From Acidobacteriota bacterium (GTDB taxonomy: Bacteria > Acidobacteriota > Terriglobia > Terriglobales > Acidobacteriaceae), in the NCBI GenBank assembly GCA_021836865.1, contig JAKBHH010000030.1, positions 1-37,046 on the forward strand: 37,046 nucleotides of DNA, written 5' to 3'. Positions 1 through 37,046 of this stretch are shown here, piece after piece. The notes below the pieces were generated by a model that saw nothing but the letters and a program-made list of their open reading frames with translations, made no database searches and was not told where the DNA came from. The stretch's first letter is position 1; each line of letters starts with the position of its first letter. Both the position numbers and the translations under genes were made by a program.

Positions 1-44
1 ACTAAGGTTTCGCTATCTTTCAACCCGAGGAGAAGACTCCGGCA

Positions 45-434
45 ATGGCTTATCCCACGAATTATCGCTACACCAAAGAGCATGAGTGGATTGTGCTGGA
101 CGGCACGACCGGCACCATCGGTATTACAGATTACGCACAGAACTCACTGGGCGACATTGTGTACGTGGACGCGCCCAAGGTGGGCGACGCGGTGACGGCG
201 AGTCAGACTTTCGGCTCCGTTGAGAGCGTGAAGGCGGTGAGCGACCTTTATTCCCCCGTGACCGGGACGGTGACGGCGGTGAACGAAGAGTTGAAGACCG
301 CGCCGGACAAGATCAACGAGGCTCCGCACGAGACCTGGATTATCAAGGTGGCGTTGAGCGACCCGTCGGAGTGGGAAAAACTGCTGGACGCGGCGGCCTA
401 TGAGGCGTTTGTGTCGGAAGAGACGGGAAGCTAG
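45..434 (+). CDS. gcvH: Glycine cleavage system H protein
   Basis: Lipoyl carrier protein of the glycine cleavage complex. It shuttles the aminomethyl group from the P-protein to the T-protein in the cytoplasm. The 129-residue length is normal for the family. The lipoylation region SVESVKAVSDLYSP is visible, with Lys63 as the expected lipoyl-lysine, and the KEHEW motif near residues 11-15 is typical of the N-terminus. A purine-rich GAGGAG lies at 27-32, about 12 bases before the ATG, which is a little long. gcvPA and gcvPB follow on the same strand, so this is the end of a gcv operon. gcvT, which often precedes gcvH, would lie left of the window, and only 44 bases upstream are visible. The identification is secure. 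Confidence 0.97.
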   Translation: MAYPTNYRYTKEHEWIVLDGTTGTIGITDYAQNSLGDIVYVDAPKVGDAVTASQTFGSVESVKAVSDLYSPVTGTVTAVNEELKTAPDKINEAPHETWIIKVALSDPSEWEKLLDAAAYEAFVSEETGS

Positions 435-452
435 CTACTGGCTTTCGGACGC

Positions 453-480
453 CGTTCCCAGGTTCATCCTCCTGGGAGCG
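453..480 (+). other. Stem-loop between gcvH and gcvPA
   Basis: Bases 453-462 pair with 471-480 (ten pairs including one G-T) around an 8-base loop. No T-run follows, so it is unlikely to be a simple terminator. It may be an mRNA processing or stability element that sets the H:P ratio. A second, weaker stem (GGCGGG 514-519 with CCCGCC 531-536) follows. The function is inferred only. Confidence 0.45.
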
Positions 481-584
481 GACGCAGTATCGAATCCAAC
501 AGAGGTTCCACCGGGCGGGCTGCGAATCGTCCCGCCGCACAGGTTTCGAGCGGAAAGCTGGAAGCCGGGAGCTTGAAACAAGCG

Positions 585-1934
585 ATGCGCTACTTACCTA
601 AGTCGCCTGCCGAACGGGAGCAGATGCTCGCCGAAATTGGTGCGCGCTCGATTGACGATTTGTTTGCTGTGATTCCTGCCGAATACCGGCTCACGCGCGA
701 TCTGGACGTGCCGCGTCAGCAGGCGGAGAGCGAGATCATCAGCTACTTCAAGGCAGCGGGGCAAAAGGACGCCACCGACTATGCGAGCTTTCTGGGCGCG
801 GGCGCGTATCGGCATTACCGGCCAGTGATTATCGATTCACTGGTGCAGCGCGGCGAGTTTTTGACGAGTTATACGCCGTACCAGGCGGAGATGACGCAGG
901 GGACGCTGCAGGCGATCTTCGAGTTCCAGACGATGATTGCCGAGTTGACGGGAATGGATGTGGCCAACGCCAGCATGTACGACGGCTCGACGGGCGCGGC
1001 CGAGGCCGTGCTGATGGCGATGCGCGTAACAGGACGGCACAGGGCTGTGGCGGCTGCGACCGTGCATCCGGAGTACCGCGAGGTGCTGGACACGTATCTT
1101 CGCCACCGGGAGATGGCATCGGCTCTGGTGGGTTACGACGCAAAGACGGGACGCGTGGACCTGGAGGCATTGGAAGCCGCGGTGACGGACGAGACAGCCT
1201 GCGTGCTGGTGCAGAGCCCTAACTTCTTTGGTGTGATTGAAGACATTCCCGCTATTGCGGAGATTGCTCACAAGAAGGGTGCGCTTTTGATTGTGTCGAT
1301 TGCCGAAGCGGTGAGCCTGGGTGTGATGCGGCCGCCGGTGGAGGCGGATATTGTGAGCATGGAGGCGCAGTCGTTCGGCGTGGCGCTGAGCTATGGGGGG
1401 CCGTTCTGCGGGGTGCTTGCGACCAAGGAGCAATATCTGCGACAGATGCCGGGACGGCTGGCGGGCCAGACGGTGGACAAGGACGGGAACCGTGGGTTCG
1501 TTTTAACTCTTTCGACGCGGGAACAGCATATACGCCGCGAGAAGGCGACCTCGAATATCTGCACCAATCAGGCACTGGTGGCGCTGATGGCGACGATCTT
1601 TCTGACCGTGTATGGGAAGGAAGGGATGCGCGAGCTGTCCGAGCACAACCTGGCCAAGGCCGACTACGCGGCGAAGACCCTTGGCGCACAGGTGGGTGCG
1701 AAGCTATTGTTTACGGGCGCGCCGCGGTTCCATGAATTTGTGCTGCAGACGGATGAAGCGCCGGCGGCGTGGAGCCAGCGGCTGCTGGACGAGAAGATTG
1801 TGGGCGGGATTGATTTGAGCCGGTGGTATCCCGAGCTGAAGAATGCGACGCTGTGGTGCGCGACGGAAGTGATGCCGCGCGAGACGATTGACCATGCGGC
1901 GAAGGTGCTGGCCGCAAGTCCGGTGGAGGCGTAG
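585..1934 (+). CDS. gcvPA: Glycine dehydrogenase (decarboxylating) subunit 1 (P-protein alpha)
   Basis: N-terminal half of the two-subunit P-protein. With GcvPB it decarboxylates glycine and loads the aminomethyl group onto lipoyl-GcvH. The protein begins [15 protein letters not shown], the usual start of this family, and includes the [15 protein letters not shown] and [18 protein letters not shown] segments typical of GcvPA. It has 449 residues from the ATG at 585, a normal length. A TTG 12 bases upstream (573) is in frame, but the GGGAG at 567-571 sits only one base before it and 13 bases before the ATG, so I prefer the ATG. The PLP lysine is in the partner subunit, as expected. gcvPB starts two bases after this stop, so the two are translated as a pair. 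Confidence 0.96.
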
Positions 1935-1936
1935 GA

Positions 1937-3457
1937 ATGGCAACTGATGTGGTGAATCCGCAAACCGACGCTGCACGCCGCACCACAGGCAAGGTTCGTT
2001 CGCACCAGTCGCAGAATGAAGGGCTGGTGTTTGAGAAGTCGTCACCGGGGAAGAAGGCGTACAAGCTGCCGCCGCTGGATGTGCCGGCGGTCGATCCTGC
2101 CGGGTTGCTTGGAGAGGTGTGGCGCGGGCAGGGCGCGGAGCTGCCGGAGTTGAGCGAGATCGAGATCATCCGGCACTTCACGAGGCTTTCGACCTGGAAC
2201 TACGCGATTGATCTGGGGATGTATCCGCTGGGGTCCTGCACGATGAAGTACAACCCGCGGGTGAACGAGCTTGTAGCCCGGATTGAGGGGCTGGCGGAGG
2301 CGCATCCTTACCGGCCTGACGCGCTTGCACAGGGGATTCTGGAAGTGATTGACCTGCTGCAGCGGAGCCTGATCGAGATCACCGGGATGGATGCGATTAC
2401 GCTGCAGCCGGCAGCGGGCGCACATGGTGAGTTTACCGGGATTCTTCTGGTGCGGGCGTGGCATGAGTCGCAGGGCAACGCGCGGAAGAAGATTCTGATT
2501 CCGGATTCGGCGCATGGAACGAATCCGGCGACGGCGGCCATCTGCGGGTATGAGGTGGAGAATCTGAAGTCGAACGCCGAGGGCGGGATTGACCTGGAGG
2601 CACTGGAGCGGCAGGTGGATGGGGAGACGGCGGCACTGATGCTGACCAACCCTTCGACGATTGGGGTTTTCGAGAGCCAGATCCACAAGATTGCCGATAT
2701 TCTTCATGCCAAGGGCGCGCTGCTCTATATGGACGGGGCCAACATGAACGCGCTGGTGGGCAAGACCCGGCCGGGCGACTTTGGCGTGGACGTCATGCAC
2801 CTGAACCTGCACAAGACCTTTTCGACTCCGCACGGCGGCGGCGGGCCGGGTTCAGGGCCGGTGGCGTGCAAGCAGTTCCTTGAGCCGTTCCTGCCCACTC
2901 CGGTGCTGGGGCAGAACGAGAGCGGGACAAAGTCCTGGAATTATGACCGGCCGCAGTCGGTGGGCCGGGTGCGGGCGTTCTATGGCAACACGGGGATGTT
3001 CATTCGCGCACTGGCCTACATCCTGGCCAACGGGCCGGATGGGCTGCGCCAGACGACCGAGGACGCGGTGCTGAATGCCAACTACATTCGCAAGAAGCTG
3101 GAAGATGTGTATGAGCTGCCGTACAAGACACCGTCGATGCACGAGGTGGTGTTTTCCGATAAGAGGCAGGCGGCCAGGGGCGTCAAGACGGGCGATATCG
3201 CCAAGCGGCTGATCGATTACGGCTTCCATCCGTACACGGTCAGCTTCCCGATGATTGTGCATGGTGCGTTGATGATTGAGCCCACCGAAAGCGAATCGCT
3301 GGAAGAACTGGACCTGTTTATCGAGGCGATGCGGGCGATTGCGCAGGAAGTGGAGGAGACGCCGGAGCTGGTGAAGTCGGCGCCGCACTCTACGCGGGTG
3401 TCGCGGTTGGACGAGGTCCATGCGGCGCGGAAGCCGGTGCTGCGCTGGCGCCGGTGA
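1937..3457 (+). CDS. gcvPB: Glycine dehydrogenase (decarboxylating) subunit 2 (P-protein beta)
   Basis: C-terminal, PLP-binding half of the P-protein. The motif HLNLHKTFSTPHGGGGPGSGP carries the PLP lysine at Lys293. Other family blocks are PLGSCTMKYNP near residues 97-107 and PDSAHGTNPATA near 189-200, followed by a glycine-rich loop. It has 506 residues, at the upper end of the family because of a basic and polar N-terminal lead of about 35 residues. It follows the gcvPA stop by two bases, consistent with translational coupling and equal production of the two P subunits. It is the last gene of the operon, and a small hairpin (3477-3495) lies just beyond. Confidence 0.97.
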   Translation: MATDVVNPQTDAARRTTGKVRSHQSQNEGLVFEKSSPGKKAYKLPPLDVPAVDPAGLLGEVWRGQGAELPELSEIEIIRHFTRLSTWNYAIDLGMYPLGSCTMKYNPRVNELVARIEGLAEAHPYRPDALAQGILEVIDLLQRSLIEITGMDAITLQPAAGAHGEFTGILLVRAWHESQGNARKKILIPDSAHGTNPATAAICGYEVENLKSNAEGGIDLEALERQVDGETAALMLTNPSTIGVFESQIHKIADILHAKGALLYMDGANMNALVGKTRPGDFGVDVMHLNLHKTFSTPHGGGGPGSGPVACKQFLEPFLPTPVLGQNESGTKSWNYDRPQSVGRVRAFYGNTGMFIRALAYILANGPDGLRQTTEDAVLNANYIRKKLEDVYELPYKTPSMHEVVFSDKRQAARGVKTGDIAKRLIDYGFHPYTVSFPMIVHGALMIEPTESESLEELDLFIEAMRAIAQEVEETPELVKSAPHSTRVSRLDEVHAARKPVLRWRR

Positions 3458-3476
3458 GGCGCGATCTGGCAGAGAG

Positions 3477-3495
3477 CGCTGCAGAAGGTGCAGCG
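3477..3495 (+). terminator. Weak hairpin after gcvPB
   Basis: CGCTGCA (3477-3483) pairs perfectly with TGCAGCG (3489-3495) around a 5-base loop, 20 bases after the gcvPB stop. The following ATTGTAAAGT is A/T-rich but not a T-run. It could help end the gcv transcript. Confidence 0.35.
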
Positions 3496-3978
3496 ATTGT
3501 AAAGTAGGTACGCACCAGGCCCATACGATGATCTCTCGTACCGTCCAGAAGAGTACTCAAGTACCCTGAAAGTTGTATGCACGGCGCATTTTTTTGAGCC
3601 ATTTGAAAATTGCAGACGGTATAGTGTTGGGGCCAGCTCCCGATTCCCCGGCCCGTTCCGCCTGATTTGCAGAGATGGTCTGGCTCGGAGAGGCAGGGCA
3701 GTAGCAGGTCTGGATCTTCTAGATTTGAAAGCTACTTCGAGCGGGCAAGCTCTGGTGAGGCGGATTACCGGTGCAAGGCGCGGGCCGTCGAGGGGTTCCC
3801 ATTTCGTGCTATTGCCTGCGAGGGCGCAGGTGGAGTGGAATCTGTAGACCGGGAAGGGGTATTCCTTATTGCAGCGACGATATCCCAATGGGACCATGGG
3901 CTGAACCCCGAGGTGCAAGTGGCATAGGGCGGTTTCGAACGATAGCGAATCGGCCGGCGGGCCAGGCGAGGAACAACC
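3496..3978. other. 483-bp gap between gcvPB and the Tad-like genes
   Basis: I see no convincing gene here. Short open frames exist in several phases (for example 3667-3927 on the plus strand), but they start with TTG, lack a ribosome site, overlap one another and match nothing I know. A short palindrome (GTACT-CA-AGTAC) lies near 3551-3562, and there is an A/T-rich patch around 3588-3625. The promoter of the Tad-like operon must lie here. A structured leader is possible, but I could not fit any riboswitch family I know. Confidence 0.4.
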
Positions 3979-5301
3979 ATGAAGATCATACGAGATGAGA
4001 GCGGTCAGATGCTTGTGATGACGGCGCTGAGTATCACGCTGCTTGCCGGGTTTATGGCGATGGCGCTGGATGTGAGCCTGCTGTTTCGCGCAAGGCGAAA
4101 CGCTCAGATCGCGGCGGACGCGGCGGCAACGGCGGCGGCGCTCAACTATTACTACAATATGTCGGTGAGCACGGCGCAGGCAGTCGGCAAGAGCGCGTCG
4201 TCGAGCAACGGCATCACCGACGGGACAAAGGGCGCCACGGTTGTTGTGAATATGCCACCGCAAAGTGGTCCTAACACGGCTTACACCAGCTTTGCGGAGG
4301 CGATTGTCACGCAGCCGAATCCGACTTATTTCATGAGCCTCTTCGGTTTCAAGTCGGTGAATATTGTGGCAAGGGCTGTGGCGGGTAGTCCTGCGGCGAG
4401 CAAAGCGTGCAACTTTGTCACGAACCCGACGGCACCCGACGCACTTGATCTCCAGGGGGCTTATTTGATCTCAGGCGGCACAGTCAACGGCATCATGCAG
4501 CCGGCCTGCGGAACCTATGTGGCCTCGATAGACCCGAGTGCGATAAAGGTCACGGGGAACGGCGGCACCGTCGATGCGAACTTTATCGCCACCGCGGGCG
4601 GTGCATCCGGCAATACAAGCCCAACGGGTGTGACGACGGGGGTGGTCGGAATCCAGGCAGATCCCTTCGCAACGCAGGTCCAATCGGCTCCTACCGCTGC
4701 TTCCTGCAGCGGCGGCAATACCGTCACGGCATCCACCGTCACGGCCACCACGGTCATTCCTCCGGCGGTCAAAGGGGTTGTCTGCTTCAGCGCAACGAAT
4801 GTCAACCTTGCCAATGGCCTCTTGCTTCCGGGGTCGTCGGGCGGCACGGTCTACGTTTTTGAGAACGGCGTCACGGTGGGAACTTCAGCGACCGTGACTC
4901 TCGGTTCAAGCCAGTACGATCCAGCGACCAACCTATTTTACGATACATTGGGCGCGACCATGGAGATCCTGCAGGGGACGCTCAATCAGCTCTCAGATTC
5001 CAACCTCAGCATCTATGCGCCGACTTCCGCTGGACCCACCGATGGAATCGCCATCATGTTGCCGGCGACCAATACGACGTCCGTATTGCAGGTCCAGTTC
5101 GGCAGCAACAATGAGGTGCTGGATGGCTTCATCTACGCGCCCAGTGCACTGGTGTATTTACAGGACAACGGTGGAGGAGTGACCGCAACGGGGCTTGTAG
5201 CGAATACCGAGAAGATCAAAGCTTCGAGTTTGACGCTGCCTAGTTACAACGCCGCGAATCCCTACACCACGCCGCTTCGGCAGATCCTTCTGGTCGAGTA
5301 A
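3979..5301 (+). CDS. TadG-like pilus-assembly / pseudopilin protein
   Basis: A 440-residue protein whose N-terminus (DESGQMLVMTALS, hydrophobic segment about 11-33, then DVSLLFRARRNAQIAADAAATAAA) is the Tad domain of TadG-type pseudopilins. These proteins are held in the inner membrane with a large external part and belong to Flp/Tad pilus or related secretion systems. Residues about 135-440 are Thr/Ser/Gly/Asn-rich with repeating short beta-like stretches and a few cysteines, and look like an extracellular beta-rich passenger of unknown role. The ATG at 3979 is preceded by GCGAGGA. The next gene overlaps or abuts the stop. No TadA, TadB, TadC, CpaB or RcpA homologue is visible nearby, so the secretion machine must be elsewhere or this set is orphan. 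Confidence 0.8.
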   Translation: MKIIRDESGQMLVMTALSITLLAGFMAMALDVSLLFRARRNAQIAADAAATAAALNYYYNMSVSTAQAVGKSASSSNGITDGTKGATVVVNMPPQSGPNTAYTSFAEAIVTQPNPTYFMSLFGFKSVNIVARAVAGSPAASKACNFVTNPTAPDALDLQGAYLISGGTVNGIMQPACGTYVASIDPSAIKVTGNGGTVDANFIATAGGASGNTSPTGVTTGVVGIQADPFATQVQSAPTAASCSGGNTVTASTVTATTVIPPAVKGVVCFSATNVNLANGLLLPGSSGGTVYVFENGVTVGTSATVTLGSSQYDPATNLFYDTLGATMEILQGTLNQLSDSNLSIYAPTSAGPTDGIAIMLPATNTTSVLQVQFGSNNEVLDGFIYAPSALVYLQDNGGGVTATGLVANTEKIKASSLTLPSYNAANPYTTPLRQILLVE

Positions 5302-5315
5302 TGAGGAGATCGGGC

Positions 5316-5798
5316 ATGACAATCCGCAAGCAGAAACCTGGCGTGCATCCCTGCAGAGACTGGAGAAGCGAGTCAGGGCAGGCTCTGACCGAACTTGGCC
5401 TGATCTTGCCCGTGCTTGTGCTGATGCTGCTCGGGACAGTGGAACTGGCGCGTGTCGCGTATGCGGCTATTGAAGTTTCCAACGCGGCACACGCCGGAGC
5501 TCAGTATGGCTCGCGGAGCGTCTTCCACGCCAATGACACAACGGGAATTCAGAATGCCGCTGCGAACGACGCTGCGAATATCACGTTGAGCAGCACCACG
5601 CCGACCCTGACTTTCACCTGTTCCGACGGCACAACGCCATCCGGGTCGCCGCTGGTCTGTGCCAGTTCCACAGCAACGGTAGTGAACATCCTGACGGTCG
5701 TGACGACAACGAGCTTCGATCCTTTTTTCCATCTTGCGGGCTTGGGAACAACGTTCACGCTGACCGGAAGAGACCAGCAAACGGTGTTGATCGAATGA
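5316..5798 (+). CDS. TadE-like pseudopilin (first copy)
   Basis: A 160-residue minor pseudopilin-like protein. Residues 20-50 (SGQALTELGLILPVLVLMLLG, then TVELARVAYA) match the TadE N-terminal pattern: Gly-Gln, a Thr-Glu pair, a hydrophobic helix, and a second Glu-Leu after the helix. The rest is Thr/Ser-rich, ends with a short beta-like segment and has two cysteines. An in-frame ATG at 5301 overlaps the stop of the preceding gene (TAATG), but it has no ribosome site. GAGGAG at 5303-5308 stands seven bases before the ATG at 5316, so the later start is preferred. Expected location is the inner membrane with the C-terminus outside. Confidence 0.8.
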   Translation: MTIRKQKPGVHPCRDWRSESGQALTELGLILPVLVLMLLGTVELARVAYAAIEVSNAAHAGAQYGSRSVFHANDTTGIQNAAANDAANITLSSTTPTLTFTCSDGTTPSGSPLVCASSTATVVNILTVVTTTSFDPFFHLAGLGTTFTLTGRDQQTVLIE

Positions 5799-5806
5799 GG
5801 AGCACG

Positions 5807-6340
5807 ATGCAAGACAAGAGGACCGGCTTGCCGCGGATCCAATGGTTGCAGGGGACCGGGAAGGTCGCTCGACGAGACGATGGGAATACGATCGTCGAGA
5901 TGGCGATCGGCATTTCTCTCTTCCTGATGGTGCTTATCGGCATCATTGAGGTCGGGCTGGCAATGTACACCTACAATTATGTTTCCGATGCTGCGCGTGA
6001 GGGCTCACGATGGGCGATTGTGCGCGGCGCGGCTTGCAGCGCCAATACGCCGGGCCTGGATCACTGCAATGCCGGCCAGACGGATATCCAGACGTATTTG
6101 CAGAGCATTCCCTATCCCGGCATCAACGCCAGCAACCTGACGGTCACGGCAAGCTGGCTGACAGCGTCCAAGACGCCCGTTTCCTGGTCGACCTGCACCC
6201 CCAGTTCGACTGTTGCCTGCAATTTGCCCGGCAATGAGGTGCAAGTGACTGTGACCTATCCCTTTTCCCTGAACATTCCATTCTGGCGGAACGCGTCGGT
6301 GACGGTTGGGAGCACGTCGAGCATGGTGATCTCCCAGTAA
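5807..6340 (+). CDS. TadE-like pseudopilin (second copy)
   Basis: A 177-residue protein with the TadE pattern at residues 24-52 (DDGNTIVEMAIGISLFLM, then VLIGIIEVGLAMYTYN). It is followed by YVSDAAREGSRWAIVRG, a common TadE block, and a Ser/Thr-rich external part with four cysteines that could form disulfides. As in the preceding gene, an ATG overlaps the upstream stop (5795, ATGA) but lacks a ribosome site, whereas GAGGAG at 5797-5802 stands four bases before the ATG at 5807. It is the last gene of the three-gene operon and is followed by a strong terminator. It is probably a minor structural subunit partnering the other two. Confidence 0.8.
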   Translation: MQDKRTGLPRIQWLQGTGKVARRDDGNTIVEMAIGISLFLMVLIGIIEVGLAMYTYNYVSDAAREGSRWAIVRGAACSANTPGLDHCNAGQTDIQTYLQSIPYPGINASNLTVTASWLTASKTPVSWSTCTPSSTVACNLPGNEVQVTVTYPFSLNIPFWRNASVTVGSTSSMVISQ

Positions 6341-6387
6341 CATGCTCCGCATAGTTCCGGTGCCGCGTCAAATCGCCGCTCGATTTT

Positions 6388-6456
6388 CTGCCGGCGATAG
6401 GCGCCGCAAGGGCTTTGATGAGCGATCAAAGATGGTCACGCGCCGGCAGTATTTTT
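6388..6456 (+). terminator. Branched terminator of the Tad-like operon
   Basis: CTGCCGGCG (6388-6396) pairs perfectly with CGCCGGCAG (6441-6449) and is followed by TATTTTT. Inside this stem sits a second perfect hairpin, CTTTGAT (6413-6419) with ATCAAAG (6425-6431) and a 5-base loop. The T-run is on the plus strand only, so it acts on the pseudopilin transcript. The nested shape is unusual for a simple terminator. Confidence 0.75.
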
Positions 6457-6582
6457 CCACATAGCGGGTACGAAGGTGTCATAGACAATCCCGATCCGTC
6501 CCACTAAAAACTAGATAGGACCATTGCTTTGCGGTTGGTCGCAGCCCGGCAGTTCGGGCCGGAAGGGAAGGATTGCAGGGCC

Positions 6583-7527
6583 ATGGAACCTGAAAGACTC
6601 CGGGTGTATAACCGATCGCAGGATAGCCTTCTTCGGCTTGCGGTCTGCCCCGTCGAGACGACCAAGGAGCCGTTGAAAAGGGTTGTAGAGCGCCTTGCCA
6701 TGAGGGATGGATCGGGCCTCTGGATGAGGCATTATCGAGGAATTCCCCAGGTGCCCGGCGTTCCGCCCTTGGACCTGGTCTATCTGGACGATGACAATCG
6801 GGTGGTGCAGGAGGTGGACTCGTATCCTCGCCCGCAAGAGCGAAGCCTGAACCCCAGGGTGACAAGCGCGCTGGTGTTGCCGGCGCACACTGTCTTTGCC
6901 TCGCAGGTTGAGCCGGGCGATGCGCTGGTGATCGCATCGCAGGAAGAGATCAATCGCCTGGTTGGGGCTCTTCCGGGCGGCCGTCGCCGCAGCTGGGGAG
7001 CGAATGGGGAGACCGCGCACACTCCATCCCATAGCGATGACCGTGCCGGACAATTGCGATCTGCGATTCGGCAATTAAAAGGCAGCGGTGCTCAAGCTCC
7101 GGAGCGGCCTCGAGACTCCCGCGTGGCGCGCCTGCTGCAGTGGCTAAGGCAGAGTCCTGCGGATCGCCAGAGGATGCGCCGGTACCCGCTTCCGGGGCTG
7201 GTGGCCTACCACGGGATGAACAACGGACCGGTGGCCTACCACGTCGGAGACGTGAGCGGTACCGGATGCTATCTGCTCACCGAAGAACGCTCTGCGCTTG
7301 GAACCGTGATTCTAATGACATTGCAGAGAACCGGCATAGATGGCGAAAGCCCTGGGGAGCAGATCGTTGTGCAGGCCGTGGTGATCCGCTGGGGTCCGGA
7401 TGGAGTGGGGGTGAAGTTCCATCCGGCCACATCTGCTGAGGGGCGCCGGGCACACCACACGATGGCGCCTGGAGCAAATAAGCAGGAACTGGATGCATTT
7501 CTCAAGCGCCTGCTACCAGGCGGCTAG
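6583..7527 (+). CDS. DUF192-like / PilZ domain fusion protein
   Basis: A 314-residue protein with two parts. Residues about 32-118 resemble a DUF192 domain: GLWMRHY, then PPLDLVYLDDDNRVVQ, ALVLPAH and VEPGDALVI are in the expected order. Residues about 190-285 are a PilZ domain with an intact cyclic-di-GMP signature, RQRMR at 195-199 and DVSGTG at 223-228. A polar linker (about 130-185) joins them. There is no signal peptide or membrane segment, so it is probably cytoplasmic. The ATG at 6583 is preceded by a purine-rich stretch (GGAAGGGAAGG, GCAGGG); an in-frame TTG at 6529 is less likely. It lies after the Tad-like operon terminator, so it is a separate transcript that may act on the same surface structure. 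The PilZ call is firm, the DUF192-like call moderate. Confidence 0.8.
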   Translation: MEPERLRVYNRSQDSLLRLAVCPVETTKEPLKRVVERLAMRDGSGLWMRHYRGIPQVPGVPPLDLVYLDDDNRVVQEVDSYPRPQERSLNPRVTSALVLPAHTVFASQVEPGDALVIASQEEINRLVGALPGGRRRSWGANGETAHTPSHSDDRAGQLRSAIRQLKGSGAQAPERPRDSRVARLLQWLRQSPADRQRMRRYPLPGLVAYHGMNNGPVAYHVGDVSGTGCYLLTEERSALGTVILMTLQRTGIDGESPGEQIVVQAVVIRWGPDGVGVKFHPATSAEGRRAHHTMAPGANKQELDAFLKRLLPGG

Positions 7528-7636
7528 CCCTGCTCCGGTTGCGCCGGACTGCATCAGCGCCCATGCCTGATTCCCACATTTTCGCGCGGCAATCCACAAG
7601 GCAAGACCCGCACTGTGTCGGCCTACACTCAGAAGT

Positions 7637-9025
7637 ATGGCCACCATCCCCAACCTGACTCTCGACGCCGGGCTGCCGGCGAATCTTGACGCAGAAAAGA
7701 CGATTCTTGGCGCGATTCTGCTGGATAACGCGGCGCACGCGGAGGCAGCCGAGCGGCTGGAGACGGATGACTTTTCGCTGGACTCGCATCAGCGCATTTA
7801 CCAGCGCATGACCGAGTTGCTGACCTCGCAGCGCTCGGTAGACATTGTGACGCTCGCAGAGGAACTGGCACGCAATAAGGAGATTGAATCCGTGGGCGGC
7901 GTGGCGTATCTGGCCTCCCTGACCGAGGGTTTGCCGCTGCGTCCGGTGATCGAGGAGTACATCCGGATCGTCAAGGACAAGAGCCTGCTGCGGCGGCTGA
8001 TGGCGATCTGCTCGGCGGCGATTGCGCGGGCGGCGGACCAGAGCGAGCCGGCGCTGGACGTGCTGGGCGCGGCTGAAAGCCAGTTGCTGGAGGTGAGCGA
8101 GAAGGGGATTGTTCGCGGGCTGCAGCAGCTGGACCAGATTGTCGCGAATTCGTTTGGCTCGATTGACAACCTCTACAAGCAGAGCCGCGAGGTGACGGGG
8201 CTGGCCACGGACTTTATCGAGCTGGACCGGCTGACCAGCGGCCTGCAGAAGGGCGAGCTGATTATTCTGGCGGCACGACCGTCGATGGGCAAGACGGCGT
8301 TTGCCATCAACATGGCGCAGAACGCGGCGGTGAATCACAACGCGGTGGTGGCGGTCTTCAGCCTGGAAATGAGCAAGGAGTCGCTGCTGCGCCGCATGTT
8401 GGCGTCGCAGGCGTGGGTGGACCAGCGCAAGCTTCAGACGGGCTTTCTGGGCCGGGAAGATCACGAGAGGCTGCAGAATGCGCTGGGGCAACTGGTGGAG
8501 ACGCGGCTTTTCATCGACGACACGGCGGGGATTTCACTGGCGGAGATGCGGGCCAAGGCGCGACGCCTGAAACAGAACGCTGGGGTGCTGGACCTGATTG
8601 TGGTGGACTATCTGCAACTGATGTCTGCGACGCTGCCTTCAGCGGGCGGCAAGCGGTATGAGAACCGCACGCAGGAGGTCTCGGCCATTTCGCGAGGGTT
8701 GAAGGCGCTGGCCAAGGAACTGGACGTACCGGTGATGGCGCTGTCGCAGCTTTCGCGTGCAAGCGAGCGGCGCGGCGACGACAAGCGGCCCATGCTGAGC
8801 GACCTGCGCGAATCGGGATCAATTGAACAGGACGCCGATGTGGTGGCGTTCATCCATCGCGAGGCGTATTACAACCGCACGGAGGAGATGTCTGAGGCGG
8901 ACAGGGCGAAGTCGGAGATTATTATCGCCAAGCAGCGCAACGGTCCGACGGACACCGTGATTCTGAACTTTATTTCCAAGTACACGCGCTTTGCCAATCC
9001 GGCAGAGTCAGACCAGGGCTCGTAG
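7637..9025 (+). CDS. dnaB: Replicative DNA helicase
   Basis: Hexameric 5'-3' helicase that unwinds DNA at the replication fork and recruits primase. It has 462 residues, a normal length. The N-terminal DnaB domain occupies about residues 10-115. The RecA-like C-terminal domain has Walker A ARPSMGKT (213-220), Walker B IVVDYLQL (321-328) and the RESGSIEQDAD segment (391-401), a position where inteins often sit, though none is present here. The ATG at 7637 begins MATIPNLTLDAG, with no obvious ribosome site upstream. It stands alone and converges on the XRE regulator with a 17-bp gap and no visible terminator. Confidence 0.97.
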   Translation: MATIPNLTLDAGLPANLDAEKTILGAILLDNAAHAEAAERLETDDFSLDSHQRIYQRMTELLTSQRSVDIVTLAEELARNKEIESVGGVAYLASLTEGLPLRPVIEEYIRIVKDKSLLRRLMAICSAAIARAADQSEPALDVLGAAESQLLEVSEKGIVRGLQQLDQIVANSFGSIDNLYKQSREVTGLATDFIELDRLTSGLQKGELIILAARPSMGKTAFAINMAQNAAVNHNAVVAVFSLEMSKESLLRRMLASQAWVDQRKLQTGFLGREDHERLQNALGQLVETRLFIDDTAGISLAEMRAKARRLKQNAGVLDLIVVDYLQLMSATLPSAGGKRYENRTQEVSAISRGLKALAKELDVPVMALSQLSRASERRGDDKRPMLSDLRESGSIEQDADVVAFIHREAYYNRTEEMSEADRAKSEIIIAKQRNGPTDTVILNFISKYTRFANPAESDQGS

Positions 9026-9042
9026 CTGTGACGGAAGTGGCT

Positions 9043-9747
9043 TCAGGAATCGTTGAGGATGAGCGCGACGCGTCCGGCAATGTAGTCGTTGGGAGTGCTC
9101 TCGCCCTCGATCTCGATCAGATCGATGGGGAAGGTCACGTTATGGGGGCGCAGGACGAGGCGTGAAGAGAGGAAGTCCACGTAGCGGAGGGTGAGGTGCG
9201 CACCTTTGCGAAGGGCATAGAGGGTGGGCCGGTCAGACCGATACTGTGTGAGCGAGTTGTAATGCCGGTCAATGACCACGAGCGCATCGGGCAGGACGAG
9301 CGGCTCCATGGGTTGAGCGTCGAGCGCGGGAATCCGCACGGCAACCAAGCGCTCCCAATGGCGACGCGAGGCGGCCGCGCGGGTGCGCCATGACTTCAGC
9401 GTATTGTCGGGCAGGTGGAAGACGGACTGTACGGCCGCGGGGCGCATATAGGGCTCAAAGAGGGCCATGGCGTGCGACACGATGGGGACCTGGCTCATTC
9501 CTTCACCGCCCGGTGAAGGGTGCGCCGGAGGCTGCGCGGGCAGCAGATCAGAGACCGTAATATGCTGCGAGGCCAGGATCCTGTCCATCGCCTCCAGAGA
9601 GAGCTGGCGACGGCAATGGAGAAAATTGGACAAGTGGGATTGTCCGAAGCCGGTCTGACGGGCGAGCAAAGAGAGGCTGAGCGAACCTCTCTGGATTCTG
9701 CGAAGCATCTCCAGGCGGAGCCGCTCGTGCATCTGGGTAAAGTTCAT
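9043..9747 (-). CDS. XRE-type regulator with S24/LexA-like C-terminal domain lacking the catalytic residues
   Basis: A 234-residue protein. Residues about 7-68 form a helix-turn-helix (LSLLARQTGFGQSHLSNFL). Residues about 135-232 follow the S24/LexA fold: QPMEPLVLPDALVVIDRH matches the usual SMEP..pDG..V.vDR block, LTLRYV matches the usual vKRv strand, LVLRPHNVTFP matches the L.S.N..Y strand, and DYIAGRVALI is the final strand. In active members a Ser precedes Met-Glu-Pro and a Lys sits in the second block. Here these are Pro146 and Arg188, so self-cleavage is not expected. The target is unknown. Known members are LexA/CI-type repressors; this one may instead use the domain for dimerisation or ligand sensing. 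Confidence 0.75.
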   Translation of the reverse strand: MNFTQMHERLRLEMLRRIQRGSLSLSLLARQTGFGQSHLSNFLHCRRQLSLEAMDRILASQHITVSDLLPAQPPAHPSPGGEGMSQVPIVSHAMALFEPYMRPAAVQSVFHLPDNTLKSWRTRAAASRRHWERLVAVRIPALDAQPMEPLVLPDALVVIDRHYNSLTQYRSDRPTLYALRKGAHLTLRYVDFLSSRLVLRPHNVTFPIDLIEIEGESTPNDYIAGRVALILNDS

Positions 9748-10276
9748 TTGTGGAAAATCCGCCGCCAGTCAGGGAGACGAAGAGCTCCTGTGTTCTTTGA
9801 GCAAAGGACTATCTATAAAAGTGCCTTCTTTTCTGAAGGTCTGTCAGTGCTCAAGAGAGACTGGGGATTAGATGAACCGGCATTCATTGACGCAACGGGT
9901 GTGTGCTTCTAGATTGGCCTTACTTTAACTCGCATGAGTTTGCGGGAATTTTCGAGGAGAAGCGTTCCGCGATGTAACCGCGAGGGGCGACATTTGTGTC
10001 CCCCGCGGTCTGTCGTGAACGTCTGCATCTGGGCCTCCATTCAGAGCGGAATTTCCTTATCCCATCCGAAGACGCTCAATAGAGGTGTCCAGGGCAGACT
10101 TGCGCGAAAATTCCACGATCTGCGCGCTATGAGCATGACATACAACATGAGGATGCAGGCCGCAATCCCCCATCGGGACTACAGAATCCCGAACCGCTCC
10201 GCCTGGTCCTCGCCACCCCGTCCGCAAACAAGCAAGAAAAACGGCTGACGGGAACGGAATTACCGGAGAATTCGTC
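9748..10276. other. 529-bp structured gap between regulator genes
   Basis: No convincing gene. Open frames here are Arg/Ser/Pro-rich and unlike proteins. Visible structure includes a GC hairpin at 9978-10008 and a long-range inverted pair, GGAATTTTCG (9945-9954) with CGAAAATTCC (10105-10114), that could close an RNA of about 170 bases around it. The promoters for the regulator to the left and the zinc-ribbon gene to the right must also lie here. A minus-strand TATAGA near 9810-9815 is a possible -10. Confidence 0.4.
9978..10008 (+). other. GC-rich stem-loop
   Basis: CCGCG (9978-9982) pairs with CGCGG (10004-10008), and GGGG (9984-9987) with CCCC (10000-10003), with a bulged A. It has no T-run on either side. 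It may be part of an RNA or a DNA site in the gap. Confidence 0.4.
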
Positions 10277-10486
10277 ATGGAAATGTGCGTGCAATTGAAG
10301 GTTTGCGAGAGTTGCGGTTGTCTTTGGTATCGTGCACAAGCACAGGAAAACGTGTACTGCGGCAGGTGTGAAAAGGCACTGCGGCAGTTTCCCGCGCCTG
10401 AGAGTCGAAAGCGGCCGGGGCGTCCGATGGGCAAGGCGTTTGTTGCAGCCTGGGCCACAGCGGAAGCAGTTGGAGGTGCACATTGA
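10277..10486 (+). CDS. Small zinc-ribbon protein
   Basis: A 69-residue protein with two Cys pairs, CESC (10-13) and CGRC (28-31), a likely zinc ribbon, followed by a basic tail RKRPGRPMGK (44-53) that resembles an AT-hook-like DNA contact. The stop overlaps the TTG start of the next gene (TTGA), so the two are translationally coupled. The zinc-ribbon pattern (two Cys pairs flanking Tyr-Arg) resembles the N-terminus of the zinc-ribbon XRE regulator at 23450. Its function is unknown; a role in transcription or nucleic-acid binding is inferred. Confidence 0.65.
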   Translation: MEMCVQLKVCESCGCLWYRAQAQENVYCGRCEKALRQFPAPESRKRPGRPMGKAFVAAWATAEAVGGAH

Positions 10487-10989
10487 GCGCCGCACTCCAA
10501 TTGCCGGTCGTCTGGGGCGCAACAGGCTCTCCACGTGCGTGGTCCGACGGGGTCCATGCACAACCGAAACAGACGCCTGAGCCGCCTGCGAAAGCGGAGC
10601 CGAGCGGCGGGCTGACGACCAGCCTGGCGTTCTACAGGAAACACACAGAGAGCATGTTGCGGCGTTATTTGTATGCCTCCATGCAGGTGGGCCGGGCGCC
10701 TTCCATCCTGGGAGATCCGGTTGGTCGAGGGTGGGTCTCAAGCAGGCCTGTCAGGACCTTTGAAGATGCCGTGATCTTTGTGCTGGATGTGGAGCGATGT
10801 CTGGACAGGCTGGGTGCGCTGGACAGGCAGCTACTGAGCAAAGTCATTCTGCAGGAATATACCCAGGTTGAGACGGCTGCCCTGATGGGGATGAGTGTTC
10901 GAGCAGTCTCCTATAAGGTGCCGCAGGCGCTGGACCGGTTGACAGAGAGGTTGCTTGAAAGCGGGCTCCTGATTTTTCCGCAGTCATAG
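10483..10989 (+). CDS. Sigma-70 region 4-like (ArpU-type) helix-turn-helix protein
   Basis: A 168-residue protein. A Pro-rich N-terminus (1-45) leads into FYRKHTESMLRRYLYASM (50-67), a block seen in ArpU/sigma-like regulators. A C-terminal region (about 105-160) is built like sigma-70 region 4: LDRQLLSKVILQEYTQVETA, then ALMGMSVRAVSYKVPQALDR, with the helix-turn-helix around 128-155. No region 2 is present, so it is unlikely to be a complete sigma factor. The TTG start at 10483 has a strong ribosome site (GGAGGT, 10472-10477) and overlaps the upstream stop. The stop overlaps the converging DUF59 gene by six bases. A role as a specialised transcription regulator is inferred. Confidence 0.65.
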   Translation: MSAALQLPVVWGATGSPRAWSDGVHAQPKQTPEPPAKAEPSGGLTTSLAFYRKHTESMLRRYLYASMQVGRAPSILGDPVGRGWVSSRPVRTFEDAVIFVLDVERCLDRLGALDRQLLSKVILQEYTQVETAALMGMSVRAVSYKVPQALDRLTERLLESGLLIFPQS

Positions 10990-11382
10990 GTTCCCGGGCC
11001 AGATCACAAAAGGGGAGTGCGGGGCCGCACTCCCTTTTTGTTGCAGACGCAACAACGCGGGGCCGAGTTGACGGCGGCCTTCCTCACTGATGCGGTCGGC
11101 GGACCAGGCGGGCGTCCAGACGAGGTCGACGCGGATGCGGCTGATATCGGAGATGCCCGCGAGGCGGTTGCGAACCTGCTCGACGATGAGGCCGCCGGCG
11201 GGGGACACGGCAGTGACGAGAGTCATGGTGACGTTGACCCACTGGCGTGGCCAGGCAGGTGTCGAGTCGTGGTCGGGGCCGGTGGCGATGGCGTAGATGA
11301 GGCCGAGATCGACGACATTGAGTTTCAACTCAGGGTCGAAGCAGTCGCGCAGGGCAGTCAGGATTTCCGGTTCGGAGAGCAT
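10984..11382 (-). CDS. DUF59 / MIP18-family protein (PaaD/SufT-like) with Cys-to-Ser change
   Basis: A 132-residue protein of the MIP18/DUF59 family, whose members help assemble or deliver Fe-S clusters. The family core is clear: DPELKLNVVDLGLIY (17-31), NVTMTLVT (50-57), and RVDLVWTPAWSADRISEEG (84-102). At the place of the usual conserved Cys (normally Cys-Pro after the beta strand) there is Ser60-Pro61, so a cysteine-based role looks lost or changed. The tail after about residue 108 is extra and is encoded by a strong terminator sequence. The start at 11382 is chosen from family homology; upstream frames run into the prenyl synthase gene 13 bases away. It is last in a minus-strand cluster. 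Confidence 0.75.
   Translation of the reverse strand: MLSEPEILTALRDCFDPELKLNVVDLGLIYAIATGPDHDSTPAWPRQWVNVTMTLVTAVSPAGGLIVEQVRNRLAGISDISRIRVDLVWTPAWSADRISEEGRRQLGPALLRLQQKGSAAPHSPFVIWPGNL
11013..11039. terminator. Strong bidirectional terminator inside the end of the DUF59 gene
   Basis: GGGAGTGCGG (11013-11022) pairs perfectly with CCGCACTCCC (11025-11034), followed by five T on the plus strand. The opposite strand carries the same stem followed by CTTTTG. It ends the sigma4-like transcript from the left and probably also the minus-strand cluster from the right. It lies wholly inside the last codons of the DUF59 gene. Confidence 0.85.
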
Positions 11383-11395
11383 CTGCGGCGGGGAA

Positions 11396-12286
11396 CTAAT
11401 TTTTGCGCTCGACGAGGTAGCGGGCGACAGACTTGAGGCCATCGGCGCGGCTGCCATATGGGGCAAGCGCGGCGAAGGCTTCTTCGATGAGACTGGCGGC
11501 ATCACGCCGACTCTGCTCGATGCCGAAGACAGCGGGCCAAGTGACCTTTTCGGTGGCTAGATCCTTACCGGGAGTCTTGCCCAGGTGGGCCGAGTCCTGC
11601 GTCCTATCGAGCACGTCGTCGGCAATCTGGAAAGCGAGGCCGGCTTTGCGGCCGAAGGTGTCGAGCCGTCCAACGTCGTCGTCGTTCGCGCCGGCGTAGA
11701 TGCCGCCTGCGACGACGCTGACGCGAATGAGTGCGCCGGTCTTGGCGCGATGGATGGCGTCGACGAGTTCGGGCGTGGGCTTGCGGTGCTCGCTTTCGAT
11801 GTCGAGGACCTGGCCGCCGATCATGCCTTCGACGGTGCCTACGGCGTTGGCGATGAGGCCGATGATTTTGACGGTGGCAGCGGGCGGGGCGTCAAGCGAG
11901 GCCAGCACCTCGAAGGCACGGGTCTGGAGGGCGTCGCCGGCGAGGATGGCGATGGCTTCGCCAAAAGCCACGTGACAGGTGGGCTTGCCGCGGCGCAGGT
12001 CATCATTGTCGAGGGCGGGCAGGTCGTCGTGGATAAGCGAATAGGTGTGCAGCATTTCCAGCGCGGCGCCGAGCTGCTCAATGCCGCTGGGAATCGAACC
12101 GGCGATGGTGACGGCGGCCTGCATGGCGAGCACGGGGCGCAGTCGCTTGCCGCCGGCAAAGGTGGAGTGGCGCATGGCGCCATGAATCGAGGCAGGCACG
12201 GTGTCCGTGCCGGGAAGCAGTGACTCCAGCGCGCGGTCGGTGAGTTCCGCGCCTTCCTGGATCAGCGATTTTACATCGGTCTGCAT
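11396..12286 (-). CDS. ispA: Short-chain polyprenyl (farnesyl/geranylgeranyl) diphosphate synthase
   Basis: A trans-prenyl synthase of 296 residues that condenses isopentenyl diphosphate onto allylic diphosphates in the cytoplasm. The first Asp-rich motif is DDLPALDND (87-95), with the two extra residues typical of bacterial FPP synthases. The second is DDVLD (223-227). The GGKRLRP block is at 45-51. The product is most likely farnesyl or geranylgeranyl diphosphate; the sequence alone does not settle which. The start MQTDVKSLIQ (12286) lies eight bases after the stop of the membrane protein gene, with only a weak AAGA-like ribosome site, which suggests coupling. A second, long-chain synthase lies at 29862-30851. 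Confidence 0.88.
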   Translation of the reverse strand: MQTDVKSLIQEGAELTDRALESLLPGTDTVPASIHGAMRHSTFAGGKRLRPVLAMQAAVTIAGSIPSGIEQLGAALEMLHTYSLIHDDLPALDNDDLRRGKPTCHVAFGEAIAILAGDALQTRAFEVLASLDAPPAATVKIIGLIANAVGTVEGMIGGQVLDIESEHRKPTPELVDAIHRAKTGALIRVSVVAGGIYAGANDDDVGRLDTFGRKAGLAFQIADDVLDRTQDSAHLGKTPGKDLATEKVTWPAVFGIEQSRRDAASLIEEAFAALAPYGSRADGLKSVARYLVERKN

Positions 12287-12294
12287 CGTCTTTT

Positions 12295-14076
12295 TTATGA
12301 TACCTGAGGCGCGGTTCGGCGTCGCTCCGCGAGCCAGAGGGAAACGAGCAGCACGAAGGAGAGCGCGGTGAGCCATCGGCCGGCAACGACGTCCGAGGTC
12401 GTGGTCCAATCCACGGCGACATTTACGGGCCCCTGGGGAACGGGCACAGCGATGAGCCCATCGTCGCGCTGCGGAAGGTCGCGCTGGAGTGCGCCATTGA
12501 CGCGCACCTGCCATGCCGGATAGCGGCGCAGACGGAGGATGAGGTAACCGGCGTGGGGCGTGGCGGCATGAATGCGCAGATGCTCGCTGGCTTCGCGCGT
12601 GGGGCGCTCGGCGTCGTACGTTGCCTGGCAGGTGCCCTGGTCTGCAGACCACTCGGGCGGTACGCCGCCGGAGCCCTGCCCAAGAACGGTGGTCGGCGAC
12701 GGACTGAGGCAGGCCATGGGCAGGCTGAGAGGCGCGATGGAGTTGTCTACGCCGGGTGGGGCATATTCATCCATGCCCTGGAAGCCGTCGCCGACGTAAT
12801 AGGTGGTGACGACGCCGCGAACGGAATCATCTTCATCGCAGTCCTGATAAAAACCCAGGCCCAATGTGGCGGTCGCGGTGACCAGGGTGGCCGCGCAGCC
12901 GCAGGCGATGAGCAAGGCTAGACGCCAGCGCCGCCTGAGCTGCCATGCAACCCCGGCAAAAACGATGGACATGGGTGCTTCAAGGACCACGAGCCAGCGC
13001 CAGGGGAACTGCAGGTAGCGCAGCTTGGGCAGCAGATTCCAGACGGGCAGGGAGATGGGCAACTGGAGAAAGAAAATGGCCAGTGGAATGAGCGCGAACA
13101 GAATCCACCACCGGCGACGCGTGGCGGGCGTGGAGCGCCAGATGAGCACGGCAGCGCAGGCGAGTGCGATGACGAACATGGAGAGGGAGATGGCGGAGAC
13201 CTTGAGCAGCTCGGCGTCGTGGTACTGCATATCCGGGCCGGAGTGGCGGGAGAAGAGCCAGTTGTTTTCAATCAGGTAGCCGGGGTCGTCGGTAACCTGG
13301 TGGATGGCGACCCAGGGCTGCTCGATGTCAGCCGGAACAATGTAAACCGAAGCGAGGCCGAGCCCGAGGATGATGCCCGCGGAGCCGCGGAGGATGGGCG
13401 CCCACGAGCGGCGCAGGAGGGCCGCCGCAAGGGCGAGGCCGGCGAGGGTGTAACAGACAATCACGCCGAGCGGCGCGTCAGAGAACCAGGCGCCTGCAAC
13501 AACGAGAGCCAGCAACGTGGCAGAGCCGTCGAATGCGCGCCGCCAGCCGCAGGCTGCGAGATCGCACTCGCGCAGAAGGAGCAGGAGCAGCAAAGGCATC
13601 CAGATGCTGCCGGTCAGCTCGCCGAATGCGGAACGCTCGTAAGCTGTGAAGAGGGTGTAGCCGGAGAAGATGGCCACGCAGCCGGCAAATGTTGCCGGCG
13701 CGCTTGAGAGGATCTGGCGCGCGAGGGCGCGCGTGGCCAGACCCGCGGCGAAGAGCATGAAGAAGGTGAGCGCGGCGGGAACGCCCTTCCAGGGCAGCAG
13801 GGCACGAAGCAGGGCGCCGGCCATCCAGGTGAGCGGCGGATAGAAGACAAAGCGCGGCTCGCCTGCGCCGTAGTTGGCGCTGGGCGCCCAGTGCGGATAG
13901 AGGATGCCCTGACGCCAACTGTGCAGCGCGTCGAGCCAGCTGACGAGATGGAAGTCAAAGTCGTGGCCGCAGGAGGCGCCCCGGATCATGAGCGCCATGG
14001 AGGCGATGAGGGCTGCGACAAGAATGATGGCGGGTCCGGCGAGCGTGCGCACGCGTGCCGGCGACAGGGGAGTCAT
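12295..14076 (-). CDS. Multi-pass membrane protein, PTPS-related / YfhO-like
   Basis: A 593-residue inner-membrane protein. About ten hydrophobic segments occupy the first 420 residues, followed by an outer domain of about 140 residues with beta-like strands, and a final membrane segment (VVAGRWLTALSFVLLVSLWL) near the end. The block GHDFDFHLVSWLDALHSWRQG (38-58) followed by YPHW, AGEPRFVFYPPLTW resembles the membrane proteins annotated as 6-pyruvoyl-tetrahydropterin-synthase-related, which look like lipid-linked glycosyltransferases (GT-C fold) with an Asp/Glu-rich first loop. No sugar or acceptor can be named. The ATG at 14076 overlaps the stop of the upstream acylase gene by four bases (ATGA), so the two are coupled. 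Confidence 0.7.
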   Translation of the reverse strand: MTPLSPARVRTLAGPAIILVAALIASMALMIRGASCGHDFDFHLVSWLDALHSWRQGILYPHWAPSANYGAGEPRFVFYPPLTWMAGALLRALLPWKGVPAALTFFMLFAAGLATRALARQILSSAPATFAGCVAIFSGYTLFTAYERSAFGELTGSIWMPLLLLLLLRECDLAACGWRRAFDGSATLLALVVAGAWFSDAPLGVIVCYTLAGLALAAALLRRSWAPILRGSAGIILGLGLASVYIVPADIEQPWVAIHQVTDDPGYLIENNWLFSRHSGPDMQYHDAELLKVSAISLSMFVIALACAAVLIWRSTPATRRRWWILFALIPLAIFFLQLPISLPVWNLLPKLRYLQFPWRWLVVLEAPMSIVFAGVAWQLRRRWRLALLIACGCAATLVTATATLGLGFYQDCDEDDSVRGVVTTYYVGDGFQGMDEYAPPGVDNSIAPLSLPMACLSPSPTTVLGQGSGGVPPEWSADQGTCQATYDAERPTREASEHLRIHAATPHAGYLILRLRRYPAWQVRVNGALQRDLPQRDDGLIAVPVPQGPVNVAVDWTTTSDVVAGRWLTALSFVLLVSLWLAERRRTAPQVS

Positions 14077-16541
14077 GGCAGCAGACGCAGCGTGTGCCGC
14101 GTCTGGGCGGCGACGGCCGCCGGCGTGAAGGGCAGCGCGAAGGTGACGCCGTTGTAGTAGTCCTGCCACTGGTCGCGGAAGTAGGGGCTGTAAGGGTTGC
14201 CGCTTTCGCCGAGCACGATGTCCTCAGTGGAGCCGTCGATGTTGCTCCAGTCCATGGTGAAGCGCTGCGATGGGCCAAAGTCGCGGCCCACCTGCTTGAC
14301 GGTGGTGGTGTCTCCGCTGAGCGGCTGAGGCCCGACGCCTGCGATGCGGCTGAGGATGGGCAGGAAGGGCGCGAGTGGATGCTGGATATCGACGACGTGC
14401 CAGCTACCGTAGGTCCAGCGGCTCACGTCGGCGGGCGCCTTGCCCGTCTCCATGCCTTTGCGGACGGCCGCGGCGAGCAGGTTGTCCCAGCTCTTGTAGG
14501 CAGGCGGGAGCCACTCCGGAAAGGCGTGCATGATGATTTCTTCCTCGGCGAAGTTGGACTCCGACCAGCGGTAGAGCGCGGCATCCTTGCCGAGTCTGGG
14601 CTCCAGCAGCATGGGCCGGAGCGCCATCCGCGTTTGCGTGACGATTGAGGCTGCAGCGGAGTCTGTGGTGAGGCGCCCATCCCAACTGCGCATCAGATCA
14701 GCCGCGGCGCGCAGGCGATCGTCTACGTTGTCGGCGTGATCAATGGCATAGGCGAAGCGGTGGGCAAGTTCCTGATCGACCTCGCTGTAAATATCGGTCT
14801 GCGTGGCGAGCATGTCGGCGGGCTTGAGCTGGTCGCGGCCCTGGAGGGCCTTGTAGATGCGCTCGATGCGGTAGGGGTCAACCCACTCGAGTGAGAGCGG
14901 GTAGGGCGACTTGTCAGTGGTGACGCGGGCGTTGGCTGTGGCCAGGAAGCCTGCGGGCGGATCGAAGGCGTTGGGCAGACCGTCAAACGGAATGTAACCC
15001 TGCCACTCGTGGCGCGAGTCGGCGATGGGGACGGCCTGCAGGCCTCCGGGGCGGAGCGGTACGCGGCCCACGGCGTGGTACGCGATGTGGCCCTGGTCGT
15101 CGGAGTAGACGACGTTCTGGGTAGGCCAGCACCATTGCGCCAGGGCAGCGGAGAAATCGGCCCAGTTTGCGGCGGTGTTGAGGGCGTAGATGGGCAATGC
15201 ATTCTGGCTCGAGTCGTAGAGGGGCCATCGGAGAGCGATGGGGCGCGTTTCGTTCTTGAGAATGGGATTGAGCAGGGGGCCGTGCGCGGTGACCTGCACA
15301 AAGACGGTGACGTCGCGGTCCCCGCGAATGCGGATGGTCTCGGGGTCGATGCCGAGGGGCTGCCAGCTTCCATCAGGCGCAAGGTAATGGCCTTTGCCGT
15401 CGAGTTTTTCGATGTAGAGGTCCTGCACATCGGCGTAGAGCGCTGTGAATCCCCAGGCCACGTGCTCGTTGTGTCCGGCGATGACGTAGGGCAAACCGGC
15501 AAGCGTGACTCCCGCGGCATGGTAGCCGGGTGCACTGAGGTCGGCCATATACCAGATATTGGGCACGGTGAGCGGGAGGTGCATGTCGTTTGAGAGCAGC
15601 GGCTTTCCGCTGGCTGTGTGCCGGCCGGCGATGACCCAGTTGTTGGAGCCCGCTCCGCACCCTGCGCAGTTGGGCAGGCCGAGTTGCGCGCGCAGGTCGG
15701 CAAGGTCCTGATCGGGAAGAACGCTGGCCTGGCTCCGGTCGTCGTCCTCATCGTCGTCCGTGGAGGGCGGCGGCTCGGGGTGGGGCTTGCTCAGGTCGAT
15801 CAGTTCGCCGGTGGGCGGGCGGTCGCGCCAGGAGCCGACAGGATAGAGGTCGGACTCGAGCTTGGAATTGTGCAGCCGGGATGCGATCTGCTCGCGGGTC
15901 AGCTTCACATCCCAGTGTGTATCGAGCATCGCCACCATCATGACGCCGACGGAGATGGAGTCGGCGCCGGTCCACGGAGCGGGACGGTAGTGGAGCAGGC
16001 GGAACTCGGGCGGCAAGGTGTCCTGATGTTGCGCGATATAGAGGTTGACGCCGCGGGCATAGGCGTCTAGGCGAGCGCGCTCGTCGACGGGCAGGTTCGC
16101 CTCGATGCGGCGGGCGGTGTTGCGGTATTCCAGGACACGCTGGGCGATGTCGTGCTTGAGGAGCGAAGGGCCAAGCACTTCGGCCAGCTCTCCGTTGGCG
16201 TTGCGGCGAAAGATGTCCATCTGCCAGAGGCGATCCTGCGCGGTGATGTAGCCCTGGGCGAAAAATAGATCCGCCTGCGTGGCGGCCTGGATATGAGGGA
16301 CGCCGTGGGTGTCACGCCGAACCGTAACCGGCGCGGAGAGACCGCTGAGATGCAGGTCACCATCGAGGGTGGGCAGGGCAGCGTGCGCCACCGCACGCAG
16401 CCAAAGCACGCCCGCGGCCAGTGCCACCAGGAGCAGTGTGCATGCGCACGCGAATGACCACGCCAGGATGCGGAGCCAGCGACGCCTGAGCGCGCGGGGC
16501 CGTGTTACCGGGGTGGGTTTTGCGGTATCGGGGTGTGCCAT
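14073..16541 (-). CDS. Penicillin acylase-family N-terminal nucleophile hydrolase
   Basis: An 822-residue precursor of an Ntn-hydrolase that cleaves amide bonds (penicillin G, acyl-homoserine lactone or cyclic lipopeptide substrates in known members). A membrane anchor or signal lies at about 24-50, so the active enzyme is exported. The expected autocleavage site is GAGSNNWVIAGRHTA, with Ser299 as the new N-terminal nucleophile after Gly298. VTVRRDTHGVPHI (72-84) and QGYITAQDRLWQMD (96-109) are family blocks of the alpha chain. An acidic run (STDDDEDDD, 260-268) sits in the spacer before the cleavage site. It is coupled to the membrane protein downstream by an ATGA overlap. Substrate unknown: acylase or quorum-quenching activity is possible but unproven. 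Confidence 0.85.
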   Translation of the reverse strand: MAHPDTAKPTPVTRPRALRRRWLRILAWSFACACTLLLVALAAGVLWLRAVAHAALPTLDGDLHLSGLSAPVTVRRDTHGVPHIQAATQADLFFAQGYITAQDRLWQMDIFRRNANGELAEVLGPSLLKHDIAQRVLEYRNTARRIEANLPVDERARLDAYARGVNLYIAQHQDTLPPEFRLLHYRPAPWTGADSISVGVMMVAMLDTHWDVKLTREQIASRLHNSKLESDLYPVGSWRDRPPTGELIDLSKPHPEPPPSTDDDEDDDRSQASVLPDQDLADLRAQLGLPNCAGCGAGSNNWVIAGRHTASGKPLLSNDMHLPLTVPNIWYMADLSAPGYHAAGVTLAGLPYVIAGHNEHVAWGFTALYADVQDLYIEKLDGKGHYLAPDGSWQPLGIDPETIRIRGDRDVTVFVQVTAHGPLLNPILKNETRPIALRWPLYDSSQNALPIYALNTAANWADFSAALAQWCWPTQNVVYSDDQGHIAYHAVGRVPLRPGGLQAVPIADSRHEWQGYIPFDGLPNAFDPPAGFLATANARVTTDKSPYPLSLEWVDPYRIERIYKALQGRDQLKPADMLATQTDIYSEVDQELAHRFAYAIDHADNVDDRLRAAADLMRSWDGRLTTDSAAASIVTQTRMALRPMLLEPRLGKDAALYRWSESNFAEEEIIMHAFPEWLPPAYKSWDNLLAAAVRKGMETGKAPADVSRWTYGSWHVVDIQHPLAPFLPILSRIAGVGPQPLSGDTTTVKQVGRDFGPSQRFTMDWSNIDGSTEDIVLGESGNPYSPYFRDQWQDYYNGVTFALPFTPAAVAAQTRHTLRLLP

Positions 16542-16612
16542 CGGTCAGAGACAGGATACCGCCAGATGCGGCGGCGGTGAGAATCTGCGGGCGGCGCAAC
16601 GGGCGCCAGAGT

Positions 16613-17782
16613 CTATTGCGCGGGTTCCGCGGAGACGGGAGCGGCCAGGACGGAAGGGCGGGACCGGGCGTAGAGGAGCAGGAGCGCCACAAGCAGGGCG
16701 GCGACGACGCCGAGCACAAGCAGGCTGCCTTCGGGGCCGTCTGCGCCGCCGCTCCAGAGCGGATTGCCTGAAGGGGCGGTGGTGAGCAGGTGGCCCTGGG
16801 CCGAAAAGCCGCTGTCGGCGGTGCCGTAGAAATAAGTTTCTGACCAGTCCCATGCCGCGTGGCAGCCAATGGCCCACCAGGCAGACCCGGTGACGCGGAC
16901 ACTTACGCAGAACACGAATCCGATCGCTGCGGCGGCGAAGATGCCGATCCAGTTCTCGCCGTTGTTGCCGGTATGCACGAAGCCGAAAAGCGTGGAAGAG
17001 ACCCAGGCAGCCTGCCAGAAGCCTGCGCTCGGCGCCCTTTTCAGGTGAAGGAAGAGGCAGGGCGCGAGCCCGATCAGCGCGACCGCATACACGCCCCAGA
17101 CTCCGTTGCCTTTGGACCGCAGCAGCAGCTCAGCGCATACGGCGCCGAGGATGCCGAGCGCCCACCAGAAGTTGATGCCACGGGTGAGGGTGAACTGAAG
17201 ATAGCAGCGGAATGTTCCCTCCTCGACGCAGCCCACAAGGAGAAACGCGGCAGCCCAAAGGGCTCCGAAGCGCAAGATGGCCGGGCCGGAGAGCGCGACT
17301 GGCCCGAAATGCAGCCATCCGCCGGCGGCAAGGCTGCCCACAAGCGCGGACAATGCCAGAAAGCCCGCGACCAGGCCGGAGAAGAAATGCAGTGCGCCCC
17401 GGGCATCCACGAGGTTGTAGTCGAGAATACGGCGGCGTTCCAGCACGGCGACAATCGCGGCTGCGCCGAGCATTCCGAGAAATGGAGCCAGCTCACTGAG
17501 GAATGCCGCGACAGCCGTGAGGCCTGCCTTTCGATCGTGATGGCTCACTTTGGCCAGAATGGACCCGGTGAGGAAGGTGAAGAGGATCAGAAGGATTGAG
17601 AACAGCAGGATGGACCAGCCGGCGCGAAGGCCCCGTGCGCCCAGGAAAACCCGGTGCAGCTTGCCTACCGGCTTTGAGCCCGGTGCTGATGAAGGGGAAT
17701 CAGGCCATGGCAGCGTGTCGCCGGAGATTATGTCTGGCGTCCGGGCCGGCTCCGGGGCAGGGGAGTGATCGTCAGGCTCCAT
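16613..17782 (-). CDS. CPBP-family intramembrane glutamic protease
   Basis: A 389-residue membrane protein of the CAAX-protease/bacteriocin-processing (Abi, CPBP) family. The three signature motifs are present: EEGTFR (187-192), FGFVH with His270, and HAAWD (308-312). A polar Pro-rich N-terminus (1-40) precedes about eight hydrophobic segments. Members cleave membrane-bound prenylated or signal-like substrates; bacterial substrates are mostly unknown. The ATG at 17782 has a GGAG ribosome site close by, and a minus-strand TACAAT (17828-17823) is a good -10 for a short leader. It heads the cluster and lies 71 bp before the acylase gene. Confidence 0.85.
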   Translation of the reverse strand: MEPDDHSPAPEPARTPDIISGDTLPWPDSPSSAPGSKPVGKLHRVFLGARGLRAGWSILLFSILLILFTFLTGSILAKVSHHDRKAGLTAVAAFLSELAPFLGMLGAAAIVAVLERRRILDYNLVDARGALHFFSGLVAGFLALSALVGSLAAGGWLHFGPVALSGPAILRFGALWAAAFLLVGCVEEGTFRCYLQFTLTRGINFWWALGILGAVCAELLLRSKGNGVWGVYAVALIGLAPCLFLHLKRAPSAGFWQAAWVSSTLFGFVHTGNNGENWIGIFAAAAIGFVFCVSVRVTGSAWWAIGCHAAWDWSETYFYGTADSGFSAQGHLLTTAPSGNPLWSGGADGPEGSLLVLGVVAALLVALLLLYARSRPSVLAAPVSAEPAQ

Positions 17783-17822
17783 GCAAGCTCCTCAGTTCGA
17801 TGCAGACTTTCCTGTGCAATGA

Positions 17823-17828
17823 ATTGTA
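17823..17828 (-). promoter_or_regulatory. Likely -10 box for the CPBP gene
   Basis: On the minus strand GTACAATTC carries a good -10 (TACAAT) about 40 bases before the CPBP ATG at 17782. No clear -35 is visible. The same GTACAATTC stretch occurs before the enoyl-CoA hydratase gene (20957-20965). Confidence 0.45.
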
Positions 17829-17933
17829 CTTAACCCCGGCGCTGACGGCACAGACAGAAAATCGAGAAGAGCCTGAAAGGCCGGGGTGCCCGCGATGGTG
17901 TGAGAGGGATGGAAGATCCGCCTGCTCAGCAGC

Positions 17934-17962
17934 TTGACACAAGGGGCGCGGCCCTTGATGCT
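17934..17962 (+). promoter_or_regulatory. Promoter with inverted repeat in the spacer (DHH gene)
   Basis: A perfect TTGACA (17934-17939) is followed after 17 bases by GATGCT (17957-17962), a weak -10. The spacer holds the perfect inverted repeat CAAGGG (17940-17945) and CCCTTG (17952-17957) with six bases between. It looks like a repressor or MerR-type site placed between the two promoter boxes. The gene starts at 18023. Confidence 0.45.
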
Positions 17963-18022
17963 TAACTTTCCGGATTTTTCGAAGTTTTCGGTCCAAATTG
18001 CCGGTCCAGGGAGCGGTGCGTT

Positions 18023-19012
18023 TTGCGGGTTCGCGTCTTCTATCACGACAAATGCTTTGACGGAGCTTGCTCAGCCTCGCTGTTCACGCGCTTCCATCGC
18101 GAGTGCGTCTCGGCAGATGCCGCCTATGAGTATCACGGGTTGGTGCATCGCGCGGGCGCGCTGTTTGACGAGAGCGAGTTCACGGGTGACGAGAACGTCA
18201 TCGTGGACTTCAAATACTCCGCTTCGCCCAGGATCACATGGTGGTTCGATCACCATCTTTCGGCCTTCCTGACGCCTCAGGATCAGGAGAACTTCAAGGC
18301 CTGCCAGCGCGACCCAGCCTGTGCGGCGCGCAAGTTCTTTGACCCGACGTACACGTCCTGCACCAGCTTTCTAGCGCATATTGCTTCGACGCGCTTCGCC
18401 TTCAACACAGCGCCGGTGGCCGATCTGATTCACTGGGCCAACATAGTGGATGGCGCTTTGTATGAGAGCCCGGAGGCTGCGGTGGAGATGGCTGCACCGG
18501 CGATGAAGCTGACCCTGATTATCGAGTCGACGCAGGACCCGGAGTTTATTCCGCGCCTGATTCCATTGCTGACCGAGATGCCGCTGGCCGAGGTGCTGGC
18601 GCAGCCCTTTGTGGCCGGCCTGTTGCCTCCGCTGCTGGAGCGGCACAGGGAGGCGATCGAGTTGATTCGCGCGCGCAGCGAAGAGCGCGACGGGACAATC
18701 TTCTTCGACATCACGGATCATCTGCTGGAAGGCTTCAACAAGTTCATCCCGTATTATCTGCACCCGCAGGCGACGTATTCGATCGGGTTGTCGAAGTCGA
18801 GTTTCCGCACCAAGGTCGCAGTGGGGTCGAATCCGTGGACGAAGGCGGACCCGACGAAGATGGTGAATCTGGCGCAGGTGTGCGAGCGCTACGGCGGCGG
18901 CGGCCATGCGCGGGTGGGAGCCATCAGTTTTTCTCCCGACAAGGCGGACCAGGCACGGGCGGCTGCAGCGGAGATTGTGGCCGAACTGCGTGCGAAGAAT
19001 CCGCTGGCTTGA
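18023..19012 (+). CDS. DHH-family phosphoesterase-like protein
   Basis: A 329-residue cytoplasmic protein. It has the DHH-family metal motifs in variant form: YHDKCFDGACSASLF (7-21, with Asp9 and Asp13), VDFKY (61-65, Asp62) and WWFDHH (73-78). The C-terminal DHHA1-like block YGGGGHARVGAISFS contains the GGGGH nucleotide-contact motif. Family members include RecJ, NrnA-type nanoRNases and cyclic-di-AMP phosphodiesterases; the substrate here is not clear. It starts with TTG at 18023; AGGGAG at 18008-18013 is nine bases upstream and no ATG or GTG in frame fits. It has its own promoter with an operator-like repeat, and converges on pfkA with a 15-bp gap. Confidence 0.75.
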   Translation: MRVRVFYHDKCFDGACSASLFTRFHRECVSADAAYEYHGLVHRAGALFDESEFTGDENVIVDFKYSASPRITWWFDHHLSAFLTPQDQENFKACQRDPACAARKFFDPTYTSCTSFLAHIASTRFAFNTAPVADLIHWANIVDGALYESPEAAVEMAAPAMKLTLIIESTQDPEFIPRLIPLLTEMPLAEVLAQPFVAGLLPPLLERHREAIELIRARSEERDGTIFFDITDHLLEGFNKFIPYYLHPQATYSIGLSKSSFRTKVAVGSNPWTKADPTKMVNLAQVCERYGGGGHARVGAISFSPDKADQARAAAAEIVAELRAKNPLA

Positions 19013-19027
19013 GGGCCGCGGACAAGC

Positions 19028-19999
19028 TCAGCGCGCCAGCATTTCTGCAGCCTTGAGAAACCAGGACGGCAGGGGCTTTTGACGGCCGGCGACCTCGGCG
19101 AGCGGAGTGGTGATGATCTCCCCTTTGGATGTGCCGACGAGCACACCTGTGTTTCCGGCGATGATCTGTTCCGCGGCGGACGACCCCAGCCACGTGCCGA
19201 GCAGACGGTCAGCGCATGTGGGCGCTGCGCCTCGCTGGACATAGCCGAGCACTGTGGAACGGAACTCGAAGCCGATCAGCAGTCCATGCTCCTTGAAGTA
19301 TTGACAAAGGCCCTCGGCGTTGTAGCGTGCGCCTTCTGCGACCACGACGATGGCGTGGGGCTTGCCGCGCTCATATCCGTCCTGGATACGCTGGGCGATC
19401 TGCTCGGGGGCTACATCCACTTCAGGCAGAACAATGGCTTCTGCGCCGCCTGCGATGCCCGCCATCAGGGCCAGGTAACCGCATTTGCGGCCCATCACCT
19501 CGACAAGCAGGGCGCGGCGATGCGAGGATGCCGTCACCTTGAGGTTGTCAATGGCGTTAAGAGCGACGTTCAGCGCCGTATCGACACCGATGGTGATGTC
19601 AGAGCCATAGAGATCGTTGTCGATGGTGGAGGCCACGCCGACCACGGGGAAGCCCATTTGGTTGAGGGCATGGGCGCCGGATTGCGAGCCGTTGCCACCG
19701 ATGACGATGAGGCCCTCGATGCCGGCGCCGTGCAGCCTGCGGACCGCCAGTTCGCGGCCTTCCTCGGTCTGGAACTCCGGGCATCGTGCAGAGCCCAGCA
19801 CGGTTCCCCCGCGCTGGATGATACTCCCCATATCGCGCGCGCCGAGGCGTTTGAAATTGCCTTCAATCAGTCCCGAATACCCCTGATATACGCCCCACAA
19901 ATTGAGTCCATGCGAGAGCCCTGTTCTCACGACGGCGCGAATTGCCGCGTTCATGCCGGGAGCATCCCCGCCGCTCGTCAAAACTGCCAGATTTCTCAT
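19028..19999 (-). CDS. pfkA: 6-phosphofructokinase
   Basis: Phosphorylates fructose-6-phosphate, the committed step of glycolysis. It has 323 residues, the usual size of bacterial ATP-type enzymes. Motifs: LTSGGDAPGMNAAIR (7-21), the TIDND catalytic block with Asp127 (125-129), and a MGRKCGYLA segment. The Mg/ATP loop reads GGNGS (101-105): Asn103 stands where Escherichia coli PfkA has Asp103. Gly104 is kept, which favours ATP over pyrophosphate as donor. The ATG at 19999 has a strong GGGAGG three bases upstream. The 134-bp gap before it holds a CRP/FNR-like palindrome and a 7-bp inverted repeat, so it probably has its own regulated promoter. Confidence 0.93.
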   Translation of the reverse strand: MRNLAVLTSGGDAPGMNAAIRAVVRTGLSHGLNLWGVYQGYSGLIEGNFKRLGARDMGSIIQRGGTVLGSARCPEFQTEEGRELAVRRLHGAGIEGLIVIGGNGSQSGAHALNQMGFPVVGVASTIDNDLYGSDITIGVDTALNVALNAIDNLKVTASSHRRALLVEVMGRKCGYLALMAGIAGGAEAIVLPEVDVAPEQIAQRIQDGYERGKPHAIVVVAEGARYNAEGLCQYFKEHGLLIGFEFRSTVLGYVQRGAAPTCADRLLGTWLGSSAAEQIIAGNTGVLVGTSKGEIITTPLAEVAGRQKPLPSWFLKAAEMLAR

Positions 20000-20056
20000 G
20001 AACCTCCCTTTTTAGCCAATCTCTCCGAGAATCTCAGCGGCATCGTCCCGTGGGCA

Positions 20057-20070
20057 GTGATTTGGATCAC
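20057..20070. promoter_or_regulatory. CRP/FNR-like palindrome upstream of pfkA
   Basis: GTGAT-TTGG-ATCAC is a perfect 5-4-5 palindrome. On the minus strand it reads TGTGATCCAAATCACT, close to the E. coli CRP consensus TGTGA-N6-TCACA. It lies about 58 bases upstream of the pfkA ATG, which suits an activator or repressor of the CRP/FNR family. Confidence 0.5.
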
Positions 20071-20074
20071 AAGG

Positions 20075-20094
20075 CGCACGAAAGGCATCGTGCG
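20075..20094. repeat. 7-bp inverted repeat next to the CRP/FNR-like site
   Basis: CGCACGA (20075-20081) and TCGTGCG (20088-20094) are perfect inverted copies with six bases between. It may be the terminator stem of the enoyl-CoA hydratase transcript (no T-run) or a second operator for pfkA. Confidence 0.45.
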
Positions 20095-20133
20095 AGTTGG
20101 CAGACGAGCCGCGGATGCAGAATGCTGGTCACT

Positions 20134-20940
20134 TTATGCTTTGATGCGCTGGCTTGGCCACTCTGCGCGGCGGCGGTTGAGAAAGGCTTGAACGCCTTCT
20201 TTGAAGTCCTCGGTCGAGCGTTGCTGGGCGTTGGCGGCGATAGCGTCGGCGAGTTCCTCGTCGAGCCTGCGGGCGGCGTGCTTGGCCAGCAACTTCTTCA
20301 CGGACTGCATGGCCTGCGGGCTGTTGAGCAGCAGCGACTGGGCCAGGGCGCGGGCGGTCTTCATCAGTTCATCAGCGGTGACGATCTGGGTGACGAGGCC
20401 CAGCTGGAGGGCCTCCTGCGCTTTGATCAGGCGGCCAGTGAGCAGGAGGTCGCGGGTGCGTTTTTCTCCTATCTGGCGCAGGAGGAATGAGGCGACAATC
20501 GCCGGCACAAAGCCGACGCGCACCTCGGTGTAACCGAACTTGGACTCAGGCGTGGCCAGGGTGAAGTCGGCAATCGTGGCCAGGCCCATGCCGCCGGCGA
20601 TGGCCGGGCCGTTGACAGCTGCGATGACGGGCTTCGGAAATTCGTAAAGGGTGCGCAGGACGCGGGCCATGTTCTCCGAGTCACGGCGGCTTTCCTCCGG
20701 CGTGCTCGCCGTCATGGTTTCCAGATGGTCCATGTCCAGGCCAGAGCAGAAGGCCGGTCCTGCCCCGGTCAGGATCACCACGCCGCACTCGCAACTTTCC
20801 GCCTCATGCAGGGCCACGGTCAGCTCCTCAATCAGTTCGGGACTGAGGGCATTGCGCTTGTCGGGACGGTTGAGAGTCAGAGTTCTTACGTTATTGGCGG
20901 ACTCGGCCAGGATGTGGTTGAAGCGGGTCATAGAAGTCAT
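20134..20940 (-). CDS. Enoyl-CoA hydratase/isomerase-family protein
   Basis: A 268-residue crotonase-fold enzyme acting on acyl-CoA thioesters in the cytoplasm. RPDKRNALSPELIEEL (25-40) and FCSGLDMDHL (64-73) form the CoA and oxyanion region, and AGGMGLA (115-121) is the second oxyanion loop. Of the two catalytic Glu of classic hydratases, the first is Gly119 here and the second is kept as Glu139 in FGYTEVRVGFVPA. This pattern resembles methylglutaconyl-CoA hydratase-type (LiuC) enzymes of leucine breakdown more than classic FadB-type hydratases. The call beyond the family is tentative. It starts at 20940, with an in-frame ATG three codons on. No ribosome site is visible, and a good -10 lies only about 19 bases upstream. 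Confidence 0.85.
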   Translation of the reverse strand: MTSMTRFNHILAESANNVRTLTLNRPDKRNALSPELIEELTVALHEAESCECGVVILTGAGPAFCSGLDMDHLETMTASTPEESRRDSENMARVLRTLYEFPKPVIAAVNGPAIAGGMGLATIADFTLATPESKFGYTEVRVGFVPAIVASFLLRQIGEKRTRDLLLTGRLIKAQEALQLGLVTQIVTADELMKTARALAQSLLLNSPQAMQSVKKLLAKHAARRLDEELADAIAANAQQRSTEDFKEGVQAFLNRRRAEWPSQRIKA

Positions 20941-20958
20941 TTTGCGAGCGAGCAGCGA

Positions 20959-20967
20959 ATTGTACCA
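20959..20967 (-). promoter_or_regulatory. Extended -10 promoter of the enoyl-CoA hydratase gene
   Basis: Minus strand TGGTACAAT matches the extended -10 pattern (TG-N-TAnAAT). Transcription would start near 20952, leaving a leader of only about a dozen bases with no ribosome site. Confidence 0.5.
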
Positions 20968-21142
20968 GCGTTACTCATGGTAGCGCAGAAGATTGGGGGA
21001 AGCGCGTAACGATTCGTGCCGGGCGCAGGGCCATTATCTAAAATTGAACGGCCTGGGGCTTTGTGCAGCGAGTCTGCAGATGAGCTATGACATACTGTTG
21101 GCACAATAGTCATGTGCCGGGAGCAGGAGTCTCGCTAAACGA

Positions 21143-22543
21143 ATGGAGTCCAAGCAAAACGCTTCGCCTGACTTCTGCATGGAAGCGCCGCAGCCCAGCA
21201 GCGCAGGCCGCCGCATGGGAGTGCTAGCCCTTTTTATCGTAAGTAGCGCTGTCGCCGCGATTATAGGCAGTTTCATTCTGCACAATAATGGCGCGGCGAT
21301 GGACTATAAGATGATCTATGCAGGCGTGCGTTGCTTTCTTGCGCATCGCGATCCGTATCAGGGCAGCGTAATGGAATCGGCCTGGGTCAAGATTGACGGT
21401 CCGCTGCCAATCGACCCTCTGACCGGGCATGCGCGCCATTTGTGTCAATTCATCTATCCTCCGACGATTGCTACCTTGGTCCCGTTCGCGGAGTTACCTT
21501 GGAATCTCTCGCATCTGGCTTGGATCGCGACAACGATTCTGCTTCTCTCGCTGGGCGGATATTGCATATGGATCGAGAGTGCGGTTCACGCTTCGGACCT
21601 GAGCTTCCTGTTGATCGTCGTGTCACTCGGCACTGGGCCGGTGTTTTTTGTAAGCGCGAACCCGGCGGGGGTGGCCATCGGGCTCTGTCTGATCGCGGCT
21701 TGGTGCTTCATCAGGGAGCAATTCACCTGGGTGGGTGTATTTTGCATGGCAGCCAGTCTTGCGATTAAACCGCACGATGGCTTTCTGGTGTGGACGTGCT
21801 TTCTGCTTGTCGGTGGGGTTCTTCGCCGCAGAGCGCTTCAGGCGTTTGCATTGACCCTGGTGCTATGCCTGCCTGTGATCGGCTGGGTGTGGCACAGCGC
21901 CCCAGGATGGCCTGTTGAACTGCGTGCCAATCTGGCAGCGATCACAGCGCCGGGTGAACTGGACGATCCCCGACCGCAGGCGTCCAGCGACCGAACTGCC
22001 GGCATGATGATTAATTTGCAGGCGGGCATCAGCCTGCTCGATGACGATGAGCGCATTTACAACGCGGTCACGGTTGCAATTTGCGGCTCGATGATGCTGT
22101 TTTGGGCCAGGGAGATTCTGCTGGACCGTCACGCCGCGGGGCACATCTGGTACGCGCTCGCGGCGGCCGCGCCAATGACGATGTTGCTTATCTACCATCG
22201 CTCTTACGATGCCAAGCTGTTATTGATCGGCCTGCCGGCATGCGCGCGATTGTGGAATGGGCGAGGTGCTCGAGGTTGGACTGCACTGCTGCTGGGAGTC
22301 TTTTCAATCGGTTTGATGAATGAGGTGTCCCTGTCAATGCTGGCGTCGATGACAAGTGCTCTCCCTGTTCACCAGTCTGGCTTGAACCGGAATACCCTGC
22401 TTGCGGTTCTCGCGCATCCGGCTCCATTTACCTTGCTGGCGATGAGCCTCTTTTACCTATGGGTGTATAGAGAAATCCGACGCGCCGAGGCAGACACGTC
22501 GATCACGGTGATTGAGCCGTTGAGCATCGCGACTGCCGGTTAG
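21143..22543 (+). CDS. GT87/DUF2029-family membrane protein
   Basis: A 466-residue multi-pass inner-membrane protein with about ten hydrophobic segments, starting at about 25-46. The first outer loop carries AAMDYKMIYAGVRCFLAHRDPY (50-71) followed by CQFIYPP (100-106), typical of DUF2029 (GT87) mannosyltransferase-like proteins, which use lipid-linked sugars outside the membrane. The conserved Asp in MDYK is the likely catalytic or sugar-contact residue. Sugar and acceptor cannot be inferred. The ATG at 21143 has GCAGGAG about 13 bases upstream, a distant ribosome site. It stands alone; the nearest downstream gene converges on it. Confidence 0.7.
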   Translation: MESKQNASPDFCMEAPQPSSAGRRMGVLALFIVSSAVAAIIGSFILHNNGAAMDYKMIYAGVRCFLAHRDPYQGSVMESAWVKIDGPLPIDPLTGHARHLCQFIYPPTIATLVPFAELPWNLSHLAWIATTILLLSLGGYCIWIESAVHASDLSFLLIVVSLGTGPVFFVSANPAGVAIGLCLIAAWCFIREQFTWVGVFCMAASLAIKPHDGFLVWTCFLLVGGVLRRRALQAFALTLVLCLPVIGWVWHSAPGWPVELRANLAAITAPGELDDPRPQASSDRTAGMMINLQAGISLLDDDERIYNAVTVAICGSMMLFWAREILLDRHAAGHIWYALAAAAPMTMLLIYHRSYDAKLLLIGLPACARLWNGRGARGWTALLLGVFSIGLMNEVSLSMLASMTSALPVHQSGLNRNTLLAVLAHPAPFTLLAMSLFYLWVYREIRRAEADTSITVIEPLSIATAG

Positions 22544-22646
22544 GAGTGCTGTGCAGCGATGGTAGGACTCCTCTCTTGCCCTCTGTGGGTGATGAAGAAG
22601 CCGCAGTTGGCATTGCATTGCCGGGAGACGGGGTAGCACCGGGCAG

Positions 22647-23261
22647 TCAGACGCCCAGCTCAGTGGCCCTTCTCTTCATGGCTTCCAGGCAAAAGGCGAT
22701 GTGCGCATCGAGATCGACAGCCAGCTCCGCCGCGCCCAGGATGACGTCTTCACGATTTACTCCGCGGGCGAAGGCCTTGTCCTTCATTTTTTTGCGCACA
22801 CCGGCGACTTCAACGTCGGCGATGGCTTTAGAGGGTTTGACGAGGGCGCATGCCGTGAGAAAGCCGGCGAGTTCATCGCAGGCGAAGAGCGATTTAGCAA
22901 GATGCGTGACCCGCGGCACGCCGGAGTATTGCGCGTGGCCAAGGATGGCGGTACGAAGCTCGACCGGCCAGCCGAGGCGCTCCAACTCGCGTACGCCGAC
23001 GTACGGATGCTCCTCGGGAGTCGGGTGACGCTCGTAGTCGAAGTCGTGGAGCAGGGCGGTGGTGGTGTAAAGGTTGACGAAGGCAGAGCGTTCATCGCCT
23101 GCGAGGTCGAGCCGCCCGGCTTCTGCTTCGCCCATGGCAGTGACGCAGGCCTCGACGGCGAGAGCATGCTTGCGCAGGCTCTCGCTCCGGGTCCACTCGC
23201 AGAGTAGTTTCCAGGCTTGTTCGCGCCCGTATTTTTCCTCTCCGTTTGCGCTTTGGGTCAT
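22647..23261 (-). CDS. HD-domain metal-dependent hydrolase
   Basis: A 204-residue cytoplasmic HD-superfamily phosphohydrolase. The metal ligands are visible: His32 (RKHALAVE), the LLHDFD motif with His72 and Asp73, and a downstream Asp129 (FACDELAG). The spacing suits the small HDIG-type group, which includes nucleotidases and proteins of unknown substrate. The ATG at 23261 has an excellent ribosome site (GGAGG) about nine bases upstream; longer in-frame starts would overlap the divergent regulator. It is divergent from the zinc-ribbon XRE gene, and the 188-bp region between holds both promoters. A regulatory link between the two is possible. Confidence 0.8.
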   Translation of the reverse strand: MTQSANGEEKYGREQAWKLLCEWTRSESLRKHALAVEACVTAMGEAEAGRLDLAGDERSAFVNLYTTTALLHDFDYERHPTPEEHPYVGVRELERLGWPVELRTAILGHAQYSGVPRVTHLAKSLFACDELAGFLTACALVKPSKAIADVEVAGVRKKMKDKAFARGVNREDVILGAAELAVDLDAHIAFCLEAMKRRATELGV

Positions 23262-23449
23262 GCGAAAGAACCTCCCTGTTGCTTCATTTGGTTCGTGAAT
23301 TTTAGGGTTTTCCGGGGTATGATGGGGAAGACTTCGGGTTGACCCTAAGTTCGTACTTGACAATTATGGTTCATTCCCATCAAAGTAGCACATATCGTGG
23401 TGCAAAAAAGCACCCCGGAGGCCCTGCTCTGGCACTCCGTACTCAGAAT

Positions 23450-23986
23450 ATGGCCACTACCCTGGTAAGCGTGGAAATGCGCGAGGTAGTCCGCTGCGAT
23501 TTTTGCAGCCTGGTGCAATACCGAACACGGGACTCCCTGTGCAGGAAGTGCCGTAGGCCCTTGGACATCGAGGAGCCAGCCCCCCTAACCCCACAATTGG
23601 TGAAGTCACCTTGCGTCGTCTCGTCCGATGAGGCGGGGCTGCAGGTGGCCGCGCAGGTGCGGGAAATTCGCCGTGCCCGCCACATGAGCCAGCGTCAGCT
23701 TGCGAGCCGCATGCAGGTGCCGCGGACCTACATCTCCAAAATCGAGAACGGCAAGGCCATTCCGACGCTGGGCTCGCTGGAGCGGCTGGCCGGCGCGCTG
23801 GAGGTGGGCGTGAATCAGCTGGTGCGGGACTCACGCAGCCGCCGTGACGAAGAGGTGGCAGAGATACTCGCGGATCCATTTCTGGCGGAGATTGCGGCTT
23901 TGCTGCCGCATCTGGACTCCCTGCACCGGACGCTGGTGTATGGAGCGGTGCGGGACGCGGGGACGGGTCGCCGGCGCACAGCTTAA
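23450..23986 (+). CDS. Zinc-ribbon plus XRE helix-turn-helix regulator
   Basis: A 178-residue protein combining an N-terminal zinc ribbon (Cys16, Cys19, Cys31, Cys34) with an XRE-type helix-turn-helix at about 66-125 (LASRMQVPRTYISKIENGKA). A short C-terminal tail follows. It is probably a DNA-binding transcription regulator with the ribbon as an added contact or sensor. I choose the ATG at 23450 (MATTLVSVEM) because the zinc ribbon begins soon after. Longer in-frame starts (23339, 23366) lie within likely promoter sequence, and no strong ribosome site supports any of them. It is divergent from the HD hydrolase. The ribbon resembles that of the small protein at 10277. Confidence 0.75.
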   Translation: MATTLVSVEMREVVRCDFCSLVQYRTRDSLCRKCRRPLDIEEPAPLTPQLVKSPCVVSSDEAGLQVAAQVREIRRARHMSQRQLASRMQVPRTYISKIENGKAIPTLGSLERLAGALEVGVNQLVRDSRSRRDEEVAEILADPFLAEIAALLPHLDSLHRTLVYGAVRDAGTGRRRTA

Positions 23987-24175
23987 TCGAGGATTTCGCC
24001 ATGTGCGGCGAGGCGCTTGTTTTGGCCCTGCGCGCCTGTACGCTACTCGCCTGCCCAATGAGCAGAGGAGCCTTTGCGCGTAATGGGCGCATGTGCTAGG
24101 TTCGATGGTGCCGGAAGTAGTGCGTCTGCGGCAGGTGATTGCGCGTCACGACGCGGACAAGCGCCGTAGAAATCA

Positions 24176-24202
24176 GGGACTCATAGGCCGTGCTTGAGTC
24201 CC
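24176..24202 (+). other. Stem-loop upstream of uppS
   Basis: GGGACTCA (24176-24183) pairs perfectly with TGAGTCCC (24195-24202) around an 11-base loop, about 55 bases before the uppS start. No T-run follows. It may be the end of the regulator transcript or a leader structure controlling uppS. Confidence 0.45.
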
Positions 24203-24256
24203 GCTTGTCTCCCGTGCAGCAGTTGGGCGACCTAGAAGACGTCGAAAGGCCAACCT

Positions 24257-25090
24257 TTGTATCCATTGGGCACGCCGCGTATTCATGAGCTCTCTCCGGA
24301 GGAGCTTTCTGTCTACGCGATGCTCAAGCAGGAATGCCTTCCCGAGCATGTGGCCATCATCATGGACGGCAACGGCCGTTGGGCAGGCAAGCGGTCACTG
24401 AAGCGCTTCCTTGGCCATCAGCAGGGCGCAAAAAGCGTGCAACTGGTCACGGAGACGGCATCCCGTATCGGCCTGCCCTGGCTCACGCTCTATGCGTTTT
24501 CGCTGGAAAACAATCTGCGCCGTCCGCGCGCGGAAGTCAATTTCCTGATGCGCCTGCTGAAGAGCTACCTGGAAACCAATGTGCAGCGCATGATGGACAA
24601 CAATGTTCGCATTCGCTACATCGGCCGGACCCACGAGCTGCCTGCAGAGGTGCAGGACAAGATGCGCTGGGCGGAGGAGACGACGGCCCGCAACACTGGC
24701 ACCACGCTGACCCTGGCTCTGAACTATGGCGGTCGCTCTGAGATGGTGGATGCCTTTCGCGGCCTGGCTGCCGAGATGCAGCGGAAACATTTGGCTCCGG
24801 ACCGCATTACCGAAGAGGACATTCACCGGCACCTTTACACGGCGCATATGCCGGACCCGGACCTGCTGATTCGCACCTCAGGCGAGATGCGCATTTCAAA
24901 CTATCTCCTGTGGCAGATTGCCTACGCCGAGATTTACGTGACCGAACGTCTTTGGCCGGACTTTCGGGGTATCCATCTGCTGGAGGCCATTGCAGATTTC
25001 CAGCGGCGGGAGCGCCGCTTCGGCGGTATTGGCGAGGGCAGCGGCGAAGTGGAAGAAGATCCGGAACGGATCAAGCTCGCGGCGGGGTGA
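24257..25090 (+). CDS. uppS: Isoprenyl transferase (undecaprenyl diphosphate synthase)
   Basis: Cis-prenyltransferase that extends farnesyl diphosphate to undecaprenyl diphosphate, the carrier for peptidoglycan and other envelope sugars. The signature MDGNGRWAGKR (36-46) contains the catalytic Asp37. YAFSLENNLRRP (78-89) and the DLLIRTSGEMRISNYLLWQ block near 213-231 (substrate contact) are intact. It has 277 residues from the TTG at 24257; starting at the ATG at 24320 gives 256 residues, nearer the common length. I keep the longer start because HELSPEE upstream looks conserved in related proteins, but this is uncertain. It opens the uppS-cdsA-dxr-rseP run. Confidence 0.93.
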   Translation: MYPLGTPRIHELSPEELSVYAMLKQECLPEHVAIIMDGNGRWAGKRSLKRFLGHQQGAKSVQLVTETASRIGLPWLTLYAFSLENNLRRPRAEVNFLMRLLKSYLETNVQRMMDNNVRIRYIGRTHELPAEVQDKMRWAEETTARNTGTTLTLALNYGGRSEMVDAFRGLAAEMQRKHLAPDRITEEDIHRHLYTAHMPDPDLLIRTSGEMRISNYLLWQIAYAEIYVTERLWPDFRGIHLLEAIADFQRRERRFGGIGEGSGEVEEDPERIKLAAG

Positions 25091-25236
25091 AGAGCAGGTC
25101 TTCGCGGGCCTGGGATGTTCCAGTTTATCGGCTTGCCCTAAGTCTATGACCTGGAACGATGGTTACGGCAGCTTCCTGTGTCCTCAGGGTTCCGACCCCG
25201 ACACTAACCTGCCTGGCAGTGTATTCTCATCCCTGG

Positions 25237-26055
25237 ATGAAACGTGTACTTACCGCTCTGATTCTGGCGCCGGCGGTGCTGGCGCTTGTCTTTTTGGGCC
25301 CCAAGTGGCTGATTGTATTGGCCGCCGCAGCTGTGTCCCTGCTGGCGGGCTGGGAGTTTCTGGGTCTGGCCGAACGGTGCGGGGCACGGCCGCCCCGGGT
25401 GGCGGTGATGGTGGCGCTGGGCCTGCTCTTTGCGGGCAATTTTGAGTGGCCGGACCAGACGCAAGTCCTCCTTGGAGGATTGGGTCTCGGGCTCCTCGCT
25501 TACTGCACCTTTCGCTCGCCGGTCGAGCGGGTTCTGCTGGATGCCGCCACGGCGGTGTTTGCCCTGTTTTACACGGGACTGACGCTATTGGCACTGCCCG
25601 CTCTGCGGGAGCAGGCGAATGGGTCTTCGCTGGTGATTTTTCTGCTCTGCGTTGTGTGGGCGGGGGATATTCTGGCGCTTTATGCGGGGCGGATGTGGGG
25701 CCGCCACAAACTGGCACCCGCGCTGAGCCCCAACAAGACCTGGGAGGGCGCGGCGGGTTCAATGCTGGGCAGCGTGGCTGTCGCGGGCCTGCTGCTGGAA
25801 CTGGGCAACCTGTTGGCCCAGTGGAACTTTGCCCGGCTCTCTTTTGCGGATGATGCATGGTGGTACTGGCTTCTGCTGGCAGCGGTGGTCAACCTAGCCG
25901 CGCAGGTGGGCGATCTGGCGGAATCTGCGCTGAAGCGCTCTGCGGGCGTGAAGGATTCTGGAAGCCTGTTGCCGGGCCATGGGGGCATGCTGGACCGGAT
26001 CGACGCGTTGCTGCTGGCGGCTCCGGTGCTGTGGTACGCTCAGGTTATTCACTAG
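25237..26055 (+). CDS. cdsA: Phosphatidate cytidylyltransferase
   Basis: Membrane enzyme making CDP-diacylglycerol, the branch point of phospholipid synthesis. It has 272 residues with about seven hydrophobic segments. The family signature is clear: LSPNKTWEGAAGS, then the C-terminal GDLAESALKRSAGVKDSGSL followed by LPGHGGMLDRIDAL. I choose the ATG at 25237 (MKRVLTALILAPAVL), typical of CdsA. An in-frame ATG at 25159 would add 26 residues of unlike sequence. Neither has an obvious ribosome site. A weak inverted pair (GTTCCAG 25117-25123 with CTGGAAC 25151-25157) lies in the gap after uppS. dxr follows three bases after the stop. Confidence 0.93.
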   Translation: MKRVLTALILAPAVLALVFLGPKWLIVLAAAAVSLLAGWEFLGLAERCGARPPRVAVMVALGLLFAGNFEWPDQTQVLLGGLGLGLLAYCTFRSPVERVLLDAATAVFALFYTGLTLLALPALREQANGSSLVIFLLCVVWAGDILALYAGRMWGRHKLAPALSPNKTWEGAAGSMLGSVAVAGLLLELGNLLAQWNFARLSFADDAWWYWLLLAAVVNLAAQVGDLAESALKRSAGVKDSGSLLPGHGGMLDRIDALLLAAPVLWYAQVIH

Positions 26056-26058
26056 TCC

Positions 26059-27282
26059 ATGTTCCGGCAGCCGCACGGCGCGACTTCCGGCTCCCAACTA
26101 CATGCAGCACAGGACTTTGCGCCAGCCTTGAAACGCCTCGCCATCCTCGGTTCCACCGGCTCGATCGGCCAGAGCACTCTTTCCATTGTGGAGCAGTTTC
26201 CTGAGCGTTACTCCGTGGCCTCACTGGCTGCGGGGCGCAATGTGGATGAGGCCTATGCGCAGGCAGTTCGCTGGCGTCCGAAGATGGTGTCGATGGCCAG
26301 CGAAGAGTTGGCCGGGCAATTGGCGGGGCGGCTGCGCCAGGCCGGGGTGACGGGCGTGGACGTGGTTCACGGTACGGCCGGGACGGTGGCCTGCTCGACA
26401 CTGGCAGAGGCGGACTTTGTGGTGTCGGCCATTGTGGGCGTAGCCGGGCTGGAGGCGACGCACGCGGCGATTGTGGCCGGAAAGCCGGTGGGTCTGGCCA
26501 ACAAAGAGTGCATGGTGGCGGCGGGCGAGATTCTGACGGCTGCCGCACGCGAGCGGAATGTGCCCGTTCTGCCCATTGACAGCGAGCACAATGCAGTTCA
26601 CCAGTGCATGCGGGTGGGCGCACACGCTGAAGTGAAGACCATCTGGCTGACGGCTTCCGGCGGGCCGTTCCGGCAATATCCGCTGGAGAAGTTCGCGTCG
26701 ATTACGCCGGAGCAGGCGCTGAAGCACCCGACGTGGGTGATGGGGCGGCGGATCACGATCGACTCGGCGACTATGCTGAACAAGGGACTGGAGATCATTG
26801 AGGCTTGCCGCCTGTTTGACGTGCCGCCTGCGCAGGTGCGCGTCACGGTGCATCCTCAGTCCACTGTGCACTCGCTGGTGGAGTATGTGGACGGGTCAAT
26901 CCTGGCGCAGATTTCAGTGACGGATATGCGGCTGCCGATTCTGTATGCGCTGGCGTATCCGGAACGGCCAGCCTCCACGCTGACTTTCGATCTGGCTGCA
27001 TTGCGTCATCTGGACTTTGAGCAGCCGGATTTTGCGCGTTTCCCGTGCCTTCGCCTGGCGTACGAGGCTGCGGAAAAGGGTGGCGCGCACTGCATCGCTC
27101 TCAACGCCGCGGATGAGGTTGCCGTGGAGGCATTCCTCCAAGGTGGAATCCCGTTCATGGGAATCCCGCGTACAATTGAAGCAGTGCTTGCATCCACCCC
27201 CGAGGCGCACCCATCTACCATTGCAGAGGTGCTCGCGGCGGACCGGAAGGCGCGTGAGGCGGCTCGGGCGTTGTTGGCCTGA
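26059..27282 (+). CDS. dxr: 1-deoxy-D-xylulose-5-phosphate reductoisomerase
   Basis: Second enzyme of the MEP isoprenoid pathway. It converts DXP to MEP using NADPH and a divalent metal. It has 407 residues, a little long because of an N-terminal lead of about 25 residues before the Rossmann motif ILGSTGSIGQST (29-40). The metal site PIDSEHNA (172-179) and the active-site loop MGRRITIDSATMLNKGLE (228-245) are intact. The start at 26059 is three bases after cdsA; a GTG or TTG start nearer the Rossmann motif cannot be excluded. It supplies precursors for the prenyl synthases in this window. Confidence 0.96.
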   Translation: MFRQPHGATSGSQLHAAQDFAPALKRLAILGSTGSIGQSTLSIVEQFPERYSVASLAAGRNVDEAYAQAVRWRPKMVSMASEELAGQLAGRLRQAGVTGVDVVHGTAGTVACSTLAEADFVVSAIVGVAGLEATHAAIVAGKPVGLANKECMVAAGEILTAAARERNVPVLPIDSEHNAVHQCMRVGAHAEVKTIWLTASGGPFRQYPLEKFASITPEQALKHPTWVMGRRITIDSATMLNKGLEIIEACRLFDVPPAQVRVTVHPQSTVHSLVEYVDGSILAQISVTDMRLPILYALAYPERPASTLTFDLAALRHLDFEQPDFARFPCLRLAYEAAEKGGAHCIALNAADEVAVEAFLQGGIPFMGIPRTIEAVLASTPEAHPSTIAEVLAADRKAREAARALLA

Positions 27283-27338
27283 GTTGCAGCGATGCCGGTT
27301 GGTCGTCGGGTGCGGGTCTGAGGGTTACACGTCACTTT

Positions 27339-28712
27339 ATGCATGATTTTCTGGTTTCCTCCGTCGCCTTCATCGTCCTGATCGGGATCATGGTGGCGGT
27401 TCATGAGTTTGGCCACTTTGCGGTGGCAAAGCTTTGCGGCGTTCGCGTCGAAGCGTTCTCTGTCGGTTTCGGGCCGCGGCTGTTCGGCATCAAGCGCGGC
27501 GACACGGACTACAAGGTCTGCCTGCTGCCCATTGGCGGCTATGTGAAGATGACGGGAGAGAATCCAGGCGATGTCGCGCTGTCGGCAGACGCCGAGGGAG
27601 CCACTGGCGCGGTGGCGGACGATCCGGGATCCTTCATGGCCCATCCGCGCTGGCAGCGCATGCTGATTGGCCTGGCGGGGCCTGCGGCCAATTTTGTCCT
27701 GGCCTTTGTGGCCATGGCCTTCTACTTCGGCTGGATCAATGAGGTTCCCGCGCACGATGTGAAGACCTCCACGGTGGAGTGGGTGGTGCCCGATTCGGCG
27801 GCCGCTCAGGCGGGTATTGTGCCGGGGGACACCCTTGCGCGCTTTGATACGGTCTCGAACCCGACTTGGGATCAGGTCTTTGGGGCGATGTCCATTAACA
27901 GCAGCCAGACGGTCCCGGTGACAGTAGTCCGGGATGGCCGCGAGGTTGCGCTTTCCATGCATCTTCCGGCTGAAGTCAGCGGTGACGACTTGGCCGGGAT
28001 GCTGCCGCAATACATGACCGGCCCCATCGGTATCCAGGCGATTTCGCCCGACACGCCCGCAGCCAGGGCCGGTCTCAAGGGCGGCGACGCCATTGTTTCC
28101 GTCGATGGCCACCCTTTCCACACGGTCACTTCGTTGCTGGCTTATATGCAGGAGGGGCAGGGCAAGCCGCTTTCGCTGATGGTGCTGCGCAACGGCGCGA
28201 CCATTGGCCCGATCGTGGCCACGCCCGCCAAGCTTGATGCGGGCTGGAAGCTGGGCTTCCTCGCTGTGCCGCCGCGGATTCGCAACGCACCCATGCCGCT
28301 GGCGGAGGCGATCGGCAAGTCCGGCCAGTTCTGCGCGGATGGCTCGATGCTGATTGTGCAGATGCTGGAGCGCATTGTGATGCACAAGGTTCCGGCCAAC
28401 CAGCTTACCGGGCCGGTGGGTATTGCCCGCGTGGCCGGCGACGTGGCCGAGACCAAGGGCTGGTACTCGAAGTTCTATCTGGCCGGCGAAATCAGCTTGA
28501 ACCTCGGCATCGTGAACCTGATGCCGTTTCCGATTCTGGACGGCGGGCTGATTCTGCTGCTGTTGATTGAAAGCGGCCTGCGCCACGACATCAGCATGAA
28601 CGTCAAGGAGCGGCTATACCAGGCAGCCTTTGTGGTGCTGGTGACGTTTTTGGTCTTCATCATCTTCAACGATGTGACGAAACTGCCGGTTTTTTCCAGG
28701 GTCAAACCCTGA
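27339..28712 (+). CDS. rseP: Site-2 protease RseP (M50 intramembrane metalloprotease)
   Basis: Intramembrane zinc protease that, in known bacteria, releases an envelope-stress sigma factor by cutting its anti-sigma. It has 457 residues. The catalytic HEFGH motif is at 22-26 in the first membrane segment, and the second zinc motif LDG at 400-402 in a C-terminal segment. Two PDZ-like domains lie between: one around residues 145-200 and one around 225-290, the latter with GIQAISPDTPAARAGLKGGD. No anti-sigma gene is visible here. The ATG at 27339 has GAGGG about 15 bases upstream. It is last in the uppS-cdsA-dxr-rseP run, the same order as in many bacteria. Confidence 0.95.
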   Translation: MHDFLVSSVAFIVLIGIMVAVHEFGHFAVAKLCGVRVEAFSVGFGPRLFGIKRGDTDYKVCLLPIGGYVKMTGENPGDVALSADAEGATGAVADDPGSFMAHPRWQRMLIGLAGPAANFVLAFVAMAFYFGWINEVPAHDVKTSTVEWVVPDSAAAQAGIVPGDTLARFDTVSNPTWDQVFGAMSINSSQTVPVTVVRDGREVALSMHLPAEVSGDDLAGMLPQYMTGPIGIQAISPDTPAARAGLKGGDAIVSVDGHPFHTVTSLLAYMQEGQGKPLSLMVLRNGATIGPIVATPAKLDAGWKLGFLAVPPRIRNAPMPLAEAIGKSGQFCADGSMLIVQMLERIVMHKVPANQLTGPVGIARVAGDVAETKGWYSKFYLAGEISLNLGIVNLMPFPILDGGLILLLLIESGLRHDISMNVKERLYQAAFVVLVTFLVFIIFNDVTKLPVFSRVKP

Positions 28713-28739
28713 GATCGCGGCGATAAGGAAGACCTTCGG

Positions 28740-29165
28740 ATGCCGGTGAATACGCATCAGGTGCGCGTGCGCTATGCCGAGACCGACCAGATGGGCATTG
28801 TTTACTATGCGAACTATCTGGTGTGGTTTGAGCTGGGCCGCGTGGAGCTGCTGCGCTCCCTTGGCCTGGCCTACAGCCAGCTTGAGAAAGAGCACGAGTG
28901 CATTCTGCCCGTGGTGGAAGCGACCTGCCGGTACAAGTCACCCGCGCGCTACGATGATGAAATTCTGATTGAGACGCGGCCTTCGCTGCTGCGCGGGTCT
29001 GTGATCAAGTTTGCCTACCGGATTTTGCGCAAGGCGGTCGATGGCGAGGAGAACGCGCTGCTGGCTGAAGGTGAGACCGTGCACGTGGTGTGCGATGACC
29101 AGTTGCGCAAGAAACCTCTTCCCGAGCACTATGCCGAGGCGCTGCGCGCGACGATGGAGTTGTAG
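28740..29165 (+). CDS. Hotdog-fold acyl-CoA thioesterase (YbgC/4-HBT family)
   Basis: A 141-residue cytoplasmic thioesterase. The 4-hydroxybenzoyl-CoA thioesterase signature is present: RYAETDQMGIVYYANYLVWF (11-30) with catalytic Asp16. YbgC-type enzymes hydrolyse short acyl-CoAs, and some are linked to phospholipid synthesis or the Tol-Pal system; I see no tol or pal genes here. The ATG at 28740 has AAGGAAG about nine bases upstream. It follows rseP by 27 bases, so it may be the last gene of that transcript. It converges on the O-methyltransferase gene with a 12-bp gap and no clear terminator. Confidence 0.85.
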   Translation: MPVNTHQVRVRYAETDQMGIVYYANYLVWFELGRVELLRSLGLAYSQLEKEHECILPVVEATCRYKSPARYDDEILIETRPSLLRGSVIKFAYRILRKAVDGEENALLAEGETVHVVCDDQLRKKPLPEHYAEALRATMEL

Positions 29166-29177
29166 CGAATCGGGTTC

Positions 29178-29861
29178 CTACGGGAGCACGACGGCAAGAG
29201 CGATGCCGTCATAGCCTTTGTCGCCGACGGTTTGCAGCACCGTGGCACTGAGGCAGGGATGGGCAGCCATCTGCTCCGCCATGCGGCGGATGCCGATGAC
29301 ATCCTGGTCTTTCGATTTTTCCTGCACAATTGAGCCGTTCCGGACGACATTGTCGACGGCGATGACCGTGCCTGGACGGGAGAGCCGTACCGCCCACTCC
29401 AGATATTCGGGGTTGCTGCGCTTGTCGGCGTCAATAAAAACGAGGTCGAAGGGTGTTGTATCGGGTCCTGCAAGTGTGGGCAGGAGATCGAGAGCGCGGC
29501 CGATGCGCAGATCCACGCGATCGAACAGGCCGGCGCGGAGCAGGTTGGCGCGGGCAACCTCCGCGTGCGCAGGGTTGTATTCCAGGGTGACGATGCAACC
29601 ATCGGGCGGAAGCGCGCGGGCCATCCAGATGGTGCTGTAGCCGCCGAGCGTGCCGATTTCCAGGATGCGCCGGGCATGCGTCATCTGGACGAGAATCTGC
29701 AGGAATTTCCCTTGCAAAGGGGAGACGTCAATGGCCGGCAGGCCTGCCGCGCTGTTGGCTTCGAGCGTGGCGTGAAGAACTGTATCTTCCGGCGCGAGCA
29801 GGGTGGCGAAGTAGTTATCGACCGCGGTCCATTTCTTGGACCCGGAGCCGCGCGGAGCCAT
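29178..29861 (-). CDS. Class I SAM-dependent O-methyltransferase (family 3)
   Basis: A 227-residue cytoplasmic methyltransferase of the catechol/caffeoyl-CoA type. The SAM-binding motif LEIGTLGGYST (67-77), the acidic VTLEYN strand end (91-96), and the metal-site residues in FIDADK (142-147) and VDNVVRNG (169-176) are all present, so it is probably Mg-dependent. Members modify catechol-like or coumaroyl-CoA compounds; the substrate is unknown. Its ATG follows directly after the TAG of the polyprenyl synthase gene with no gap, so the two are translationally coupled. This pairing might suggest a prenylated aromatic or quinone substrate, but UbiE/MenG enzymes are a different family, so this is speculative. 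Confidence 0.85.
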   Translation of the reverse strand: MAPRGSGSKKWTAVDNYFATLLAPEDTVLHATLEANSAAGLPAIDVSPLQGKFLQILVQMTHARRILEIGTLGGYSTIWMARALPPDGCIVTLEYNPAHAEVARANLLRAGLFDRVDLRIGRALDLLPTLAGPDTTPFDLVFIDADKRSNPEYLEWAVRLSRPGTVIAVDNVVRNGSIVQEKSKDQDVIGIRRMAEQMAAHPCLSATVLQTVGDKGYDGIALAVVLP

Positions 29862-30851
29862 CTACTTCTCTCGTGCGACCACGAAGTCCGGCACCCACAG
29901 CAGGGCTCGCTTGAAATCGGAGTCGGGGAAGTGGGCCAGTGCCAGGCGGGACTGCTCGGCATAGCGGTCTGCCAGCGCCATGGCGTAGGCGACGGAGCCG
30001 TTGCGCACCAGAATCTCCTGAATCTCGCCTCGGCTTACATGCTCAAAGCTACGGTCGTCGAGCACGCGCTGAATGGACTGGCGGTCTCGCGCCGTGCCGT
30101 GGTCCATGGAGTGGATGACGGCGAGCGTGGCCTTGCCCTCGCGCAGGTCGCTGGCGACGGGCTTGCCCAATACCTGTTCTGTAGCGGTCATGTCGAGCAC
30201 GTCGTCCACAATCTGGAAGGCAAGACCGACGGCGCGTCCATAGGCGGCCAGGTTCGCTTCCTCGGTTTCAGAGGCACCGGCGAGCACGGCGCCCAGGCGC
30301 ATGGACACCGAGAAGAGGCAGGCGGTCTTGCGGAAGATGAGGTCGTAATACTCCGCCTCGGAAACGGCCTTGCCCAGCTTTTGAATCTGCAGTAGCTCGC
30401 CCTCGACCATCTGCTGGGTGAGGCCGATGAGCAGGTCCAGTACGCGGAGGTTCTTCTCTTCCAGAGCGACCTTGAAGCCCTGCATGTAGAGCCAGTCGCC
30501 GGCCAGAACGCACTTCTCGTTGCCCCAGGTGGTGTTGGGTGAGGGGCGGCCTCGGCGCGTTTCGGCGCCGTCGATGATGTCATCATGGACGAGCGTGGCG
30601 GTGTGGAGCATCTCCACCACGGCGCCGAGGCGAATTGCGCCGGCGCCGGAGTAACCGAGCAAATGCGAGGCCAGCAGCAGCAGGGAGGGACGAATGCGTT
30701 TGCCGCCCCCCTCGCGCAGGTATTCGGCGATTTCTGTAATGGTGCTGACGCTGGAGGCGGCGTCGCGGCCCAACTCCTGCTCGACCGCCACGAGGTCTTC
30801 TCGCAGCAGATCGAAAACTTCTCTCGCCGTCGCTATCGCCAAGGTACTCAA
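29862..30851 (-). CDS. Long-chain polyprenyl diphosphate synthase
   Basis: A 329-residue trans-prenyl synthase, longer than the FPP-type enzyme at 11396. The first Asp-rich motif is DDIID (90-94) without the extra residues of FPP synthases, and the second is DDVLD (216-220). GGGKRIRPSLLLL (48-60) is the IPP site. Small residues before the first motif (HTATLVHDD) suit a long product such as octaprenyl or solanesyl diphosphate, the side chain of menaquinone or ubiquinone, but the exact length cannot be read from sequence. It starts at 30851 and lies downstream of yajQ with a strong hairpin between them. Confidence 0.88.
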   Translation of the reverse strand: MSTLAIATAREVFDLLREDLVAVEQELGRDAASSVSTITEIAEYLREGGGKRIRPSLLLLASHLLGYSGAGAIRLGAVVEMLHTATLVHDDIIDGAETRRGRPSPNTTWGNEKCVLAGDWLYMQGFKVALEEKNLRVLDLLIGLTQQMVEGELLQIQKLGKAVSEAEYYDLIFRKTACLFSVSMRLGAVLAGASETEEANLAAYGRAVGLAFQIVDDVLDMTATEQVLGKPVASDLREGKATLAVIHSMDHGTARDRQSIQRVLDDRSFEHVSRGEIQEILVRNGSVAYAMALADRYAEQSRLALAHFPDSDFKRALLWVPDFVVAREK

Positions 30852-30913
30852 GGTGTGTCTGTTCTCACTTTTTCCGGGTCGTTCTCGTCAGCCATTTTCG
30901 GATGACGCCTGTT

Positions 30914-30940
30914 GGATGCTCCGGCAGCGTGCCGGCATCC
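30914..30940 (-). terminator. Hairpin directly after yajQ
   Basis: GGATG (30914-30918) and CCGGCA (30921-30926) pair with TGCCGG (30930-30935) and CATCC (30936-30940): eleven pairs with a two-base bulge and a three-base loop. It begins two bases after the yajQ stop on the minus strand and has no T-run. It could partly end the metG-tatD-yajQ transcript or act as an RNA end. Confidence 0.5.
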
Positions 30941-30942
30941 CT

Positions 30943-31446
30943 CTAGTTGGTACGGTAGTTCGTGAACTGCAAATCCACGCCTAAATCTTTGGCCCGAAGC
31001 AAAGCGATAATTGCCTGGAGTTCGTCGCGGTCCTTGCTGGATACTCTCACAGTATCGCCTTGAATGCTGGCTTGCGCCTTCTTTTTTGAATCTTTGACGA
31101 TACGGACAATCTCCTTCGCCTTTTCCGTCGGGATGCCCTGCTGGAGGGTGATCTTCTGGCGGACGCTTTGCCCGGTGGCCGGCTCCATCTTGCCATAGGT
31201 CAGGTTTTTGAGGGAAACGCCGCGCTTGACCAGCTTCTGGCCCAGAATCTCCTTAACCGCCTCCAGTTTGTACTCGTTGGCCGAGGCCAGGTTAATCTCC
31301 TTGTCGCCTTCAGCCAGAGTGACCTCGGAATGGGAGTCCTTCAGGTCAAAGCGCTGGCGGATCTCTTTGAGCGCCTGGTCAATGGCGTTGCGGACTTCCT
31401 GGATTTCCACCTTGCTTACGATGTCGAATGAATTGTCCTGGGCCAT
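30943..31446 (-). CDS. YajQ-family nucleotide-binding protein
   Basis: A 167-residue cytoplasmic protein of the YajQ (UPF0234) family. The start MAQDNSFDIVSKVEIQEVRNA is typical, and RQRFDLKDS (39-47), NLTYGKMEPA and the ending LGVDLQFTNYRTN match the family. Members bind nucleotides, and one (Xanthomonas) binds cyclic-di-GMP. An upstream in-frame start at 31488 is less likely because the ATG at 31446 fits the family and has an AGGA-type ribosome site (AGGACAGGAAG). It lies downstream of tatD with a 47-bp gap, probably cotranscribed. Together with the PilZ protein it is a second family linked to cyclic-di-GMP in this window. Confidence 0.92.
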   Translation of the reverse strand: MAQDNSFDIVSKVEIQEVRNAIDQALKEIRQRFDLKDSHSEVTLAEGDKEINLASANEYKLEAVKEILGQKLVKRGVSLKNLTYGKMEPATGQSVRQKITLQQGIPTEKAKEIVRIVKDSKKKAQASIQGDTVRVSSKDRDELQAIIALLRAKDLGVDLQFTNYRTN

Positions 31447-31493
31447 GGCTTCCTGTCCTTGATCTGCCGGTCCTAGCGGCCGGTGCAACTCTA

Positions 31494-32333
31494 TCAGTTT
31501 CCCACGTCAGGCGGGAGGTGAAACAGCCGGGAGAAGTTTTTCGTGGTGGCTGCGGCGATCTCTTCCGGGGTGGTGCCCAGCAGGTCTGCCAGCGTCTGGG
31601 CGGTCCGGGTGACAAATGCGGGCTCATTGCGCTTGCCGCGATCAGGCGCGGGGGCCAGCCAGGGTGCGTCGGTTTCAACGAGGACGCCGTCCAGAGGCAT
31701 CTTTGCAGCCACGTCCCGCAGGGGCTGAGCTTTGGGATAGGTCAGGTTGCCGGCGAAGGAAACAAGAAAACCCATGTCGAGTGAGCGGCGGGCCTGCTCC
31801 CAACCGCCGCCAAAGCAGTGCATGATGCCCCCGAGGCCGGTGTGTCGCCAGTAAGTGTCGAGGGTGAGGAAGAGGTGGTCCCAGGCATCTGTCGCGCCGT
31901 CCCTGGGGCGGCAGTGGATGAGGACAGGCCGCTTGCGGGCGGCGGCAACCTCAAGCTGACGAACCAGCCCGGTCCGCTGCACATCGTGGGGCGCGCCCTC
32001 ATGGTAATAATCGAGTCCGATCTCGCCGCAGGCGATGACTTCGGGCTCGGCCAGCAGGGTATCAAGACGGGTGAGGACGGCGTCGTTGATTTCGGGCGTG
32101 TTGTGCGGGTAAACCCCCGCGCTGGCGTAGAGGCGCGGCAGACCTGCTCCCTGTCTTCGAAGCTCGTTGAACTGGCGGCAGAGGTCGAAGGCCTGATGCA
32201 TCTGCGCTGGGCCTTCGCCGATGCCGATAGCGAGCACTGCGCCCACGCCGACATTGTGCGCGCGGCGGAGCATGGCTTCCCGGTCGTCGGCGTAGCGCGG
32301 GCTGTCGAGATGGGCGTGGGAATCGATGAGCAA
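31494..32333 (-). CDS. tatD: TatD-family metal-dependent hydrolase (putative DNase)
   Basis: A 279-residue amidohydrolase-fold protein. Metal ligands are in place: His6 and His8 (IDSHAHLD), Glu104 (GEIGLDYY), His140 (LIHCRP), His172 (IMHCFGG) and Asp222 (ETDAPWLAP). TatD proteins act as 3'-5' exonucleases or DNases. I take the start as the TTG at 32333, which gives MLIDSHAHLDS, the usual N-terminus, with GGAGA (32345-32341) seven bases upstream. A GTG at 32354 would add seven residues. It follows metG by 64 bases and precedes yajQ. metG next to tatD is a common bacterial neighbour pair. Confidence 0.92.
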   Translation of the reverse strand: MLIDSHAHLDSPRYADDREAMLRRAHNVGVGAVLAIGIGEGPAQMHQAFDLCRQFNELRRQGAGLPRLYASAGVYPHNTPEINDAVLTRLDTLLAEPEVIACGEIGLDYYHEGAPHDVQRTGLVRQLEVAAARKRPVLIHCRPRDGATDAWDHLFLTLDTYWRHTGLGGIMHCFGGGWEQARRSLDMGFLVSFAGNLTYPKAQPLRDVAAKMPLDGVLVETDAPWLAPAPDRGKRNEPAFVTRTAQTLADLLGTTPEEIAAATTKNFSRLFHLPPDVGN

Positions 32334-32397
32334 ATGCAAATCTCCGGTATGCACGTGGCAAGGGGTTCTGCCGTGTGCAGACGAACGAGCAGCGCGG

Positions 32398-34596
32398 CTA
32401 CTTGAGCCGCGCACCGAGGGGCACGTCCTCGAGGAAGCCGGCCAGAACGGGTGCGCCGTCGGGTGGTAGCGAGGCGGCGAGCAACATGCCGTTCGACTCC
32501 AGGCCGCGCATCTTCCGGGGGGCGAGGTTGGCGACGATGACGATTTTGCGGCCGATGAGCTTCTCGGGTTCATAGTACTGCGCGATGCCGGCGAGGATCT
32601 GCCGCCTTTCGTAGCCGAGGTCAACTTCAAGGCGGAGCAGCTTGTCGGCTTTCGGAATGCGTTCGGCGACGAGGACCTGAGCGACGCGCAGCTCGACCTT
32701 GGCGAAGTCGTCGATGGTGATCACCTGCGGTGAGGCGGGCTGTGCCTCCGGCGCGGCGGCGGGAGATGCAGTTGCAGGCTGAGAGGCGACTGATGCTCCG
32801 ACTGCGGCGGGCGCTGAGGCGGATGTGGATGCGGACTCTGGTGCGGGAGTGGGCTCGGTCTCTTCCATTGGCTTCCTCTCTGCCTTCTTCTTTGGTTCCT
32901 GTGCGGGTGCGGGTTCAGCGGAGCGCGGTACTTTGGGCTCTGTTGGCTCGGCAACCGCTACGCTGCCGGCGGCTTCAATCACAGATTGGCTATTCTGTTC
33001 TTCCATCGCAACCATGCGTTCGATGGCGTCCTTTTCCGCGCGGGGAAAGAGCGGCGCGGGAGCCTCAAAGATTGTGCCGGGCTTGAGTCCGCCCCATTCG
33101 AGATGGGCGAGGAAGGATTGTCTTGCTGCGTCGGCGATCTCGCCCTGGCCAAGTTGACGCCAGACTTTCGCGGCGGCGTCGGGCAGGACGGGATAGACGA
33201 GCGCGGTGATGATGCGGATGGCCTCGGCTGCCGTGGCAAGCACGCGGGCCTGATGCTCCGCATGTTCTATTTCGGACCGGTTCTCAGGCCGTTTCCAAGG
33301 TGCGTTGGCGGTGAGGTAGCCGTCGGTTTCGGCAACGAGGCTCCAGAGCGTTTTCAGCGCATCGGAGAAGTTGAGGTTGTCGAACTGAGGGACGAACTCC
33401 GCAAGGGTTCGCTGTGCGCTTTCGTGCAGTGCGGTTTCCATGCGTGTTTCTGCGCCCGCCTCGGGCACCACGCCGCCGAAGTACTTGTGCACCATGTTGA
33501 CGACGCGGCTGACCAGGTTGCCGTAGCCGTTGGCGAGGTCGCCGTTGTAGCGCTGGACCAGGGCATCGAAGCTGAAGTTGCCATCCTGGCCGAAGGGGAT
33601 TTCGCGCAGCAGGAAGTAGCGCAGCGCGTCAGAGCCGAGAACGGTGTGGACCGTTTCCGCGCGGACGATGTTGCCGCGCGACTTCGACATCTTGCCCTGA
33701 TCGAAGAGCAGCCAGCCGTTGGCGTGAACGGAGCGCGGTGGGTCAATGCCGGCGGCGATGAGGAAGGCAGGCCAGTAGACGCAGTGGAAGCGGCTGATCT
33801 CTTTGCCGATCAGGTGCATGTCCGCGGGCCAGAATTTGGCGAAGCGCGCCTGGTCCGCCGCATCGCCGGAGCCGTAGCCGAGGGCCGTGATGTAGTTGGC
33901 GAGGGCGTCGAGCCAGACGTAGATGACGTGTTTCTCATCCCCCGGCACAGGGATGCCCCAGGAGAAGCTGGTGCGACTGACCGACAGGTCCTTGAGCCCG
34001 CCGCGCACAAACGAGATGACCTCGCGGCGCGTGGATTCGGGGCCCATGAAGCTGGGGTTGGCCTCGTAAAACTTGAGCAGCTTTCGTTCAAAGGCCGAGA
34101 GCTTGAAGAAGTAGTTTTCCTCGCTCACGGTTTCCGTGATGCGCCCGCAGTCGGGGCACGGCGTGCCGGGAGGGCCGTCGACGTAAAGCTCGTCGAAGAC
34201 GCAGTATTGGCCGGTGTAGGAGCCCTTGTAGATGAAGCCGCGCTCGCGGAGGGTGGCGAAGAGGTGCTGCACGCCACGCTTGTGGCGCTCTTCCGTGGTG
34301 CGGATAAAGTCGTCGTAGGTGAGGCCGAGTTGATCCCAGAGCGAGCGAAACTGGCCGGAGATGGCGGCGGCAAACTCCTGCGGCGTGCGGCCGGCGAGTT
34401 TGGCGGAGCGCTCGATCTTCTGCCCGTGCTCATCGGTGCCGGTGAGGAACCAGGTCTCAATGCCCAGCGCGCGCTTGCGCCGCGCAATGGCGTCACAGAC
34501 GATGGTCGAGTATGCATGCCCAAGGTGCGGCCGCGCGTTCACGTAGTAGATAGGCGTGGTCAGGTAGAAGCGGGCTGGGCTGGATGGGTTCGTCAT
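32398..34596 (-). CDS. metG: Methionine-tRNA ligase with C-terminal tRNA-binding domain
   Basis: Charges tRNA-Met with methionine. It has 732 residues. The catalytic HLGH (24-27) and KMSKS (302-306) motifs are intact. The zinc insert has Cys132, Cys147 and Cys150, but the usual second Cys of the first pair is Asp135 (YCVFDE). The anticodon-binding region runs to about 530. A low-complexity Ala/Pro/Glu/Ser linker (about 532-624) leads to an EMAP-type tRNA-binding domain (about 625-732, TIDDFAKVELRVAQV to GARLK). MTNPSSPARFYLTTPIYYVNA (34596) is the chosen start; an ATG seven codons earlier (34617) is also possible. It is divergent from argS. Confidence 0.96.
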   Translation of the reverse strand: MTNPSSPARFYLTTPIYYVNARPHLGHAYSTIVCDAIARRKRALGIETWFLTGTDEHGQKIERSAKLAGRTPQEFAAAISGQFRSLWDQLGLTYDDFIRTTEERHKRGVQHLFATLRERGFIYKGSYTGQYCVFDELYVDGPPGTPCPDCGRITETVSEENYFFKLSAFERKLLKFYEANPSFMGPESTRREVISFVRGGLKDLSVSRTSFSWGIPVPGDEKHVIYVWLDALANYITALGYGSGDAADQARFAKFWPADMHLIGKEISRFHCVYWPAFLIAAGIDPPRSVHANGWLLFDQGKMSKSRGNIVRAETVHTVLGSDALRYFLLREIPFGQDGNFSFDALVQRYNGDLANGYGNLVSRVVNMVHKYFGGVVPEAGAETRMETALHESAQRTLAEFVPQFDNLNFSDALKTLWSLVAETDGYLTANAPWKRPENRSEIEHAEHQARVLATAAEAIRIITALVYPVLPDAAAKVWRQLGQGEIADAARQSFLAHLEWGGLKPGTIFEAPAPLFPRAEKDAIERMVAMEEQNSQSVIEAAGSVAVAEPTEPKVPRSAEPAPAQEPKKKAERKPMEETEPTPAPESASTSASAPAAVGASVASQPATASPAAAPEAQPASPQVITIDDFAKVELRVAQVLVAERIPKADKLLRLEVDLGYERRQILAGIAQYYEPEKLIGRKIVIVANLAPRKMRGLESNGMLLAASLPPDGAPVLAGFLEDVPLGARLK

Positions 34597-34715
34597 GGAT
34601 GGGGTGCGGCCTTCCATTCCCGTCCAAGATGCAAGCACCAGGTCAGGAGGCAATCTTCTCTTCATTTTACGGTATCGCATGGAACCGAATCGAAGAAAGT
34701 GAGCCCTGCCGCAGG

Positions 34716-34724
34716 TGGTAGAAT
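34716..34724 (+). promoter_or_regulatory. Extended -10 promoter of argS
   Basis: TGGTAGAAT fits the extended -10 pattern (TG-N-TAnAAT) about 40 bases before the argS start, with no clear -35. It closely resembles TGGTACAAT before the enoyl-CoA hydratase gene. On the minus strand a TAAAAT near 34673-34678 may serve metG. Confidence 0.5.
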
Positions 34725-34762
34725 CGCCCTTGAAAATCAAGTATTTCTGAGGCATTGCTGAC

Positions 34763-36742
34763 GTGTATCTGGAATTGAAGAAGCGGCTGGAAGTGCGTCT
34801 CCGCGACGTGCTCAAGGCGAGGTATGATCTTTCGCTGGAGAGCATTCCTGTCGAGACTCCGCCGGAGCTCGAGTTTGGCGAGCTGGCCACGCCGGTGGCC
34901 TTTGAACTGGCGCGCAAGCTGCGCAAGGCGCCTAAGGTGATTGCGCAGGAGATTGCGGCGGCGCTTGGCCCGCTCGACGGTTTTGTGTCCTTTGAGGTGG
35001 CAGGAGCGGGGTATATCAACGCGCGGCTGGACCGGAACGGTGGGGTTCGCATGGTTGCCGGCTGGGAGAGCCCGGCGACGGCTGCCGGCGGAGTGCATTC
35101 GCTGGTCGAGCACACCAGCATCAATCCCAACAAGGCGGCACATATCGGGCATCTGCGCAATGCGATTCTCGGCGACACGTTTGTGCGCCTGCTGCGCGCA
35201 GCCGGGCAAAAGGTGGATGTGCAGAACTACATCGACAACACCGGCGTGCAGGTGGCGGATGTGGTGGTGGGGTTTTTGCATGTGGAGGGCAAGTCTGCAG
35301 CCGATGTACGCGCGCTGCTCGATGATCTGAGACGCAAGGGCGAGCGCATCGATTACTACTGCTGGGATCTGTATGCGAAGACTTCACAGTGGTATACGAA
35401 CGGGACGGACGCGGAGAACGAAGCCCGAAAGAAGCTCCGATATGCGACCCTGCACGAGCTTGAACAGGGCAATCATGAAACGGCCGAGATCGCCGAGCTG
35501 ATTTCGACCGCCGTCTTGCGGCGGCATCTGCAGACCATGCTGCGGCTGGGCATCGAGTATGACTTTCTGCCGCGCGAGAGCGAGATTCTGCACCTGGATT
35601 TCTGGGCCCTGGCGTTTGAGCAGTTGAAGAAAACGGGCGTGCTCTACTTTGAGAACGAAGGCAAGAACAAGGGCTGCTGGGTGATGACGCGGCCCGGCGC
35701 GGAAGCAGCCGACGGCGAGACGGACGAAGACGCGAAGGTAATTGTGCGGTCCAACGGCACGGTGACCTATGTTGGCAAGGATATTGCCTATCACTTGTGG
35801 AAGTTTGGGTTGCTGGGCAAGGACTTCGGCTATAAACCGTTCTTCACGTATCCGAGCCACGAGTGCTGGATTTCAAGTGAAAAAGGCGAGGAGCCGCATC
35901 CGCACTTTGGCGGGGCGCAGGCGATCTACAACGTCATCGACTCCAGGCAGAGCGACCCGCAGGCCAACGTGATTCAGGCTCTGCGGGGGATGGGCCATGC
36001 GGAGCAGGCCGACCGCTACACGCACTTCAGCTATGAGATGGTGGCGCTGACGCCGCGCTGCGCTGTCGAGCTGGGTTACGACGTGTCTGAAGAAGACCGC
36101 GGCCGGACCTACATTGAAGTGAGCGGGCGCAAGGGCTTTGGGGTGAAGGCGGACGACCTGATCGACAAGCTGATTGGCGCGACGCGTGCGGAAGTGGATG
36201 CGCGGCAGACGGGCCGCGACGAGGCGGAGCGCCAGAGGATCGCAGAGCAGATTGCGATTGGCGCGCTGCGCTACTTCATGCTGAAGTTTACGCGCAATTC
36301 AGTGATCGCGTTTGACTTCAAGGACGCGCTGAGTTTCGAGGGCGAGACGGGGCCGTACATCCAGTACGCCGTGGTGCGCGCGCGAAACATCTTTCGCAAA
36401 GCAGGACTCACGCCGGATGGCGTTCTGCGCGATTTTTCCGGAACGGATGCGGGCGGCTATCTTGCAGCCGAGGGCGGCGAAGACATCTGGGCATTGTGGT
36501 TGCGGGCCGGTCGGCGCAGGCTGGTTCTGGAGCAGTGCATCGCGACCTCCGAGCCCGCCTATCTGGCCAAACACGCCTTTCAACTTGCGCAGGAGTTCAA
36601 CAACTTCTACCACAAGCACCATATTCTCACCGAGGAAGACTCGGCGCGGAAGATCCTGCTGCTGGCCACCGCGGCTGTCGCGCTGCGAGAGCTTGTGGCG
36701 GTGCTCGCATGGCTGGGCATCGAAAGCCCGGAGGCCATGTAG
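34763..36742 (+). CDS. argS: Arginine-tRNA ligase
   Basis: Charges tRNA-Arg with arginine. It has 659 residues, longer than the common 560-580, mainly from insertions in the middle. The N-terminal tRNA-contact domain is at about 1-95. The catalytic core follows with SINPNKAAHIGHLRNAIL (119-136), where HIGH is at 127-130. The KMSKS loop is degenerate, as is usual in this family, with SGRKGFGVKADDL in its place. The DALRP-type C-terminal domain ends with LGIESPEAM, a natural family ending. The start is a GTG at 34763 with TGAGG ten bases upstream. It is divergent from metG. The stop is followed, in the same frame, by a remnant of another gene. Confidence 0.96.
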   Translation: MYLELKKRLEVRLRDVLKARYDLSLESIPVETPPELEFGELATPVAFELARKLRKAPKVIAQEIAAALGPLDGFVSFEVAGAGYINARLDRNGGVRMVAGWESPATAAGGVHSLVEHTSINPNKAAHIGHLRNAILGDTFVRLLRAAGQKVDVQNYIDNTGVQVADVVVGFLHVEGKSAADVRALLDDLRRKGERIDYYCWDLYAKTSQWYTNGTDAENEARKKLRYATLHELEQGNHETAEIAELISTAVLRRHLQTMLRLGIEYDFLPRESEILHLDFWALAFEQLKKTGVLYFENEGKNKGCWVMTRPGAEAADGETDEDAKVIVRSNGTVTYVGKDIAYHLWKFGLLGKDFGYKPFFTYPSHECWISSEKGEEPHPHFGGAQAIYNVIDSRQSDPQANVIQALRGMGHAEQADRYTHFSYEMVALTPRCAVELGYDVSEEDRGRTYIEVSGRKGFGVKADDLIDKLIGATRAEVDARQTGRDEAERQRIAEQIAIGALRYFMLKFTRNSVIAFDFKDALSFEGETGPYIQYAVVRARNIFRKAGLTPDGVLRDFSGTDAGGYLAAEGGEDIWALWLRAGRRRLVLEQCIATSEPAYLAKHAFQLAQEFNNFYHKHHILTEEDSARKILLLATAAVALRELVAVLAWLGIESPEAM

Positions 36743-36868
36743 CCGGCGGCTGGAGCTGGCATTGTGGTGGCTGTGGCCGGAAACATGATGCTGATGCCGG
36801 GCTTGCCGCAAGCGCCAAGGGCTCTCTCCATTGACGTGGACGATGAGGGAAACATCACCGGTGTCTGA
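36743..36868 (+). pseudogene. fhs: 3' remnant of formate-tetrahydrofolate ligase gene
   Basis: The 41 codons after the argS stop, in the same frame, read [16 protein letters not shown], then [23 protein letters not shown], then TGA. This closely matches the C-terminus of formate-tetrahydrofolate ligase (the MPGLP, IDVD and GNI.G blocks). The rest of that gene, normally about 550 residues, is missing. There is no start codon in a sensible place, so it is a decayed or deleted remnant and not a gene. The 3' end seems intact, up to the hairpin at 36877. Recombination near the adjacent IS is a likely cause. Confidence 0.7.
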
Positions 36869-36876
36869 CGGGCAGA

Positions 36877-36909
36877 GAGGGATGACATCCAGTCGTGTCG
36901 TCATCCCTC
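36877..36909 (+). terminator. Hairpin after argS and the fhs remnant
   Basis: GAGGGATGAC (36877-36886) pairs perfectly with GTCATCCCTC (36900-36909) around a 13-base loop. No T-run follows. It was probably the terminator of the lost fhs gene and may now end the argS transcript. Confidence 0.5.
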
Positions 36910-36910
36910 C

Positions 36911-37046
36911 AGCTTGACCCTAGAGCATTTCTCCTGATGATGTATAGTTTAGGTGGCGATTCTCCGCGCACATGCTATGGCGCGACCTTATTCGGATGAT
37001 TTGCGGCGGAAGCTGTTGGAGGCCTTCGACCAAGGCAAGGGGAGCC
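36911..37046 (+). mobile_element. Left part of an IS630-like insertion sequence (cut by window edge)
   Basis: The transposase start at 36977 implies an insertion sequence whose left end lies between the hairpin at 36909 and the start codon. IS630 elements insert at TA; possible TA sites occur near 36920 and 36952. The exact end and the inverted repeat cannot be set because the other end is outside the window. Confidence 0.45.
36977..37046 (+). CDS. IS630-family transposase, N-terminal fragment (runs off the window)
   Basis: The last 23 codons visible read MARPYSDDLRRKLLEAFDQG and then KGS. This is the characteristic start of IS630-type transposases (MxxPYSxDLRxxxLxA), the first part of a DNA-binding helix-turn-helix domain. 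The catalytic DDE domain lies outside the window, so whether the gene is intact, or split into two frames as many IS630 genes are, cannot be seen. It lies 108 bases after the fhs remnant and may explain the local rearrangement. Confidence 0.75.
   Translation, partial: MARPYSDDLRRKLLEAFDQGKGS

Follow-up and report, generated by a model that had tools for sequence, protein, structure and literature searches.

A formate-tetrahydrofolate ligase remnant behind argS in an acidobacterium and its sister species, older than the adjoining IS630-type element

The argS locus

The window, the whole stretch of DNA that was analysed (37,046 nucleotides), is an entire contig (C183) of a draft genome of an Acidobacteriota bacterium (G000; 3.98 Mb in 192 contigs, 96% complete). 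Near its right end lies a complete argS gene on the forward strand (34763-36742), which starts with GTG, stops with TAG at 36740-36742 and encodes an arginyl-tRNA synthetase of 659 aa with the Pfam domains PF03485, PF00750 and PF05746. The protein ends in LGIESPEAM, as it does, identically or nearly so, in the congeners compared. Directly after the TAG, the same frame stays open for 41 codons (36743-36865) up to a TGA at 36866-36868, a coincidence of frames that has a 1-in-3 chance. A hairpin with 10-bp arms, assigned to neither strand, follows at 36877-36909 (fold z -2.23, with 4 of 200 shuffles as stable); neither a T-run nor a consensus terminator was found with it. Beyond the hairpin stand the stop codon of a convergent pepA gene for an M17 aminopeptidase (36920-36922, reverse strand), recognised by alignment with the uninterrupted locus of a sister species, and the left end and transposase start of an IS630-type element (36923-37046, forward strand), cut by the contig end and recognised from copies in two congeners. 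Two further reading frames were recorded in the window. A 201-aa antisense frame (36299-36904, reverse strand) runs over the argS end and the 41 codons, is open in both species (positions 7537-8142 of the sister contig) and is probably a by-product of GC-rich coding sequence. A 466-aa frame (21143-22543) has no Pfam match, and no blastn match in the stretch of the sister genome that matches its neighbours.

The 41 codons were originally predicted to be the C-terminus of formate-tetrahydrofolate ligase (Fhs), and the protein search proposed as a check has now found just that. Residues 2-41 correspond to positions 516-555 of the 556 of the Pfam profile PF01268 (E 1.4e-11, with a score of 43.8 bits where the cut-off is 27). 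A phmmer search of the PDB with E up to 10 listed eight distinct sequences, all of them formate-tetrahydrofolate ligases, the best being 3do6 (residues 503-542, E 3.1e-11). Judged by these scores, the resemblance to Fhs lies far beyond chance. The alignment of the last 40 residues with the C-terminus of Fhs (PF01268; PDB 3do6, 1eg7) is free of gaps, and 29-33 of the last 39 are identical to those of nine intact relatives; homology is certain from 36746 on, while the first codon, CCG at 36743-36745, is ambiguous. A full-length Fhs domain has about 540-560 residues, of which some 500 are missing here, and what is left is not an enzyme. The feature at 36743-36868 (forward strand) is accordingly listed as an fhs pseudogene remnant, made up of the last ~40 codons and the stop TGA.

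fhs among relatives

The genus survey covered 80 genomes including that of the window: 17 have a full fhs, two have the tail alone (G000 and the sister species, G070) and in 61, many of them incomplete drafts, neither exceeds the cut-off. Among the 79 congeners of the window genome, an intact fhs is thus found in 17, and 61 are without fhs or remnant over the cut-off; among the genomes at least 90% complete, 13 of 42 have the full gene. Of a further 149 genomes sampled from the family (a few of them from the genus), 26 carry the gene, so that its distribution is patchy in general. In nine of the 17 carriers (G001, G002, G009, G027, G042, G046, G067, G073 and G074), the intact fhs lies directly behind argS; these genes have 533-550 codons and argS-fhs spacers of 22-219 bp. 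A convergent pepA follows in seven of the nine, and is absent from the ~4.2 kb beyond fhs in G042 (up to the contig end) and from the ~2.2 kb fetched beyond fhs in G073, so that the order argS-fhs-pepA is not universal among intact loci. We also compared 109 distinct argS downstream stretches from the genus and the wider family (told apart by their first 130 bases, and 600 bp or longer in 105 cases), of which nine hold an intact fhs, two hold the remnant and 98 have no match at E 0.1.

A profile search of the window genome, itself a 96%-complete draft, found no fhs over the cut-off besides the tail; the sole other match covers 31 profile positions (E 0.22, under the cut-off). Likewise, no other fhs exceeds the cut-off in the 96%-complete draft of G070. 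It is possible that a gene lies in the missing part of either draft. Together, the intact argS-fhs loci of nine congeners and the search that found no second copy uphold the proposal that a deletion joined the end of argS to the end of fhs. Measured against the intact loci, the window lacks an estimated 1549-1701 bp. The junction falls within 36740-36748 (forward strand), as delimited by the nine intact loci and the sister species. With regard to micro-homology at the break, the spacers between argS and fhs differ from relative to relative, and none that precedes an intact fhs could be aligned.

The same junction is present in the sister species (contig L076, JAJZGF010000001.1, of MAG LL4.bin32, 147 kb), whose sequence is 94% identical to the window over 483 bp across it and whose ArgS is 96% identical. 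There, argS stops at the corresponding position, the frame of the remnant is likewise open, and pepA comes next at once, without an insertion element. The two remnants differ at nine of their 123 bases; 37 of the 41 residues are identical and four are not. Because the junction is common to both species, the deletion must be older than their split. The label pepA is based on the gene of this contig (Peptidase_M17, E 2e-115), and that of smpB on its SmpB match (E 1.4e-56). In G070, pepA and smpB are separated by a gene (9863-12097 of L076) for a 744-aa protein, in which a spermine synthase domain and, below the cut-off, an MFS match were recognised. This gene also neighbours pepA in G000; its protein matched nothing in the seven loci with the order argS-fhs-pepA.

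A quick ArgS tree with a midpoint root and 26 weak forks was used just for the pairing of the two remnant species, which group with support of 100. Its input comprised 67 of the 80 genus genomes, with G061 and G003 dropped as too short, and four outside rows, which fell inside the drawing. With support of 88, the pair joins G067, which has an intact fhs behind argS, and G038, G032 and G033, which have no fhs. The label 'fhs behind argS' needs six changes on this tree, four of them forced by well-supported branches, which shows repeated gain or loss of fhs at this place; gains cannot be told from losses on it, and acquisition of fhs at the argS locus, as against ancestry in the whole genus, is conceivable. 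The ArgS match was split within one long frame near ArgS residue 560 in G025, G037, G044, G050 and G054, and likewise near residue 190 in G014, G028 and G057, which suggests inserted stretches in several congeners.

Possible roles of the remnant

It had also been pointed out that readthrough of the argS stop would append the Fhs-derived tail to ArgS. If the TAG were occasionally read through, and if the longer ArgS were useful, the tail would have acquired a new role in these two sister species only. In both, the tail keeps an open frame in register with argS, and its four residue changes fall slightly below a neutral mean of 6.1; yet the probability of four or fewer is 0.12, the in-frame position is no more than the 1-in-3 coincidence given above, and nine random substitutions would keep the frame open in 86-89% of cases, so that an open frame says nothing in favour of use. 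Moreover, the extension is found behind just 2 of the 109 distinct argS ends rather than being conserved in relatives, and the argS stop itself varies among them (51 TAA, 43 TAG, 14 TGA and one not read).

The pN/pS ratio of the remnant between G000 and G070 is 0.36, based on just nine differences, and lies above those of all 12 orthologues compared (0.02-0.30; argS 0.11). The 12 were drawn from 19 window genes, the other seven being unmatched in the G070 stretch, six of them beyond its contig end. The nine differences fall 5, 1 and 3 at the first, second and third codon positions, and as many non-synonymous changes as in the remnant occur in 68 of 4048 overlapping 41-codon windows over the 12 genes, or in 27 of 1269 over argS, dxr and pfk alone. 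The changes fit weak or no selection, with the little power that nine differences afford. Taken together, these observations make a functional readthrough product very improbable.

The remnant might instead have been retained because it serves the argS mRNA as a 3' untranslated segment. The hairpin behind it, whose arms are unchanged in G070, agrees with such a role and may be an end-of-transcript structure between the convergent argS and pepA. Against this, the compared congeners without fhs have other sequences after argS, so that the remnant is not generally needed, and there are just the nine differences by which to judge retention; we regard this role, too, as having very little likelihood.

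The IS630-type element

IS elements often cause nearby deletions, and the original prediction tentatively linked the loss of fhs to the one beside the remnant. That an IS630-like element lies there is borne out. Its copies in G068 and G059 (loci L221 and L222) are 1012 bp long, flanked by TA on either side and bounded by 13-bp inverted ends, and the second open reading frame of the L222 copy carries a DDE_3 domain (E 3.2e-30). The TA target, the inverted ends and the DDE transposase are thus features read from the congener copies, as the window holds the left 124 bp alone; on the DDE_3 domain, the target and the layout, we take the element to belong to the IS630 family, which has these features in common with the copies. 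The target TA in the window, 36921-36922, lies, by comparison with the sister species, inside the pepA stop codon, and since the element begins with G, insertion would have re-formed a TAG stop. The right junction is absent from the assembly, in which contig C107 breaks off within the 5' part of pepA. Elsewhere in G070 (contig C123), 127 bp match the left end of this element at 91%, with no right end recognised. A sigma-70-like match at 36914-36941 (forward strand; TTGACC, 16 nt, GATGAT; 9 of 12 positions, 0.1 expected) straddles the left boundary, points into the element and may be due to chance. Neither the tail nor the end of the element found a match when searched against plasmids.

The link to the deletion did not hold. 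The element starts 54 bp beyond the remnant stop, close enough to raise the suspicion, but within the pepA stop codon and not at the deletion edge, and G070 carries the same deletion in an uninterrupted argS-remnant-pepA locus. Since the sister species has the junction without the element, the element arrived after the deletion. A causal role is thereby ruled out, barring an ancestral element that was precisely excised in G070, and we give it next to no credence. Equally little credence attaches to an assembly artefact, which might be suspected since the draft assembly consists of 192 contigs, the window being one of them, and which is ruled out by the second assembly, where the junction lies inside a 147-kb contig of the other species.

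Proposed history of the locus

The most probable history, to which we assign a probability of about 0.94, is that of an fhs gene reduced to a remnant by a deletion before the window species and G070 split, with the insertion element following later. In the ancestor, fhs would have stood between argS and the convergent pepA. A deletion of ~1.55-1.70 kb would then have removed the argS-fhs spacer and all but the last ~40 codons of fhs, and, with its edge at or just after the argS stop, would have left ArgS whole while Fhs was lost. Afterwards, in the lineage of the window species, the IS630-type element would have entered the TA in the pepA stop codon. Today, the remnant would form a non-coding stretch at the 3' side of the argS transcript, presumably functionless, between argS and the hairpin.

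The remnant is like bacterial deletion pseudogenes in being truncated and common to two sister species, with its neighbours intact and in order, and an intact gene stands at the same place in nine congeners. There is no difference in kind, and the in-frame join to argS is a curiosity. It is real, well explained and an ordinary gene remnant, older than the adjoining element. No argS-fhs remnant appeared in the titles and abstract openings of the matches listed in a literature search. Annotators are warned that the tail is neither part of ArgS nor a working fhs.

Metabolic consequences

Fhs links formate to the folate one-carbon pool, and the loss had been thought to matter because the window also carries glycine cleavage genes, which feed the same pool. 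The genes are there (gcvH and both halves of gcvP), whereas the weight placed on the loss finds little backing: 61 of the 79 congeners, many of them incomplete drafts, have neither fhs nor remnant over the cut-off, and the window genome contains a folD-type gene (PF02882, 220.5 bits); of purU and purT, the former has a match above the cut-off there and the latter has none. The FolD route to 10-formyl-tetrahydrofolate from carbon supplied by glycine cleavage is an established pathway. Going by its gene content, the window species can probably make 10-formyl-tetrahydrofolate in this way, and the loss of Fhs therefore looks tolerable, as it does in the 61 congeners without a match. The metabolic weight of the loss is small.

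A single locus thus displays an intact fhs in nine congeners, a remnant in two sister species and no fhs behind argS in others, and offers a neat, datable case of enzyme loss. These observations suggest that fhs is readily dispensed with in these acidobacteria.
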